Below, in pieces: positions 1 through 64,000 of a stretch of 64,000 nucleotides of DNA. The notes below the pieces were generated by a model. The model did not search any database and was not told the DNA's origin. It worked only from the letters and a program-made list of their open reading frames with translations. Position numbers and translations under genes: made by a program. The stretch spans positions 16,860 through 80,859 of the forward strand of contig NZ_AOIM01000034.1 of assembly GCF_000337575.1 (NCBI RefSeq), read 5' to 3'. Positions within the stretch are counted from its first letter, which is position 1, and each line of letters starts with the position of its first letter. This stretch comes from Natrialba hulunbeirensis JCM 10989. GTDB lineage: Archaea > Halobacteriota > Halobacteria > Halobacteriales > Natrialbaceae.

Positions 1-1
1 G

Positions 2-343
2 TACGGAATCGCAGAGGGAGACGTCGTCTACGTCCGCGACGCGAGCGGTGCGGGGCGCTCGACGGCGGAGTTACTCGCGGGGTTCGAACCGCGGGTGATC
101 CTGAAAGATGGCGGGCTCTCGGAGGTTGCCGACGAACTGCTCTTCGAGCACGGGATTCCGGTCGGACCTGCCGGCGACGTGGCGATGCAGGAGGTTGACG
201 AACTCGCCGTCGCACGGGAAGAGGACGTGGAGGCAGTGATCGACGACTGGCACGACCGCGCCCAGGAGCGCCGACGCGATCAGAAGTCGGCGATGGTCGA
301 TCAGCTGATCAGCGAGCATCGGGCTGGCGATAACGAGGTCTGA
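2..343 (+). CDS. DUF460 family protein, C-terminal part (5' partial)
   Basis: The frame is open from the window edge to a TGA at 341-343, so this is the C-terminal 113 residues of a longer gene. The sequence (YGIAEGDVVYVRDASG, then a VILKDGGLSEVADELLFEHGIPV stretch read in two parts) resembles the C-terminal RNase H-like region of haloarchaeal DUF460/COG2433 proteins, which are predicted nucleases of unknown cellular role. The tail is charged and helical (residues about 80-113). The family call rests on recall of this segment only; the N-terminal half lies outside the window and cannot be checked. Confidence 0.6.
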   Translation, partial: YGIAEGDVVYVRDASGAGRSTAELLAGFEPRVILKDGGLSEVADELLFEHGIPVGPAGDVAMQEVDELAVAREEDVEAVIDDWHDRAQERRRDQKSAMVDQLISEHRAGDNEV

Positions 344-377
344 GACGAACAGGACAGGACGGTGGGCAGAACGGAGC

Positions 378-557
378 TTAGAACATACCGAACTGCTGGA
401 GGACACTCGAGACGAGCGCCTTGACGACGAGACCGAGGCCAGCGAGCACGAGTGCGATGCCGACGGCGACGATAGGGCTCGCATACGCGACGATACCGAT
501 ACCGGCAACGAGAATCAAGATGCCGACGATTCCGAGCAGTCCGAGATGTTTCAGCAT
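378..557 (-). CDS. small two-helix membrane protein (DUF7470-like)
   Basis: A 59-residue ORF starts MLKHLGLLGI and is almost entirely hydrophobic: one helix at about residues 4-25 (LGLLGIVGILILVAGIGIV) and a second at 28-48 (PIVAVGIALVLAGLGLVVK). It ends LQQFGMF. No catalytic or binding motif is visible. It resembles the short membrane proteins of the DUF7470 type seen in many haloarchaea; the family name is from memory. It converges with the upstream DUF460 gene (35-base gap) and diverges from aIF1A. Confidence 0.6.
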   Translation of the reverse strand: MLKHLGLLGIVGILILVAGIGIVAYASPIVAVGIALVLAGLGLVVKALVSSVLQQFGMF

Positions 558-682
558 AGTCGTGCATGCTCAGCCGACCGAAATAAACGCCGTGGTTCGC
601 GGGACAGTCCTCGCCAGCGCGGGGTGTGATCGCCCCAGGGAATCGATAAAGGGTTAAACCGTTCGAACTCGAACCGGGGTCC

Positions 683-973
683 ATGAGCGACGACGGCGAG
701 GGTGGTCGGAAGAACCTCCGAATGCCTGAGGAGGATGAGGTCTTCGCGACCGTCACGAACATGCTCGGAGCGAATCGGGTGACAGTACGCTGTGCGGACG
801 GGAAAGAGCGCACTGCGCGCATTCCCGGCAAGATGCAAAAGCGCATCTGGATCCGCGAGGATGACGTGGTTCTCGTCGAACCGTGGGACTGGCAGGACGA
901 GAAGGCAGATATCACCTGGCGCTACGAGAAGAGCGACGCGGATCAGCTCCGTCGCGAAGGGCACATTCAGTAG
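683..973 (+). CDS. eif1A: translation initiation factor aIF1A
   Basis: This 96-residue protein has the standard archaeal aIF1A length and sequence: an N-terminal tail with [15 protein letters not shown], an OB fold containing [23 protein letters not shown], and the [14 protein letters not shown] segment near the C terminus. aIF1A binds the A site of the 30S subunit and helps start-codon selection. The ATG at 683 gives the expected full-length N terminus. It stands alone, with a short run of TTCGG-type pentamers at about 1000-1018 behind it. Confidence 0.95.
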
Positions 974-1115
974 CGACTCGAGACGGCATTTTCGTTTGGT
1001 TCGGTTCGGTTCGGTGGGAGTGGAGTTTCGTTGTCGGGACAGTCGTGTCGACTCGGTAGCTGCCTCTGTGCATCGATGAGTGAGACGTGCCAACGACGCG
1101 AACAGACAGCACAGA

Positions 1116-1126
1116 AAGCTTATCTT
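1116..1126 (+). promoter_or_regulatory. TATA box of the subtilase gene
   Basis: AAGCTTATCTT is centred about 27 bases before the ATG at 1149, the spacing of a leaderless haloarchaeal transcript. This supports the 1149 start over the longer frame that opens at 1080. Confidence 0.4.
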
Positions 1127-1148
1127 GCAGGTTTACCTTTCAATCCGC

Positions 1149-2537
1149 ATGACTCTCACTCGTCGCCAGCTCCTGCAGGGTGCCGGTGCGGCCGTCTCCG
1201 TGAGTCTCGTCACGTCTTCGGGGACGGCAGCGGCATCGCAGTCGTCCGCAGCGTCACCCTCGTCGGACAGCCGACGGGTGTTCGTCCACCCGCAAAACGG
1301 ACTGCTCGGCGAGCTACTCGACGTCGTCGACTCCGTCGGCGGCACGACGCTTCGCGAGTACGACAACTTCGGGTTCGTGCTCGCAGAAGTGCCGTCGAAC
1401 CGACTAGACGAGTTGCTCGCCGCTACCGGCGTCGCCTCCGTCGAAGAAGACGACGAAACCGGAATCCCAGACGACTGGTCGCCGTCGCTACTCGAGTCGT
1501 TGTTGCCGCCGGACCGATCGGACTGTGAGACCCACCCCGACCAGCAGGCCTCGTGGGGGCTCGAGCGCATCGGCGCGACCGAGGTCGAACCGGACGGGTC
1601 GGGCGTCGACATCGGGATTCTCGACACTGGCATCCAGGCCAACCACTGTAGCCTCTCGGTCGCTGGCGGACAGAACGTCACGGGCTCCGGACTCCCCGAC
1701 GATTACGAGGACCGCCACGGTCACGGCACCCACGTCGCCGGCGTCGCCGGCGCGGTGGACAACGACCGCGGCGTGGTGGGGACGGCACCGAACGCGAATC
1801 TCTACGCCGTGAAGGTGCTCGACGACAATGGTGACGGGCGCTACAGCGATCTGATCGCGGGCATCGACTGGTGTATAGAGAACGACGTGGAGATCATCTC
1901 GATGAGTCTCGGTGGCGAGAGCGAGAGCGAGGCAGTCGCAGAGGCAATCGAGACCGCCCACGCGGCGGGCCACCTGCTCCTTTCGGCGGCCGGCAACGAG
2001 GGTAATACCGGAAGCGACTCTTGCACCGAGGAGACGATGACCTACCCGGCGACACACGACGACGTCGTCGCCGTTACCGCGATGAACGAAGACGACACGC
2101 TCGCCGCCTACAGCAGCGTCGGTGAGGGTGTCGACCTGCTCGCACCGGGCACCGACATCACCTCGAGTACCGTCGACAACCGCTACGCCGAGGCCAGCGG
2201 AACGAGCGTCGCAGCGCCGTTCGTCGCCGGCGTTGCGGCGCTGGTCTGGGAGACGCGCGAGGAGTCGGGACCGGAACCGGGAACCAACGAGGCAGTCCGA
2301 TCGATTCTTGGCGAGACGGCGGAGTCGGTGCTCGACACCTGCGCGGAAGGAGACGGCCTCGTCGATGCCCGCGCGGCGGTCGGCGACGACCGGGCGACGG
2401 GTGGCTCCGATCACGAGGAGGGCTGGTCCGAGAGTGGCTCAGTTGGGACGCTCCGAGACAGCGTCTCGTCGGCGTTCGAGTGGGTCACTGAGCTGGTTGG
2501 AGCGATTATCGAACGGCTCGGACGGCTGTTCGGGTAG
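1149..2537 (+). CDS. Tat-exported subtilisin-like serine protease (S8, halolysin type)
   Basis: A 462-residue secreted protease. The start MTLTRRQLLQGAG is a Tat signal; export folded through the Tat pathway is usual for halolysins. Residues about 41-102 look like an I9-type propeptide inhibitor. The catalytic domain follows, with Asp159 (GILDTG), His192 (RHGHGTHVAG), oxyanion Asn283 (SAAGNEGN) and Ser353 (SGTSVAAP), all present. After about residue 435 comes an acidic linker and a short amphipathic tail (FEWVTELVGAIIERLGRLFG), shorter than the C-terminal extension of classical halolysins. Adjacent genes suggest no operon. The enzyme should be active as read. Confidence 0.93.
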   Translation: MTLTRRQLLQGAGAAVSVSLVTSSGTAAASQSSAASPSSDSRRVFVHPQNGLLGELLDVVDSVGGTTLREYDNFGFVLAEVPSNRLDELLAATGVASVEEDDETGIPDDWSPSLLESLLPPDRSDCETHPDQQASWGLERIGATEVEPDGSGVDIGILDTGIQANHCSLSVAGGQNVTGSGLPDDYEDRHGHGTHVAGVAGAVDNDRGVVGTAPNANLYAVKVLDDNGDGRYSDLIAGIDWCIENDVEIISMSLGGESESEAVAEAIETAHAAGHLLLSAAGNEGNTGSDSCTEETMTYPATHDDVVAVTAMNEDDTLAAYSSVGEGVDLLAPGTDITSSTVDNRYAEASGTSVAAPFVAGVAALVWETREESGPEPGTNEAVRSILGETAESVLDTCAEGDGLVDARAAVGDDRATGGSDHEEGWSESGSVGTLRDSVSSAFEWVTELVGAIIERLGRLFG

Positions 2538-2688
2538 CGAGCGGGACGACACTCGCCTTTTGTCGACCGGCAGAGTCGGGACTTGGAAACTGGAACTGGG
2601 TACTCGAGTACCGCGGCTGTCGTGACTACGAGTCTACTGTCGCGATGGGACTGCTGTGCTGTACGGACACCGAGACGCGAAAAATCGA

Positions 2689-2970
2689 TTACTGAGAGTT
2701 GACGCGGATTTCGACGGTTCCGAAGCCGGGCACATCGAGTTCGGTCATGTAGCCACGGAGGCGGCGACCGAGTGCGGGCAGTGCGCGTCGGAGGACGACG
2801 ACTGCGAGTGCGACCGTAATCGTGATCGTTGCCGCGTAGACGGGGTAGCTCGCAGCGACGAGCAGCGCGAACGTACCGATCAGGAAGACGATCCCGCCGA
2901 TGAGCGAGCTCGTGACCGAGGGTGGTTTGGGGTCTGTGCTTCGTGGGCGAAGGTGTGGATACTGTGTCAT
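2689..2970 (-). CDS. small membrane protein, intact copy of a duplicated locus
   Basis: A 93-residue protein starts MTQYPHLRPRSTDPKPPS and has two membrane helices, about residues 20-42 (SLIGGIVFLIGTFALLVAA) and 44-62 (YPVYAATITITVALAVVVL), followed by a basic stretch and LDVPGFGTVEIRVNSQ. No known family is recognised. The first 40 or so codons and the upstream region recur at 5091-5214, where the copy is broken. The ancestral order was probably this gene followed by the class V aminotransferase, now separated by an insert. Confidence 0.65.
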   Translation of the reverse strand: MTQYPHLRPRSTDPKPPSVTSSLIGGIVFLIGTFALLVAASYPVYAATITITVALAVVVLRRALPALGRRLRGYMTELDVPGFGTVEIRVNSQ

Positions 2971-3315
2971 GGTGTGTAGCAGCCGTCGCCCCGAACGGGG
3001 GACGGGTGGTCTCGATTCGAAATACGGGTTCCCCGTATATAATGTTTCACTTTCTTGGTAGGAATGGATGTGTGTTACCACACAACATTATAGAAAACAA
3101 CCGTTATAGACTCCATAGACCATTGTAACCACTACCATGGTAACCTTTGTCTACATTACCAAACGATTATACATTCGGACGTGAACGAGCTCGCTGTGAT
3201 CCGTAGTGATGGCGACAGTCACAGCTGCGCAGTGCGAAGCGAACGGGAACCGAACAGGAGACAGAAAGCCCGAGAGGAGTCAGAAACGCCCGTCGTGCTG
3301 GATTCGGCTCGGTAG
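2971..3315. other. intergenic region, left copy of a duplicated locus
   Basis: No gene is visible. The part near 3035-3130 (CCCCGTATATAATG, then TAGACTCCATAGACCATTG) has a diverged counterpart at 5270-5370 (CCGCATATCACATTTC, then TAGACCGTATACCCTATTG). It holds TATA-like elements that could serve the gene at 2689-2970. Confidence 0.55.
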
Positions 3316-3444
3316 CTACAGATCCGCGACGTCTTCGATGGCGTCGGTGAGCGCCCGAATACTCTCGACATCGTGTTCGCCCATGTGACCGATGCGGAAC
3401 GTCTGCTCGCCGAGCGCGGAGCCGTAGCCGTTCGAGAAGACGAT
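3316..3444 (-). pseudogene. C-terminal fragment of class V aminotransferase (left copy)
   Basis: Read on the minus strand this encodes 42 residues ending IRALTDAIEDVADL and a TAG stop. It matches the C terminus of the intact aminotransferase at 5634-6755 (ending IRTLTDAIEDAAGL) at 37 of 42 positions with no frameshift. Homology stops abruptly at about 3444, where AT-rich insert DNA begins. The rest of the gene is missing, so this is a truncated relic. The five differences show it diverged from the intact copy, or came from a related strain, rather than being a fresh duplicate. Confidence 0.85.
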
Positions 3445-3464
3445 TATGACCAAGAGGGTCATAA
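3444..3464. repeat. inverted repeat at the left edge of the AT-rich insert
   Basis: TTATGACC-AAGAG-GGTCATAA is a perfect 8-base stem with a 5-base loop, lying on the point where homology to the aminotransferase ends. It sits about 30 bases before the TATA box of the next gene. It could be an operator, a terminator hairpin or a recombination site; the sequence does not decide. Confidence 0.5.
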
Positions 3465-3528
3465 CCATAGGAAATTGTTATAAGGAGTTTCTATAAGATA
3501 TTTATTATTGTTGGCCTATGTGATTTTC

Positions 3529-4578
3529 ATGGGAGAAGATAAATCCCAACACAGTCGGTCAAGAAGAGATTTTTGTCGAACGAGCGTTGCATTAGTAGGT
3601 TTCGGAGGACTCACACAAACATCATCAGCGGATGATGCGAATACTGATGATTACATGCGTCCACCACCAGGTGGAGAACCGTCTCCAACGACTGATGAAT
3701 GGGATGGTGCCTGTTATGTCAATCCGTCCCTATACCAGTATGAGGGATATCATACGAGCAGTGTTGTTGAATATGATCGATTTTATGCGCCAAATAATCC
3801 TCTAGGAGCGTGGGGTCATGACCTGCAAATAACTGCGCGGTCGGAATTCGGACGTTGGAGTTCCCGATTAGGAGATGATCCAAGCGATGCCGATTTTGCT
3901 CCGTATTTGGAAGCACAAGGGATTAATTTTGATATGAATAATGGGAATCTAATGACTCCAAGTCCAGGTAATATGGAAAACAATAATTATTTCGGGACAT
4001 CTCGTCCAGAAGACGATGATGCCGAGAAATTAAATGAACCCGATGATGACGAACTTGAAGATGTTCTTGAAGCAGCATTAGGTGCTGCTCCAGTAATTGG
4101 GGACATGCTAGATTACGCAGCTATCGCCGATGCCCTCATTGCGGATGGAAACAACGGTGAAGGATACGATTTTTACTGGCCATTCGCTACTGGAGGAGCA
4201 TCTACGGGGTCAGGATTAACTGAAACAACCTGTACGATTCGATGTCAAGCATTTGGTGACCCAGATACGTACATTACTGGGACTATTGAAGCGACGATCT
4301 GGGCCGAAACGAATTTTGGTGATGAATGGGGGAATAGGTTACACACCCATGAATGGGAAGTAGAACTGTGGTGTCCTGATTGGGTCCCTGATGAAGTTGG
4401 TCAAGCCACAATATCTAGCCCAGAATTCACGAACGACGAGAAGACCAATATTGTGGTAGAAGACGTAGATGAGTCGTTGGTAATCAATGGGGAAGAAATA
4501 GATATAGAGAAGAGGGTAAAAAAATGTCCCCTCCCAAATTCGGCAAGTAAGTTAATCGGGTGCGCTACATATTTGTAA
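3529..4578 (+). CDS. Tat-exported protein of unknown function (AT-rich insert)
   Basis: A 349-residue protein from the ATG at 3529; a TTG at 3508 would add seven residues. I prefer 3529 because the TATA-like TATAAGATATTTAT (3492-3505) lies about 30 bases upstream and the N terminus then reads MGEDKSQHSRSRRDFCRTS, a Tat signal with the RRDF core ending near SSADDA. The mature part is acidic, with Pro/Gly-rich residues 45-60, a DDDELEDVLEAALGAAPVIGDML helix region (read in parts) and Cys residues in TCTIRC and LWCPDW. No known domain is recognised. Base composition is much lower in GC than all neighbours, indicating acquired DNA. It converges on the lipoprotein gene with adjoining stop codons. 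Confidence 0.7.
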   Translation: MGEDKSQHSRSRRDFCRTSVALVGFGGLTQTSSADDANTDDYMRPPPGGEPSPTTDEWDGACYVNPSLYQYEGYHTSSVVEYDRFYAPNNPLGAWGHDLQITARSEFGRWSSRLGDDPSDADFAPYLEAQGINFDMNNGNLMTPSPGNMENNNYFGTSRPEDDDAEKLNEPDDDELEDVLEAALGAAPVIGDMLDYAAIADALIADGNNGEGYDFYWPFATGGASTGSGLTETTCTIRCQAFGDPDTYITGTIEATIWAETNFGDEWGNRLHTHEWEVELWCPDWVPDEVGQATISSPEFTNDEKTNIVVEDVDESLVINGEEIDIEKRVKKCPLPNSASKLIGCATYL

Positions 4579-5031
4579 CTAGCAATCATATTCTCTATTT
4601 TCTGGGTCCAATTTAAAGAAAGATACTTCCTCTTCCTCTGTAATAACTGCTTGAACACCCACTGGGATAGAATCAGCATATATTGCTGTCATGTCAATGG
4701 ATTTCCATTCAGAAGAACCTACCTTTACACGAAATTTGAAGGCACCTTCTCGTGAAGGAAGGTCTGATCTTGTTATTGAAATGGTAGTTGGATTAAGATT
4801 ATGAGACATCCCTAATGGGGATAATTTTTTAGTTACTTCATATACCAATTCATCCTCATCAACAATTTGTGCACGGATATTATAGCTGTTTGACCCATCC
4901 ATATTTTGAATAGTTGCCAAGCAAAATTGGACAGGCTCGTCTAATTCTTCGTCCGAGGTACAACCGCTACTCATCAGTAGTATACTACTAGTACAAACTC
5001 CTAACAATGTTCGACGTGGTAGAGAAGGCAT
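4579..5031 (-). CDS. lipoprotein of unknown function (AT-rich insert)
   Basis: A 150-residue protein starts MPSLPRRTLLGVCTSSILLMSSGC: a twin-arginine signal followed by the lipobox-like MSSGC, so it is probably a membrane-anchored lipoprotein facing outside. The mature part looks like a single beta-sandwich (alternating strands such as YNIRAQIVDEDELVYEV and FKFRVKVGSSEW), as in many small haloarchaeal lipoproteins. TATA-like CTATAAGTT on the minus strand at 5060-5069 is about 30 bases before the ATG, supporting a leaderless start. Its stop adjoins the stop of the exported protein on the other strand. AT-rich like that gene, unlike the host. Confidence 0.7.
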   Translation of the reverse strand: MPSLPRRTLLGVCTSSILLMSSGCTSDEELDEPVQFCLATIQNMDGSNSYNIRAQIVDEDELVYEVTKKLSPLGMSHNLNPTTISITRSDLPSREGAFKFRVKVGSSEWKSIDMTAIYADSIPVGVQAVITEEEEVSFFKLDPENREYDC

Positions 5032-5073
5032 TTTTAACTACGTGAGAGGTTGTATTGGTTTAACTTATAGCCG

Positions 5074-5087
5074 TTGGTTCCAACCAA
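5074..5087. repeat. palindrome at the right edge of the AT-rich insert
   Basis: TTGGTTCCAACCAA is a 14-base palindrome ending within a few bases of where homology to the left locus copy resumes (about 5090). It is not the same sequence as the hairpin at the left edge. Confidence 0.4.
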
Positions 5088-5090
5088 TAT

Positions 5091-5214
5091 AGCTGACGGC
5101 GACGAGAAGCGTGAACGTGCCGAGCAGGAACGCGAGACCGCCGCCGATCGAACTCGCGACCGATGGTGGTTTCGGGCCTGTGCCGCTCGGTTGAAGGTGT
5201 GGATATCAGATCAT
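5091..5214 (-). pseudogene. broken 5' fragment of the small membrane protein (right copy)
   Basis: Minus-strand codons read M-I-stop-YPHLQPSGTGPKPPSVASSIGG and on to LLVAVSY, matching the first 40 or so residues of the intact protein at 2689-2970 (MTQYPHLRPRSTDPKPPS). The third codon is TGA, and homology ends at about 5090 in the AT-rich insert, so this copy is both nonsense-mutated and truncated. It mirrors the truncated aminotransferase on the left flank. Confidence 0.8.
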
Positions 5215-5633
5215 GGGTCATGTAACCGCCGTCTCGAACGGGACGTGTGAGTTAAGTCGACGTATGTCCTCGCCGCATATCACATTTCATATTTCTTATA
5301 AGAATAGTAGTAACGGTAACGCGCGCGACTGTAGAGATCATCCGATATAGACCGTATACCCTATTGAAACAAGTACTATGATACAGTATCTGAATCACGA
5401 AAATATCATACAAGCATGATGACTGGTCCGGCGGTGCGCAAAGCGGAAGTGAGATGACTGCGAGGCCAACGGCGCAACGCAAATACGAGACGACGAGAGA
5501 GTCGCGTCGCTTGAGCACGTTCGAAGACGAGCGAAAACAGCGGAGACAGCGAAGAACGAAAAATGGAGTCGCCGTCGTTCCGCCGTCACGGCGGGTTCCA
5601 GGACGCTCCGACCGATGTGTGCGCCCCCGTCGG
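5215..5633. other. intergenic region, right copy of a duplicated locus
   Basis: No gene is supported. The left half is a diverged copy of 2971-3315. The part from about 5400 to 5633 is GC-rich and lies between the promoter relic and the 3' end of the aminotransferase; I see nothing specific in it. Confidence 0.5.
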
Positions 5634-6755
5634 TTACAGGCCGGCAGCGTCTTCGATCGCGTCGGTCAGCGTCCGAATGCTCTCGACGTCGTGTTCGCCC
5701 ATGTGACCGATGCGGAACGTCTCCTCGCCGAGTGCGGAGCCGTAGCCGTTCGAGAAGACCATATCGTATTCCTCGGAGACGGCATCGATCGTTTCCGCAA
5801 CGTCGATCCCCTGCGTGTTCTCGATACAGCTCACCGTCTGGGACTCGTAGCCCGCCTCGGGAAACATATCGAAGTGCTCGCGCGCCCACTCGCGCGTGTA
5901 CTCGGACATCTCTCGGTGACGCTGGTCGCGCGCGTCGTGGCCTTCGTCGAGCATGTGCTTCATCTGCTGCCGGTAGGCCAGCATGATTGGAATCGCCGGC
6001 GTGGAGTGGGTCTGGCCCTTCCGGTCGTAGTAGTCGAGCGACCGCTGGAACCCGCCGTACCACGAGGCCGAGTCGGACTCGAGTTCGCGCTCGTAGGCGT
6101 CGTCGCTGACGACACAGACGCCGAGTCCCGGCGGCATCGCGAACGCCTTCTGGACCGAGGTGAAGATCACGTCGATGTTGTGCTCGTCGATGGCGACGAA
6201 ATCGCCACCCAGCGAGGAGACCGCGTCGACGATGAAGTACGTGTCCGGGTACTCCGCGACCACGTCGCCGATCTCCTCGACCGGGTTCCGGACACCGGTC
6301 GAGGACTCGTTCATCACGCACGTGACCGCGTCGTACTCGCGGTCGCTCTCCTCGAGCGCCTCGCGGACGTCCTCGGGCTTGACCGCCTGGCCCCAGTCGT
6401 ACTCGAGTGTGTCCACGGTCTTGCCCACCCGCTCGGCGACGTTGGCCTGGCGTTCGCTGAAGCTGCCACAGGTTGTGACGAGGACGTTGTCGTCGACGAG
6501 GTTGAGGATCGAGCTCTCCATGAACTCGGTGCCGGAGCCGGTGAGAATGATGACGTCGTTGTCGGTGCCGAGGAAGGTCTTGGTATCCTCGACGATGGTC
6601 GTGTAGAGGTCGGTCATCCGGTCCATGCGGTGGCCGAACATCGGCTCGCACATGGCCTCGATGACATCGTCGCGCACCTCAGTCGGGCCGGGGATGTACA
6701 GCGTCTGCTCGGGATAGTCGTCTTGGTATTCGCGTTTTTCGGTCACGGAAGCCAC
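5634..6755 (-). CDS. class V aminotransferase (alanine-glyoxylate/serine-pyruvate type)
   Basis: A 373-residue PLP enzyme of fold type I. The N terminus carries the family motif IPGPTEV, then FGHRM, TGSGTEFME (cofactor phosphate loop), VDAVSSLGG with the PLP-pyridine Asp177, and SVQKAFAMPPG with the Schiff-base Lys203. Family members transfer amino groups between alanine or serine and glyoxylate or pyruvate; the exact substrate cannot be read here. Full length and intact, ending IEDAAGL. Its last 42 codons are present as a relic at 3316-3444, showing that the small membrane protein and this gene were once neighbours. Confidence 0.88.
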   Translation of the reverse strand: MASVTEKREYQDDYPEQTLYIPGPTEVRDDVIEAMCEPMFGHRMDRMTDLYTTIVEDTKTFLGTDNDVIILTGSGTEFMESSILNLVDDNVLVTTCGSFSERQANVAERVGKTVDTLEYDWGQAVKPEDVREALEESDREYDAVTCVMNESSTGVRNPVEEIGDVVAEYPDTYFIVDAVSSLGGDFVAIDEHNIDVIFTSVQKAFAMPPGLGVCVVSDDAYERELESDSASWYGGFQRSLDYYDRKGQTHSTPAIPIMLAYRQQMKHMLDEGHDARDQRHREMSEYTREWAREHFDMFPEAGYESQTVSCIENTQGIDVAETIDAVSEEYDMVFSNGYGSALGEETFRIGHMGEHDVESIRTLTDAIEDAAGL

Positions 6756-6881
6756 CTGAGTACCGCCTACTGGGTGGCGAGGAGGTATGGTAGTTTTGGA
6801 TGGCGCAGTCGAAACGAAGGGGTTGGTGGTGGTGAGTGAGACGCGATGTGAACGAGTGGTGGACTTCGAGAGACAGACGGC

Positions 6882-7985
6882 TCAGTCGCCGTGTGGAGAG
6901 ACCGACGCGGACCCGCCAGTCGCGTTCGTACCGTGTGTGTTCGGCGTCGCGTTGGCGGTCGTCGTCGAGTCGGTTGCGGCGTCGTCGGCACCGAGCCCGA
7001 TACCGAGGTCGCGGTCACTGAGATAGGAGTTCCCCGAGACGACGACGCTGCCGTCCGTGAACGTCGGCCGCCGCGGGCCGTAGCCCACGAGCGGACCGCC
7101 GACCTGCCAGAGCGCGTCGAGTTTACAGAGTGCGAAGCCGGCGATGATCAGCGCGAAGCCGAGGATCGTTAGTGCGGTGATCGACTCGCCGAGCAGCGCC
7201 CAGCCGAAGACGGCAGCGACGACCGGCGTCGCGTAGTTAACCAGACTGAGTTCGGCCGCGCCGACGCGCTCTAGGAGGACGAAGTAGATGAGAAAGCCAC
7301 CAGCCGTCGACGCCACGCCGAGGTAGAGCAGCGCGCTCGCCGCGGGCAGCGTCAGCGACGCCGAGGAAACCGCCTCAGCGGGGTGGGCGACGCTCAGGGC
7401 GTGCAAGACGGCAGCACCGACGACCATTGCCCACGCCTGCAGGGAGATGACCGGGAGGCTCTCGTCGACCCCCTCCATGAGCACCGACCCGAGCGCGAAC
7501 AACGTCGCTGCGACGAACAGCAGTGCAACGCCGAGGATCTGCCCGTCGAGCGAGCCGCCGGGAACCGCGATGACAACGATGCCCGCCAGTCCGACGAGGA
7601 GTCCAAGTACAGCGGGTGCGCGGATCCGCTGGTTCGGCAGGAGTGCGAGTGCGAGCGGCGGCGTCACGATCGGCGTCAGACTCAAGACGATCGCGGCAAC
7701 GGCACTCGAGACGTACGACTGTCCCAGAAAGAGAAAGGCGAAGTGGCCACCGACGAGCAGGCCGCCGGCGACGCCGATCGCGTACCAGTCCGTCCGAGTC
7801 CGTGGTCGCCACTCGAGTTCCCGGAGCGCGACGAGGGCGACGAAGACCAGCGCGGCGATGTCAAAGCGAAGCGCCGCAAAGAGAATCGGCGGGATCGTCG
7901 CGAGACCGACCTCGATCGCGCTGAAGGCGGTCCCCCAGACGAACGCAAGAGCGACAAAGAGCAGGATGTCTCTCTGTGAAATCAT
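6882..7985 (-). CDS. EamA/DMT family transporter
   Basis: A 367-residue protein with about ten membrane helices in two EamA repeats, beginning MISQRDILLFVALAFVWGTAF, the typical first helix. The first repeat ends near VVIAVPGG; the second contains STAGGFLIYFVLL and ALLGESITALTILGFALIIAG. Such proteins export amino acids or related metabolites, but the substrate is not predictable. The last 80 residues form a hydrophilic, Thr/Ala/Gly-rich cytoplasmic tail, longer than usual. It lies 126 bases downstream of the aminotransferase start; co-transcription is not evident. Confidence 0.88.
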   Translation of the reverse strand: MISQRDILLFVALAFVWGTAFSAIEVGLATIPPILFAALRFDIAALVFVALVALRELEWRPRTRTDWYAIGVAGGLLVGGHFAFLFLGQSYVSSAVAAIVLSLTPIVTPPLALALLPNQRIRAPAVLGLLVGLAGIVVIAVPGGSLDGQILGVALLFVAATLFALGSVLMEGVDESLPVISLQAWAMVVGAAVLHALSVAHPAEAVSSASLTLPAASALLYLGVASTAGGFLIYFVLLERVGAAELSLVNYATPVVAAVFGWALLGESITALTILGFALIIAGFALCKLDALWQVGGPLVGYGPRRPTFTDGSVVVSGNSYLSDRDLGIGLGADDAATDSTTTANATPNTHGTNATGGSASVSPHGD

Positions 7986-8316
7986 TTCTAGAGAAAATGG
8001 TCCGGGGGTACTTCTGCATTCTGATTTCGCACCGTCAGCGCCTGAGCGTTCGAAATTCGTCGTTACGTGGTAACAATTAACAATGGTGAAGAGCCGTGGT
8101 AATCTCCGGATTCCGACAAACGGATTTGTAGTGTGATACGTCAGCGGTAGTGGGCAGTTGCGAGCCAGTCGGGAGTGTCGAGCGTGAACAGCGAAGTGAT
8201 GGCAGCACGGGGAAGCAGTGCGGAGACAAGAGACGGCCGGTGTTGTGACTCACGAACGAACGTACGCGAAAGAAGTCAGATCGAAAGAACTGCAGCCAGT
8301 GGTAGTCGTCGCTGTG
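7986..8316. other. intergenic region, no gene seen
   Basis: A 331-base stretch between the EamA transporter start and the cupredoxin stop. A GTGGTAA motif occurs twice (about 8066 and 8095), perhaps promoter-linked. Frames here have no coding signature and I support no gene. Confidence 0.4.
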
Positions 8317-8799
8317 TTACTCGATCTGAATCTCGCCCTGCATCTGGCCGTGTGGCTCACAACGGTAGTAGGCCATCTCCTCGGAGGCAACGACGCCCTC
8401 GAGGGTCTGCTCGTCGTCGTTGACCTGGTCCGTTGCGTAGTCGTCGACGATCTCTTCGTCTTCGTCCCAGATCTCGATGTTGTGGGTACCACTGTCCTGG
8501 TTGTACCAGGTGAAGTCGTACTCCTGGCCCTCGAAGAGGACGATCGTCGGGTTCTGCTCACCAGCGATCATGTCAGGTGCGACGCCTTCCCAGCCGCCGG
8601 TTGCGCCGTCGAGTTCGATCGTGTCGACGTCTTCCCACTCCGATGGGTCGATGTCGTCGCCGCCGTTCTCGTCGCCATTTTCGGCGCCGTTTTCGTCGTC
8701 CGTATCGTCGTCGCTACATCCTGCGACGAGTGCGGTCGCGGCTGCCGCACCCGTAAGCTTCAGTGCCGTACGTCGGGAGAGAGGGTTGTTTCGACTCAT
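8317..8799 (-). CDS. halocyanin-like blue copper lipoprotein
   Basis: A 160-residue protein from MSRNNPLSRRTALKLTG, a Tat signal followed by a lipobox (ALVAGC), then an acidic Asp/Glu/Asn linker. The C-terminal cupredoxin domain (about residues 65-160) shows the type 1 copper ligands: His in SGTHNIEIW, then Cys, His and Met in YYRCEPHGQMQG. It should act as a membrane-tethered electron carrier outside the cytoplasmic membrane. The internal ATG at 8799 is preferred over 8868 because a TATA-like TTTTTATG on the minus strand (8823-8831) lies about 28 bases upstream and the shorter form starts with the signal. Confidence 0.9.
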   Translation of the reverse strand: MSRNNPLSRRTALKLTGAAAATALVAGCSDDDTDDENGAENGDENGGDDIDPSEWEDVDTIELDGATGGWEGVAPDMIAGEQNPTIVLFEGQEYDFTWYNQDSGTHNIEIWDEDEEIVDDYATDQVNDDEQTLEGVVASEEMAYYRCEPHGQMQGEIQIE

Positions 8800-8971
8800 C
8801 AACAGCGTATTAGAGACCACCACATAAAAATGGCCCTCCTCTATCGGCGTGCCGTTATGCGATTTCATACCATAGTAACACTGACCAGTAGTGATTCCTT
8901 ACGACGGAGAAAGACCGTGTTACGTCGTGAACAGAGGGATAGCGGGAGTACCGACGAGACGTGCTCACCCC

Positions 8972-10282
8972 CTACCGGTCCGCCTGCGGCGACGACTTCG
9001 CACCGGACTCGAGTGACAGCCGGAGGAAGATCGGGATCGTGACGAGCGCGATTGCAATTTCGAGCCCCCCGACGACGAGGAACGCGAGGTCGTAGCCGTA
9101 GGAGCCGGCGACGGAGCCGCCGATGAGGAAACCGCCGAGGAAGCCGAGGCTGCCCGCGACGTTGAAGCCGGCCATCGCAGTTCCGCGTTCGCGTTCGTCG
9201 GCGAGGTCGGTGACGAGCGCCATCGTCGCGGGCGAGACGAGCGCGCCGAGGATGCCGACGACGATCATCGCACCGGCAGCAGAACCGACGGACGGGGCTG
9301 CCCCCACGCCGAGAATGCCGATGCCGTAACAGGCGGAGCCGACCACGACCGGAATCGTCCGCCCGATCCGGTCGGAGAGCGTCCCGAGCGGGTACTGCAG
9401 GAGGGCAAAGGGCGCGAAGAAACACGCGAGGAGCAGTCCGGTCGCACCGGGATCGAGGTTGAACGTCTCCTGGAAGTACAGCGTCCCAACGAGCGCGAAG
9501 AAGCCTGCCGTCATCCGATCGACGAAGCCGAAGGCGTAGGGCAGTGACAGTGTTGGCCGCTTGCGAACGCCCTCGAGAAGGGCACGGGCGGTCCGACGAG
9601 ACGCCGGCGTTCGGTCCTCGAGCCGAGAGACCAGAAGGCCAACACAGACGAGCAGGGTCGCCGCCGCGAGCAGCGGCGCAACTGGGTCGAGTTCGGTCAA
9701 TTGGCCGCCGATCGGGGCGCCCATCGCGGCACCGAGTCCGATGGCGATACCTGCCGCGCCCATATTACGACCGTGGCCGCCGTCGAGATCCATCAGCATC
9801 GTCATCGTTAGCGAGAACGCGCCGATGGTCATCGCACCCTGCAGGACGCGCAACAGGAGGACACCCTCGAACGGGATGGTGCCGAGCGTGGGAACGACCG
9901 CCAGCGCGGCGTAGCTCGCGGCCCCGCCGAGTGCGCTCAGTACGATAAACGGCGTCCGACGGCCCGTAACATCGCTTATCGCACCCCAGACGCCGACGAA
10001 GACGACGTAGGCCCCGAACTCGCTCACGAGAAACCACATGCTCGCATCGAGCGTCGTCGACGCGACGGGCGAACTCGCCGCATCAGCCCCCAGCACGTCG
10101 ACCAGGGTCGCGATACCCGGATAGAGCAGCAGTTGGGAGAACAGGACGGCAAAGACGACCGCCGCGAGCACCAACCGGTCACGATCACTCGAGTGCACGA
10201 CCAGAGGTTCGAACCAGGAGAATATGAAGGCGTCCGTCTCGTCGCCGTCCGTGCGCTCGCCATTAGATGCGTCGTTCGCCAC
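8972..10282 (-). CDS. MFS transporter
   Basis: A 436-residue protein with about twelve helices. The loop 2-3 motif is recognisable as GVWGAISDVTGRRTPF, and the repeat in the second half as GTLSDRIGRTIPV. The N-terminal 30 residues are acidic and soluble. The family imports or exports small solutes with an ion gradient; the layout resembles drug-efflux-like members, but no substrate is assigned. Divergent from the AT-rich islet to its right. A short inverted repeat around its likely TATA box (10331-10351) hints at local repression. Confidence 0.88.
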   Translation of the reverse strand: MANDASNGERTDGDETDAFIFSWFEPLVVHSSDRDRLVLAAVVFAVLFSQLLLYPGIATLVDVLGADAASSPVASTTLDASMWFLVSEFGAYVVFVGVWGAISDVTGRRTPFIVLSALGGAASYAALAVVPTLGTIPFEGVLLLRVLQGAMTIGAFSLTMTMLMDLDGGHGRNMGAAGIAIGLGAAMGAPIGGQLTELDPVAPLLAAATLLVCVGLLVSRLEDRTPASRRTARALLEGVRKRPTLSLPYAFGFVDRMTAGFFALVGTLYFQETFNLDPGATGLLLACFFAPFALLQYPLGTLSDRIGRTIPVVVGSACYGIGILGVGAAPSVGSAAGAMIVVGILGALVSPATMALVTDLADERERGTAMAGFNVAGSLGFLGGFLIGGSVAGSYGYDLAFLVVGGLEIAIALVTIPIFLRLSLESGAKSSPQADR

Positions 10283-10330
10283 CGCCAGGGAAGCCCGCCA
10301 GACACGTCAACAGGACTAATACCGTTAGCC

Positions 10331-10351
10331 AGTGATTTCTTAAATATCACT
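10331..10351. promoter_or_regulatory. inverted repeat flanking the probable MFS promoter
   Basis: AGTGAT and ATCACT form 6-base arms separated by 9 AT-rich bases (TTCTTAAAT), which read TATA-like on the minus strand towards the MFS gene. An operator that covers the TATA box is one reading; chance is another. Confidence 0.3.
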
Positions 10352-10646
10352 TACAGGAGAGTATTGAAGTCTATTCGGTGACCCGGACATCAACATCATA
10401 CGTAAAAATAAATGTAGATGAACGAGGGGCTATTCAAAGACCGTTCCATTTGACCAATGAAGAGCGTTTTTTACAGAGATTTGGTTAAATATAGTGCATT
10501 GAATGGATGGGATGAAATTGCGTCATAAGTAGAAGAGGTTTCAAGAGGAAGAACCCCTCCATTATATTAGATGGGAATTCTAATGGTAAATGTTTAGTTT
10601 AAGTTTATACCATAGCTTTTAATATATGTGATGAGTAATCTAATAT
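10352..10646. other. AT-rich intergenic region at the left edge of an islet
   Basis: From about 10381 the sequence becomes strongly AT-rich up to the start of the exported-protein gene. No gene or transposase remnant is visible. It ends with the promoter of the next gene. Confidence 0.5.
10615..10626 (+). promoter_or_regulatory. TATA box of the Cys-rich exported protein gene
   Basis: GCTTTTAATATA lies about 26 bases before the ATG at 10647, as expected for a leaderless transcript. Confidence 0.45.
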
Positions 10647-11543
10647 ATGGAAAGAAGAAGGTTACTCCAAGCAATTGGAAGCGGATCGGTTGGTATCGGT
10701 ACTGTAGGGGCAATTTCAGGTAGTAGTACGGCCAAAGAAAACAACATTGCAGCACGAGACCACAGTGAGGACGCTACAGCGTCTCTAATCAAACAGGCTC
10801 AATCGGATTCGGACTTACGCGCCCTCATTGATCATGCAAATGAAAACGGATGGCGTATACCGTGGGACAGTGCAACAACTAAACGTATAACCAGCCAAAC
10901 GGAAACAGGGTATTACGACTACATCGTTGTCGAGGCGGAGTCGTCTAGCCAACAAGTGGAGAAAGAGGAGGAGTTAGTATTCATTTGGATTGGTAACGAT
11001 ACAATGGGTTTAGACCTTTCGCACCATACAGTTATCCACCACGTTCAAAAAACGGACAAACCGACAGCTAGTGGCCTCTTTGGGTGGGACAAAGTAAAGG
11101 TGATAAAATCCGAGGCCGGTGATATTATCCAAACAGAGAGGGATTTCCATAGGGAGAACGAATTAGGAGCGGACGATTACACGTTCCCTCCCGGTGGTGG
11201 CAGTAGTGAATGTGTCGAAGTAGACGTCCAAATAGCTCCAGACGCAAAATGGGATTGTGTCGCCCTAGCTGTCGCGGGTGCGATTCCAACTTCCGTGCCA
11301 TGTTCGACTTGTATTCTAGATGTTACACGTACGTCGTGTGCTGTCTGCGCAATTGCGACTGTTATATACAAGGTTTCCTCGATGCATTGCTTTTCTGATT
11401 TGGGGCCTGTCGTTCAAGCAGATGTCGAAGAATGGTTTTTCGAGGAACACGATGATTTCAGTTACTCGGATTTTGCGACCTGGACAGATGAGGCACTAGT
11501 TGTTGACGAAACCTTCTACAACGAAGACCTACCTGTCTGCTAG
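10647..11543 (+). CDS. Tat-exported protein with C-terminal Cys-rich domain; halocin C8-like layout
   Basis: A 298-residue protein with a short Tat-like signal (MERRRLLQAIGSGSVGIG). Residues 30-187 contain no cysteine; all eight cysteines lie in the last 110 residues (189, 204, 219, 222, 231, 234, 248, 298) around a hydrophobic core (VALAVAGAIPTSVPCSTC, then TSCAVCAIATVIY). Halocin C8 precursors share this plan: Tat signal, immunity half, then a Cys-rich peptide released by cleavage. The link is inferred from layout, not a recognised match. A Gly-rich hinge (PPGGGSS, 181-187) precedes the first Cys. AT-rich composition marks it as acquired. The next gene begins directly at its stop codon. Confidence 0.65.
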   Translation: MERRRLLQAIGSGSVGIGTVGAISGSSTAKENNIAARDHSEDATASLIKQAQSDSDLRALIDHANENGWRIPWDSATTKRITSQTETGYYDYIVVEAESSSQQVEKEEELVFIWIGNDTMGLDLSHHTVIHHVQKTDKPTASGLFGWDKVKVIKSEAGDIIQTERDFHRENELGADDYTFPPGGGSSECVEVDVQIAPDAKWDCVALAVAGAIPTSVPCSTCILDVTRTSCAVCAIATVIYKVSSMHCFSDLGPVVQADVEEWFFEEHDDFSYSDFATWTDEALVVDETFYNEDLPVC

Positions 11544-11891
11544 GTGAGCTATAGAGCCACATTTATATCCACATGGTTATGGGAATTTAAATATATAATA
11601 CGGAGAAATATACAGAACACCATGATGAGTCCACTGCTCTTGTTGTACATCCTGTTATTTATATTTCTATTTTTGATTATAAGGAGAGAGTATGCAAGAG
11701 GGTCAGATAAGTATGAAATTTGTGGTTGGGTTATGGTGGCGGGAAGCTTTTTCTTCCTCTTTGTTACTACTACTGACATGCATGTTCCTATATTATCAAG
11801 GGTGCAAGAAGTGACTGTGTACGGTCTAATAGCCATTCAGGGGGTGGCAGCGTGGATGTTTCTCTGGTTATCGAATACGTCAAAGTTTTAA
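11544..11891 (+). CDS. small three-helix membrane protein, probable partner of the upstream exported protein
   Basis: The frame opens with GTG at 11544, immediately after the upstream TAG, giving 115 residues; an ATG pair at 11622 would give 89. The immediate abutment argues for translational coupling from 11544, but the hydrophobic part starts only after 11622. Helices are visible at LLLLYILLFIFLFLII, GWVMVAGSFFFLFV and VYGLIAIQGVAAWMFLWL. No family is recognised. A small membrane protein behind an exported Cys-rich protein could be an immunity or export factor; that is inference from position. Strongly AT-rich. Confidence 0.55.
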   Translation: MSYRATFISTWLWEFKYIIRRNIQNTMMSPLLLLYILLFIFLFLIIRREYARGSDKYEICGWVMVAGSFFFLFVTTTDMHVPILSRVQEVTVYGLIAIQGVAAWMFLWLSNTSKF

Positions 11892-12085
11892 TATCTTATC
11901 TGTGGCAGACTAAATTGGTTATTGGCGTTAGTTTTACAGATAGTTATTAATACGACTACAGACGGCCACACCAGATAACCCGATTCAGCCCACGTTTTAA
12001 TTCCGGAGTGTTATCACTAGCCACAGACAGCGGTTTTTGCCGTTACTGAGGCGCATATGAGTCTGGAGTTATATGCATACTGAAC

Positions 12086-13426
12086 ATGAGCGACGACGCG
12101 AGCGACGGGACCGACGCCGAGTTCGGGACGGCGGAATTCGGCACGCGGAGCGTTCACGCCGGCCAGCGAGCCGATCCGGCCACTGGTGCGCGCGCCCCGC
12201 CGATCTACCAGACGACATCCTACACCTTCCCCGACGCCGAGACCGCCGCCGAGCGCTACGCGCTGGCGGACGACGGCTACATCTACTCTCGAATCAGCAA
12301 CCCCACCGTCGAAATGCTCGAGGACCGCCTCGCCTCACTCGAGAACGGGGCGGGCGCGGTCGCGACGGGCAGCGGTATGGCCGCACTCGACTCGGCCACC
12401 CTGATCCTCGCCGAGGCGGGCGACAACGTCGTCTGCTCGACCGACACCTACGGCGGGACGACGGCCTACTTCGCGAAGACCGCAACGCGACGCGACATCG
12501 AACCCAGATTCGTGCCGACACTCGAGTACGACGCCTACGAGGAAGCCATCGACGAGGACACCGCCTTCGTGCACGTCGAGACGATCGGCAATCCCTCGCT
12601 CGTCACGCCGGATTTCGAACGCGTGGCCGAAATCGCCCACGACAACGGCGTGCCGCTGGTGGTCGACAACACGTTCGCGACGCCGGCGCTCTGTCGGCCG
12701 CTCGAGCACGGGGCCGACGTGGTCTGGGAGTCGACGACGAAGTGGCTCCACGGCTCGGGGACGACCGTCGGCGGCGTGCTCGTCGACGGCGGCACGTTCC
12801 CGTGGGGCGAGCACGGCTACGACGAGGTTGCCGGACAGAATCACGCCTACCACGACGTCGACTTCTCGCGGGACTTCCCCGAAGCACCGTTCGCCGCCGC
12901 TGCTCGCTTCCGCTCGCTTCGCAGCCTCGGCAACCAGCAGTCACCCTTTGACGCCTGGCAGACGCTACAGGGACTCGAGTCCCTCCCGCTGCGGATGGAC
13001 AAACACTGCGAGAACGCGGCCATCGTCGCGGAGTACCTGGCCGACCACGAGGATGTCGCCTGGGTGACCCAGCCCGGACTCGAGTCCCATCCGACCCACG
13101 ACAACGCCGCGCGCTACCTGGCCGACTACGGCGGCATGGTTGCGTTCGGTCTCGAGACCGGCTACGAGGGCGGAAAGACGTTCTGTGAGAGCGTGGAAGT
13201 CGCTCAGTTCCTCGCGAACATCGGCGACGCGAAGACGCTGGTGATCCACCCCGCGAGCACGACTCACGGTCAGCTCACCCCCGAGGAGCAAGCGGAGGCC
13301 GGCGTCACGCCGGATCTGATCCGCATGTCGGTCGGCATCGAGGACCCCGCGGACATCCTCGCCGACCTCGAGCAGGCGATTGAAACCGCGACACGGACGG
13401 CGACGGAGGGCGACGGACGAACATGA
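12086..13426 (+). CDS. metY: O-acetylhomoserine sulfhydrylase (aminocarboxypropyltransferase)
   Basis: A 446-residue Cys/Met-metabolism PLP enzyme. Visible motifs: [18 protein letters not shown] near the N terminus, [12 protein letters not shown], the cofactor loop [18 protein letters not shown] and the PLP-lysine segment [11 protein letters not shown]. It makes homocysteine from O-acetylhomoserine and sulfide (or homologous thiols). The downstream metX overlaps by four bases (ATGA), which supports this substrate: MetX makes the O-acetylhomoserine used here. The C-terminal [11 protein letters not shown] is typical acidic haloarchaeal sequence. GC rises sharply at its start compared with the islet upstream. 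Confidence 0.93.
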
Positions 13427-14637
13427 CGACGACCGACGTGCAGTCGCTCGGCGAGTTCACGTTCGAGTGTGGCGAGTCGATCCCGAATCTCGAGGTGGCC
13501 TACGAGACGTACGGCGAGTTCACCGGCGATAACGCCGTCCTCGTCTGCCACGCGCTGACCGGGAGCGCACACGTCGCCCGCCGCCCCGACGCCGGCGACG
13601 ACACCGCGGGACAGGCTCGCGCCTGGTGGGGCGACGTCGTCGGTCCCGGAAAGGCGGTCGACACCACCGAGTACTACGTCGTCTGTGCGAACGTTCCCGG
13701 CTCCTGCTACGGGACGACGGGGCCCGCGAGTACGAACCCCGAAACCGGCGAGCCCTACGGCACCGACTTCCCGCCGGTCACGGTCGGCGACTGGACGCGC
13801 GCACAGCGTCGGCTGCTCGACGAACTCGGCGTCGGGCGACTGCACACCCTCATCGGTGGCAGCGTCGGCGGGATGAACGTCCTCGACTGGCTCTCGCGGT
13901 ATCCCGACGACGTCGAGCGCGCGGCGGCCGTCGCCACGGCCGCGAGACTCGACGCGCAGTGTCTCGCGCTGGATACGGTCGCTCGCCGAGCGATCACGGG
14001 CGATCCGAACTGGAACGGCGGGCACTACTACGGGGGACCGGAGCCGGAGGAGGGCCTCGCACGTGCTCGCCAGATCGGCCACATCATGTACCTCTCGAAG
14101 GCCTCGATGTCCCAGAAGTTCGGCCGACGCTCGGCAGGCCGCGAGACAGTTCGCGAGGAATCACCGGACCCCGCAGCGTCGTTTTTCCCCTACCGCGAGG
14201 TCGAATCCTACCTCGACTACCAGGCCGAGAAGTTCACCGACCGCTTCGATGCGAATAGCTACTTGTACCTCACGCGCGCAATGGACGACTACGACCTCTC
14301 GACCGGGTACGAATCCGACGCGGCCGCACTCGCGGCTTTCGAGGGCGAACTCCTCCTCCTCTCGTTCACCGGCGACTGGCACTTCACCGTCGAACAGTCC
14401 GAAGCGGTCGCCGAAGCCTGCCGCGAGGCCGGCGTCGACGTTTCCCACCACGTCGTCGAATCGGACCACGGCCATGACGCCTTCCTCGTCGAACCGGAGA
14501 AGGTCGGCCCGCCGCTGTCGACCGTACTCGAGGAGGGACTCGTCGGGCGGACGATTACGGATACGACAGATGGTGACGAACCGACGGGCGAATCGGAGTC
14601 GTTTGCACCCGTTCACACCAGTCTGTTTTCCGAGTAA
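13423..14637 (+). CDS. metX: homoserine O-acetyltransferase
   Basis: A 404-residue alpha/beta-hydrolase-fold acyltransferase. The nucleophile motif is [12 protein letters not shown], the oxyanion region [11 protein letters not shown], and the catalytic Asp/His pair falls in [12 protein letters not shown] and [12 protein letters not shown]. The segment [21 protein letters not shown] is characteristic of MetX. It acetylates homoserine with acetyl-CoA in methionine synthesis. Translationally coupled to metY by an ATGA overlap, so the two form an operon. The last 45 residues are an acidic tail beyond the catalytic domain. Confidence 0.93.
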
Positions 14638-14663
14638 CAGCCAGAAAAGCGGCGTGTAACACG

Positions 14664-15065
14664 TCAGTCGGCCGTGTTCACATGCCCCTGCCGCGGGGAC
14701 TGGTCGTCCTGTCCGCCATCGAATCGAACGTACTGGGTGGCAACGCTGCGGCCCGGTCGCCGTCGTGCCAGCCACCGTCGCAGGTCGCTACCGAGCAGGT
14801 CGAGCCCCGTTGCACGCATAAATCGTCGCGCCGGCGGGGAACGGAACATCGTAATCAGCGCCCACATCGTCCCGGCCGTAAACGTGCCGAGCGCCGAAAA
14901 CGTCATTCCGAGTGTCAGGAAGGTAAGCGTATAGACGTAGCCAATCGTCATCGAGGGGATACTCGTTCCGAGCGGCACACGAGCGCTGGCGTTCGCCAGC
15001 GTTGGCCCGAGAAAGACCACGGAGAGACCGCTACCGATCATGAACACGAAGTCTTGCCACATCAT
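14664..15065 (-). CDS. small membrane protein of unknown function
   Basis: A 133-residue protein starts MMWQDFVFMIGSGLSVVFLGP; a TTG one codon upstream is possible. Two to three helices are visible (residues 5-25, 40-60 and 63-78), followed by a basic, Arg-rich cytoplasmic tail with LDLLGSDLRRWLARRRPG. No family is recognised. It converges with metX, 26 bases away, and stands alone. Confidence 0.6.
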   Translation of the reverse strand: MMWQDFVFMIGSGLSVVFLGPTLANASARVPLGTSIPSMTIGYVYTLTFLTLGMTFSALGTFTAGTMWALITMFRSPPARRFMRATGLDLLGSDLRRWLARRRPGRSVATQYVRFDGGQDDQSPRQGHVNTAD

Positions 15066-15268
15066 CAAATCCAGTTACTCGATTATGAGTTAAAACTCTC
15101 TCGGTCGGGAAATAGGCCATTACAGTGGATACTCGGAAGCGCGAGAACGTCGTGCACAGCAGTCAATCGGCAGCGAGTAAACCGCGTCGATCATACTGCC
15201 GGACAGAACGATTCGAAGGTCGGTCGCGCTACTGCGGCCGACTTCTCACTGACTTCTGTCAGGCAGTA

Positions 15269-15907
15269 TCACTCGAGTACAGCGTTGGACTCGAGTACCT
15301 CGCGCGCTTCGGCCATCGAGGAGACGACGACGTCACAGTGTGGTTCAACGGCCGGTTTCGGCTCGAAACCGATCGCGAGGCCGGCGACCTCGAGCATCGG
15401 AAGGTCGTTCGCACCGTCGCCGATCGCGACGGTCTCCTCGAGGTCGGCACCGACATCGTCGGCGAGCGACTCGAGTGCGTCGTCCTTGGTGCCCTCGATT
15501 AGTGAGCCGTTGACCTCGCCGGTGAGTTCGCCGTCCACCAGCGGGAGGCGGTTCGAAACGATGTGGTCGACGGCGACACCCTCGCGCTCGAGTGCCGCTG
15601 CGACGCCGCGTTCGAAGCCGCCGGTCAGGATAGCGGTCGTGATACCGGCGGTGTTGAGCGCCTCGATCAGGTCTGCCGCACCCGGTCGCAGTTCGACTTG
15701 TTCGTAGGCGGCGGTCGCGTCGGATTCTGGCAGGCCTTCGAGGAGAGCCGCCCGTTCCCGGAGGCTTTCGGCGTAACCGATCTCGTTGTTCATCGCACGC
15801 TCGGTGATTTCGGCCATCTCGTCGGCGACGTTGCAACGCTCGCCGAGCAGTACCGTCATCTCGGAGTCCGAAAGGGTCCCGTCGAAGTCGAAAGCGACGA
15901 CTGTCAT
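15269..15907 (-). CDS. serB: phosphoserine phosphatase
   Basis: A 212-residue HAD-superfamily phosphatase. Motif I is VAFDFDGTLSDSE (Asp7 nucleophile, Asp9 acid/base), motif II TAILTGGF, motif III the Lys in EGTKDDAL, and motif IV AIGDGANDLPML. The cap contains the Glu-rich helix seen in SerB. It dephosphorylates phosphoserine in the last step of serine synthesis; serA, which encodes the first step, lies 6 kb away on the other strand. The ATG at 15907 gives the canonical MTVVAFDFDG start; the frame runs further upstream but without homology. Confidence 0.92.
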   Translation of the reverse strand: MTVVAFDFDGTLSDSEMTVLLGERCNVADEMAEITERAMNNEIGYAESLRERAALLEGLPESDATAAYEQVELRPGAADLIEALNTAGITTAILTGGFERGVAAALEREGVAVDHIVSNRLPLVDGELTGEVNGSLIEGTKDDALESLADDVGADLEETVAIGDGANDLPMLEVAGLAIGFEPKPAVEPHCDVVVSSMAEAREVLESNAVLE

Positions 15908-16291
15908 CGCTCGCCGATTGTGGGCGGCCGGATAAACCAGTTCAGGTTCACGGCAGGTTTCACACGGCACCACAATCGTCCCGCGTGTGGCCTTGCCACG
16001 TTGGACCGACCAACGACGGCTACTGGCTGATACGTGGTGCGAATCTGCGAAAGTCGTACTCGAGTAGGGGTCTGCTCGACTCATCAATCGTCGGGAGCTA
16101 TCGATGCGTGAACCAGAACATTCACAAGTTTACTTTCAGTACATAAATTCAGGTTGCACAATGAGCATCAATGACGGTGATCAGGATCGAATTAGCACCA
16201 GTTGCGGCTGGAAACTAACGAGTACGAGAATCCTTGTTAACCTCCACCCCTAGTTAGCAAGTATTATTAAAATATAGAATTAGTTAATAAC
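15908..16291. other. intergenic region with promoter of the peptide transporter operon
   Basis: The left half is GC-rich and upstream of serB. From about 16130 it is AT-rich. A 30-codon ORF at 16161-16253 has no supporting features and is not called. The last 35 bases hold the operon promoter. Confidence 0.45.
16261..16277 (+). promoter_or_regulatory. TATA region of the ABC transporter operon
   Basis: GTATTATTAAAATATAG lies 15-31 bases before the tandem ATGs at 16292 and 16295, in an otherwise GC-rich region. Confidence 0.4.
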
Positions 16292-17848
16292 ATGATGGAC
16301 ACAGCACCCACACGTCGACAACTCCTTACTGCCGGAGTTGGCGCTGGAATCGTCGGTCTCGCCGGCTGTGCGGAGACCAGTCTGGATGCGGAAGCGGACG
16401 GGACGTTCACGATCGTCCCGACTGCGGACCCGACGGGAACGGGCGACTCCTGGGACAACTGGGGTGGGATGACACCCTACTGGACGCGGGTCATCGAACC
16501 ACTGGTCTGGGGGACCGACGGGATGCAACCACAGCCGTGGCTCGCGACCGACTGGACCGCGACAGACGACACTACCTGGGTGTTCGACCTCCGGGAGGGC
16601 GTCACCTTCCACAACGGCGACGAGATGACCGCGGACGACGTCGTCCACTCCTTCGAGGAGGACATTCTCACCGAGCGTGGCGACTTCGTTCACGGCTGGC
16701 TCCACGTAGAACCCGGCAGCGTCGACCGGATCGACGACTACACCGTCTCCTTCGAGACGACGGAGCCGTTCCCCGGATTCCCCGGAACGATCGCACACAA
16801 CATGATCGACATCCAGCCGGCCGAGGCCGACCGCCGCGCCGGCGAAATCATCGGTACTGGCCCGTTCACGCTGGCCGAGATGGAACAGGGTCAACAGCTT
16901 CGCGTCGAACGCTTCGAGGACTACTGGGGCGGCGCTCCCGAACCCACCGAACTCACGTTCCGGGCCGCCGAGGACGCGACGACCCGAACCGACCTGCTCG
17001 TCGCCGGTGAGGTCGACCTTATCTACGAGCCCGCGACGAGCCGAATCGACGGACTACGTGAACGTGGCGACGTGCGCATCGAAACCGAACAGTCCTCCGG
17101 CTCGGTATTCGTCTCGATCAACATCCACCGAGAGCCGACCGACGATGCCGACCTTCGACGGGCGCTCAACTACGCGATCTCGCAGGACGAAATCGTCACC
17201 ACCGTCCTCGAAGGCGTCGGCCAGCCCGCCAGCGGCCCGCTCTCGACGGTCATCGACTGGGCCGCCGACGAGGAACTGCCGGCCTACGAGCGCGACCGTG
17301 ACAGGGCGCGTGACCTCGTCTCGCAGTCGTCCTACGACGGCGAGGAACTCACCTGCCTCGTCGAGAACGATATGGACGACGGCCGCACGCTCGTCCAGAT
17401 CCTCCAGGAGGAGTACGAGAAGATCGGCGTGACGCTCGACGTGGAGGTACTCGAGAGCGCCTCGCTCCGGGACCGAACCGACCGCGGCGAGTTCCACCTC
17501 GAACTCGGCACGTCGCAGTCGAACAGTCCGGCGGCGGACTACATCATGTGGGAGAACTTCCACACGATGGGCATCTCGAACAAGGACCTGTACGAAGCCG
17601 AGGGGACGGGCCTACACAACCTCGGCGGCGAGGTCGACGAACTGATCGAGACCGGCTTCCAGTCACACGACCCAGACGAGAAGCGCGAGGCGTACGTCGC
17701 CGCCCAGCGTGAGATTATGGACGCAGGCGTCGTTATCCCTCTGTTCTATCGGGAGTACGTCGTCGCCGCGGACGCCGAACTCGAGGGGCTCGACCTCCAT
17801 CCGATCGACAAGTTCGCCCAGTGGGGCGAGCTGACGCGAACGACGTAG
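16292..17848 (+). CDS. ABC transporter substrate-binding lipoprotein, family 5 (peptide/nickel type)
   Basis: A 518-residue protein with a Tat lipoprotein signal (MMDTAPTRRQLLTAGVGAG, then GLAGC). The mature part is SBP family 5: VFDLREGVTFHNGDEMTADDVV is the family signature (read in two pieces), and IIGTGPFTLAEM follows. It captures a solute, usually a di- or oligopeptide, outside the cell and delivers it to the permeases encoded next. First gene of a four-gene operon; one base separates its stop from the next start. The ligand cannot be read from sequence. Confidence 0.92.
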   Translation: MMDTAPTRRQLLTAGVGAGIVGLAGCAETSLDAEADGTFTIVPTADPTGTGDSWDNWGGMTPYWTRVIEPLVWGTDGMQPQPWLATDWTATDDTTWVFDLREGVTFHNGDEMTADDVVHSFEEDILTERGDFVHGWLHVEPGSVDRIDDYTVSFETTEPFPGFPGTIAHNMIDIQPAEADRRAGEIIGTGPFTLAEMEQGQQLRVERFEDYWGGAPEPTELTFRAAEDATTRTDLLVAGEVDLIYEPATSRIDGLRERGDVRIETEQSSGSVFVSINIHREPTDDADLRRALNYAISQDEIVTTVLEGVGQPASGPLSTVIDWAADEELPAYERDRDRARDLVSQSSYDGEELTCLVENDMDDGRTLVQILQEEYEKIGVTLDVEVLESASLRDRTDRGEFHLELGTSQSNSPAADYIMWENFHTMGISNKDLYEAEGTGLHNLGGEVDELIETGFQSHDPDEKREAYVAAQREIMDAGVVIPLFYREYVVAADAELEGLDLHPIDKFAQWGELTRTT

Positions 17849-17849
17849 C

Positions 17850-18800
17850 ATGGATACGGCACCCTACCTCGTCCATCGGTTCGGCACGTCGCTCGTGGTG
17901 CTCGCTGGCGTCTCGGTCGTCACCTACGGGCTGCTCTTTCTGACGCCTGGCGACCCGGCCGAGGTGATTCTCAGCCAGCAACTCGACCGCCAGCCCTCCG
18001 AGGCCGAAATCGAGGCGTTCCGCGCGGAACACGGCATGGACGAGCCGGTACCGCTCCAGTACGCCGACTGGCTCACCGACGTGCTGCGCGGGGATCTGGG
18101 AACCTCGTACTACAGCGACGCATCCATCTCGGCGCTCATCCTCGACGCGCTCCCGCTGACGCTCGAACTCGCCGCCGCCTCGGTGGTCGTCGCGCTCGCG
18201 CTCGCGATTCCGACCGGCGTCCTGAGCGCCGTCCACCGCGGGACGGCGATCGACCGCGCGAGCCAGCTCGGGGCGCTCGTCGGCGTCTCGATGCCGAACT
18301 TCTGGCTCGGCTACCTACTGATCCTCGTCTTCGCGCTGACGCTCGGCGTCTTCCCGGTCGCGGGCGCGGGGAGCTACAGCCAGCTCGTCCTCCCCGCAGT
18401 CACGCTCGGCACCGGCATGGCCGCCGTGCTAACCCGGCTCGTCAGGAGTTCGATGCTCGACGTCCTCGACGAGGGCTACCTCGACACCGCGCGCTCGAAG
18501 GGCCTGCGCGAGCGGATCGTCGTCTACAAACACGCACTTCGTAACGCGCTCGTCCCCGTCGTGACCATCCTCGGCGTCCAGCTCGGCGCGCTGCTCAACG
18601 GCGCAGTCGTGATCGAGATCGTCTTCCAGCGCCCCGGACTCGGCATGCTGCTCGTCGACGCCGTCTTCGAGCGCAACTACCCGGTCGTACAAGGGATCAC
18701 CCTCTTTACCGCAGTCGCCTTCGTCGTGACGAACCTGCTCGTCGACCTGAGCTACCGCTACCTCGACCCGCGCGTCGAGCTCGGAGGTGACCCCACATGA
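17850..18800 (+). CDS. ABC transporter permease, DppB type
   Basis: A 316-residue permease with about six helices. The N terminus has the DppB/OppB signature (FLTPGDPAEVIL, then an EAEIEAFRAEHGMDEP segment) and the EAA loop is GYLDTARSKGLRERIV. It pairs with the DppC-type permease downstream to form the channel of the importer; the stop overlaps the next ATG by four bases (ATGA), a mark of coupling. Confidence 0.93.
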   Translation: MDTAPYLVHRFGTSLVVLAGVSVVTYGLLFLTPGDPAEVILSQQLDRQPSEAEIEAFRAEHGMDEPVPLQYADWLTDVLRGDLGTSYYSDASISALILDALPLTLELAAASVVVALALAIPTGVLSAVHRGTAIDRASQLGALVGVSMPNFWLGYLLILVFALTLGVFPVAGAGSYSQLVLPAVTLGTGMAAVLTRLVRSSMLDVLDEGYLDTARSKGLRERIVVYKHALRNALVPVVTILGVQLGALLNGAVVIEIVFQRPGLGMLLVDAVFERNYPVVQGITLFTAVAFVVTNLLVDLSYRYLDPRVELGGDPT

Positions 18801-19705
18801 GCGTCGCACTCGAGTCCATCGCAAGCGCGGTCGGCCGCCGGTATCGTGCGCTCCGAACGTCGCGAACGCTGGCGACGTTCTGTGCGAACCCGCTCAACGT
18901 CGCGGGGTTGAGTATCGTGACGGCGATCACGATTGCCGCGGTCATCGGGCCGCTCGTCGCGCCGTACGACCCGACGACGCAGGATCTCGCGAATCGGCTG
19001 CAGGGTCCCTCGCTGGCGCATCCCTTCGGCACCGACCAGCTCGGCCGCGATCTGCTCTCGCGGCTCCTCTACGGTGCGCGGCTCTCGCTCGGCATCGCCG
19101 TCGCCGTCACTACGATTCGGCTCGTGCTGGGGACTACGATCGGCCTGCTCGCGGGCTACACCGGCGGCTGGGTCGACGAGGCTCTGATGCGGCTCGTCGA
19201 TATCCAGCTCGCCTTCCCCGGACTCGTCCTCGCGCTCGTGATCGCTGGCATCCTCGGCCCAAGCCTACGGAACGTGATGCTCGCGCTCGCCGTCGTCGGC
19301 TGGGCCTCCTACGCGCGGCTCGTCCGCGGGACCGTGCTCGCGACGAAAGAGCGCGACTTCGTCCGCGCTGCACGGCTGATGAACGTCTCCCGGTTTCGGA
19401 TCGCGACGCGACACCTCCTGCCGAACGTCGCCGGTCCGGTGGTCGTCCTCGCGACGCTGAACATGGGAACGGTCATCCTCGGCACCGCCGGCCTCTCGTT
19501 CATCGGCCTCGGCGCACAGCCGCCGACCCCCGAGTGGGGGACGATGCTCGCCGACGGGCGTCACCACCTCCGTACCGCCTGGTGGATCGCGAACGTTCCC
19601 GGCGTCGCCATCATGTGCACCGTGCTCGGATTCACCCTGCTCGGCGACGGCCTGCGCGACGTGCTCGACCCGAATCACGAGACGACACTGGAGAAACGGA
19701 CGTGA
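18797..19705 (+). CDS. ABC transporter permease, DppC type
   Basis: A 302-residue permease with about six helices. It has the DppC N-terminal segment (VAPYDPTTQDLANRLQGPS) and then HPFGTDQLGRDLLSRLLYGARLSL, read in pieces, a hallmark of the family; the EAA loop is FVRAARLMNVSRFRIATRHLLPN in two parts. Partner of the upstream DppB-type protein. Between its stop and the ATPase gene lies an 84-base gap filled with CCAGAA-type hexamers. Confidence 0.93.
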   Translation: MSVALESIASAVGRRYRALRTSRTLATFCANPLNVAGLSIVTAITIAAVIGPLVAPYDPTTQDLANRLQGPSLAHPFGTDQLGRDLLSRLLYGARLSLGIAVAVTTIRLVLGTTIGLLAGYTGGWVDEALMRLVDIQLAFPGLVLALVIAGILGPSLRNVMLALAVVGWASYARLVRGTVLATKERDFVRAARLMNVSRFRIATRHLLPNVAGPVVVLATLNMGTVILGTAGLSFIGLGAQPPTPEWGTMLADGRHHLRTAWWIANVPGVAIMCTVLGFTLLGDGLRDVLDPNHETTLEKRT

Positions 19706-19725
19706 CTATCACACTACCACACCAC

Positions 19726-19789
<64 letters not shown>

Positions 19790-21814
19790 ATGACCACGAC
19801 ACCACCCACACTCGAGTACGGCCCTGACGACGCGGCCACCCCCGACGACGAGTCGACGGACCTCCTCGCCGTCGAGAACCTGCAGGTACAGTTCGGAACA
19901 TACGACGGCCCCGTCCGCGCGGTCGATGGCGTCTCGTTCAGCGTCGAACCGGGCGAAACCGTCGGGATTGTCGGCGAGAGCGGCTGTGGAAAGTCCGTCA
20001 CGGCCCGCTCGATCGTCGGCCTCCAGGAACCCGGCGAGGTCGTCGGCGGCACCGTCCACATCGACGGCGTGAACGTCCACGAGGCGAGCGATCGAACCCG
20101 CAGACGGCTGCGCGGCGATACCGTCTCGATGGTCTTTCAGGACCCCGACCAGACGCTGAACCCCGCGTTCGACGTCGGTGAACAGATCGCCGAATCGCTC
20201 AAGGTCCACGACCAGCCGGAACGACAGCGCCTGCTCGACTACCTGCACGCGCCGCTGTTCGCCAGTCGATCGGACTGGCGAGACCACCGCAAGCGCGCGG
20301 TCGAACTGATGGCACAGGTCGGCATCGACGACCCCGCCGACCGCGTCGACGACTATCCCCACGAGTTCTCCGGCGGAATGCGCCAGCGCGCCGGCCTGGC
20401 CATCGCGCTCGCGTCCGATCCCGACCTGCTGATCGCCGACGAACCGACAACCGCGCTCGATACGACGACGCAAGCGCAACTGCTGGATCGCTTCCGACGG
20501 CTCACCGACGAGCGCAACATGGCCACCCTGCTCATCACCCACGACCTCGGCGTCGTCGCCGACATCTGCGACCGCGTCGTCGTGCTCTACGCCGGGCAGG
20601 TGATGGAGACCGGCCCGACCGACCGCGTGCTCGCAGAGCCACACCACCCCTACACGAGAGCGCTACTCGAGTGTCGAACCAGCCGGGCGGCGAGAAAGCA
20701 ACGAGTGCCGACGATCGAGGGAGCGGTTCCGGACCGCCTCGGCGAGCAGCCAGGCTGTCCGTTCGCGCCGCGGTGTCCGGCGGCGGTGGACACCTGTCAG
20801 GAGGGGAAACCGCCGACGTTCGAACGCGACGACGGGACGGTGCGCTGTCGCGAGGGCGTCGTGTTCGGCGAGTCCGACGACGATGGTGGCCCGGTGCTGG
20901 AGTACGGGTGCGGAGAGACCCAGTGCGCCAGAGAAGACTCGAGTACCACCTCGGACACAGCTACAGCCACAGCCAGATCGGCGAGCCCACCGCCGAGACC
21001 GGACGACGACACTGACCCGCTCGTCTCTCTCGAGGGCGTCTCGAAACGGTACCAGCAGGCAGGCGGACTGCTCAGGCGTCTCCTCGGAACCGATCGGTGC
21101 CTGCAGGCCGTCGACGACGTGACGCTCGAGATCGCGGCGGGCGAAACGCTGGGGCTCGTCGGCGAGAGCGGGAGCGGCAAGTCCACCCTCGCCGATCTGG
21201 TGACGGGACTCGAAACACCTACGAGCGGCGCAGTTCGGTTCGACGGCGACCCCGTCGGCGCGGCCGGAACGCGCACGGCAGCCACCCTCCACGACGTGGG
21301 CGTCGTCTTCCAGAACCCGCGCTCGAGTCTCAACCCGCGGCTGCCGGTCGCGCAGGTGATCGCCGAGCCCTTGTACGCGGACGGCTGGGAGGACCAGCGA
21401 CGACGCGACCGCGTCGGCGAGTTACTCGAGTCGGTCGGGCTCTCGGAGCGCCACACCGAGCGGTACCCCCACGAGCTCTCGGGCGGGCAGCTCCAGCGCG
21501 TTGCGATTGCACGGGCGATCGCACTCGAACCGCGGCTGGTCGTTCTCGACGAACCGGTTTCGGCGCTCGATGTCTCGGTGCAGGCGCGGGTCCTCAACCT
21601 GCTGCTGGAACTGCAGCGGGAACTCGAGTTGACGTACCTGTTGATCTCCCACGATCTGGACGTGGTCGAGCACGTCTCGGATCGGGTCGTCGTCCTTTCG
21701 AACGGCGAGGTGGTCGAGGCGGGGCAGACCGAGCGGGTACTTGCGGAGCCGAGTCATCCCGAGACGGCCGCGCTGGTGGAGGCAGTGCCGCGGCTCGAAC
21801 ACAGTTCGCAGTAG
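19790..21814 (+). CDS. fused double ABC ATPase (DppD-DppF type)
   Basis: A 674-residue protein with two ATPase domains in one chain. Domain 1: Walker A GESGCGKS (62-69), signature [12 protein letters not shown], Walker [13 protein letters not shown], and the C-terminal oligopeptide-transporter zinc-type motif [11 protein letters not shown]. Domain 2, after a Ser/Thr/Asp linker (about 370-415): Walker A GESGSGKS (about 457-464), signature [12 protein letters not shown] and Walker [13 protein letters not shown]. All motifs are intact, so both halves should hydrolyse ATP and drive the importer. Bacteria usually encode DppD and DppF separately; the fusion is common in haloarchaea. Confidence 0.93.
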
Positions 21815-21947
21815 TGGAACGGAGAGAATGAGTCGGAAGTGGTGCCCAAGGAAACAGCAGAAATCGCCAGACAGCGACGACAAGGTAGTTTTTGCCACCC
21901 GTGGCGACAACGGAAGGGTTTACCTGCTGCGCGCGATTGTCTCGCGC

Positions 21948-23534
21948 ATGAACGTGCTCGTCACGGACCCCATCGCGGACGCGGGTCTTGACGTACTCAG
22001 AGACGCCGGCCACGACGTCGAAACGGGCTACGAACTCGAGGGCGAGGATCTTCTCGACGCGGTGTCTACCGCCAACGGACTCATCGTCCGCTCCGGGACG
22101 GAAGTCACCGAAGACGTGCTCGAAGCCGCCGAGGACCTGGTCATCGTCGGCCGTGCCGGGATCGGTGTCGACAATATCGACATCGAGGCCGCGACCGACA
22201 ACGGCGTGATCGTCGCCAACGCGCCGGAAGGAAACGTTCGCGCGGCCGCAGAGCACACGGTCGCCATGACCTTCGCCGCCGCGCGCTCGATTCCACAGGC
22301 CCACATCCGCCTGAAGGACGGCGAGTGGGCCAAAAGCGAGTATCTCGGTGCCGAACTCGACAGCAAGACGCTCGGCGTCGTCGGCCTCGGCCGCGTCGGC
22401 CAGGAGGTCGCAAAGAAACTCGACTCACTCGGGATGGACATCGTCGCCTTCGATCCCTACATCTCCGAGGAACGCGCCGACCGCCTCGGTGCCGAACTCG
22501 TCGACTTTGAGGACTGTCTCGCCCGCGCCGACTTCCTCACCATCCACACGCCACTGACCCCCGAAACCGAGGGGATGATCGGCCCCGACGAACTCGAACT
22601 ACTCGAGGGCGGCTACGTGGTCAACGTCGGCCGCGGCGGCATCATCCAGGAGGACGCACTCGCCACCAAAGTCGAGGACGGGACCGTCGCCGGTGCAGCG
22701 CTCGACGTCTTCGCCGAGGAACCGCTCGCCGCCGACTCGCCGCTGCTCGAGCACGACGACATTATCGTCACGCCACATCTCGGTGCCTCGACCGAGGCAG
22801 CACAGGAGAACGTCGCGACCTCGACGGCCGAGCAAGTCAACGCCGCACTCGCCGAGGAGCCAGTCGCGAACGCGCTCAACGCGCCCTCGATCGACGAGAG
22901 CGCCTTCCCGCGTCTCGAACCGTACATCGAAATCGCCGAAACCGGCGGCAAGGTCGCCGCACAACTCCTCGATGGCCGCATTGAGAACATCGAAGTCACC
23001 TACGAGGGCGATATCGCAGACGAGGACATCGAGTTCGTCACGGCTTCCGCGCTGAAGGGCGTCTTCGAGCCACTCGAGTGGCAGGTCAACGCGGTCAACG
23101 CACCACAGATCGCCGAAGACCGCGGCGTCGACGTAACGGAGTCGAAGACCCGCCAGGCCGAGGACTTCCAGAGCCTGATTTCGGTGACGGTCAGCAACGA
23201 CGACGATTCGATCACCGTCGACGGAACGCTCTTTGCGGGCGACGACCCGCGGATCGTCCGCGTCGATGGCTACCGCGTGGACGCCATTCCGCACGGAAAG
23301 ATGGTTGTTACGCGCAACACGGACGAACCGGGCGTCATCGGCCTCATCGGGACCGTGATGGGGAAACACGGCGTCAACATCGCCGGGATGTTCAACGCCC
23401 GCGAGGCCCACGGTGGGGAGGCACTGACGGTGTACAACGTCGACAGTCAGGTGCCCGACGCGGCGAAGGACGAACTCAACGAGGACGACCGGATCATCGG
23501 TGTCGATTACATCACGCTGAACGGCCAGAACTGA
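21948..23534 (+). CDS. serA: D-3-phosphoglycerate dehydrogenase
   Basis: A 528-residue enzyme, the length of the long SerA class. Start MNVLVTDPIADAGLDVL at the ATG 21948; the frame extends upstream without homology. The NAD-binding motif is GLGRVGQEVAKKL, followed by VNVGRGGIIQEDAL and the catalytic His in VTPHLGASTEAAQ. After the catalytic domain comes the allosteric substrate-binding (ASB) domain (about 315-450) and a C-terminal ACT domain (MVVTRNTDEPGVIGLIG) that senses serine in related enzymes. It commits 3-phosphoglycerate to serine synthesis. Confidence 0.95.
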   Translation: MNVLVTDPIADAGLDVLRDAGHDVETGYELEGEDLLDAVSTANGLIVRSGTEVTEDVLEAAEDLVIVGRAGIGVDNIDIEAATDNGVIVANAPEGNVRAAAEHTVAMTFAAARSIPQAHIRLKDGEWAKSEYLGAELDSKTLGVVGLGRVGQEVAKKLDSLGMDIVAFDPYISEERADRLGAELVDFEDCLARADFLTIHTPLTPETEGMIGPDELELLEGGYVVNVGRGGIIQEDALATKVEDGTVAGAALDVFAEEPLAADSPLLEHDDIIVTPHLGASTEAAQENVATSTAEQVNAALAEEPVANALNAPSIDESAFPRLEPYIEIAETGGKVAAQLLDGRIENIEVTYEGDIADEDIEFVTASALKGVFEPLEWQVNAVNAPQIAEDRGVDVTESKTRQAEDFQSLISVTVSNDDDSITVDGTLFAGDDPRIVRVDGYRVDAIPHGKMVVTRNTDEPGVIGLIGTVMGKHGVNIAGMFNAREAHGGEALTVYNVDSQVPDAAKDELNEDDRIIGVDYITLNGQN

Positions 23535-23535
23535 G

Positions 23536-23570
23536 GACTGGGGACTGCGGACTGCAGACTGCAGACTGAA
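23536..23570. repeat. heptanucleotide tandem repeat behind serA
   Basis: Five 7-base units GACTGNN (GACTGGG, GACTGCG, GACTGCA twice, GACTGAA) start two bases after the serA stop. It sits in the 178-base gap between convergent genes and is probably noncoding slippage sequence. Confidence 0.7.
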
Positions 23571-23712
23571 AGGTGAGAACTGAGGCCGAACCGGAACCGA
23601 AACCGAAGCCGAACTGAAACCAGAAAGCCGTCTTTTTCCACACCCACGCAGCCTCAGTCACGCGGCCACACTCACACGGCCCCGCTGAACGCGTCCTCGC
23701 CAGTCTGAGCGC

Positions 23713-24660
23713 CTACTCGTCGGGTCCGGGCGACACGTTCGGTGCACCGCCGGTAATCGTCACCGTCCGCCCCTCGACCTCGGTATCGTGGACGTCGTCC
23801 GAGATACCTTCGAGTTCGGCCACGATGTCGTCGGTCGGCTCGGCACCCTCCTCCAGAATAAACACCCAAGTCATGGTGTCTGCCATCGGCGACTCACTCG
23901 AGACACCCCAGATGTAGATCTCGTCGAGCGAGACGTCGCTCCCTTCAGGTGCGTTGTACTCCCCGGTGAGCGTCGTCCTGTGGGGGAACTGCCGGAAGAG
24001 GTGGGTGAACTCCTGGTCGATGTCCTCCAGGCGGTCGTGGCTGCCACGGTGGGCATCGATCCGCTCCTCGTAATCCGGGCCGATGACGATAGCCGACTCG
24101 CCGACGGCGATGTCGCGCCGGCCAGCGGTGTTCGGGATCGGTGCGTCGATGACCGCGAACCCCTCGTACTCCTCGACGAACTCGTACTCGTCGTCGTCCT
24201 CGACGCCCGCGAGGATGGCGTCCTGATCGAACGAACCGAAAAAGACCTGCGTGAGCGACTGGATCAAGTGTGCGTCGACGGTCTCCGACGAGACCTCGAA
24301 GTACTCGGGGAAGACGCTCCCGAAGTCGGTCCCCTCGGGGAACTCCTCGGTGTAGTCGAAGCGGCGGTTGCCGCCATTGAACGGATCCGCGTCGGTGAGC
24401 CAGGTCCGGAAGGCGGCGGCCTCTTCCCAGTCAGGTTCGATGTCACGGTCGGGAATCTCGCGCTCGAAGCCCTCCTCACCGTTGGCGTCGCCGTTTCCGT
24501 CGTGGCCGTTCGAATCGCCGTCGTCGGAGTGGTTCCCGTTGTCCGATGGATCGTCCATCTCTTCGCTATCCGCACAACCGGCCAGGCCTGCCAGTCCGAC
24601 CGCAATGGCACCGATCGCGCCACGGCGCGTGATCGTGGTTGCCGAACTCGAGTTACTCAT
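23713..24660 (-). CDS. Tat lipoprotein of unknown function
   Basis: A 315-residue protein starting MSNSSSATTITRRGAIGAIAV with lipobox AGLAGC, then an Asp/Asn/Gly/His linker (35-65). The mature domain (about 66-315) has no Cys and contains segments such as GFAVIDAPIPNTAGRRDIAVG and TMTWVFILEEGAEP. No family is recognised. It is probably anchored at the outer face of the membrane. The start at 24660 is chosen because the Tat signal begins there; the frame extends 89 codons upstream without signal. It converges with serA. Confidence 0.7.
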   Translation of the reverse strand: MSNSSSATTITRRGAIGAIAVGLAGLAGCADSEEMDDPSDNGNHSDDGDSNGHDGNGDANGEEGFEREIPDRDIEPDWEEAAAFRTWLTDADPFNGGNRRFDYTEEFPEGTDFGSVFPEYFEVSSETVDAHLIQSLTQVFFGSFDQDAILAGVEDDDEYEFVEEYEGFAVIDAPIPNTAGRRDIAVGESAIVIGPDYEERIDAHRGSHDRLEDIDQEFTHLFRQFPHRTTLTGEYNAPEGSDVSLDEIYIWGVSSESPMADTMTWVFILEEGAEPTDDIVAELEGISDDVHDTEVEGRTVTITGGAPNVSPGPDE

Positions 24661-24835
24661 GTGATAAGCGCCAACCATGGATGGACCCATAACTGCTCGT
24701 GACTGTTTATCGTAGTGAGAACGTCCGCAAATCGAGACGGACATGCACCGAACAAGTTCGTCCCGATAAATCGCCGGGCGGCGACGGTTGCGAGGCGGCA
24801 AAAGACCTATCGCCCCGACGACCAACCCATCAGAC

Positions 24836-25276
24836 ATGGACGACAACGGCGACGTTGCGGTCGACTTCGGCGAGGACGGCCTCGTCCCCGCGGTCGCACA
24901 GGACGCCGAGACGGGCGAGGTCCTCATGCTCGCCTACGTCTCTCCGGAGGCCCTAGAGCGCACGCGCGAGACCGGCCGCGCCCACTACTACTCGCGCAGT
25001 CGGGACGAACTCTGGGAGAAGGGCGCGACGAGCGGGCACGTTCAGGACGTCCGCGAGGTGCGCGTCGACTGCGACGCCGACACGCTGCTCTATCTGGTCG
25101 ACCAGGAGGGCGGCGCGTGTCACACCGGCCATCGCTCGTGTTTCTACCGGACTATCGATGGCGAAACGGTCGGCGAGGCGGTGTTCGATCCGGACGCGGT
25201 CTACACGGACGGCGGGACGGTCGACGAGACGACTGATGGAGACGAAAGCGGCGAGACGACCACCGAATCCGAGTAA
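24836..25276 (+). CDS. hisI: phosphoribosyl-AMP cyclohydrolase
   Basis: A 146-residue enzyme of histidine synthesis that opens the purine ring of phosphoribosyl-AMP. Family motifs: [35 protein letters not shown], and the metal/catalytic segment [16 protein letters not shown] followed by [14 protein letters not shown], with the three conserved cysteines. The ATG at 24836 gives a normal N terminus; an in-frame ATG 48 bases upstream would add residues without homology. The last 30 residues are an acidic tail. Eight bases separate it from the next gene, suggesting an operon. Confidence 0.93.
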
Positions 25277-25284
25277 CCCAGACG

Positions 25285-26487
25285 ATGAGTGAACGCGTCC
25301 ACGACACCCACGACCACAACGCCGCTGACGGCACCGAGGGCGATCGCCGGGACGGCCACGAACAGGTCGACTCACCGGCACTCGCCGACCTCGAAGCCGC
25401 CCGCGACCGATTCGAACGCGCAACCCAGCGTATTGAGGACCACGGCGGAGATGCTGTCCACGAAGCTGCAGCCGCCTATCGCGACGCCGACGAGCTCCTG
25501 ACCCAGTACGTCGACCGGGCGACCGGCACCGGCCGCGAGAACTTCACGGCCTACGTCGAACTCGAGGGCAAGTTCTCCACGCTCGTCGAGAACCTCCCCG
25601 ACGACCTGAAGGGACGTGCGGCGTTCGACGACGCCCTCGATGCCATCGACAAACGCCGCCTCAGCGAGTCCGACTTCGAGCGCGCCCACGACGCACTCGA
25701 GCCTGCGGCACAGTACGCCGAACTGCTCGACGAACGCGAGGCCGCCCGGGAGGCGATCGACGACGCCCGCACCGCAGCCGCCAAGCGCCGGCGCGAACTC
25801 GAACGCGAAATCAGCGACCACGAACGGCTGCTCGAACTCGGCACCGCCGACCTCGACGCACCGATCGAACGACTGCGGGACCCGGTCGAGGCCTACAACG
25901 ACGCGATCCGCGAGGTGTTCACCGAGTACCGACTCGAGACGCCCGCCCGAGAAGTGTTCGCCCTCGTCGATCGCAGCCGGTGGTATCCGTTCGTCGGCTT
26001 CAGACAGCCGCCCGACGACCTACAGGCGTACGTCGAGCAGAGTTCCGACGGCGAGTACCCGATCCCGAAGCTACTTGAGTTCGCCGACTACTCACACTCG
26101 AAACTCGAGCACTACGTGGAGGATGCGGACGTGCTCAAGCGTCGCGTCGCGACCCAGCAGACGTATCTGGACGGGATCGACGCCGAGGCGCTGACGATCG
26201 ACTGGCCACCAGAACCTGCGGGGGCACTCGAGCGCCGTGTGCGAGAGTACCGACCGTTCGTCGCCCGCGTGGCTGACGAGGAGACGGTTGCACAGCTTCG
26301 CGAGATCCGGCTGCGGACGTACAATGACGAGTACGACCGGCTCCAGACGGCCGCGCAGGCGGTCGAACAGCTTACTTCCGAGGAACGCGAGCGCCTCGCA
26401 AACGGTGCACTCGCGGACGACCTCGACTCGCTGCGCGCAGAGAAGGCGGCACTCGAGTCGGCGCTGGATGTGGACGATCCGGTGTAG
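25285..26487 (+). CDS. haloarchaeal coiled-coil protein (DUF7118-like)
   Basis: A 400-residue, highly charged, mostly helical protein with no membrane segment and no Cys. The N-terminal 30 residues are disordered and acidic; coiled-coil regions are likely at about 30-60, 150-190 and 345-390. A conserved-looking globular stretch is VDRSRWYPFVGFRQPP with EYPIPKLLEFADYSHSK. It resembles haloarchaeal proteins of the DUF7118 type (name from memory); function unknown. Probably co-transcribed with hisI. Confidence 0.65.
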   Translation: MSERVHDTHDHNAADGTEGDRRDGHEQVDSPALADLEAARDRFERATQRIEDHGGDAVHEAAAAYRDADELLTQYVDRATGTGRENFTAYVELEGKFSTLVENLPDDLKGRAAFDDALDAIDKRRLSESDFERAHDALEPAAQYAELLDEREAAREAIDDARTAAAKRRRELEREISDHERLLELGTADLDAPIERLRDPVEAYNDAIREVFTEYRLETPAREVFALVDRSRWYPFVGFRQPPDDLQAYVEQSSDGEYPIPKLLEFADYSHSKLEHYVEDADVLKRRVATQQTYLDGIDAEALTIDWPPEPAGALERRVREYRPFVARVADEETVAQLREIRLRTYNDEYDRLQTAAQAVEQLTSEERERLANGALADDLDSLRAEKAALESALDVDDPV

Positions 26488-26618
26488 AGTTTGCTCGCAA
26501 GGGGCGCCAAACGAGCGAAAACGCGGGATGCAACGCCGGGTCAGAACGCGATCCCAGCGGCCGGTTCCCGAACCCCGATCCAAGCGGTGGCTTCTACCAC
26601 CAGTTACCACCAGTGTCG

Positions 26619-27899
26619 TTAGTGTACGTACTCGTCGGCCATCTCCGTCGGCGTAATGACCTCCAGATCGCCGGCTTCGACATGGGCATCGAGTTCTTCG
26701 AGCGTCTCTTCGAGACCCTCGATCGCCTCCTCCTCCTCGAGTTGGTAGAACGCGAGCGACGTGATGCCGCCGTGGGTCGCCGTCCAGTCGAGTAAATTAG
26801 CCGCTTCGCCGGGTGCAGGGTTCGACACCGTCGAACAGAGGTGTGGGTTGCCGGCATAGCCCTGTGCCTGTGTCTGGCCGGCGAACGCGAGGTCGTAGTG
26901 CTCCTGGACGAGTTCGTAGGCGGATTCGGTGTACTGCGAGCCGGGGAACGCAAAGAAGCGAGCACCCTCGTCGTACCCTTCGTCCTCGAGCCAGTCGATC
27001 GGTTCGGTGATGTTCTCCTCCATTTCGTCCGGGCCGATGTTGCTGACGTGCGTTCCGAAGTGTGAGTGGCTCCCGATCGTCCACCCATCGTTGGCGAGGT
27101 CAGCAACCTGATCTTCCGTGAGTCGGTCGCCTTCCACCGCAACGTCCGACCGAATGCGACTGGTCGGGACGAACGTTGTTGCCGGGAACCCGTACTCGGA
27201 GACGCGCGGCAGTGCTTCCGAGTGATGGGTCTCGTAGCCGCCGTGGAACTGGAGCATCACTTTGCCGGCGTTCGGCTTCGGGACGAAGTGGAAGTCATCG
27301 ACCCACATCCGGCTGTCGTCGTCACCCTCGTCGCCACTGCTGCCGAACCAGCGGATAATCTGCAAGACCATGATCTCGCTCAGGTCCGGTTCACCGCGGA
27401 CGCGTGTGAGTCCGAAGTTCTTGCGAGCCAACGGCATGTCCGACATCACCTGTTGGCTGTACTCGACGTAGTCACCGTCTTCGTCCTGCAGTTGAATGAG
27501 TACGACACCGTCGTCTTCAGCAGTCATCGCGAGCCCAGGGACGACGTCCCGAATATCGATTGGGTCGTCGAGCGAGCGCCGGGCCCGGACCTGGCCGTCT
27601 TCTGGGTCCGGCGCGAGAACCATCGATTGCGAGCCGTCGTAGGACCGCTCACTATCGGTGTCGATCGCGCCGATGTCCTGAAATGCCTCCCACTCGTCGA
27701 TCGATTCGAAGTCGTCGAAGGTGCCGACCAGACCGGGTTCGCCGCTGCCGTTGCCGCCGTCGTCACCGTTCTCACTGTCGGCGTCACCACCGTTCTCGTC
27801 GCTCGGATCGTCACCGCTCTCATCACCGCCCATACAGCCCGCCAGCGCGAGTCCAACGGCCGTAGCCGATGTCGTCGTGAGATACGTTCGTCGTTTCAT
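26619..27899 (-). CDS. polysaccharide deacetylase-like lipoprotein
   Basis: A 426-residue Tat lipoprotein (MKRRTYLTTTSATAVGLALAGC) with an acidic linker to about residue 50, a beta-rich domain at about 50-205 that resembles a carbohydrate-binding sandwich, and a NodB-type domain to the C terminus. The NodB fold is suggested by SEYGFPATTFVPTSR, GWTIGSHSHFGTHVSN (zinc-type HSHFGTH) and RFFAFPGSQYT. The first motif, normally TFDDG with catalytic and metal Asp, reads QFHGGYETHHSEAL here, so both Asp residues are replaced. Activity is therefore doubtful. It diverges from a hexapeptide acyltransferase, hinting at surface glycan work. Confidence 0.72.
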   Translation of the reverse strand: MKRRTYLTTTSATAVGLALAGCMGGDESGDDPSDENGGDADSENGDDGGNGSGEPGLVGTFDDFESIDEWEAFQDIGAIDTDSERSYDGSQSMVLAPDPEDGQVRARRSLDDPIDIRDVVPGLAMTAEDDGVVLIQLQDEDGDYVEYSQQVMSDMPLARKNFGLTRVRGEPDLSEIMVLQIIRWFGSSGDEGDDDSRMWVDDFHFVPKPNAGKVMLQFHGGYETHHSEALPRVSEYGFPATTFVPTSRIRSDVAVEGDRLTEDQVADLANDGWTIGSHSHFGTHVSNIGPDEMEENITEPIDWLEDEGYDEGARFFAFPGSQYTESAYELVQEHYDLAFAGQTQAQGYAGNPHLCSTVSNPAPGEAANLLDWTATHGGITSLAFYQLEEEEAIEGLEETLEELDAHVEAGDLEVITPTEMADEYVH

Positions 27900-28287
27900 C
27901 GGTGTACTACCGAGGCAATTCAGGAACCCCGATTGTTATGTACGAAATAGTTCAAATCGGTCATCGCTACCACTATGGTTACCGATAGTAACGAGATCAA
28001 ACGGCGCGACAGCGACATGCTGGTTACTCGTACGCCCGCTATGCGTTTCCCAGCCGACACCCACAGACAGATTCCCGATCCATAATCAGCGGGCTACTTG
28101 TCAGGACTCATGATTGCACGTTTGCTCGCGCCGGTACGAGTGAGCCAGCCGACAACGCAAACGTCGAACTAGTCGAACTGGTCGTCGTGCCTACTGACGG
28201 TAGGTACGTGTTTCGACTGGTCTCGAGTGATGACACTCTGGTGGATAGAAATAACTTATATCCGACACGATGAGGAAGCACCGTTCC
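27900..28287. other. divergent intergenic region, no gene seen
   Basis: A 388-base region between two divergent starts. A short inverted repeat CCTAC-TGACG-GTAGG lies at about 28190-28204, and ATAACTTATAT at 28251-28261 is the TATA box for the acyltransferase. I see no ORF or RNA gene. Confidence 0.45.
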
Positions 28288-28998
28288 ATGGCCCTCGATA
28301 CCATCGTGGAACGGTCCCTGTCGATGCTTGGGTATCCGTCCATCACTCACGGGCTGCTCAATCGACGTGTCGACGCAACTGCGCTCGATGTCGCGCCCTC
28401 GGCACGAATCTCGATGGGGTGTCTCCTTCGAGGGCACGTCACGCTCGGCCCTCACGTCCGGTTGAGTCGTGGCTGTATCCTGAACGGGTCGATCGATGTC
28501 GGACGGCGGACGAACTTCGAACCGGACTGTGACCTCGTCGGCGACATCGAGATTGGCAACTACTGTGCAATCGCCAGGGAGACGACGTTCCAGCAAACGA
28601 ATCACGAAACGACGAAACCCGCGATGCAGATCAGGCTGTACGACGAAGTCCTCGACAGCGAGCTGCCACCCACAGCAGACGGGCCAATCGAAGTCGGTAA
28701 CGACGTCTGGATCGGAACGGATGCGACGATCCTCTCCGGCGTCACGATTGGGGATGGCGCGATTATCGGTGCCGGTGCCGTCGTGACGAGCGACGTCGAC
28801 CCGTACGCGATCGTCGCCGGCGTCCCAGCCAAACGAGTGAGGTGGCGATTCCCAGCGGAAACGCGGGAACGGCTGCTCGAACTCGAGTGGTGGGAGTGGG
28901 ACGAAGAGACGATGCGCGAGAATCGCGACTTCTTCGAGCGGACGCTTCCCGACTCACGGACCGTACAGGATGCACTATCGCCTGAGACGGCGAACTAA
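28288..28998 (+). CDS. hexapeptide-repeat acyltransferase (LbH family)
   Basis: A 236-residue protein from the ATG at 28288; the earlier ATG at 28270 falls only about 12 bases after the TATA box (28251-28261) and so probably before the transcript start. Left-handed beta-helix repeats run from about residue 25 to 175 (for example LGPHVRLSRGCILNGSI and VWIGTDATILSGVTIGDGAIIGAGAVV, in pieces), closed by the family signature YAIVAGVPAKRVRWRF. It transfers an acyl group, usually acetyl, to a sugar or related acceptor. Catalytic His is likely in QQTNHETT. The divergent deacetylase-like lipoprotein suggests surface polysaccharide modification. Confidence 0.85.
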   Translation: MALDTIVERSLSMLGYPSITHGLLNRRVDATALDVAPSARISMGCLLRGHVTLGPHVRLSRGCILNGSIDVGRRTNFEPDCDLVGDIEIGNYCAIARETTFQQTNHETTKPAMQIRLYDEVLDSELPPTADGPIEVGNDVWIGTDATILSGVTIGDGAIIGAGAVVTSDVDPYAIVAGVPAKRVRWRFPAETRERLLELEWWEWDEETMRENRDFFERTLPDSRTVQDALSPETAN

Positions 28999-29155
28999 CG
29001 CTGCACGCGACGGAAACGACGGTCGAACAGCCGCCACAAAGTGGTGAGAGCCGGCGGCGTTCGGCGGACACAGCAGCGGACAGATGCAGTGGCCAGTATC
29101 GAGCCGAGCGCAGAAGGGGCCGGGGATTTTCACGGACAACCCCGTACGAACACCC

Positions 29156-29569
29156 ATGACTCGGCAGTTGCTCGTTCCGATGGACGACTCTGTGCCCGCT
29201 CGTGCGGCATTCGAGCATGCTCTCACAGTCTATCCCGATGACGAGATCACGGTCGTTCACGTCGTCGACGACCTCGAAACCGGCTATGCGGGCGGGTCGG
29301 CCTCAGCGGACGCTGACGAGGCAGAACCCGAGTTCTTCACCGAGGTGCGGGAGCTGGCAACAACACACGACCGCTCCGTCGAGACAGTCGTCATCGAAGG
29401 AACCTCGGCCGAGGCGATACTCGAGTTCGCCGACGAAGAGGGTGCCGACCAGATTGTGATGGGGAGTGCGGGTCGATCCGGCGTGTCGCGGATGCTGCTC
29501 GGGAGTATCGCGGAGGGTGTCGCGCGACGATCGACGATTCCGGTAACGATCGTTCCGCGAGGACGGTAG
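29156..29569 (+). CDS. universal stress protein (UspA family)
   Basis: A 137-residue single-domain Usp: starts MTRQLLVPMDDSVPARAAFEHAL, contains ITVVHVVDD, and has the nucleotide-binding motif GSAGRSGVSRMLLGSIAEGV (Gly-x2-Gly-x9-Gly-Ser), so it is of the ATP-binding subclass. These proteins dimerise and respond to stress; the specific role is unknown. The ATG at 29156 is chosen because the family consensus begins there. It is 111 bases upstream of the HPP gene. Confidence 0.92.
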   Translation: MTRQLLVPMDDSVPARAAFEHALTVYPDDEITVVHVVDDLETGYAGGSASADADEAEPEFFTEVRELATTHDRSVETVVIEGTSAEAILEFADEEGADQIVMGSAGRSGVSRMLLGSIAEGVARRSTIPVTIVPRGR

Positions 29570-29679
29570 CGACACGCGAGAGTGCAAAGCGACACGCGCG
29601 GGTGAACAACGCGAGTACAGGGCCGAGAGAGTTGACTCAAACCGAGGATGTTTTTCGAGTCAGCCCCCAATCGAAGGAT

Positions 29680-30189
29680 ATGGATGACCGGACGGGGACG
29701 ACGCTGCACACCGGCCTCCTCATTCTGACCACCGCTGCAGTGGCGTGGCTGTCCGGACTACCGATGTTGTTCCCGAGTCTCGGTCCCTCGGCGTTCGTCC
29801 TGGCGCTCTTTCAGGACAGTGACGCGACCTCTCCCCGGCGGGTGATCGGCGGTCACGCGATCGGCGTCGTCGCCGGACTGCTCGCGTACCACCTGTTCGC
29901 CGCAGGCGTGACGATGACCAGCGCGACAGATCCGGGTTCGATCGAAGGCCTTCGGATCGCCGCGAGCGCCGTGCTCGCGACGGTGCTGACGACCGGCGGC
30001 ATGCTCGCGACCGACACGCGGCACCCGCCGGCGTGTGCGACGACGCTCATCGTCTCGCTCGGATTGCTCTCGACGGCGTTCGAGGGCGTCCTGATCGTCC
30101 TTACCGTCGTCGTGCTCGTCGTCGCCCACGAACTGCTGCTGGCGACGGAGCGACTCGGCGCGCGATACGAGAGCCGACTGCGGTCCTGA
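29680..30189 (+). CDS. HPP family integral membrane protein
   Basis: A 169-residue membrane protein with about five helices, from MDDRTGTTLHTGLLIL. It contains the family's namesake in TRHPPACATTLIVSLG and the FPSLGPSAFVL segment. HPP-domain proteins occur in bacteria, plants (nitrite transporters) and archaea; the substrate is unknown. It lies behind uspA in the same direction and may share its transcript. Confidence 0.82.
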   Translation: MDDRTGTTLHTGLLILTTAAVAWLSGLPMLFPSLGPSAFVLALFQDSDATSPRRVIGGHAIGVVAGLLAYHLFAAGVTMTSATDPGSIEGLRIAASAVLATVLTTGGMLATDTRHPPACATTLIVSLGLLSTAFEGVLIVLTVVVLVVAHELLLATERLGARYESRLRS

Positions 30190-30283
30190 TGGGTGCCGGT
30201 TCGGTTTCGTTTTGTCCCGTTCCGTCCCATCCTGTCCTGTCCCGTTTCGCTCCATCCCGTTCTGCCATATTCAGGACCGTCTC
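30190..30283. repeat. pyrimidine-rich degenerate pentamer repeat between convergent genes
   Basis: The gap between the HPP gene and the AMP-binding gene is made of units like GTTCC, GTCCC and TCCTG, TCCCG on the plus strand, in about 70 bases. It is noncoding; T-rich runs may help terminate transcription from either side. Confidence 0.45.
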
Positions 30284-31492
30284 TCACTCCAGTGCGTACC
30301 GCCCGTGCTCGTCTCGCTCGAACGACTGGCCGGTATCGACCCACCGATCGGCTGGTTGACTCCCTGCCTCCCCACCGAGGCGACCGTCCGCAACCACCGG
30401 CCCCCTCACCTCGAGCGTTCCGCTCCCTGCACCCTCGACGACGGAGCCGTCCGAAGCGACAAGTCGCACTCGACAGTCCAGAATCGGACGCCCGATACTC
30501 GCCGTCTCGGCAGCCCCGTCTCTCCCATCTCCGTCGTCAGTCCCCGCAAAACCACCGCTCGCAACGGCGCTTCCCGCGAGTATCGTCGGGCACTCGAGTA
30601 CCCCATACACGCGCGAGACTGGAATCCCCCGGTCCCGGTACGGATCGAGCAGCGCCGGGTCGACCGCCGCATCCGGCAACACACACCGGACGGACTCGAG
30701 TGCGGCCGTGAATTCGCCGTCCGCGTCGCCCGCCAGATCGCGAAAGACGCTGGTCCGTCCCGAGAGGTGCGTCGCGTTCTCGGCGGCCATCGCGGTCAGC
30801 GCATCGCCCGGATCGAACGCTCGGTCGAGTAACAGCCGGCCGCCGGCGTACAGCACCGGCAGCGCAAGCCGAACGAGTCCGTCCGGGGCCGACAGCCGAG
30901 TCGGGATCGGCGCGACGGCGTCCTGCGTGACCCCCCATGTCAGGACCGCCGCGATGCAGTTGGACTCGAGTGTTCGTTCGGAGAACGTCGTGACTGGCCG
31001 GCCGTCGTCGCCGTGGAGGGCAAGCAGCGGCCTCGACGAATCGGAATCGCCGCGCCAGCGATCCGCGGGGTCGACCTCCGCGAGGTCGGGCAACGTCACC
31101 GAGCGGTCGAACGAAATCGAGCGCACGAGGTCTCGTTGGGCCGGTTCGGCGACGACGAGATCGGGGTCGAGTACGTCGAACGGGCGTTCGACGGTCACCG
31201 GCGTGAGCAGGTGTGAAATCGGGGCGAGTGTCGCACCGAGGCGGCGACAGGCAAACAGTAGCGCGAGCGAGGTGACGCGATTGCGCGAGACGAGACAGAT
31301 GGTGTCGCCCGACTCGATGCCGAGCCCTGCGAGGCGCGCACCGAGCCAGTCTGTGAGCGTCGAGAGTCCGTCGTAGGTGATCCGATCCTCGTGGATCGTC
31401 TCGGACGGCGCGTACAGCCGTTTCTCCGAGATATCGACGACAGCGGTGCGATCCGGAAAGCGCGCAGCACGCCGTGCGAGCGAGAGAGTCAC
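30284..31492 (-). CDS. truncated AMP-binding (acyl-CoA synthetase-like) protein
   Basis: A 402-residue member of the ANL superfamily: RRAARFPDRTAVVD, LTDWLGARLAGLGIESGDTI, and PVLYAGGRLLL and VYGVLECPT match the large N-terminal domain. The phosphate loop (normally YTSGTTGxPKG) reads LLALHGDDGRPVTTFSERT and has lost the Ser/Thr/Gly/Lys pattern. The protein stops at DTGQSFERDEHGRYALE, where the hinge to the small C-terminal domain with the catalytic Lys would begin; about 100 residues are missing. It is unlikely to adenylate a substrate. A role as a binding or regulatory protein is inference. It follows the alpha/beta hydrolase in the same direction. Confidence 0.75.
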   Translation of the reverse strand: MTLSLARRAARFPDRTAVVDISEKRLYAPSETIHEDRITYDGLSTLTDWLGARLAGLGIESGDTICLVSRNRVTSLALLFACRRLGATLAPISHLLTPVTVERPFDVLDPDLVVAEPAQRDLVRSISFDRSVTLPDLAEVDPADRWRGDSDSSRPLLALHGDDGRPVTTFSERTLESNCIAAVLTWGVTQDAVAPIPTRLSAPDGLVRLALPVLYAGGRLLLDRAFDPGDALTAMAAENATHLSGRTSVFRDLAGDADGEFTAALESVRCVLPDAAVDPALLDPYRDRGIPVSRVYGVLECPTILAGSAVASGGFAGTDDGDGRDGAAETASIGRPILDCRVRLVASDGSVVEGAGSGTLEVRGPVVADGRLGGEAGSQPADRWVDTGQSFERDEHGRYALE

Positions 31493-31558
31493 GAGAGTAC
31501 CGATAACGCTCGCGGCCGTAATACGAGAGGAGTCATTCGCAAGCCGCCAGCTCTGTGG

Positions 31559-32359
31559 CTACGAGTCCGCCGACTGCGACTCGGACTCCAAGAACCCAAG
31601 CAACCGATCGTTCACATCCCGCGAGCGCTCGACAAATCCGAGATGGCCGACGGACTCGAGTACCTCGAACTCGCCGCGGGGCAGCCCACGCGCGAGGTCG
31701 CGACCAGCGTCGGGATCGACGAGCGAGTCGTCGGAGCCGTGGAACACCTGCGTCGGCTGGGTCACCTCGACGAGCCAGTCCGTCGCGTCGAACTCCTCGA
31801 GCGCTGCAACCTGTGCCTCCCAGCCCGCGCGGTCGGCATCGCCATCGGCTCGCCAGTCGACCATACCCTCGATAACGTCCGGCTGGGACGCGACGAAGTC
31901 AGCGGAGAGCACCGTCTCGAGTGACTCCCGAATCGCATCGCGGTCGTCCGGCGGGGCAAACAGCGACTCGAGAGAAAAGGCATCGCCGGTGGCTGCCGTG
32001 CCGAACAGCGAGAGCGTTTCGACCCGACTCGTAGAGCGAGCGGCCGCGAGTGCAATCGCGCCGCCGAGGCCGCAGCCGACGAGGTGAGCGCTGCGAACAT
32101 CGCACTCTGAGAGGACCGCTTCGAGGTCGGCGACGAAGTCGGAGAGAGCGTACGGACCGGACGGCGCGTCCGAGCGGCCGGTACCGCGGAGGTCCCAGGC
32201 GATGGTCTCGAACGGGCCGGTGAGCGCGGCGTGTTGCCAGCCCCAGAGCCAGCCGCCGAGACCGGCATCAGAGATGAAGACGACGGGAGCGGTGTCGGCC
32301 GCGGCGTCGCCGTCGCGGGAGTAGTACAGCGAGACGGAGCCGTTCGACGCGGTAGGCAT
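31559..32359 (-). CDS. alpha/beta hydrolase-fold protein lacking the nucleophile
   Basis: A 266-residue protein with the full alpha/beta-hydrolase pattern: oxyanion strand VVFISDAGLGGWLW, WDLRGTGRSDAP, acid motif VFHGSDDSLVD and the His motif LESVGHLGFVE. The nucleophile elbow, normally Gly-x-Ser-x-Gly, reads VGCGLGGAIALA: the Ser position is Gly and the preceding residue is Cys. The fold is intact, so it may bind a ligand without hydrolysing it, or use another residue. It is 66 bases upstream of the truncated AMP-binding gene. Confidence 0.85.
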   Translation of the reverse strand: MPTASNGSVSLYYSRDGDAAADTAPVVFISDAGLGGWLWGWQHAALTGPFETIAWDLRGTGRSDAPSGPYALSDFVADLEAVLSECDVRSAHLVGCGLGGAIALAAARSTSRVETLSLFGTAATGDAFSLESLFAPPDDRDAIRESLETVLSADFVASQPDVIEGMVDWRADGDADRAGWEAQVAALEEFDATDWLVEVTQPTQVFHGSDDSLVDPDAGRDLARGLPRGEFEVLESVGHLGFVERSRDVNDRLLGFLESESQSADS

Positions 32360-32448
32360 GGTCGAGACGAGGAGCGCGTGCGGGAGGACGGTTTCGGTTC
32401 CAGTTCCGGAGTCACTCGCGACCGGGTCAGCTCGATTTGACGGCCGAA

Positions 32449-33714
32449 CTATGCCGCAAGATATTGCTTCGCGGCCTCGACGAGCACCTCACCTGCCGTC
32501 AGGACAGCCACCCACTCGATCGACTCCTCCGGGAAGTGCGCCTGCTCGATGCGTCCCGGTCCGAACAGCACTGTCGGAATCCCCGCCTCCACGTAGTGGC
32601 GACTGTCCGCACCGTACGTCGCACCCTCCACGTCGGTCCACTCGAGTCCCCGTGCCGCCATCGCCGACTGAACCGCCCGGACGACGGGTTCGTCCTCGTC
32701 GATCGCCGCCGGTTCGAACTGAATCGAGAACCGCTCGAACGACGGCTCACTCGAGAGCGGAAACGACGGCTCGGCGACGAGATCCGCCAGTTGCGCCTCG
32801 AACTCGCGCTCGACCTCGTCGACGGTCTCCCCCGGCGCAACGCCGATACGAAACTCCGCCGTGAGTTCGTCCGCAACGGAGGACGCCCAGCGGCCCGCCT
32901 CGGCGCGCCCGACACACACCGGCCACGGGATGTCGAACTCTTCGTACAGTGAGTGGGACACCCGCTCGCAGCGTTCGGACTCGAGTGCCATGAACGCGCG
33001 ACGGATGCGCTCGAAGGCAGGGAAGACCGACTCACCCTCCCAGCGCGTTGCCGCGTGCGCCGACCGGCCCTCGAGTCGGAGTCGCTTCATCAGGCTCCCC
33101 TCGGTCGCCGTCACCGGTCGGCAGTCGGTCGGTTCGGCCACGATTGCGGCGTCCCGAGAGAACGGGTACGGATTCTCGAGCGCGGCGGCCGCCGCGCCGA
33201 TGCCGCCCTCTTCCTCGCCGACGACGCTCTCGACGACGAGTCGGCCGTCGAGGTCGGCCGGGCGCTCGGCCGCCAGCTGGCGCGCCGCGAACACGCAGGC
33301 CGCCAGTCCGCTCTTCATGTCCGCCGCGCCGCGGGCCGTCAGCGTGCCGTCGGCCCAGCGCGGTTCGAAAGGGTCCGCCTCCCACCCGTTTCCGGTCGGT
33401 ACGACGTCGACGTGTCCGTTCAACACCAGCGTGGGACCTGCGTCGGAATCACCGAACTCGAGAACGCCCGCCACGTTCGGTCGAGCGGCCGTCTCGACCT
33501 CGTCGGTAACGGCGTCGGGGTCGTCGGGAAACGACGGGTGGTCGGCGAGGACAGCGGGGTCGGCCTCCCACTGGTAAGTTTCGAAGCCGGCATCTTCGAG
33601 GCGGTCGCGGAGCCACTCCTGGGCCGGTGCCTCGTTCCCCGCGGTCGTCTCGAACCGACACAGTTCGTCGACGAACGACCGCAACTCCTCGTTCCACGCC
33701 GTCGCAAAGTCCAT
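32449..33714 (-). CDS. M20 family metallopeptidase (ArgE/DapE type)
   Basis: A 421-residue zinc amidohydrolase. Metal-site motifs are all visible: LNGHVDVVP (His), RGAADMKSG (bridging Asp), VGEEEGGIGA (general-base Glu and ligand), EPTDC, and a C-terminal His in EQAHFPEESI. The dimerisation domain lies at about 190-300 (LRLEGRSAHAATRWEGES). It removes an acyl group from an amino acid or peptide; the exact substrate (acetylornithine, succinyl-DAP or other) is not resolved. No arg or dap gene is adjacent. Confidence 0.9.
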   Translation of the reverse strand: MDFATAWNEELRSFVDELCRFETTAGNEAPAQEWLRDRLEDAGFETYQWEADPAVLADHPSFPDDPDAVTDEVETAARPNVAGVLEFGDSDAGPTLVLNGHVDVVPTGNGWEADPFEPRWADGTLTARGAADMKSGLAACVFAARQLAAERPADLDGRLVVESVVGEEEGGIGAAAAALENPYPFSRDAAIVAEPTDCRPVTATEGSLMKRLRLEGRSAHAATRWEGESVFPAFERIRRAFMALESERCERVSHSLYEEFDIPWPVCVGRAEAGRWASSVADELTAEFRIGVAPGETVDEVEREFEAQLADLVAEPSFPLSSEPSFERFSIQFEPAAIDEDEPVVRAVQSAMAARGLEWTDVEGATYGADSRHYVEAGIPTVLFGPGRIEQAHFPEESIEWVAVLTAGEVLVEAAKQYLAA

Positions 33715-33822
33715 ACCCGAGCCAGGAACGGCGTCCTCAAATAGACCGGTGTCGCTTCCGAGCGGGCCCGAGAAGTTCGAGAAACGAGACTGAAAACGAA
33801 AACCGCAGTGCGACTGGGCGGC

Positions 33823-36603
33823 TTAGGCGTCGAGGACCTGCCGCAACACGTCCGGCGCGTCCGCGAGTGCGTCGTCCAGATCCTCAGTGTTCGGGCCGCC
33901 ACCCTGCGCGAAGTCCGGCGGACCGCCGCCACCGCCGCCGACGCGAGCGGCGAGTTCGCCGACTACGTCGCCGGCGTTGACGCTGACGTCGTCCGGAACG
34001 GCGACGACGAACGTCGCACCGCTCTCGCCGCTGCCGAGCACCGCAATGCTCCCTTCGTCGACGATCGCGCTCGCGGTCGCACGAAGTTCGTCCATATCGG
34101 CGTCCAGTCGGTCGACGACTGCCGTCGTCTCGCCGACGTCGTACTCCTCGCCGCTGCCACCGCCGCCCGCACGGGCCGCTGCGAGTTCCTCCGTCAGGTC
34201 CTCGATCTGCTTGCCCCGGTCCTTCCACTCGGTGAAGAACCGCTGGGCGGTCTCGGGGACGTCCTCGGGCGAGACGTCCAAAATCTCGGCCGCCTCGTAG
34301 AGGGCGTCCTCGTTCTCCTGGGTGGACTCGAGTGCAGCCTCGCCGGCGGCGAAGGTGATGCGCTCGACGCCGTCCTGGACGCGTTCGGTGGTGAGGACCT
34401 TGATGGAGCCGATGTCGCCGGTGCGGTTGACGTGGGTGCCACCGCAGGCCTGAACGTCGTCGGCGACGTGGATGAGGCGGATCTGCTCGCCCGGCGGGAT
34501 GCCGCCCTGGTAGAGGTCGAAGCCGTGTTCGGATTCGGCGTCGTGACGGTCGGGCCACTCCTGGCTGACCGAGGTGTTGTCCATCACGAGGTCGTTTGCG
34601 ACGCGTTCGATCGCCTTGATATCCTCGCGGGAGATGCGGTCGTAGTGGCGCAGGTCGATTCGCGAGGAGTCGACGCCCTTCTGGGCACCGGCCTGGCGGA
34701 CGTGCTCGCCGAGGACCTGGCGGGCGGCGTGGATGATGATGTGGGTCGCCGTGTGGTGGCGCATAAGCTGGCGACGCCGGGCGGTGTCGAGTTGGCCGTT
34801 GACGAACTCGCCCTTGCCGAGTTTGTCGTCCGTGCGGTGGAGGATGACGCCGTCCTCGCGCTGAACGTCGCGGACCTCGACGGTCGCGTCGTCGGTCGAG
34901 AGCGTTCCGGTGTCTGCGGGCTGGCCACCGCCCTCGGGGTAGAACATCGTCTGGTCGAGGACGATGTCGTAGCCCTCCTCGCGTTCGAAGACGTCGAGGA
35001 CGACCGCCTCGAACTGGGTGCGCTGCTGGTCGTCGTAGTACAGCGTCTCCGTCTCGGGGAGGTCCGCAAAGCGCTCGTCGGTCTCGTCTGCCATCTCCTC
35101 GGCCGCGTCGGGCGTGTCGTGGCGCTCGGCGACGAGGCTGTAGAAGTCGTCCGGCACGTCGACGTCCGCACCGGCCTCTGCGGCGATCTCCTCGACCATG
35201 TCGGGCTGAAGCCCGTGAGAGTCGTAGAGTTCGATCAGTTCGTCGGTCGGGATCGGCTCGCCCGTCTCGGCGTGCTCCTCAGCGAGCGATTCGACGCGGC
35301 GACTGCCGCGTTCGAGCGTCTCGCGGTACTTCTCGACCTCAGTGCGGACGATGTCGCGGATCGTGTCGCGGTTCTCGTACTCCAGGCGCGCTGCCTGCAT
35401 GTCGACGAGTTCGTCGAGGGGTGCGTCGACGCCGACCGTGTCACAGAGGCGTTTCGTTCGACGGAGAACCATTCGTGCGAGATAACCCGTGCCGACGTTC
35501 GAGGGGACGATACCGTCGCCGAGCATGTACGCGAGCGTCCGGCAGTGGTCTGCGATGGCGTAGATGTCCTCGAGTGGCTCCATCAGGGACTCGAGTTCGT
35601 CGGCGTCGACGTCGAGTTCGGTCGCGATTTCGCCGCGGGCGGTCTCCATGTCCTCGGCCTCGTCGATGTCCATGTGGCCCGCGAGCTTGGCGGCGCGGTG
35701 GATGAGCGCCTCCTCCTCGTCGGTGTGTTCGAGTCCCGCGTTGTCTTTGAGGAACTCGATCATGTCGGGGTAGACCGCCTCGTAGACGGTCGGGGTTCCC
35801 TGGGACACCCAGGTCCACCGTTCGAGGCCGTAGCCGGTGTCGACGATGTAGGTGTCCATCGGGGTGTAGCGGTTCCCGTCTTTCATCTCGTACTCGCCCT
35901 CGGGGTCCTGTTCCATCGACATGAAGACCAGCGTGGCGAGTTCGACGCCGCGGTAGATGACCTCGATTGCGGGACCGGCGTTGCCGCCACCGACCCACGG
36001 ATCCTCGATGTAGATGACTTCCTCGAGGTCGACGCCCATCGAGTCGAAGAACTCGTCGCAGAGTTCGACGGTGCGGTCCTTCCAGTAGACCTCGCCCTGG
36101 TAGGCGTACTGCTCGGGGTCGTCGAGGTCCTCGCGCGCGTTGAACGCGTGGTGGGCCATCATCTCGAAGGCCATCGTGTGACGGCCGGTCTTCCCGACGT
36201 TGTCGATGTCCTGCATCCGGATGCAGGGCTGAGAGACGGTGAGCGGGTTCGCCGGCGGCGGCGTCTCGCCGCTCGTGACGAGCGGCTGGAAGTCGTAGAT
36301 CGACGCCTGGGTCAGCAGGACGTCGTCACGCCAGCGGTTCGCTGCGACCGGATACGGGTCGATCCGCTCGTGGTCGTGTGTTTCGAAGAACGAGAGGAAC
36401 TGCTCTCGCATCTCCGAGAGGCTGTACGTTTCGTCGAATCCGGGGTTCTCGATGAAGTCGTACTCCTCGCAGGGCGGTTCCCCACAGGTTTCCCGATCGT
36501 GGTCGCGCGTCCAGAACTGCGCGCCACAGGAGGGACACTCCTTTCGGACGAACCCCTCCGTCTCGAAATACTCGAGACGGTACTCCTCCTCAAGTTGGCT
36601 CAT
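33823..36603 (-). CDS. alaS: alanyl-tRNA synthetase (archaeal type)
   Basis: A 926-residue enzyme. It starts [18 protein letters not shown], followed by an archaeal zinc motif ([11 protein letters not shown] and [11 protein letters not shown]), class II catalytic domain, editing domain with [17 protein letters not shown] (His-x3-His) and [14 protein letters not shown] (Cys/His), and a C-Ala tail rich in Gly ([12 protein letters not shown] and [12 protein letters not shown]). It charges tRNA-Ala and clears Ser or Gly mischarging. The start at 36603 is taken over an in-frame codon 42 bases upstream. A 972-codon open frame on the opposite strand is a composition artefact. Confidence 0.96.
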
Positions 36604-36902
36604 TATACACGTGTTGGCCATGCAGGGCGTAAAACAGTTCCGCAACGCTCACTGCGCGAGAATCCGCCCGATAGCAGTGCGTTCATCTCAGATACTGAGT
36701 GTTCAGTTATCCATAATGTCGGATAGATATTAGTGAGTTTGGTGTGAATTAGTGAATTAGAGCCAGGTTCTGAGCGCTGTATCGACGGCTCTCCGAGAGC
36801 TAGATGATGTCTGAACTGTTACAAAACAGCTGCCGGCAGCAGAATCTTTATCGTGGTGATACAGACAGTACGAATAGACGACGAGTCAGGGGCAGGCTCA
36901 CG
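36604..36902. other. divergent intergenic region
   Basis: It holds promoters for alaS (AT-rich part at 36700-36760) and, on the plus strand, ATCTTTATCG (36844-36853), a possible TATA box for the kinase-like gene. An in-frame ATG pair at 36804 lies before that box. No separate gene is seen. Confidence 0.4.
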
Positions 36903-39437
36903 ATGGGAACCGGGACACCACGACATCGGCCGCAGACAATCCTCTACGTCGCCGCATCCGAAGACGCGGCCCGCGACGGAGCGGCAGCACTCCAGCGCGT
37001 GCCGTCGGGTCCCGACCGCGCCGTCCGGCCGATGACCGCCGTCGAGCGGGTCGAAAGCTGGGCTGCAAACGTCGACTGTGTCGTGTTCGCCGAGACGCCG
37101 ACGACGCCCGACGGCGCGCATCTCCTCGAAGTTGCCGACGCCTGCGGAGAGACGCCGCTCGTCCTGTTCTCCGAGAGCGGCTACGGGGCGACGGCCGCAC
37201 GCTCGACCGACGGCATCGACGGCTACGTCCGACGCGATACCGACGACGCCATCTCTCACCTCGCGGACGAACTCACGTGGCTGTGTTACGGAAACGACAG
37301 CGGGTCGACGGAGACGAGCGCCGACTCAGTCGAGCAGCGCGACGGCGACAACAGCGAGACTGACACCGGCACCGATACTGACACTGACACCGCCATCGTT
37401 GCCACCGGCAAAACAGACTCGGGGACGGACACAGATACAGACACAAACACAAACACGAACACAGAACCACCCACGACAGCAACGACAGCGACCACCCACA
37501 ACAGCACAGACACACCGCTCGCCGGCATCACCAACCTGCTCTCCTGTCGCGACCGCGACCGGCTACTTGAGTCCCTCGTCTCACTCACGGCGACCTCCCT
37601 CGACAACGCCGAGTGTTGGATCTCGACGGTCAACTTCGGCGAACTCGTCGCACAAACGACGGCTGAGGGGGTCGACGCGGACGCGATCGATGCGATGCCG
37701 ACGGACGGCCCGGTCGGGACGGCCTTTCGGGCCGGCGAGTCGTACGTCGTTCCCGACATAGCGGCGGCCGAGGACGTGGAGCCACCGCTGCCAGATGTCC
37801 GCTCGCTGTGCAGTGTGCCGATCGACGATCTTGGGGTGCTGGTAGCCGCGAGTGAGACGCCGGAGCGGTTCGGGAGCGAGAGTGGGAGTGAGAACGAGGA
37901 CGAGAACGGCAACAGAAACAGGAACGCCAACAGGAACAGGAACAGAAACAGAAACGAGGCCCACAGCGATAGAGACGAACGCACAGACACCGATACCGAC
38001 GAAACCGACACCACCACAACCCCAACCACTGTCGACCAACTCGAGTTCCGCTGTGAAATCGTGGCCGCAGTCCTCGAGCGAAACCGCGCCGAGGCGCGTC
38101 TGGCGGCCGAGCGTGACCAACTCGAGACGGCCCGCGACGAAATTGCAAGCGAGCGCGACCGTCTCGCAGAGGAACAGACAGTCATCGGCGAGGCTGCCGA
38201 GCAGCTCGCGGCCGAGCGCGACCGGTTCCGGGCAGCGTTCGCCGCCGCGCCGCTACCGGCGTTGCAGTACGAACTCGAAGCCGAATCTGACCCCAATGGA
38301 GACGGCGAGGCCGTCATCACCGACGTCAACGCTGCCTTCGAAGCCACGTTCGGCGACAACCGCGAAACCCTGTGCGGTCGCTCCGTCGAGGAGTATACCA
38401 TCCCGTCCGGCCTGAGCGAGCGCGCAACTGCACTCACCAACGCACTGCATGCCGGCGAACAGCGGGTACTCGAGTGCCGTCGGGAGACGGTTGCGGGGGT
38501 GCGGGAGTTCGAGGTAACTGTAGTTCCACTAGCTAGCGATAGCGGAACCCAGCAACCGACCGAGGAACGCACGTCTGCGAGCGCTCAGACCGGACTCCTC
38601 TACTACGTCGACCGCACCGAGCAGAGCGAGACGGAGCGAGAGCTCACGGCAACCAGACGCCGACTCGATGCCATCGCGACTCTGCTCGAAGACGAGGTCC
38701 AGACGCCGCTCAACGTCGCCCGGGGCTACCTCGAACTCGTCGAGAAGACCGGTGACGCCGAACACTTCGAGGTGATCGACGACGCCCACCTGCAGCTAAC
38801 AGACCACGTCGAGTCGCTGTACGACCTCGCGGCGAGCGACGACGTGCTCGCCGAGACCGAGCCCGTGGCGATTCACGACGTGGCCCGGCGCGCCTGGATC
38901 ACCGTCGACACCGGCACGGCCGAACTCGTCACGGAATCGACGCTCGTCCTCGAGGCCGACCGGACGCGACTGCGAGAGCTATTCGAACTGGTGCTTCGAC
39001 TCGTGCTGGCCGACGGTGCTGGGCTCGACCACGCAGGTAACGGACCGACGCCGTCAGCGAGAGTCACCGTCGGCGCGACGGATGACGGCTTCTACGTTGC
39101 TCGCGATGGGCCTTCGGCGACGAGTGCTGGCGACGACTCAGTGAGGGGGGCGAGGGGAGAGAGGAAGGAGGACTCGAGTGTCGCCGACGAGACGGCGGCT
39201 GCGGCGAACGCGGATGCGCAGTCGGCATCGGCATCGGTATCGACACCACCATCTACGGAAACGGAACCGCAACTCGCCGCTTCAGCGGAGACCGAAGCGG
39301 AAGCTGCAGGCGATCTAGACGGTGCTCGCGAGCGCGTCGAACAGATCGCCGATGCCCACGGCTGGGACGTCGGGATTGCGGCGGACGACGAGCGTTCGGC
39401 GTTTGCATTCCGTGGTATCGACTCGGTTGAGTTGTGA
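36903..39437 (+). CDS. degenerate sensor histidine kinase-like protein (receiver-GAF-PAS-kinase remnants)
   Basis: An 844-residue protein from the ATG at 36903. Residues 10-105 resemble a receiver domain (TILYVAASEDAARD) without the phospho-Asp. A Thr/Asp/Asn linker precedes a GAF-like domain (LLSCRDRDRLLESLVSLTATS), then an Asn/Arg-repeat linker, coiled coil (AERDQLETARDEIASERDRL) and PAS-like domain (FRAAFAAAPLPALQYE). The dimerisation helix reads LLEDEVQTPLNVARGYLEL: the phospho-His of the usual SHDLRNPL is Asp. The ATPase part lacks the N-box Asn (FELVLRLVLAD) and the glycine box. It is probably not an active kinase; a regulatory partner role is inference. In-frame ATGs at 36804-36807 are alternatives. 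Confidence 0.7.
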   Translation: MGTGTPRHRPQTILYVAASEDAARDGAAALQRVPSGPDRAVRPMTAVERVESWAANVDCVVFAETPTTPDGAHLLEVADACGETPLVLFSESGYGATAARSTDGIDGYVRRDTDDAISHLADELTWLCYGNDSGSTETSADSVEQRDGDNSETDTGTDTDTDTAIVATGKTDSGTDTDTDTNTNTNTEPPTTATTATTHNSTDTPLAGITNLLSCRDRDRLLESLVSLTATSLDNAECWISTVNFGELVAQTTAEGVDADAIDAMPTDGPVGTAFRAGESYVVPDIAAAEDVEPPLPDVRSLCSVPIDDLGVLVAASETPERFGSESGSENEDENGNRNRNANRNRNRNRNEAHSDRDERTDTDTDETDTTTTPTTVDQLEFRCEIVAAVLERNRAEARLAAERDQLETARDEIASERDRLAEEQTVIGEAAEQLAAERDRFRAAFAAAPLPALQYELEAESDPNGDGEAVITDVNAAFEATFGDNRETLCGRSVEEYTIPSGLSERATALTNALHAGEQRVLECRRETVAGVREFEVTVVPLASDSGTQQPTEERTSASAQTGLLYYVDRTEQSETERELTATRRRLDAIATLLEDEVQTPLNVARGYLELVEKTGDAEHFEVIDDAHLQLTDHVESLYDLAASDDVLAETEPVAIHDVARRAWITVDTGTAELVTESTLVLEADRTRLRELFELVLRLVLADGAGLDHAGNGPTPSARVTVGATDDGFYVARDGPSATSAGDDSVRGARGERKEDSSVADETAAAANADAQSASASVSTPPSTETEPQLAASAETEAEAAGDLDGARERVEQIADAHGWDVGIAADDERSAFAFRGIDSVEL

Positions 39438-39535
39438 TCGGTGACCGCAACCCATCGACTTCTGACGTCGACCCTCGTCCCCGCCTTCGGACGTTTCTGA
39501 GACGAACCGAAACGAACCGAAACGAAAAGCCGTCG

Positions 39536-40555
39536 CTACTGGTGCTCGAGCGCCAACGACGCCAACATCGCCTCGAGTTGGAGTCGCTCGTTCGCCCCCT
39601 CCGTGATCCTGAAATCGACCTCGCCGAGGCGTTCGAGCAGCCGAACCGTCTCCTTTTCCGGAATGTCGAACTCCCAGGCCGAGCGGTGGAGCTGGTCGAT
39701 CACGTCACCGCCTGCAAGGCCGCGGTCAGTGAGGAGGTCCTCGAGTGACGCGCGTGCAGCGGTGAAGTCGCCGGCGATAGCCTGGTCGACCATCTCCTCG
39801 ACCTCTTCGGGCCGTGCGGTCGCGGTAATCGCGAAGACCGTCTCCTCGTCGACGGTTTCGCCCATCACGGCCGCAGCCTGCAGGGCATTGATCGCCTTTC
39901 GCATGTCGCCGTCGGCCGCGTAGACCAGCGCGTCGACGCCGTCATCGGTGACCTCGATATCCTGATCGGCGGCGATTTCGCGAACCTGCGCCTCGATGGC
40001 GGTTTCGGTGAGCTGGGTAAAGCGGAACACCGCACATCGAGACTGAATTGGATCGATGATCTGACTCGAGTAGTTACACGAGAGGATGAAGCGGGTGTTG
40101 TTCGAGAACTGCTCCATCGTCCGGCGAAGGGCGGACTGGGCGTCGGAGGTGAGTGCGTCAGCCTCGTCCAGGAAGATGATGCGGTGGTCGTAGCCGCCGA
40201 AGGAGGCGCGCGCGAAGTCTTTAATGCGGTCGCGGACGACGTCGATCCCGCGCTGGTCGGAGGCGTTGAGTTCGAGGAAGTTCTCACGCCAGTCGTCGTC
40301 GTAGACCTCGCGGGCAATAGCCTGTGCGGCGGTCGTCTTCCCGGTGCCGGCCGGCCCTGCAAACATGAGGTGGGGCAGGTCGTCCTGTTCGACGTACCGC
40401 TGGAGCCGCGGAACGATGTTTTCGTGGCCTTTGATCTCGTCTAAGTACTCCGGCCGATACTTCTCGATCCAGACCTCGGTCCGCCCGGCAGTCGACTCGG
40501 CGACCTCGGTGTCGGTATCGGTCTCGGCCTCAGTCGCGCCGTCGGCGTCGCTCAT
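39536..40555 (-). CDS. rfcS: replication factor C small subunit
   Basis: A 339-residue AAA+ clamp loader subunit. Motifs: N-terminal [20 protein letters not shown], Walker [13 protein letters not shown], Walker [11 protein letters not shown], sensor 1 [15 protein letters not shown] and the SRC arginine finger (QSRCAVFRF). It loads the sliding clamp PCNA onto primed DNA as part of the RFC complex with the large subunit, which is not in the window. The first 30 residues are an acidic tail. No intein is present. Confidence 0.95.
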
Positions 40556-40745
40556 ACCGGGTCAAGGGACGGGCCGAAGATAAATCGACCGAACGATGGT
40601 GCGCGACGGGCCCTGACTGCGAATCGGAGGGCACTGTCACCCTGAGCGGTGTACGACACGGTCGACATGTGTGGTCATCAATCGTCCCGGAAACGAACTG
40701 GTCCAGACGTTTACCGAATGACAGGTTTTTCACCACTCACGGTGA

Positions 40746-41921
40746 ATGGGTGATATGGAAGGTGTTACCAATGGACGGTCGAGGCGCTCGACCGCGTTCG
40801 TCCTCCTCGTCGTTGTCCTCGTCGGCTGTGCTGCGTTCTCGGCACCCGTCGCCGCACAGTCCGAGACGCGCGCCGGGGGGACCATCACCATCGGACCTGA
40901 CGAGACCGTCGACAGTCTCAACGCTTTCGGTGGCACGGTCGTCGTCGAGGGAACGGTCACCGGAGACGTCAGCGCTGCCGCGGGTGACGTTCGAATCGAT
41001 GGCAACGTGGGTGGCGACGTCGAGGCCGGCGCCGGAAGCGTCACGATCACCGGCGACATCGGCGGTGACGTCAACGCCGCGACTGGCGGACTTGAAATCG
41101 CCGAAGGTGCAACGATCGGTGGCAGCCTCGCCGCCGGCGCGGGGAGTGTGGCCATCGACGGAACGATCGACGGCGACGCCGAACTCGGGGCCGAAACGAC
41201 GACTCTCGGCGAGGAGGCCGCGATCGGCGGTGACCTGCGCTACGGCGGCGACCTCCAGGGGAACACTGACGCCGTCGCAGGCGAAATCGAGTACGACTCC
41301 ACGCTCGGCGGCGAGTGGGCCCCGACGTTCGAGCCGATCGGATCGCTGCTCGCCTCGGCGTACATCTTCGTGCTGAACCTGCTCCTCGGAGCCGCGCTGC
41401 TCGCTATCTTCCCGCGGTTCTCCGATTCCGTGGCGGGCCAGGTTTCTCAGAAGCCCGTCCGCTCCGGTCTGGTTGGACTTGGTGTGCTCATCGGCGTCCC
41501 GCTCTTGCTGATCGCGCTTGCGATCACGATCGTCGGCATCCCGTTCTCGCTCGTCGGCGGACTCCTGTTCGCACTGATCATCTGGGTCGGAATTATCTAC
41601 GGCCGCTTCGCCGTCGCAGCGTGGCTGCTCTCCGCCGGCGGGATCGACAACCGGTGGCTCGCCCTCGTCGTCGGGCTGGTCGGCGGCGCACTCCTCGCGC
41701 AGATCCCCTGGATCGGCGGGCTGTTGAACTTCCTGTTCTTCCTGCTTGGGCTCGGTGCGCTCGCTCTCGCACTGGTCAAGCACCGGCGAACGAGTCGCGA
41801 ACAGCGCCGAGAGCGGGACCCACAGCCGTACTCCCATCCCGGCCCGCGGCGCGACCAGCCGCGCCGACGCGATCCGGACGGCCGCGACGGATTCGATCAG
41901 GACGACCCGACAACTGACTAA
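40746..41921 (+). CDS. polymer-forming (bactofilin-like) membrane protein
   Basis: A 391-residue protein with an N-terminal hydrophobic signal (FVLLVVVLVGCAAFSAPVAAQ) and a repetitive beta region at about 45-190 with units such as VVVEGTVTGDVSAAAGDVRIDG, typical of bactofilin/DUF583 solenoids. Four or so membrane helices follow (about 200-345) and then a basic, Arg/Pro/Asp-rich cytoplasmic tail. The solenoid would lie outside the membrane. A short-repeat intergenic region follows. An alternative start is the ATG at 40755. Confidence 0.82.
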   Translation: MGDMEGVTNGRSRRSTAFVLLVVVLVGCAAFSAPVAAQSETRAGGTITIGPDETVDSLNAFGGTVVVEGTVTGDVSAAAGDVRIDGNVGGDVEAGAGSVTITGDIGGDVNAATGGLEIAEGATIGGSLAAGAGSVAIDGTIDGDAELGAETTTLGEEAAIGGDLRYGGDLQGNTDAVAGEIEYDSTLGGEWAPTFEPIGSLLASAYIFVLNLLLGAALLAIFPRFSDSVAGQVSQKPVRSGLVGLGVLIGVPLLLIALAITIVGIPFSLVGGLLFALIIWVGIIYGRFAVAAWLLSAGGIDNRWLALVVGLVGGALLAQIPWIGGLLNFLFFLLGLGALALALVKHRRTSREQRRERDPQPYSHPGPRRDQPRRRDPDGRDGFDQDDPTTD

Positions 41922-41965
41922 CGTCACGGAATCTCTCTGTCGCCGTTCAGGGAGCGCGACGGCCG

Positions 41966-42007
41966 CGAACAACGAACAGCGAACGGCGAACAACGAACGG
42001 CGAACGA
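41966..42007. repeat. heptanucleotide tandem repeat upstream of the SAMP gene
   Basis: Six units of CGAACNN (CGAACAA, CGAACAG, CGAACGG, CGAACAA, CGAACGG, CGAACGA) end 33 bases before the SAMP2-like start, where promoter elements would be expected. Confidence 0.7.
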
Positions 42008-42040
42008 CGTGCTCAAGTTTCACCCGCCGTAACACCATCC

Positions 42041-42301
42041 ATGCGCGTCACCGTCGACGTCAAAGGCGAGGAGACACACGAGATTTCGCTCGCCGACCTC
42101 CGTGAGATCGGTGGCGACTCGAGTGCAGACACTGCTGAAGACAAAGAAGCAAAACCGACGTATGCCGACCTGCTTCGAGAAATCGACTTGAGTCCCCACG
42201 AGGTGAGCGTGCTGGTTGAGGGACGGCCAGTGCCGGAGGATCAACCGGTCGAGAGCGAGCAGGTGACGGTGTTGCGGTTGATTAAGGGTGGGAGTCGGTA
42301 G
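42041..42301 (+). CDS. samp2: SAMP2-like ubiquitin-fold small modifier protein
   Basis: An 86-residue beta-grasp protein: MRVTVDVKGEETHEISLADL, then LSPHEVSVLVEGRPVPEDQPVE and VTVLRLIKGGSR. It closely resembles SAMP2 of Haloferax, which is attached to target lysines by its C-terminal Gly-Gly through the E1-like UbaA and also serves in tRNA thiolation. Two oddities: about 18 extra residues after the first strand (REIGGDSSADTAEDKEAKP), and Ser-Arg after the Gly-Gly, which would have to be trimmed before activation. No ubaA or JAMM protease gene is in the window. Confidence 0.85.
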   Translation: MRVTVDVKGEETHEISLADLREIGGDSSADTAEDKEAKPTYADLLREIDLSPHEVSVLVEGRPVPEDQPVESEQVTVLRLIKGGSR

Positions 42302-42348
42302 CCGTGGCCGGTAGCTGATAGCCAACACTACCGCGAGACGACGGAGCC

Positions 42349-43584
42349 TCAGGCGTTGACGTGCGTTACCTCGTAGCCGTGATCACGAATCGAGCGGATA
42401 ATTGCCCGCGCCTGTCCCGCGCCGCTGGTCTCGATCTGGAAGTCGAGGTGCGCCTCGCCGACATCGAGTTCCGGCGCCGAGCGGTCGTGGCGCACCGTCT
42501 GAATGTTGGCGTTATGGTCGGCGATGACGCCCGAAATCTCCTCCATTTTGCCTGACTGATCGTCGATTCGCACGCGAAGCCGTAGCAGTTGTTCCCGATC
42601 GGAAAGCGCGTGGACGAGCACCGTCTGGAGCATCGTCATATCGAGGTTCCCGCCGCAGAGCAGGGCCATCACCGTCTCGCCTTCGACGTCGAGTTCGTCG
42701 CTGATAATCGCTGCAACCGAGGCCGCGCCAGCCCCCTCGACGACCTGCTTTGCACGCTCGAGAAGGAGCAAAATCGCTCGTGCAATTTCACCGTCGGTCA
42801 CCGTCACCACGTCGTCGACGTGCTCCTCGATGAGCGAGAGCGTCAACTCCGAGACGCCGCCGGTCGCGATGCCGTCGGCGATCGTGTTCACCGACTCGAG
42901 TGAGATCGGTGCACCCTTCTGGAGGCTATCGGGAACGGTGGCCGCGTCGGTTGCCTGGACACCCACGACACGAGTCTCAGGCGAGTGCTCGGCGAACGCG
43001 GTCGCGATGCCGGCGATGAGGCCACCGCCGCCGATTGGGACGACGACAGTGTCGACCTCCGGCAGGTCCTCGTACATCTCGAGGCCGAGGGTACCCTGTC
43101 CGGCGACGATCGCCGGGTCGTCGTAGGCGTGGACGAACTCGACGTCCGTGCCGTCGACGAGGTCTTCGGCGAAGTCCATCGCCTCGCGGAAGTCGGTGCC
43201 GACGAGTTCGACGTCCGCGCCGTACCCTCTCGTCGCATCGACCTTCGCCTGTGGTGCGGTCCGGGGCATGACGATGGTCGAGTCGATACCGAGTTTCGTC
43301 GCGGCGAGTGCGACCCCCTGGGCGTGATTGCCCGCGCTCGCGGCGACGACGCGGTCGGTCCCGTCCTCGGCAACGCACTGTGCGATCTTGTTGTACGCGC
43401 CGCGGGTCTTGAACGAACCCGTCCACTGGAGGTGCTCCATCTTGAGGAACACCTCGCCACCGGTCAGTTCGTCGAGCGACGTGCTCCGCTCGACGGGCGT
43501 TCGCTTAACAACCGACTCGTCGTCGAACCGGTCGCGAGCGGCCTCGATATCGGCGATATCGACAGAGTCTGAATGTTGCACCAT
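42349..43584 (-). CDS. ilvA: threonine ammonia-lyase
   Basis: A 411-residue PLP enzyme of fold type II. The PLP lysine is in WTGSFKTRGAYNKI, the Asn-containing ASAGNHAQGVA contacts the carboxylate, and the glycine loop is VVPIGGGGLIAGIA. The C-terminal 80 residues form a single ACT domain (LRLRVRIDDQSGKMEEISGV). It deaminates threonine to 2-oxobutanoate for isoleucine synthesis or catabolism; the single ACT domain fits the shorter, catabolic-like or mixed class. Monocistronic, divergent from the GNAT gene. Confidence 0.92.
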   Translation of the reverse strand: MVQHSDSVDIADIEAARDRFDDESVVKRTPVERSTSLDELTGGEVFLKMEHLQWTGSFKTRGAYNKIAQCVAEDGTDRVVAASAGNHAQGVALAATKLGIDSTIVMPRTAPQAKVDATRGYGADVELVGTDFREAMDFAEDLVDGTDVEFVHAYDDPAIVAGQGTLGLEMYEDLPEVDTVVVPIGGGGLIAGIATAFAEHSPETRVVGVQATDAATVPDSLQKGAPISLESVNTIADGIATGGVSELTLSLIEEHVDDVVTVTDGEIARAILLLLERAKQVVEGAGAASVAAIISDELDVEGETVMALLCGGNLDMTMLQTVLVHALSDREQLLRLRVRIDDQSGKMEEISGVIADHNANIQTVRHDRSAPELDVGEAHLDFQIETSGAGQARAIIRSIRDHGYEVTHVNA

Positions 43585-43767
43585 TGTACAGCGTTAAGTA
43601 CCTCATCCCAGCAATCGGGAATAATAGTTCGGGTTGCACGCCGAAAGTCGTGATCCTGACCACGAGCCACAAACTACGACCGCGGTATAGTACGGTACAG
43701 TACAGCACCGGCGACGACGAACTCACCAACCAACGCACTGTTGACACCCGACGACGAACACGACTAC

Positions 43768-44505
43768 ATGGCTGGCGACATCCACGTCCGCACCGCCACA
43801 GCCGCGGACGAACTCGAGATCCGTCGCATTCTCGACGCCGCGATGCTCACATTTGGGGACCTCGAGACACGGCTTGCGGTGGGAGACGTACTCGTTGCCG
43901 GCGACTGGCAGGGCGGTTCGACTGACTCCAACCACACGCCAGAATCCGAGGAAGCCAGCCCGCGAGCCGACGAACGAATCCTCGGCACGCTGGTTCTGGC
44001 TCCGGTTCCACCCGAAACAGACGGGTGCAGTACTGGAACAGAGGGTGCTGCCGAGACAAACGAGTCCATAGAACCGGCCCGCGAGAGCGCACACATCGCC
44101 GCAATCGCCGTCCGACGACGCCACCGCGGACAGGGAATCGGACGGGCGCTCGTCACGTGCGTACTCGAGTCCGAATCCGAGTCTGAGTCCGAGTCCGTTC
44201 CCGAGCGACGAGTGACGGCACACTTCGATGCGGATGTACGGCCTTTTTACGAGTCGCTTGGGTTTGCGATCGAGCCAATCGAGGTGAGCCAGGAAGCCGG
44301 GTCGGCCGAATTAGGCGGGCACGACAACGCAACCGGAGCCGATCAGTTTCGTGGCATCGCCGTCGCCACCGACGACGAGTCGGACATTGACACTGGCAGC
44401 GACACCGACACAGACAGCGACACCGACACCAACAGCAACACAGACAGCGACACCAACACCAACAGCAACACAGACAGCGAAACCGACTCGGCGACTGATC
44501 GGTAG
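43768..44505 (+). CDS. GNAT family acetyltransferase
   Basis: A 245-residue protein from the ATG at 43768 (a TTG nine codons upstream is possible). The acetyl-CoA loop is visible as RRRHRGQGIGRALV, with AAIAV before it and DVRPFYESLGFAIEP after. Hydrophilic inserts fill about 50-95, and an ESESESES run follows the CoA motif. The last 60 residues are an Asp/Thr/Ser/Asn repeat tail (SDTDTDSDTDTNSNTDSD). The catalytic core is conserved; the acceptor is unknown. Confidence 0.85.
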   Translation: MAGDIHVRTATAADELEIRRILDAAMLTFGDLETRLAVGDVLVAGDWQGGSTDSNHTPESEEASPRADERILGTLVLAPVPPETDGCSTGTEGAAETNESIEPARESAHIAAIAVRRRHRGQGIGRALVTCVLESESESESESVPERRVTAHFDADVRPFYESLGFAIEPIEVSQEAGSAELGGHDNATGADQFRGIAVATDDESDIDTGSDTDTDSDTDTNSNTDSDTNTNSNTDSETDSATDR

Positions 44506-44607
44506 TACTCGAGTTCGGCGAGTCAGTCGAGAGGGAGACGGTTCCATCGGTCCCGATCGTTGTGAGAAACAGTTGGAACTAATACATCGGCTCGCTGTCG
44601 TAACGGT

Positions 44608-45213
44608 ATGGCTCCCCGTCGACCCGGTTCGAACTCGCGTCGTCGAGAGTGGCACGCGCTCGTCGAACAGTATACACCGGATGGATCGCTCGGCCGGTTC
44701 CTCCTCGGTGCACCGATCGGGACGATTGGATTCTGGTTCCTGTTAATCGCTCTCCTCGAGATACCACGCGGCGGGGTCACACTCGGAGTGCTGTTCTGGA
44801 CACCGGCACTACTCGGCGCGTCAGTTGCGATGCTGGTGTTCGCCGTACTAATGCTCTGGCCGATCTACCTCTCGCTCATCGGGAACGTCGAGTCGACGGA
44901 AGCGTACGCCGAGTCGGTAACCGGCGAGTCGAAATCGACGGGGACCACGTCCGTTAGTGGTTCGACCACGGGACACACTTCGCCACCGACCGGAACACCG
45001 GCGGCGGGGGCTCGGTCTCACTCAACTCGAGACGAGAGCCACTCCGGGTCCGAATCGAGTGACCCATTCGAAGAGCTCAAGCGGCAGTACACAGCCGGCA
45101 AGATCAGCGAGGAGGAGTTCGAGCGACGGGTCGAGGCACAGCTCGACGGCGGTGACGGGGCCAACACAAACCGCGCGAGCGACGGCGAGACCGAGCTCAC
45201 CGACCGTCGCTGA
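44608..45213 (+). CDS. SHOCT-domain membrane protein
   Basis: A 201-residue protein with two helices (about 33-53 and 59-85: GTIGFWFLLIALLEI and TPALLGASVAMLVFAVLML), a Ser/Thr/Gly linker, and a C-terminal SHOCT domain (DPFEELKRQYTAGKISEEEFERRVEAQL, read in two parts). SHOCT domains are short oligomerisation modules found at termini of many prokaryotic proteins. Function unknown. It stands between two unrelated genes. Confidence 0.82.
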   Translation: MAPRRPGSNSRRREWHALVEQYTPDGSLGRFLLGAPIGTIGFWFLLIALLEIPRGGVTLGVLFWTPALLGASVAMLVFAVLMLWPIYLSLIGNVESTEAYAESVTGESKSTGTTSVSGSTTGHTSPPTGTPAAGARSHSTRDESHSGSESSDPFEELKRQYTAGKISEEEFERRVEAQLDGGDGANTNRASDGETELTDRR

Positions 45214-45299
45214 GCAGTCGGCCTGCGGCCTGAACACACCAAACTAAACATCGCTGGGCTGTCAGCTAAAATATACTGGACTGAGCAGAGCGTCGCTGA

Positions 45300-47687
45300 T
45301 CAGGACAGCTTCGACTGGAACCGATCCAACCCGAACTCGAGCATGTCCGGACTCACAGTCTGGAACTCGTCGTCGTCCGGGAGGAAGGGAACGACGGAGT
45401 CCCAGCTATCGCGAGCGTAGCGCTCGTCTAACAGCACGCGGACGCCCGTATCCTCGGGCGAGCGGATCACCCGACCGATCGCCTGCCGAGCCTTCCGAAC
45501 CGCGGGAATCGTCAGCGCGTAGGTGAAGCCGTCGCCGAACGCGTCGTCGTAGGCGCGACGCACCGCTTTCGTCCGCGGACTCGAGGTATTGACGATCGGA
45601 ACGCCACAGACGACCGCAGCGGAGAGACGGTCGCCGCTGTAGTCGACACCTTCCGTCAGCGTCCCGCGGAGACTCGTCACGAGCACCTTCCCCTCGCCCG
45701 CGAAGAACTCGCTCTTGAGTGACTCCGTCGCCTCGTCGTCGCTCGAAGCGTCGCGGAGCACGGGTTTCTCGAGACGGTCCTCGAGAATCTCGGCGATCCA
45801 CTCGGCCTCAGCGTAGCTCGGCATGCCGACGAGCACGTTGCCCGGAAGTTGACCAACCTGTGTGATTGCGTCGGCGTAATGGGTCCGCGTCGGATTCTCG
45901 TCGCCCGTTCTGCCGCGGTTGTCGTACGTGAACTTCGGCGCGGCGACCGCGAAGCTCTCGCGGTTCTCCTCGGGGAAGTGCAGCCCGTATCGTCGTTCGA
46001 CGACCGGTCGATCCTCCTCGCGGGCGAGGTACTCGAGTCCCGTGACCTCGGTGAAGGCGTCCATCGGCTCCAGCGTCGCGCTCATCAGGATGCCGCCGCC
46101 GAAGGCCGCGAGGCGGTCGCCGATGGCGTCGCTTGGGACGCAGTTGTGCAGCGCGATACGAGCGGTGTAGGCCCGTCGCCAGGAGTCCGCCGGCTCCGTG
46201 TCGTTCCAGGTGCGCTCGAGTTCGATCTCGCGGAAGTACTCCGTGTGACCGCAGCGGTACCACTCGCCCAGCACGCGGCCGACGGCGGGTGCGGCCCGCG
46301 TCCGGTCTTCGTCTTCGGCCTCGTTCAGGATTCGTGCGGCGACAGCGCCGACAGCCTCGACGCGGACCCAGTCGGCGTCGCCGTAGCCCGCCTCTCTCGC
46401 CCACTCCGAGAGTTTGTCTTCGGCCGGCTCCCCGGGGTCACGGAGTGGAATCTCTTCGTCAGGGAGGTCGGTGAGATCCGACCGCCACCCCCTGTGTTTC
46501 CGGTCGAGATGGGCGGTCACACGGCGGTCGAGTTCGTCTCTGAGATCGCGGATGAACTCGAGTGTCCGGTTGAGTTCGTCGTAGGTGACGTCGCTGTCCT
46601 GGAGTTCGGCGCGGACGAGGTCGGCATCGGCGGTCTGGGAGCCACCGGTTGCCTGGCGGCCCTCGCGTTCGAACTTGATGGGCTGGATAACGCGCGAGAG
46701 TTCGGTTTCGGCGTCCCGGAGCGTGGTGTCGGCGACCCCGTCGCTGACGAGGTCGCGCACGCGCGGTTCGAGCATGTGGGCCTCGTCACAGACGACGAAC
46801 GTGGAATCGTCGAGCAGCGCGCCGGTGAACGAACCGGTCGTTCGCGGGTCGAACGCGTGGTAGTAGTTTCCGATGACGACCTCGGTGTGGGCGAGTGCAG
46901 CGCCCATGACCGAGTGCGGGCAGGTACCGTTGCGGACCGAGCGCGCGACGAGGTCCTCCGGCGTGATCATCCCCGCGTCGGTGAGGTCGTAGGGGACCGC
47001 TTCGACTGCGTCTCCGTCGCTGCCCTCGTCTGGCAAGTCCTCCAGGTACTGCGCGTAGAACGGACAGAACTCAGTCTCGGCGCTCACCGGCCCGCCATCG
47101 GAGTAGGTCGCCATCTCTGGCGGGTAGGCAGCCGTCTCGCCGGCAGTTTCGAGAAATCGTCCCATAGAACCGGAGCGGCCGCTGTCGGCGAGCCCCGTCT
47201 GTTGCTGGCGTGCGCTGGCGGTCAGTGCGGCGGCGGTCGTCTCGCCGCCCTCGCCGGTCAGGTCCCGTGTTCGATCGCGGAGGGTCTCACAGCGGTCGTA
47301 GACGTTGCTGTCGTCGATGTCACCCGCGCCGGCCCGGTTGTACGGGCAGACGTCGGCCTTCCCGACGAGTGTGAGCCCCGAAACGGGGTCCCAGTCGGCG
47401 GGCAAGTTCTCGTTGATCGTCTCGAGGTCGGCTTCGAACTGGCGCAGTTGCTGTTTGACGCTAGTGAGGACGAAGACGCGCTCGTAGTCGGTGTCTGGGT
47501 CGCGCACGAGGTCGATACCGGCGGTGAGCGCGATCATCGTCTTCCCCGTCCCGCAGGCTCCTTCGATGACCGTGTATCCACCGTCACGGGCCGCGTCGAC
47601 GGCGGTGTCGATGCCGTCGACCTGCTCGTCGTAGGGCTCGGCGTGACCGAAGATCGGTCGCCAGTCCGTCATTCTTCCCGTACTCAT
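45300..47687 (-). CDS. XPD/DinG-like ATP-dependent DNA helicase
   Basis: A 795-residue superfamily 2 helicase from MSTGRMTDWRPIFGHAEPYDEQ. Walker A is EGACGTGKTMIAL and the Walker B/DEAH box is VVCDEAHML. Four cysteines between them (DVCPYNRAG, DRCETL, EFCPFYAQYL, GTCPHSVMG) fit the Fe-S cluster domain of Rad3/XPD/DinG helicases. The C-terminal helicase half has VLVTSLRGTLTEGVDYSG and QAIGRVIRSPEDTG. It unwinds DNA 5'-3' in repair. A minus-strand TATA (47733-47743) lies about 50 bases upstream of the start. Confidence 0.92.
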   Translation of the reverse strand: MSTGRMTDWRPIFGHAEPYDEQVDGIDTAVDAARDGGYTVIEGACGTGKTMIALTAGIDLVRDPDTDYERVFVLTSVKQQLRQFEADLETINENLPADWDPVSGLTLVGKADVCPYNRAGAGDIDDSNVYDRCETLRDRTRDLTGEGGETTAAALTASARQQQTGLADSGRSGSMGRFLETAGETAAYPPEMATYSDGGPVSAETEFCPFYAQYLEDLPDEGSDGDAVEAVPYDLTDAGMITPEDLVARSVRNGTCPHSVMGAALAHTEVVIGNYYHAFDPRTTGSFTGALLDDSTFVVCDEAHMLEPRVRDLVSDGVADTTLRDAETELSRVIQPIKFEREGRQATGGSQTADADLVRAELQDSDVTYDELNRTLEFIRDLRDELDRRVTAHLDRKHRGWRSDLTDLPDEEIPLRDPGEPAEDKLSEWAREAGYGDADWVRVEAVGAVAARILNEAEDEDRTRAAPAVGRVLGEWYRCGHTEYFREIELERTWNDTEPADSWRRAYTARIALHNCVPSDAIGDRLAAFGGGILMSATLEPMDAFTEVTGLEYLAREEDRPVVERRYGLHFPEENRESFAVAAPKFTYDNRGRTGDENPTRTHYADAITQVGQLPGNVLVGMPSYAEAEWIAEILEDRLEKPVLRDASSDDEATESLKSEFFAGEGKVLVTSLRGTLTEGVDYSGDRLSAAVVCGVPIVNTSSPRTKAVRRAYDDAFGDGFTYALTIPAVRKARQAIGRVIRSPEDTGVRVLLDERYARDSWDSVVPFLPDDDEFQTVSPDMLEFGLDRFQSKLS

Positions 47688-47732
47688 GGTCGGGTGGCCA
47701 AAGCGTTGACGGACCACTCTCGGTGCGGGATC

Positions 47733-47783
47733 GGATATAAACCTCCGCACAGCGAATCGTGTCAATTCAACGGTTTTTATATC
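47733..47783. promoter_or_regulatory. divergent TATA boxes between the helicase and a membrane protein
   Basis: GGTTTATATCC on the minus strand (47733-47743) serves the helicase, and TTTTATATC (47775-47783) the plus-strand gene at 47806, whose ATG falls right at the expected transcript start (leaderless). Confidence 0.5.
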
Positions 47784-47805
47784 GTGCCGACAGTCAAAGA
47801 CCGTA

Positions 47806-48594
47806 ATGTCCCTCCCTGACCCTGGTGGCGATTCCCCGTTCTACCGCGACCTCGCGGTCTCCCTGCTCGCGCTCTGTCTCCTCACCAGCCCGTTCCTGGT
47901 TGCAACGTTTCACATCGGCGAGCCGGCCCACGAGTTCGACCGCGCGGCGGTGACGACCAACGACAGTACAATCGAATACGCCGACCGAGACGATGTACCG
48001 GCCCTGACACCGATCAGTGAGGATATCGACTGCGCCGGCTGGGCTGGCGACCTGCGAGCCTGTGCACTCGAGGAGCAGGTGCTCGACGGGCAGGCGGTAC
48101 CAGCCGGAATGTGGACGGAAGGAGTGGGCCACACGCCACCGGCAAGACCGTATCTGGCGGGCTACTACCAGTACGTCCAACTCGACAGGCAGGTGTACGA
48201 GCCCACGTATGAAACGAACGCGTCGGAACAGCGAAACGGGATGCACAGGGTCGAACTGTCCCTCGAACCCACAAACCCAGACGACGCGCTACAGCGAATC
48301 TCGGTCGACGTAACCGACGAGGTTCTCCATCCGACCGTCGCCGAAGCCGCACGAGAGGGGGCAACGACCACTCGCGCCGCCGTCGACATCCCGGAGACAC
48401 CGATCGAACTCGAGGACGGTACTCGCTACCGGGTGTACGAGAGCCAGCAGGTCGACGATTCGCCGTGGGACTCGAGTTCGCTCGCGTCTGCGCTGCGGTA
48501 TATCGCGCCGCTGTTGGGGATCGCGCTGCTCGTGTCGCTATCTCGTCGGATCGAGGTGTCCTACGTGGGTGGGGAGTCAGAACGATCGGAGTAG
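47806..48594 (+). CDS. membrane-anchored protein of unknown function
   Basis: A 262-residue protein with an N-terminal helix (RDLAVSLLALCLLTSPFLVAT, 14-34) and a C-terminal helix (ALRYIAPLLGIALLVSL, about 233-249), so the middle 200 residues probably face outside. That part has two cysteines close together (DCAGWAGDLRAC), perhaps a disulfide, and Tyr-rich sequence (YLAGYYQYVQLDRQVYEPTY). No family is recognised. Leaderless promoter at 47775. Confidence 0.65.
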   Translation: MSLPDPGGDSPFYRDLAVSLLALCLLTSPFLVATFHIGEPAHEFDRAAVTTNDSTIEYADRDDVPALTPISEDIDCAGWAGDLRACALEEQVLDGQAVPAGMWTEGVGHTPPARPYLAGYYQYVQLDRQVYEPTYETNASEQRNGMHRVELSLEPTNPDDALQRISVDVTDEVLHPTVAEAAREGATTTRAAVDIPETPIELEDGTRYRVYESQQVDDSPWDSSSLASALRYIAPLLGIALLVSLSRRIEVSYVGGESERSE

Positions 48595-48634
48595 GTTGAC
48601 CGTTCGGATCGGGTGGGTGGGAGCGAAGGAAGAG

Positions 48635-49735
48635 CTACTGTCCACCAGTGTTGCCGGTGTCACCGGTGTCGCCGTCGTTACCGTTGTTTCCACCCTCTCC
48701 GACGTCTCCACCGTCAAATTCGGTTGTCGATTCGCTCCCGAAGTGCGACTCCTCGTCACTGTCCCCGAAGTCGTCGTCCCCACTATTCTCGTCCTCTACA
48801 AGCGCCCACTCGCGCGTCAACGACGGCGTTCCGCGGACTGCGATGGCGACCGCAGCGAGTCCGAAGACCGCGATGCCGACCGCACCGACCGGGTTGACCA
48901 CGAGTTCGGAACCGCCCTGTGCGAAGACGATCAGCGTCGTGCCGAAGGCGTTGAACGTGCCGTGGAAGATCGCCGGCGCGATCACCGATTTGGCGCGAAT
49001 CGTGATGTAGGTGTACACCGGCGACATCGCGAGGCAGGCCGCGGTCATGACGGCGACGCCGACGAGCGGATCGGTTGTCGGATAGTTGTACCCCTCGAGG
49101 ATCACCGGCGCGTGCCAGAGCCCCCAGACGACGCCGATCGCGGCCGACGCCGGCCAGAAGCCGTAGGGTGACAGCTCCGTCAGGAACACGCCACGCCAGC
49201 CGAACTCCTCGCCGAACGCGAGGACGGCGTTGATCGTCGCGCCGGTGATGAGTGCGGCGACGATCGTCACGAGCAAGTTGAACGGCCAGTCTGGCAGCGA
49301 CGGCCCCTCGGGCTGATCCGCGGGGTCGGCCGGTGCGAACTCCGTTCCCTCACCCGTGAACGGGTTCGCGTCGGGCACGAACTCGACGCCGGGCAGCGCG
49401 AGCGCGATGGCGATGCCGAGCAGGACAAGTGCGATCGGGACGATTGCGGCGATCGCGAGCCAGCGCAGTCGTTGCCACGGGAATCGAAGACCAGCAGCCT
49501 CGAACGACGGCGAGCCGACCATGCAGGTTGCGATCCCGGCGAGCATCGGTGTGAACATATACGCGGGCGCGAGCGCGACCATACTCACGTCGAGCGCCTG
49601 CGAAACGAGCACGAACGCTCCCGAGAGCACGACGAGCGAACCGAGGAAGACGGCGATTGGCCGCCGTCCGGGATCAGGAGCGGGACCGGGGTCAGGTCTA
49701 GAACCAGAGCCACTATCGCGCTCGGTCACAGCCAT
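48635..49735 (-). CDS. CPBP family intramembrane metalloprotease
   Basis: A 366-residue membrane protein, taken from the ATG at 49735 (MAVTERDSGSGSRPDPG); the frame runs upstream without homology. About eight helices. The CPBP/Abi motifs are present: FGEEFGWRGVFL (catalytic Glu pair and Arg), GLWHAPVI and FHGTFNAFG. Relatives process prenylated or signal peptides, or act in bacteriocin immunity; the substrate is not known here. The C-terminal 60 residues are acidic and end in a Gly/Asp/Asn-Thr repeat (GDTGDTGNTGG). Confidence 0.9.
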   Translation of the reverse strand: MAVTERDSGSGSRPDPGPAPDPGRRPIAVFLGSLVVLSGAFVLVSQALDVSMVALAPAYMFTPMLAGIATCMVGSPSFEAAGLRFPWQRLRWLAIAAIVPIALVLLGIAIALALPGVEFVPDANPFTGEGTEFAPADPADQPEGPSLPDWPFNLLVTIVAALITGATINAVLAFGEEFGWRGVFLTELSPYGFWPASAAIGVVWGLWHAPVILEGYNYPTTDPLVGVAVMTAACLAMSPVYTYITIRAKSVIAPAIFHGTFNAFGTTLIVFAQGGSELVVNPVGAVGIAVFGLAAVAIAVRGTPSLTREWALVEDENSGDDDFGDSDEESHFGSESTTEFDGGDVGEGGNNGNDGDTGDTGNTGGQ

Positions 49736-49900
49736 CCCTCCTGTGTCTGCGTCGAACCGTCGGCGTGCTGTAACATGGCTGAACTGTACGTCCCGTGAGA
49801 ATAAGTATTGCACCGTCTCCCCCGCTCGGAAACAGGTGACGAGAGCCAGAATCACTGTTCGGCGTACGCACTCTCACGAGACAAACAGTACGCATACTCA

Positions 49901-49966
49901 CCACGGGACACAAACGCTACACCCCCACCACGGAACACAAACGCTACACCCCCACCACGAACCACA
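49901..49966. repeat. 27-base tandem repeat, about 2.4 copies
   Basis: Two full units (49901-49927 and 49928-49954), starting CCACGGNACACAAACG, differ by one base; a third partial unit follows. It lies in the upstream region of the DUF1684 gene. Confidence 0.8.
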
Positions 49967-50005
49967 GAGCACAACACACACCCGTCACCACCCCGAACAC
50001 CACCC

Positions 50006-50599
50006 ATGAGCGACACGAGCGATTCGACCCACGACATCGACACCGAGCAGTGGCGCACCGAACTCGAGAAGAAGCGCGCAGAGAAAAACGAGTTCTTCGC
50101 CAGCCACCCCCAGTCACCCGTCCCACCGGAGGAACGCGATGAATTCGAGGCACTCGAGTACTTCGACCCGAATCCGGAGTACCGCGTCACCGCGAGCGCC
50201 GCGGTCCACGACGACCCCGAAGTCGTGCTCATGGACACGACGACCGGACGCGAGATGCGATACCTGCGCGTGGCGACACTCGAGTTCGACCTCGAGCGCG
50301 CGGACGAGGAACTCGAAAACGTCAGTACGTCACTTGCGGCGTACCAACTCGAGAGTCCGAACCAGGAGCCGTACTTCATTCCGTTCCGGGACAAGACGAC
50401 GGGCCAGCAGAGCTACGAGGGGGGTCGGTACATGGAACTGGCGGCGGATCGTGATCTCGAGACGGGCGACGAGTTAGTCGTCGATTTTAATCTGGCGTAC
50501 ACGCCGTTCTGTGCGTTCAGCGAGACGTACGACTGCCCGCTCCCGCCGAAGGAAAACTGGCTCGACGTGACGATTCCGGCGGGTGAGCGATTCGAGTAA
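50006..50599 (+). CDS. DUF1684 family protein
   Basis: A 197-residue protein from the ATG at 50006 (MSDTSDSTHDIDTEQWRTELEKKRAEKNEFF). It has the DUF1684 hallmarks: an N-terminal helix with R-AEKNEFFASHPQSP, a beta domain with LEYFDPNPEYRV, FIPFRDKTTGQQSYEGGRYM, and the C-terminal VDFNLAYTPFCAFSETYDCPLPP with ENWLDVTIPAGER. The molecular function is unknown; the FNxxYNPxCAY-like motif is strongly conserved across the family. The upstream frame, with Pro/Asn/Thr repeats from the 27-base repeat, is not part of it. Confidence 0.88.
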   Translation: MSDTSDSTHDIDTEQWRTELEKKRAEKNEFFASHPQSPVPPEERDEFEALEYFDPNPEYRVTASAAVHDDPEVVLMDTTTGREMRYLRVATLEFDLERADEELENVSTSLAAYQLESPNQEPYFIPFRDKTTGQQSYEGGRYMELAADRDLETGDELVVDFNLAYTPFCAFSETYDCPLPPKENWLDVTIPAGERFE

Positions 50600-50657
50600 C
50601 CGAACTGGTGTCGACCACCGCTATGATGTTGAAAGTTAGCTGGGCAACACGAACAGG

Positions 50658-50740
50658 CTTGTTTCCACTGGAACGGAAGCACTGTTTCCAGGCTGGTGGT
50701 GGGGTGTGACAGACTTCGAGTGGAAATAGGGGGGTTTTGG
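50658..50740. promoter_or_regulatory. pair of ORB-like elements outside the main origin
   Basis: On the minus strand 50658-50674 reads GTTCCAGTGGAAACAAG; on the plus strand 50715-50740 reads CTTCGAGTGGAAATAGGGGG and continues into GTTTTGG. Both resemble the haloarchaeal origin recognition box (GTTCCAGTGGAAAC-A-AGGGG as remembered), inverted and about 40 bases apart, in a 204-base noncoding gap. The first lacks the G-run, the second has it. Confidence 0.4.
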
Positions 50741-50803
50741 TCTCTGCGGGTTTGTCGGCGACAATTGTGACGGTGGTGTCGGTATGGTGCGACGCCGACG
50801 TAG

Positions 50804-51484
50804 TTACGGTGCGACGCCGACCGTGAGCAACGTCCCGAACTCGCGGTAGCGTTCGACCATCTCCGCGCGGGTGTCCCAGTCGTCTACCGGGAACTCGGCT
50901 TCGGCGGGAATCGTGATCTCGCGGTCCGGAATGTTGTCCTGCTCGGCGACGTACAGTCCGGCGTCACGGAAGGCCTCGCGGTACTGGTCGCGGTCCCAGC
51001 GAGTCATCTCGATCGAAATTTTTTCCTGCCACTCGTGGGAGTGAACGTTCTCCTCGTAGTAGTTGACCGCACAGTAGAAGGTGCCGCCGGGGCGGAGCAC
51101 GCGAGCGATTTCGGCGAGCGTTTCGTGGGGATCGGCGGCGTAGTAGAACGCCTCCATCGACCAGACGTGATCGATAGTGTCGTCACCGAAGGGGAGCGAG
51201 CCGAAGTCGCCGACGACGTACGAGACCTGCGGGTCCTGCGTGTAGCCCGCGGCGTTGTGGGCCATTTCGGGTGAGCCGTCGAGCCCGTAGATTCGTCCTG
51301 CGTCCTTGGTATCTCGGAGTGCACGGCCGGCGTAGCCGCTCCCACAGCCGAGGTCGAGGACGGTATCGCCGGCCTCCACCGGCATCCGTGCGAGTGCGTG
51401 CTTTGCCGTGTGCCAGTGGCGCTCTTCCATCCCTCGGTCGCGACCGCTCGTCGCCCAATCGTCGAACTCCTCGCGTACGCTCAT
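50804..51484 (-). CDS. class I SAM-dependent methyltransferase
   Basis: A 226-residue protein, MSVREEFDDWATSGRDRGMEERHWH at the N terminus (read in two parts). SAM-binding motif I is VLDLGCGSGYAGRAL, motif II the acidic IYGLDGSPEM, and motif III follows LRPGGTFYCAVNYYEEN. The acceptor is unknown. A TTTAGG-N4-CCTAAA box (51556-51571) lies upstream, 72 bases before its start, so it might share the iron control of the adjacent transporter. Confidence 0.88.
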   Translation of the reverse strand: MSVREEFDDWATSGRDRGMEERHWHTAKHALARMPVEAGDTVLDLGCGSGYAGRALRDTKDAGRIYGLDGSPEMAHNAAGYTQDPQVSYVVGDFGSLPFGDDTIDHVWSMEAFYYAADPHETLAEIARVLRPGGTFYCAVNYYEENVHSHEWQEKISIEMTRWDRDQYREAFRDAGLYVAEQDNIPDREITIPAEAEFPVDDWDTRAEMVERYREFGTLLTVGVAP

Positions 51485-51555
51485 GCAGGAAGTGCAGGGC
51501 TACTGGCGCAAAATGGATTCGACTTCTGTCGGCGCGAGACGGGGGCGACAGATAC

Positions 51556-51571
51556 TTTAGGATCGCCTAAA
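51556..51571. promoter_or_regulatory. iron-repressor-type box 1
   Basis: TTTAGG-ATCG-CCTAAA, perfect 6-base arms, between the methyltransferase and the iron-binding protein genes. One of three equal boxes in 1.4 kb; the TTAGG/CCTAA pattern is that of DtxR/IdeR/SirR-family regulators of iron or manganese. Confidence 0.7.
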
Positions 51572-51695
51572 AAGATGAACGTGGAGAGGTTTAGGCCGGC
51601 CGAAATGCCGTGGGCATCGGTGTTGGCCGCCGAACAGCGACTGCTCTCCATCGATTTTCGAGGATATACTCGCTGCTAATCGGAAGCTATATGTG

Positions 51696-51713
51696 TTTTA
51701 GGTCGACCTAAAA
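51696..51713. promoter_or_regulatory. iron-repressor-type box 2 (core promoter of binding protein gene)
   Basis: TTTTAGGTCGACCTAAAA is a perfect 18-base palindrome. It lies directly behind the TATA-like GCTATATG (51686-51693) and ends a few bases before the ATG at 51720, so a bound repressor would block the transcript start. Confidence 0.8.
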
Positions 51714-51719
51714 CAATGT

Positions 51720-52856
51720 ATGGAACGGCGCGACACCGACGGATCAATGGGAACAGCGATGAATCGACGGCGGTTTCTGGGCGCAACGGCGGTCTCGATC
51801 GGCAGTCTCACCGTCGCAGGCTGTATGGGAAGCTCCGGAGAGGACCCGTTCGACGACTACGGGCCACAGGCTGCCGCCGTCGAATCGTCTGCCGTCTCCT
51901 GGGACGACCTCGGCGACCTCGAAGGAGAGCTCACGATCTACTCCGCACGAAGCCAGGACCAGATCCAGCCACTGTTCGACGCACTCGAGGAGCGCTACGA
52001 CGACTTCGAGATTCGTGACGACTACGACGATGAAGACGACCAACTCGTCAGCCTGCTCGAGGAAGGTGAGAACAGTCCGGCGGACCTTTACTACACGCAA
52101 TCGTCTGGCGAACTCGCCCGTGTCAAAGCGGAGGGACTCGCACGCGAACTTCCCGAGGACGTTATCGGTGCCGTCGACGACAACTACCGTGATTCCGACG
52201 GCCAGTGGACCGGTGCATCCGGACGTGTTCGTGCGATTCAGTACAACACTGACGAGTTCGACGCAGAGGAACTGCCGGACGACATCTTCGAGTACGCAGA
52301 AGACGAACGGTTCCAGGATATCATCTCGACACGACCCAACTCCGGCACCTTCCGCTCGTTCATCATCGCGATGATCGAAGCGGAAGGCGAAGAAGCCACC
52401 CGCGACTGGGTCAGCAGTATGGTCGACGACCAGAACGCAACGCTGTACAACAGCGGCTCCCAGCAGGCCGAAGCAGTCGCAAACGGCGAGCAGCAGGTCG
52501 CTCTCGGGAACCAGTACTACGCCGGCCGAATCGTCGGCAACGATCCCGACGCTCCAATCGACGTCACGTTCACCAACAACGATCCTGGCTGTCTGTTCAA
52601 CGTCTCCGGTGTCGCCATCCTCGATGGCGAGAACAAGAAGCCGAACCTCGCCGCCGAGTTCACCCGCCACGTCATCGCCGCGGAAGGACAGGAGTTCTTC
52701 GTCGACACGAACGGCGAGTACCCCGTCATCGACGGCGTCGACTACGTTGGCGAACTACCGACGCTCGAGGAGATCAACCCACTCGAGTTCGACCTGAATC
52801 AGCTCAGCGATCTCGAGCCGGCGAACGACCTGCTCCGCGAAGAAGGCATGATGTGA
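51720..52856 (+). CDS. iron(III)-type ABC transporter substrate-binding lipoprotein
   Basis: A 378-residue protein from the ATG at 51720, which lies at the predicted transcript start; the ATG at 51759 would begin directly at the Tat motif (MNRRRFLGATAVSIGSL). Lipobox is TVAGC. The mature part belongs to the FbpA/ThiB-like binding proteins: GELTIYSARSQDQIQPLFDAL, GRVRAIQYNTDEF, and STRPNSGTFRSFI. FbpA-type proteins bind ferric iron; the operator palindromes around the gene agree. Its permease follows 136 bases downstream behind a third operator box. Confidence 0.88.
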   Translation: MERRDTDGSMGTAMNRRRFLGATAVSIGSLTVAGCMGSSGEDPFDDYGPQAAAVESSAVSWDDLGDLEGELTIYSARSQDQIQPLFDALEERYDDFEIRDDYDDEDDQLVSLLEEGENSPADLYYTQSSGELARVKAEGLARELPEDVIGAVDDNYRDSDGQWTGASGRVRAIQYNTDEFDAEELPDDIFEYAEDERFQDIISTRPNSGTFRSFIIAMIEAEGEEATRDWVSSMVDDQNATLYNSGSQQAEAVANGEQQVALGNQYYAGRIVGNDPDAPIDVTFTNNDPGCLFNVSGVAILDGENKKPNLAAEFTRHVIAAEGQEFFVDTNGEYPVIDGVDYVGELPTLEEINPLEFDLNQLSDLEPANDLLREEGMM

Positions 52857-52940
52857 CCGGCGGCGCCCGGACGTAGACAGTTCGAATCGGGAGATTGGAT
52901 ACTGTCCAGTCCAGACCAGTCCGTTCGCTGTCATCAGTGG

Positions 52941-52956
52941 TTTAGGAAGCCCTAAA
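52941..52956. promoter_or_regulatory. iron-repressor-type box 3 (upstream of permease gene)
   Basis: TTTAGG-AAGC-CCTAAA, perfect 6-base arms, 37 bases before the GTG start of the permease, suggesting that the permease has its own iron-controlled promoter. Confidence 0.7.
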
Positions 52957-52992
52957 TCCCTCCCGGCAAAATACTCTGACCGAGTATCACCC

Positions 52993-54582
52993 GTGGCCTC
53001 GAACCGACTGCAGAAACTGTTTGACGCGGCCGGGCAGAACTCGCTCTCCTGGCTACTCGTGTTGAGTGGCCTCATTGCACTCCTCGTCGCGTCACCGCTG
53101 CTCTGGATCGGCCAGCGCGCAGCGCAAGTCGAACCGGCACGAGGCTTCGAACTCATGGTCTCGGCGCGCACCGCCGAGATTCTCGTTACCAGCCTCGGGC
53201 TCATGGCCAGCGTGACGATTCTCTCTATGCTGATCGGCGTGCCACTCGCAATCGTCACGACGCGAACTGACCTCCCCTACCGACGGTTCTGGACCGTCGT
53301 CGCCGCGCTCCCGCTCGTCATCCCCAGTTACATCGGCGCGTTCGCGTTCGTCTCTGCCTTCGGTGAGCACGGCGAACTCGAGTCCGTTCTCGGCATGGCG
53401 ATGCCGAACATCCAGGGCTTCTGGGGTACTGTCCTGATCATCACGCTCTATACCTACCCGTACGTGTTCCTGACGACTCGGGCCGCCCTGCTCTCGATGG
53501 ACGCCTCGCTCGTCGACGCCGCCCGGACGCTCAACGCCGACCGATTCGAGGCGTTTCGCCGCGTAACGTTCCCCCAGATTCGGCCGGCCATCGCCGCCGG
53601 CTCGCTGCTCGTCGCACTCTACGCCATCTCCGATTTCGGGACGCCAGCGTTCATGCAGACCGAGGTCTTCACGAGCGCCATCTACTGGGAGTACGGCGCG
53701 ATCAACGTCGAGTACGCCGCCCTGCTGTCACTCCAGCTCCTCGCAGTCACCGGGCTCGTGCTCTTGCTCGAGGCACGCGTCGGCCGAGACGAAGACGCAA
53801 GCAGCGGCGACAGTCGCGGCTCACAGATTCGACTCGGTACCTGGAAGTGGCCCACGATGGGCGGAATCGCGAGTCTCGGTATCGTGACGATCGTCGTCCC
53901 GGTCGCCATCTTCGGCGTCTGGCTCCTCCGAGGAACCGGCGGCGCCACGACCGCGTACGCGTTCGAACTCGAGTACGCGCTGAACTCGATGGTGCTCGCC
54001 GTGCTGGCGGCGCTCGTCGCCTGTGCGTTCGCGCTGCCGGTCGGCTACCTCTCGGCTCGCTCTGATTCGTTGCTCGCGCGACTGTTCGAACGGGTTACCT
54101 ACGTCGGATTCGCCGTTCCGGGAATCGTTATCGGGCTTGCACTCGTGTTCTTCGGGTCGAGCTATCTCTCGTTCATCTACCGCGAGAGTATCGTGTTGTT
54201 GGTCTTCGCCTACGTCGTTCGATTCCTCCCGCAGGCGGTTGGCAATATTCGGACCTCCGTACTGCAGGTCGACGACCAGCTCCAGGAGGCCGCCAAGACG
54301 CTCAACGCTAGCCGTGGCGAGACGTTTCGACGGGTAACGCTGCCGTTGATCGCTCCGGGGGTCGTCGCCGGCGGTGTCCTCGTCTTCCTGACGACGATGA
54401 AGGAATTGCCGGCGACGCTGATGCTGCAGCCGATCGGCATGGAGACGCTGGTGACGCTTATCTGGGGTGCACACGGAACGGCACACTATCGGTATGCCGC
54501 CTTGCCTGCGCTCATTCTCGTCCTCATCTCCGGGCTGTCGATGATTATTCTGCTTCGGCAGGAAGATTCTGACCTGCAGTAA
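52993..54582 (+). CDS. iron(III)-type ABC transporter permease (FbpB type)
   Basis: A 529-residue permease from a GTG at 52993 (MASNRLQKLFDAAGQNSLSW). It is a double-length permease with about twelve helices in two related halves; each carries an EAA loop (SLVDAARTLNADRFEAFRRV at about 173-192 and QLQEAAKTLNASRGETFRRV at about 427-446), as in FbpB/HitB. It forms the channel for the binding protein encoded upstream. No ATPase gene follows; the next ORF is unrelated, so the energising subunit must be encoded elsewhere. Confidence 0.92.
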   Translation: MASNRLQKLFDAAGQNSLSWLLVLSGLIALLVASPLLWIGQRAAQVEPARGFELMVSARTAEILVTSLGLMASVTILSMLIGVPLAIVTTRTDLPYRRFWTVVAALPLVIPSYIGAFAFVSAFGEHGELESVLGMAMPNIQGFWGTVLIITLYTYPYVFLTTRAALLSMDASLVDAARTLNADRFEAFRRVTFPQIRPAIAAGSLLVALYAISDFGTPAFMQTEVFTSAIYWEYGAINVEYAALLSLQLLAVTGLVLLLEARVGRDEDASSGDSRGSQIRLGTWKWPTMGGIASLGIVTIVVPVAIFGVWLLRGTGGATTAYAFELEYALNSMVLAVLAALVACAFALPVGYLSARSDSLLARLFERVTYVGFAVPGIVIGLALVFFGSSYLSFIYRESIVLLVFAYVVRFLPQAVGNIRTSVLQVDDQLQEAAKTLNASRGETFRRVTLPLIAPGVVAGGVLVFLTTMKELPATLMLQPIGMETLVTLIWGAHGTAHYRYAALPALILVLISGLSMIILLRQEDSDLQ

Positions 54583-54583
54583 C

Positions 54584-54637
54584 CTCGTTGACAGCGCAGT
54601 TCTCGTTGACAGCGCAGCTCTCATTGACAGCGCAGTT
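54584..54637. repeat. 18-base tandem repeat, three copies
   Basis: Three units of CTCRTTGACAGCGCAGYT start immediately behind the permease stop (54584, 54602, 54620), differing at two positions. Noncoding by position; no related sequence elsewhere in the window. Confidence 0.85.
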
Positions 54638-54763
54638 GCTCCACAGCAACACAGAAATCATTTCACGAGACCCACAGTAAATCGGTTCACGACACTCACC
54701 AAGGGTGTCACATTCACACAGATCCTCACTATTAAGTCCGTTCCAGCAGTTGTTCACTGCAGT

Positions 54764-55342
54764 ATGGATTACACACTCGAGATCGAGGAGACACCGGACA
54801 GCGTACCCGGCGGCACAGGCATTCTCTTGCTCCACCCGAGTACCGGCGAAACGGACCGCATCGACACCGACTTCCTCAAAACCGACACCGATCACTTCCT
54901 CGTCGTCTCCACGCGAACCACTGCCCGCGAAGTCAAGCAGAAACTCGAGTACTACGACGTCGACGAGGAGCGCGCCGAGATTTTAGATACCCTGAGCATC
55001 GAACACGGCTACTCCCGTCGCAAGAGCGACACCGTCCACTACGTCGCCGCTCCCGACGATGTCGACGGCATCATCGAACACATCGACGGCTTCCTCGACA
55101 GTCACGACGGCAAACTGCGGCTCAGCTTCGATTCGATCACCGAACTCGCCTACTACGCCGGCGACGACGAAGCCCTCGAAGCGGTCGACCGCATTCTCGA
55201 CCTACTCGAGTCCTACGATGCAGTCGGGCTCTTTCACGTCTCGGAAGACCCCCATGAACCGGAACTGGTCGAGGCGTTCCGTGATCGCTTCGATGGTGTG
55301 ATCGATCTCGACGAAGACGGCGACGTCGACGCGGCGTTCTAG
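54764..55342 (+). CDS. haloarchaeal conserved protein (DUF7090-like)
   Basis: A 192-residue soluble, acidic protein, MDYTLEIEETPDSVPGGTGILLLHPSTGETDRIDTDFL at the start (read in parts). The pattern TGILLLHPSTGETDRI followed by a beta strand FLVVSTRTTAREVKQKL resembles a RecA/KaiC-type core that has lost the Walker A Gly-Lys-Thr/Ser; a second strand is KLRLSFDSITELAYYAG. Haloarchaeal genes of this type are annotated HTR-like or DUF7090 (from memory). Function unknown. AT-rich promoter region just upstream of 54764. Confidence 0.65.
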   Translation: MDYTLEIEETPDSVPGGTGILLLHPSTGETDRIDTDFLKTDTDHFLVVSTRTTAREVKQKLEYYDVDEERAEILDTLSIEHGYSRRKSDTVHYVAAPDDVDGIIEHIDGFLDSHDGKLRLSFDSITELAYYAGDDEALEAVDRILDLLESYDAVGLFHVSEDPHEPELVEAFRDRFDGVIDLDEDGDVDAAF

Positions 55343-55404
55343 CGCCCATTCTGGACGACCAAGCGAACGAGTAGCAGTCAGTCTGAGAATCGATACGGTA
55401 GGTG

Positions 55405-55500
55405 CTATTCGGAGAGCGACCGTTGTGCTACTATTCGGAGAGCGACCGTTTTGCTACTATTCGGAGAGATGCCGTTGTGCCACTATTCGGAGGGCGAATC
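55405..55500. repeat. 26-base tandem repeat, about 3.7 copies
   Basis: Units start CTATTCGGAGAGCGACCG at 55405, 55431, 55457 and 55483 with a few substitutions. It fills the gap between two convergent genes and stops within three bases of the stop codon of the gene on the minus strand. Confidence 0.85.
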
Positions 55501-55502
55501 CA

Positions 55503-56291
55503 TCACTCCGCGAGCGCGTCGAACGTCTTCTCCGCCCACCGGATCGCATACTCGGGGCCATGATCGCGGTAGGCGCTCGTATCCAGTGCTGCGAACGGTG
55601 CCGGCAACTCGATCGCGTGCTTGATCGACGCACAGGCAAGTTCGGTCGCATCCGCAAAATCCGTCTCGCCGCGTGCGACCGCACGCGGGAGTCCAGCAAC
55701 CCGGTCCTCGAGTCGTGTTCCCGCATCCTGCCAGGCGTCACCGAGTTCTGCGCGGTCCGACTGCTCGTGCCACTCGGCAAAGACTTCCCGGGTCTGGAGT
55801 CCGAGCCAGCCGTCGTACAGCGCTGCCGCGATCTGGTAGGTGCTGTTCGGGTCGAGATCGACCGCCTGATCGAGATCCGCATACTCGTCTTCGAAAAAGC
55901 CGATGAAGTGCTCGGGAACATCGAGTCCGAGTTCGACGAACGCCTCTGCGAGAAGGAAGTCGACGAACGACTCCGGCGACCCCTCGACTCGGGGCTTGAC
56001 GAGGACGAGCGGCGGCTCCGTCTGGCGCGTCCAGACGACACTCCCGTCGCCTGGCATCCCGATCGTGAGATCGGAACTCGCGTATCGTGACAGCAGCGTG
56101 GGTGCATCTTCGGGCAGCCACGCTGCTGGATAGTTCGCCGGCTCGAGTGTGTCGACCACGAGACCGAGATCCTCGGCGAGCGCCGGCGGGAGTGTCTCGA
56201 AGTCGCGCTCGCAGTCGAAGACGAGAGTGTCAGGCGCGTGTTCGTCTCGAACTGCCTCGACCGGGCGTGAGAGGTCGCGAGCCTCGAACAT
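55503..56291 (-). CDS. haloarchaeal conserved protein (DUF7089-like)
   Basis: A 262-residue soluble protein, MFEARDLSRPVEAVRDEHAPDTLVFDCERDF at the start (read in parts), helix-rich after residue 105, with Trp/Tyr-containing segments (DGWLGLQTREVFAEWHEQ). No catalytic motif is recognised. The DUF7089 name is from memory. Its ATG overlaps the stop codon of a 29-codon ORF by one base (TGATG), which indicates translational coupling. Confidence 0.65.
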   Translation of the reverse strand: MFEARDLSRPVEAVRDEHAPDTLVFDCERDFETLPPALAEDLGLVVDTLEPANYPAAWLPEDAPTLLSRYASSDLTIGMPGDGSVVWTRQTEPPLVLVKPRVEGSPESFVDFLLAEAFVELGLDVPEHFIGFFEDEYADLDQAVDLDPNSTYQIAAALYDGWLGLQTREVFAEWHEQSDRAELGDAWQDAGTRLEDRVAGLPRAVARGETDFADATELACASIKHAIELPAPFAALDTSAYRDHGPEYAIRWAEKTFDALAE

Positions 56292-56380
56292 CAGACGAAA
56301 ACGTTCTGGAAGACCAGCAGGATCGACAGCAGCGCCGATACAGCGACCGTCGTAACGACGACCTTGGTTGCAGTGCTCAT
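56291..56380 (-). CDS. 29-residue single-helix membrane protein
   Basis: Reads MSTATKVVVTTVAVSALLSI then LLVFQNVFV: one membrane helix with a short polar N terminus. Its TGA shares a base with the ATG of the DUF7089-like gene (TGATG), so the two are probably translated from one message. Small proteins ending in a VFQN-type tail are found near this locus in haloarchaea as far as I recall; otherwise the coding claim rests on coupling and hydrophobicity. Confidence 0.6.
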   Translation of the reverse strand: MSTATKVVVTTVAVSALLSILLVFQNVFV

Positions 56381-56463
56381 GGTCGGGAACTGTCGCCCGC
56401 GTCGCTTAAATCCATCTGTCCCGGCCGAACAGTGGGTTCACTCTGCTCGGCCGACCGTTGTGC

Positions 56464-57726
56464 TCACTCTTCGCCGCCATCTCGCCAGGAATCAGGAACG
56501 TCGATCACGTACCGACCGTCCTCCTGTAACGAGATAATGTACTCCTCGCGGTTGTAGAGCTCCATCAGATTGAGTTCGTACTGACCGGGACGAACGATCC
56601 GAATGCTCTCGAACTGCTTGTTGAGTTCTTCCCGGAGTTCTTCCATCGACGGGTTCTCGCCGCTTGGCTCGCTGACGACGCGACCGTGCTCCGGCGGACT
56701 GTCGTCGGCTGGCTGCTCCGAATTGCCACTGGGCTCTGTGTTCGCAGACGCCGCTGGCTCACCAGACTGGCGCTCGACAGACTCGTGGCGTTCCGCACCA
56801 CTCTCTCCGTGTTCACCACTCGCCGGTGTCGACTGCGACGAAGCACTGGTCGCCGTCCCCGTCGGCAACTCGTCCGATGGGACGAACTCGCTTCGTGCAT
56901 CCGACTGCGCCGTGTTCTCGCTGTTTGCCATCGTCGTCGACGACGATGGCGATGGCGCAGTCTCCGAACTCGAGTCCGACCGCTGCTGGCGTGAGCGTGG
57001 TCCACTCGAAGCAGACCCCTCGCTGCTGGCTGCCTCGTCTGTGTCGGTAGACGAACGAGCGGACGAAGATGCCTGTTCCCAGGAAGAGGAGGCAGCTTCG
57101 CCCGCAGACGACCGATCCTCCGGACGCCGGGCGCTATCCGGCCACTCCTTGAAGGAGCCAAAGTCATCCGACTGTGATTCCGATCCTGGCGCTGTCTCCG
57201 AATTCGGGTCTACGTTGGATCCGCGCGCAGGTTTGGAGTTCGGGTCGAGGGTCTCTGCGGTATCGGCAGTATTGTCAGTATTGGTGGTATCAGCAGTACC
57301 GGTAGTTTCGGTGGGACCACCAGCATCAGCAGACGACGGACTCGAATCCGTCTCCGACGCTGGCGACGTTGGCCACGCCGACGAGGGATCCGGTGCATCC
57401 TCGGTGTCGTCTCGAGTAACCCAGTCGCGGACCGTTTCGGCTGCGCGGCTCGTGACACCACTCGAGTCCGTGTCTTGATCTGGGGGTGAGTTGGAGTCGG
57501 AACTCCGTGTTCCGGCTCCGCCAGGGGAGTCGGCTGAGCTGGGCGAATCGGACGAATTGGGCGAACCAGCACCAGCGCCACCAGACGGATCCGACGCTGT
57601 ATCCGCGTTCGTCGCAGACGATGGCGTGAACTGGAACTTGTTCCCGTTGCAGTCAGGACAGCCCGAAAGCATCTCCTTGGAGCCGTCCGGGAACGTCCGA
57701 CCGCAGTTCGTGCATTCGTGTGGCAT
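56464..57726 (-). CDS. oapC: origin-associated zinc-ribbon protein OapC
   Basis: A 420-residue protein. The N terminus is a zinc ribbon (MPHECTNCGRTFPDGSKEML, GCPDCNGNKFQF; CxxC twice). The centre, about residues 45-325, is a Ser/Asp/Thr/Glu/Ala low-complexity region. The last 90 residues are folded (SMEELREELNKQFESIRIV, RPGQYELNLMELYNREEYII). This matches OapC, the zinc-ribbon protein conserved beside orc1 at haloarchaeal oriC1. Last gene of the oapA-oapB-oapC operon. Role in replication not established. Confidence 0.88.
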   Translation of the reverse strand: MPHECTNCGRTFPDGSKEMLSGCPDCNGNKFQFTPSSATNADTASDPSGGAGAGSPNSSDSPSSADSPGGAGTRSSDSNSPPDQDTDSSGVTSRAAETVRDWVTRDDTEDAPDPSSAWPTSPASETDSSPSSADAGGPTETTGTADTTNTDNTADTAETLDPNSKPARGSNVDPNSETAPGSESQSDDFGSFKEWPDSARRPEDRSSAGEAASSSWEQASSSARSSTDTDEAASSEGSASSGPRSRQQRSDSSSETAPSPSSSTTMANSENTAQSDARSEFVPSDELPTGTATSASSQSTPASGEHGESGAERHESVERQSGEPAASANTEPSGNSEQPADDSPPEHGRVVSEPSGENPSMEELREELNKQFESIRIVRPGQYELNLMELYNREEYIISLQEDGRYVIDVPDSWRDGGEE

Positions 57727-57756
57727 TAGTCTCTCACTCTCCTCACTGGCTGTGCG

Positions 57757-58164
57757 CTAATCACGGGAAACGAGCGCGCTGATGAGTGTTTCGTCCTTGT
57801 GGAGTGTCTCGATCTGGTTCGCCGGGCCGATCACCGTCAACTTCGCCTCGGTTTCGTCCGATCCCATGAGTCGGCCAAGCAGCGACGAGTCGCGCGTCTC
57901 CGACTTGGGATACGTCTCGATTTCGATCCCGTTGAACTCGTCCGGGCTGATCTCGGACATCGTCACCTCGATGAGTCGACTCTCCTCGTCTGGAGTCAGT
58001 CCCTCCTCGAGGATAACGATATTGCCGTCGTGGACGCCGTCTAAGATCATCCGGATCTTCTCCATCGTCGCCATGCTATCCATGCGCTCACCGCTGATGA
58101 GATCGATCTGGACACCGTCGGAGTCCGGCGGATCGGAGTCGTCCGCGTTAGTTGCTGTTGGCAT
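57757..58164 (-). CDS. oapB: origin-associated protein OapB (DUF2073)
   Basis: A 135-residue protein with the DUF2073 sequence: VQIDLISGERMDSMATMEKI, GNIVILEEGLTPDEESRLIE and ETYPKSETRDSSLLGRLMG. The domain fold suggests a small alpha/beta protein; the function is unknown, but it is always found between the Era-like GTPase and the zinc-ribbon gene in haloarchaea. Six bases separate it from the GTPase gene upstream. Confidence 0.88.
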   Translation of the reverse strand: MPTATNADDSDPPDSDGVQIDLISGERMDSMATMEKIRMILDGVHDGNIVILEEGLTPDEESRLIEVTMSEISPDEFNGIEIETYPKSETRDSSLLGRLMGSDETEAKLTVIGPANQIETLHKDETLISALVSRD

Positions 58165-58170
58165 CGGTGC

Positions 58171-58809
58171 TCACCCGAAGTACTCCGCGATATTCTCGTA
58201 GACTTCGTCCATATTCTCACCCTCCTTTGCGGACAGCGGGATCGTCTTGTGCTGCGGGAACGCATCCTCGATGCGCTTGACACTCGAGTCGTCCAGGTCG
58301 ATCTTGTTCGCGAAGATGAGAACAGGCAGGTCCCGAGACTCGATGATGCCGATCAACATCGTGTTGACCTGCGTGATCGGATCTTCTGCGCTGTCGAGGA
58401 CGTAGATAACGCCGTCGACGTCCTCACGAAGCCAGTGCATGGCCTCGGCGACGCCTTCGGTCGCCTCACGAGAGCGGCGGATTGCGTCGTCCTCCTCCAT
58501 TTCGTCGGTGAATTCCTCGTAGTCGACTTTCGTCGTGACACCGGGTGTGTCGACGATGTCGATCGTCACCGTCTTGCCGTTGCGCTCGATCTCGACATCT
58601 TCTTTCCTGCGCGCGCGCCGCGTTTCGTGTGGAACGTGGCTTTCAGTCCCGATCGCATCGCCAGTCCAGTCGCGAGCGATCCGGTTCGCGAGCGTCGTCT
58701 TTCCAGCGTTCGGTGGACCATAGATACCGATTCGTTTGGGTTCCTGTTCGGAGAACAGGCGGTCCGTAACCCGAGAGATACTATCTTTGAGTTCTGTGAA
58801 CAGTCCCAT
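58171..58809 (-). CDS. oapA: origin-associated Era-like GTPase OapA
   Basis: A 212-residue GTPase from MGLFTELKDSISRVTDRLFSEQEPKRIGIYG (read in parts). G1 is GPPNAGKTTLANRI, G3 is IVDTPGVTTK, and G4 is FANKIDLDDS; the DLREDVDGVIYVLDSAEDP segment precedes G4. An N-terminal amphipathic helix may bind the membrane. First gene of the operon and the one facing the origin. The ATG at 58809 is preferred to an upstream in-frame ATG because the conserved sequence starts there. Function in replication unproven. Confidence 0.88.
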   Translation of the reverse strand: MGLFTELKDSISRVTDRLFSEQEPKRIGIYGPPNAGKTTLANRIARDWTGDAIGTESHVPHETRRARRKEDVEIERNGKTVTIDIVDTPGVTTKVDYEEFTDEMEEDDAIRRSREATEGVAEAMHWLREDVDGVIYVLDSAEDPITQVNTMLIGIIESRDLPVLIFANKIDLDDSSVKRIEDAFPQHKTIPLSAKEGENMDEVYENIAEYFG

Positions 58810-59180
58810 CTGTAGGGCCCTCCAGCACCGCGGGGTGCATCTGCGCGTACTACTGACTGAACTCACTTAAGCCTACGTCAAACGTGTTGATTTTCAGACG
58901 AAAAAGCATAGATTGCTGTCAGGTTCGACGGCACAATCGAATTGTGGTGTTGCTGCAACGGTACGGATTACCGAAATACAGGGATGAACGTGTTTCAGAG
59001 ACCAAGCGACGCCGATGGGTCTAAGCGGTATCTGGAGGGTGAAATCTGAACTGCATCGGGAGCGACACTCTGAGCCGAAGAGATGGCTGCTGAACCTGAG
59101 TGCTGAACTGGGGTTGAATTCCGCTGGAGGTGTGAACTGCTTGTGGCCTGAGAGTGCGATCGGAGGTGTATAGAGATTCA

Positions 59181-59240
59181 GAGGAGGTTGACAGAGATTG
59201 ACAACGATCGACAAAGGTTGATCGAAAATGATAGAGATTG
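59181..59240. repeat. 10-base periodic repeat in the origin
   Basis: Six consecutive 10-mers follow one another without offset, including ACAGAGATTG, ACAACGATCG, ACAAAGGTTG and ATAGAGATTG. The period is close to one helical turn. Confidence 0.7.
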
Positions 59241-59348
59241 TATTTCTCACGAACAACTAGATGTAACTAACATAGACTAGAATGCGCTAGATTAATTTAA
59301 GGTAGTCAGATTTCGGAGATGGTGTCGGAACATAGCGTATTCTGAACA

Positions 59349-59375
59349 CCCCCACCCCTTCATTTCAACTGGAGA
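59349..59375 (-). promoter_or_regulatory. left origin recognition box (ORB) of oriC1
   Basis: Read on the minus strand it is TCTCCAGTTGAAATGAAGGG continued by GTGGGGG; the first 20 bases plus the G-run match the right box at all but one of 27 positions. The G-run (the haloarchaeal G-string) points outward. Confidence 0.88.
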
Positions 59376-59654
59376 GTGACGAGGGTGTAGGGTAGTACAG
59401 TGGCAGACGATCGGTTGTGATGGCCCTTGTTTCGCCTCGAACGCAAATACAGAGGGTCTGTCGGGAGAAAACAGAGAGTACGGGTGGTCTAGTAACAGAT
59501 CTCCCTGAAAGGGACAGATCTAGTAGCAACTAGCAATAAAACTAACTCCTCTAGTAAAAATACCAATTTGCTAGTGGTACGGACCGTATTTCTCACCCAC
59601 CATTATAAATCCAGTCCTTCTAGAAGTCATCCCTCCCCACCCCTCTCTCACACG

Positions 59655-59681
59655 TCTCCAGTTGAAACGAAGGGGTGGGGG
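59655..59681 (+). promoter_or_regulatory. right origin recognition box (ORB) of oriC1
   Basis: TCTCCAGTTGAAACGAAGGG continued by GTGGGGG, inverted relative to the left box, 27 bases with one mismatch. The two ORBs enclose the AT-rich unwinding region. Confidence 0.88.
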
Positions 59682-60334
59682 GCATCGTCCCTCCACTCTA
59701 CAAGATTCTTGAATTGCTGCTGGCAATACTCGTGACAACAATCCACATCCACATCCGCACTCTCACTCACACCCAGGCACACACTATTACACGTACGCAC
59801 ACGTTACACACTTTACTTGCAGGTCAGCGACTTCTTCACAGGCATATTATGCCCGGTGTTAGGACAAAATCGCCGACTCAGTGGTGGTTGGCCACCCGGG
59901 GACGGACTCACTCCCGCGCACGGTGGCGCGGGGTACGCGCCCTCGTATCTTTCCAGACTACCGACAGCTCCCTGAAATCGGTCCCAGATACTCTCACAGA
60001 TCACCCGAACAAACGAATCACCCGATCAGGTTGACCACCGCCCACGGCATGATGGACTACCGACCACGGCACGAACTGTTCCGCCCGCTCGAGTACCAAC
60101 TTCATCCGAGAGTCGGGTAGTTCGTTCTGACTGTTCTGTTCTGTGAATCGCTCACCGTCCGTGAATGGAAGGGAAGAATTTAATATCACCGTCTTCCTCT
60201 GTTTCGTTTGCATCAACTGGATCCGAACCGGGTCAGTAGGAGAGTAGACCAGCCTCGTTGGCTCGCCTACACCGTTATATCCTTGCCGTCGGGTTTGGAT
60301 CTGCACTCGAAACAAGGGGGTACGTGTACGACGA

Positions 60335-62386
60335 ATGTCAGACGACGAAACGGAACAAACAGGTTCGAACACGGACACAGAAATGGGGTCAGAGGAGGAC
60401 GATTCCACAGCCGACGACCGTTCCTCTCAACAGACCGACTCGTCTTCGTCCACGAGTTCGAACCACGACTCGAGTTCGGCTGCAGGGGCGGCTGATGGAT
60501 CGCCAAACCCACCAGCCCAGAACACGTCCGCAGCGGAGACGACGACTACTGCGAGCGAGTCAGCATCTAGTGAGTCTGATCCGGTATCAACTACCCATAC
60601 TCTCGATTCCGAAACCGTGGATACTGAGGGCTCCGTCAGTACTGAGACGTCCGTCGAGAGCGTTGGTACTGCCGCCGATACCGATTCGGAGATCGACGCC
60701 GGCGCTGGCACTGATACTCACACTACCGCTGGCGGCACACCCACCAACACGGACAATAGACACGGCTTCTCGACCGATTTCGGCGACACTGACCTCGGCA
60801 GTAGTGAAGAGGACTCGAACCAGGGCCTGTTCGACGACCTCCTGAGCGGCGAACCGATCTTCGAGAACAAGGAAGTCCTTCGCCCGTCGTACACACCACA
60901 CGAACTCCCCCACCGAAGCGATCAGATCAACAAGATGGCGACCATTCTGGTCGCCGCACTCCGCGGCGAAACACCATCGAACATCCTCATCTACGGAAAG
61001 ACCGGGACGGGGAAGACCGCGAGCGCGAAGTTCGTCAGTAAGGAACTCGAGAGCACCTCCCAGAAGTACAGCGTCCCGTGTGACGTCGAGTACATCAATT
61101 GCGAGGTCACCGACACGCAGTATCGCGTGCTTGCACAGCTCGCGAACAAGTTCATCGAGAAGAACAAGGCGCGAATCGACGATCAGATCGAATCGCTGCA
61201 GGCGCTTCGGGACGACGTCACGGCATATGAGGAGGCGTCCGCACAATCCGACCACGAGGACGCCGCCGGCTCCCCGTCGACCCAGCCAGAACCCGAACAC
61301 CACCGCAACATTTCGACTGGAAACGACCCTGGACAGAGAGGATCTGAGGGTGCAAACGGTTCACAGTCTCCAGTCGAACAAGAGGGGTACAGTGGTGGCG
61401 CTACGAATCGGCCATCACATCCACTCGAGGAGACCGCTTTCGAATCGGTTGCCGACATCGACGCTCGGATCGAGTCCCTTCGCGAGGACAAGGATTCGTT
61501 CGAAGAGGTACCGATGACCGGGTGGCCGACTGATCGTGTCTACAGCGTCTTCTTCGACGCTGTCGACTACGACGAGCGGGTGGTCGTCATCATGCTCGAC
61601 GAAATCGACAAACTCGTCGAGAAGAGCGGTGACGACACGCTCTACAATCTGTCGCGGATGAACTCCGAACTCGAGAACTCCCGCGTCTCGATTATCGGCA
61701 TTTCGAACGACCTCAAATTCACTGACTTCCTCGACCCGCGTGTCAAGTCCAGTCTGGGGGAGGAGGAGATTGTTTTTCCGCCGTACGACGCCAATCAGCT
61801 CCGGGATATTCTCCAGCACCGTTCCGAGGTCGCGTTCAAGGAGGGCGCACTGTCCGCAGACGTGATCCCACTGTGTGCGGCGTTCGCTGCACAGGAACAC
61901 GGCGACGCGCGGCGTGCGCTAGATCTCTTGCGGACGGCGGGCGAACTCGCCGAGCGTTCGCAGGCCGAGACCATCGTGGAAGAACACGTTCGCCAAGCGC
62001 AGGACAAGATCGAACTCGACCGCGTCGTTGAGGTCGTCCGCACTCTCCCGACCCAGAGCAAACTGGTCCTGTTCTCGATCATCCTTCTGGAAAAGAACGG
62101 TGTGCACAGCATCAACACGGGCGAGGTGTTCAACATCTACAAGCGCCTCTGTGAGGAGATCGATGCGGATGTCCTCACACAGCGCCGTGTGACGGATCTG
62201 ATCAGCGAACTCGACATGCTCGGAATCGTCAACGCTGTCGTCGTCTCGAAGGGACGCTACGGCCGAACGAAGGAGATCAGCCTCTCGGTGCCGATCGACG
62301 AGACGGAGGCGGTACTGCTCTCTGATTCCAGACTTTCGGATATCGACGATATCCAGCCGTTCGTGCAGGCACGGTTCGAGAACTGA
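60335..62386 (+). CDS. orc1: Orc1/Cdc6 replication initiator
   Basis: A 683-residue initiator. Residues 1-175 are an acidic Ser/Thr/Asp/Glu-rich disordered tail. The AAA+ domain has Walker A LIYGKTGTGKTASAK (221-228), Walker B VVVIMLDEIDKLVEK (417-424) and sensor motif IIGISNDLKFTDFLDPRV. A hydrophilic insert of about 65 residues (300-368) separates the first helices from the rest. The C-terminal winged helix includes RVTDLISELDMLGIVNAVVVSK. It binds the ORBs and recruits MCM. It is longer than the roughly 400-residue core because of the tail and insert. Confidence 0.95.
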   Translation: MSDDETEQTGSNTDTEMGSEEDDSTADDRSSQQTDSSSSTSSNHDSSSAAGAADGSPNPPAQNTSAAETTTTASESASSESDPVSTTHTLDSETVDTEGSVSTETSVESVGTAADTDSEIDAGAGTDTHTTAGGTPTNTDNRHGFSTDFGDTDLGSSEEDSNQGLFDDLLSGEPIFENKEVLRPSYTPHELPHRSDQINKMATILVAALRGETPSNILIYGKTGTGKTASAKFVSKELESTSQKYSVPCDVEYINCEVTDTQYRVLAQLANKFIEKNKARIDDQIESLQALRDDVTAYEEASAQSDHEDAAGSPSTQPEPEHHRNISTGNDPGQRGSEGANGSQSPVEQEGYSGGATNRPSHPLEETAFESVADIDARIESLREDKDSFEEVPMTGWPTDRVYSVFFDAVDYDERVVVIMLDEIDKLVEKSGDDTLYNLSRMNSELENSRVSIIGISNDLKFTDFLDPRVKSSLGEEEIVFPPYDANQLRDILQHRSEVAFKEGALSADVIPLCAAFAAQEHGDARRALDLLRTAGELAERSQAETIVEEHVRQAQDKIELDRVVEVVRTLPTQSKLVLFSIILLEKNGVHSINTGEVFNIYKRLCEEIDADVLTQRRVTDLISELDMLGIVNAVVVSKGRYGRTKEISLSVPIDETEAVLLSDSRLSDIDDIQPFVQARFEN

Positions 62387-62492
62387 CCGCAAGCGCGTCC
62401 CTGTTCTGTTCTATCCTATCCTGTCTGATCCAGGTTCCCACTCGCTCGGCCTGTCCGAAGGAGGGATATCTCCGGACTCGCTTTCCCCCAGT

Positions 62493-62957
62493 ATGCAGCG
62501 ACGAACGGTCCTCGCGGGACTCGGTAGCCTCCCCGGTATTCTCGCGCTGAGTGGCTGTCTTTCCGACGATCACGACGGTGAAATTGAGGAGTTCGAACGC
62601 GGCGAGATCGAGATCACCATCGACGACGAGTCGATCGAGTCGATGGACAAGATCCAGGCCGAACACGCCGACAACGACTCGATAGATTTCCACCTCCACG
62701 AGTTCGACGACTACTGGTACATGGAAGGCGAGGAACGGGTGACCGTCGCGGAGGGATTTAACCTCCTCCCGCATTTCGAGTACGAGCGCGTCGACGATTC
62801 GAACGTGGTGACGTTCGACGGGACGGTGTACGACGACCGCGATTCAGAGACGACGATTGCAGTCGAAGTCGACGGCGAGGCGGTTGATCCAACGGCCCAC
62901 GAACTCACCGACCGTGAGGCACTGGTACTCGAGATCGAGTCCGGCAAGAACGACTGA
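62493..62957 (+). CDS. small Tat-type lipoprotein of unknown function
   Basis: A 154-residue protein, MQRRTVLAGLGSLPGILALSGC: twin Arg and lipobox. The mature domain is beta-rich (IEITIDDESIESMDKIQAEH, FDDYWYMEGEERVTVAEGF, TTIAVEVDGEAVD) and acidic. No family recognised. It converges on the signal peptidase gene. Probably anchored outside the membrane. Confidence 0.7.
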   Translation: MQRRTVLAGLGSLPGILALSGCLSDDHDGEIEEFERGEIEITIDDESIESMDKIQAEHADNDSIDFHLHEFDDYWYMEGEERVTVAEGFNLLPHFEYERVDDSNVVTFDGTVYDDRDSETTIAVEVDGEAVDPTAHELTDREALVLEIESGKND

Positions 62958-63030
62958 TTGCGTCTTGGTTTGAACGACCGGCTGTGGTCTGTTTCTGTCC
63001 GAAATTCCTGAGCGGATGTTCCTGTCCGAA

Positions 63031-64000
63031 TTACGTCCTGGACCGGTGTGCTGCAGCCGCGACTCCAACGCCAGCGCTGGCAGCAACACCGATCCCGGCG
63101 TTGCTCATCTGATCAAGCATTGCACCGTCGATCAGTCCTGTCGCACCGGGTGCGATCGGGCCGAGCATACCGCCGAAGAATTCGTCGAACGCGAGGCGGA
63201 TGTGGCCGAGCCACGGGATGCGGAACATCGCCTTGCCGGTCACCCAGTCGGGATGGACGATCGTCGTCGCGGCTCCGCCCTGGTACTGGTCGTAGCCGTT
63301 GTTGTTGTCGCCCATCGTGACGAACCCGTCGTGTGGCGCTGGACAGGTCCGAACCTGGTTGCAGGTTGCGCCGCCGACGATTTCCTCGTCTGCCTTCGTG
63401 TCGACCCAGTTTTCGCCTTCGTCGACCCAGAAGTGTGCCCGGTGTATCACCGGTGTCTGTCCTGGGTCGCCATCAGGCATGAAGACGATTACGTCTCCCG
63501 GCTCACCGAACTTCTCGTGGCCGCCGTTCTGGCCGTTCTCGAGTGTCACCACACCGGTCTCGCCGGCGGGGTCGTCGCCGACGAAGCGGTCATCGTCGAC
63601 GACGAAGATGAGATCGCCGCGTTCCATGTTCGGTTCCATGCTGCCGCTCTCGACGGCGACCAACGGTGGCCAGATCCCACTCACAGCGAACAACAGGAGG
63701 CCGATCGCGGCGACGATCGCGACACTGCTCAGAATGTCTCTGATGATGACGACTGATCCATCGTTCGAGCGCAGAAACCAGCGGATAACGCCGTCGTCTT
63801 CGATAGTCACGCGGTCGTCGCGCCGGCCGGTGTCACTCGCGACAGCGGTTGGTTCGACCGCTTGATCGTGTTCACTGGCGTCCTCGCGGTGGGTTGGTTC
63901 CCGTTCTGTGTTGGTACTGGTCGAGTCAGTCGGGGCGTCGGTGTCTGACTCGGGGGTTTGGTTGGTGTTGTGATCGCGATTGCCTTTGTGTTCGTCTCCG
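63031..64000 (-). CDS. signal peptidase I (archaeal Sec11 type), 5' partial
   Basis: The frame is open from the window end, so the N terminus is missing; about 323 residues are visible. The upstream part (SDTDAPTDSTSTNTEREPTH and so on) is a disordered acidic tail. One membrane helix (IVAAIGLLLFAVSGIW) precedes the catalytic motif VESGSMEPNMERGDL (nucleophile Ser), then PGDVIVF, TPVIHRAHFWVD (catalytic His, as in Sec11 rather than the bacterial Lys), and FVTMGDNNNGYDQYQGG (Asp). A C-terminal helix is likely near ATGLIDGAML. It cleaves Sec signal peptides outside the membrane. Confidence 0.88.
   Translation of the reverse strand, partial: GDEHKGNRDHNTNQTPESDTDAPTDSTSTNTEREPTHREDASEHDQAVEPTAVASDTGRRDDRVTIEDDGVIRWFLRSNDGSVVIIRDILSSVAIVAAIGLLLFAVSGIWPPLVAVESGSMEPNMERGDLIFVVDDDRFVGDDPAGETGVVTLENGQNGGHEKFGEPGDVIVFMPDGDPGQTPVIHRAHFWVDEGENWVDTKADEEIVGGATCNQVRTCPAPHDGFVTMGDNNNGYDQYQGGAATTIVHPDWVTGKAMFRIPWLGHIRLAFDEFFGGMLGPIAPGATGLIDGAMLDQMSNAGIGVAASAGVGVAAAAHRSRT

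Follow-up and report, generated by a model that had tools for sequence, protein, structure and literature searches.

The window, that is, the whole 64,000-nucleotide stretch of Natrialba DNA analysed here, contains an AT-rich islet of about 1.8 kb (positions 10242-12004), which lies between a gene for an MFS-type transporter on the minus strand (8975-10282) and a Cys/Met-metabolism gene on the plus strand (12086-13423). Its low GC content had been pointed out in an earlier, sequence-only reading of this DNA and was confirmed here: it amounts to 0.44-0.48, against about 0.65 on either side. The islet carries two genes, both on the plus strand, one for a secreted protein resembling antimicrobial precursors and one for a small membrane protein.

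The first gene (10647-11543) is an open frame encoding 298 residues, and its product begins with MERRRLLQAIG, a twin-arginine start. The Tat-type signal covers residues 1-30 (10647-10736), its end being approximate, and the arginine pair at residues 3-4 is nearly invariant in the relatives of the protein. In NCBIfam, Tat-related models match the window protein below cut-off only; judging by the conserved arginine pair, the precursor would be exported by the Tat pathway. The signal is followed by an N-terminal domain, residues 36-124 (10752-11018), which hhalign and profile A6 relate to the N-terminal (HalI) domain of the halocin C8 precursor, as described below. A single-sequence structure prediction of the precursor (mean pLDDT 37) contained two low-confidence helices, at residues 41-49 and 54-66, which coincide with the region homologous to the halocin C8 domain, and this domain is probably a helix-loop-helix followed by strands.

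The C-terminal part of the protein holds all of its cysteines, at residues 189, 204, 219, 222, 231, 234, 248 and 298. The asymmetry noticed in the sequence-only reading, with none in residues 1-188 and eight in 189-298, is thus real, and by simple placement the chance of finding all eight after residue 188 is about (110/298)^8 = 3e-4. The same reading was right about a Gly-rich hinge and a hydrophobic core. The Gly/Pro-rich hinge, PPGGGSSE at residues 181-188 (11187-11210), puts the motif PPGGGSS ahead of the first cysteine; about half of the relatives also have Gly/Pro-rich linkers just ahead of the first core cysteine. The hinge is likely to be the processing region. Residues 189-248 (11211-11390) make up a disulfide-type core with the motifs CSTC and CAVC, and residues 186-252 are hydrophobic, with a GRAVY of +0.80. 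The core continues into an acidic C-terminal tail, residues 249-298 (11391-11540), which is delimited by the alignment of the window family, ends in a cysteine and is missing from halocin C8. Taken together, residues 185-298 compute to 12.4 kDa, more than the fragment of roughly 11 kDa that had been anticipated, with a pI of 4.05.

Direct searches placed neither the precursor nor the membrane protein in any Pfam or NCBIfam family and returned subthreshold noise only. Genome searches, in turn, found relatives of the precursor in 12 of the 125 genomes of the family: two sister species have a nearly identical protein, a further genus has one with 41% identity, and several others reach 20-30%; tblastn recovered the same protein at 100% identity from Natrialba sp. 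SSL1. The broad matches of profile A2 were for the most part confined to the signal sequence and were not taken for relatives. The arginine pair and the cysteines C204, C219, C234 and C248 are invariant in a nine-member alignment; for the four cysteines this holds in alignments A2 and A4. Fourteen diverse family members have 0-1 cysteines in residues 36-170 and 8-14 after residue 170, the number being even in all fourteen, and such even counts would fit a secreted, fully disulfide-bonded peptide. The plasmids, phages and viral contigs searched yielded no relatives of the module, and there is thus no sign of its carriage by a known virus or plasmid. A paralogue group, represented by L070 in the same genome (G000:C14) and by L075, has an RR signal and few cysteines, weakly matches the N-terminal portion of the profile and is followed by an ORF for a 65-residue, two-helix membrane protein; it is possibly a further branch.

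The second gene encodes a small membrane protein with three hydrophobic segments, in agreement with the three-helix membrane protein that had been read after the precursor. It had also been said to start at the stop codon of the precursor, and the full open frame (11544-11891, 115 codons) does open with a GTG directly after the TAG. This GTG was ruled out as the start, however, because the sister species G045 and G046 carry a 1-bp insertion (an extra A) at position 11583 that shifts the frame; in both of them the frame containing MMSPL opens at its own ATG and runs for 89 codons. Substitutions cluster in 11568-11595, and in two relatives at a greater distance the membrane ORF likewise opens near 11622. 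The gene therefore most likely extends from the ATG at 11622 to 11891, starts about 80 nt past the precursor stop and encodes 89 residues. This protein matched none of the known immunity families, nor any Pfam or NCBIfam family; the gene's position downstream of the precursor, which recurs in relatives, makes it a predicted immunity partner.

We assessed this recurrence by counting the ORFs that encode 45-140 residues, contain two or more hydrophobic segments and start between -60 and +250 nt from the stop of the preceding gene. The background consisted of 323 genes from the window and 20 stretches of 20 kb of the same genome. Such an ORF follows 9 of the 19 window-type precursors and 8 of the 18 halocin C8-type precursors, compared with 11 of the 323 background genes (Fisher 7e-8 and 6e-7, respectively), and ORFs with at least three hydrophobic segments were found at 8 of 19 window-type loci and 4 of 323 background genes (8e-9). 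As the loci are in part interdependent (L004 and L005 come from the same genus) and a few are damaged or partial (L056, L059 and L060), these P values serve as guides. An adjacent small membrane gene is commoner than chance beside window-type precursors, and ten of the 19 loci have no such ORF as here defined. It needs to be mentioned that one relative of the precursor, in G047 (L006 and L013), is divided between two overlapping frames, which may reflect a pseudogene, a programmed shift or a sequencing error; a membrane ORF is still present downstream of it.

The sequence-only reading likened the precursor to that of halocin C8, and this likeness was found to hold for one half of the protein. 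As a search query we used the 76-residue sequence that we took to be that of the halocin C8 peptide, and only for this purpose; it matched genome G050 at 100%, which bears the assumed sequence out. Halocin C8 precursors collected from genomes match both Hac8_like_N (PF22862) and halocin_C8_dom (TIGR04449). When the N-domains of these precursors were compared with those of the window family after removal of the signals, hhalign gave a probability of 93.5% (E 2e-7, score 50.2), whereas 200 column shuffles reached at most a score of 14.3 and 0.4%, and a reversed control scored 15.1; the probability was still 87.7% without the most divergent member. When the N-domain profile was run by HMM against 415 proteins, of which 401 were background and 14 were halocin C8 precursors, its seven best non-self matches were all precursors of halocin C8. 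The same profile recovered the halocin C8 locus of G050, which lies outside the profile, although its close relatives are inside it. These comparisons establish the window N-domain as homologous to the N-terminal domain of halocin C8. The relation to PF22862 itself is a distant one, since a direct search of the window's own genome with that model returned nothing at E<=1, and the superfamily is wider than PF22862.

The C-terminal half behaved differently. The profile comparison of residues 185-298 with the halocin C8 peptide, which had been suggested as a check, gave an hhalign probability of 0.6%, inside the range of the shuffles. The C-domain profile showed no enrichment of halocin C8 precursors in the same 415-protein scan, and TIGR04449 matched neither the window precursor nor six relatives at its curated cut-off of 24 bits. 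The C-half was therefore rejected as a halocin C8 homologue at the profile level, and the half of the proposed plan that concerned it did not stand. A second haloarchaeal group (L012, L054-L058, L060, L076 and L077) is related to the window family in both halves (N-half 98.1%, C-half 94.8%), but its relation to halocin C8 is limited to the N-half (94.2%). By these profile results the Cys-rich C-half of the window precursor forms a family of its own, and the same N-domain occurs together with two or more Cys-rich C-domains without detectable mutual homology. On the same grounds, the module is placed outside the halocin C8 family proper and inside a wider superfamily that shares its N-domain. 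What remains supported is the overall plan of an exported precursor with an N-domain, a Cys-rich hydrophobic C-domain and a small membrane partner.

The superfamily is not confined to haloarchaea. A search of 393 genomes from the phylum with profile A6, built from the N-domain only, found members in 26, 12 of them outside the haloarchaeal order. These non-haloarchaeal relatives have a signal without the arginine pair, the N-domain and a Cys-rich hydrophobic C-domain, which in L135, for example, resembles that of halocin C8 on visual inspection. At 10 of 13 non-haloarchaeal loci the precursor is followed, often with overlap, by a small membrane ORF; the background rate given above refers to the window genome. 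Homologues outside haloarchaea with another known role would have told against the antibiotic proposal; the relatives found there share the layout and have no other assigned role. Two N-domain proteins, L125 and L143, carry a long extension ahead of the RR signal, with the motif GGGCxEAW inside it.

The history of the locus can be read from the sister species. The module is present in the window genome (G000) and in G045 and G046, and a GC-rich lipoprotein gene stands at its place in four others (G042, G043, G044 and G047). The lipoprotein itself is conserved and about 230 residues long (L091-L094). Among the three genomes that share the module, the precursor shows a dS of 0.026 and a dN of 0.001 and the membrane gene a dS of 0.044, compared with a dS of 0.22-0.42 for the neighbouring genes. 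The low dS of the module, together with the locus swap, indicates that the islet was acquired and was recently passed between species or swept. Patchy distribution, locus swap and low dS are, in combination, typical of conflict genes.

We propose, with a probability of about two in three, that the module is a halocin-type antagonism cassette consisting of an antimicrobial precursor and a dedicated membrane immunity protein. According to this model, the first gene would give rise to a secreted precursor, exported via Tat, in which the N-domain restrains the attached, disulfide-bonded hydrophobic peptide and probably aids its folding. An extracellular protease would then cut the precursor in or near the Gly/Pro hinge and free a peptide of at most 12 kDa, acidic and rich in cysteine, which would attack the membranes of related archaea, and the three-helix product of the second gene would shield the producer. 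Elements of this scheme have precedents in haloarchaea. The precursor of halocin C8, ProC8, is exported by Tat and yields the immunity peptide HalI and the mature 76-residue peptide (PMC11509114, a review whose reference list includes Mei et al.). HalH4 and HmHapP are secreted as inactive precursors and released by proteolysis, and from HalC8 a C-terminal fragment is released (PMC12893001); in a haloarchaeon, inactive secreted precursors are activated by halolysins (PMC12893001). The window genome encodes at least eight subtilases, one of which (ORF 1080-2537, 8 kb upstream of the precursor) is halolysin-like and secreted, with an RR-type signal and a PF00082 match of 175.6 bits.

Which half would kill is a separate matter. 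HmHapP of Haloferax mediterranei frees a killing 45-residue, two-helix N-terminal fragment and its C-terminal product is inactive (PMC12893001), so that, by sequence, either half of the window protein might be the killing one. The active part might likewise be an N-terminal helix-loop-helix fragment, the Cys-rich half then serving as an anchor or inhibitor, and the low-confidence prediction that the window N-domain opens with two helices would agree with it. We nevertheless regard this arrangement as unlikely. On one hand, the N-domain is homologous to that of halocin C8, where the N-half confers immunity and the C-half kills. On the other hand, it is the N-domain that is common and the C-halves that differ in kind, as would suit a shared carrier to which different active parts can be attached.

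Another explanation dispenses with antagonism altogether and takes the precursor for a secreted Cys-rich envelope protein, with a structural, redox or metal-binding role, the membrane partner serving to anchor or assemble it. CxxC pairs are capable of metal binding or redox activity, a surface or redox protein might have this N-domain as well, and there are weak subthreshold N-terminal matches to a fimbrial adapter model, located mainly in the signal sequence. In the window protein, however, the segment around the CxxC pairs is hydrophobic, and the wider family does not conserve these pairs; moreover, the homology of the N-domain to halocin C8, the strong patchiness, the AT-rich islet, the locus swap and the recent exchange all argue against an envelope role, which we consider improbable. 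Base composition and patchiness, together with the precursor split over two frames in the relative from G047, might also be taken as marks of a decayed or passenger island, that is, of gene remnants without a present function. It seems very improbable, as the precursor is open and nearly unchanged in three species (see the dN and dS above), and intact, 41%-identical relatives with a membrane gene of their own exist in another genus.

If the module is indeed an antagonism cassette, it is instructive to compare it with the closest known systems. ProC8 (PF22862 and TIGR04449) resembles the window precursor in its RR-type signal, its N-domain by profile, its hydrophobic Cys-rich C-peptide and, roughly, its length (283 and 298 residues). 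The window C-peptide, in contrast, is not homologous by profile, has other cysteine spacing and eight cysteines instead of the ten of halocin C8, and is extended by the acidic tail; in addition, the window has a separate membrane gene. No small membrane gene lies downstream of the classical halocin C8 loci L015, L016 and L020, which therefore lack the two-gene layout of the window. Many distant relatives of halocin C8 do have this layout, and halocin C8-like relatives with a small membrane ORF (for example L030-L032, L034, L037, L042 and L043) share the N-domain family as well. Their C-peptides match TIGR04449 (tested for L031 and L037), unlike that of the window, and their membrane ORFs have two or four hydrophobic segments instead of three. 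With HmHapP/HlyR4 (PMC12893001) the module would have in common an inactive secreted precursor that needs an extracellular subtilase, a requirement demonstrated for that pair and presumed here; the fragment that kills is N-terminal there, and the likeness is drawn from the published description and not from sequence.

In bacterial two-gene bacteriocin systems, the gene of a small membrane immunity protein lies beside the toxin gene. The window module is alike in that a gene for a small membrane protein adjoins that of the putative toxin, but no sequence relation was detected, and the window precursor has a Tat-type signal and a large N-domain instead of a short leader.

A more general view, which we put forward tentatively and at slightly less than even odds, is that the N-domain best known from halocin C8 may, throughout the phylum, both carry and restrain several killing peptides that are rich in disulfides, unrelated to one another and each paired with a small membrane immunity gene of its own. 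In that case, the module of the window would represent a branch with a new type of peptide, and classical halocin C8 a reduced, one-gene form of a modular archaeal bacteriocin system. To our knowledge, few archaeal antibiotics have known genes, and archaeal immunity is hardly understood. If the proposed reading of the module is correct, the two genes would offer a compact, testable pair of peptide and protector, the shared N-domain could be used to search for many more, in haloarchaea and beyond, and the in-cis immunity of halocin C8 would turn out to be one variant of a more widespread two-gene design. A survey of archaeal antimicrobial peptides and toxins published in 2019 reportedly broadened the halocin C8 family already, and the broad idea is thus not new; in the literature that could be searched, we found neither the separate family of C-domains nor the counts of the membrane partner.

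The window also contains a second AT-rich islet (3001-5100, GC 0.42-0.47). Its cargo, of which neither protein matches Pfam, consists of genes for a Tat-type protein of 349 residues (3529-4578) and for a lipoprotein (4579-5031, minus strand). The islet is flanked by imperfect direct repeats (3317-3444 with 5635-5762, 90%; 2846-2972 with 5090-5216, 76%), and one of the two repeat pairs copies the 3' end of an aminotransferase gene (5634-6755).
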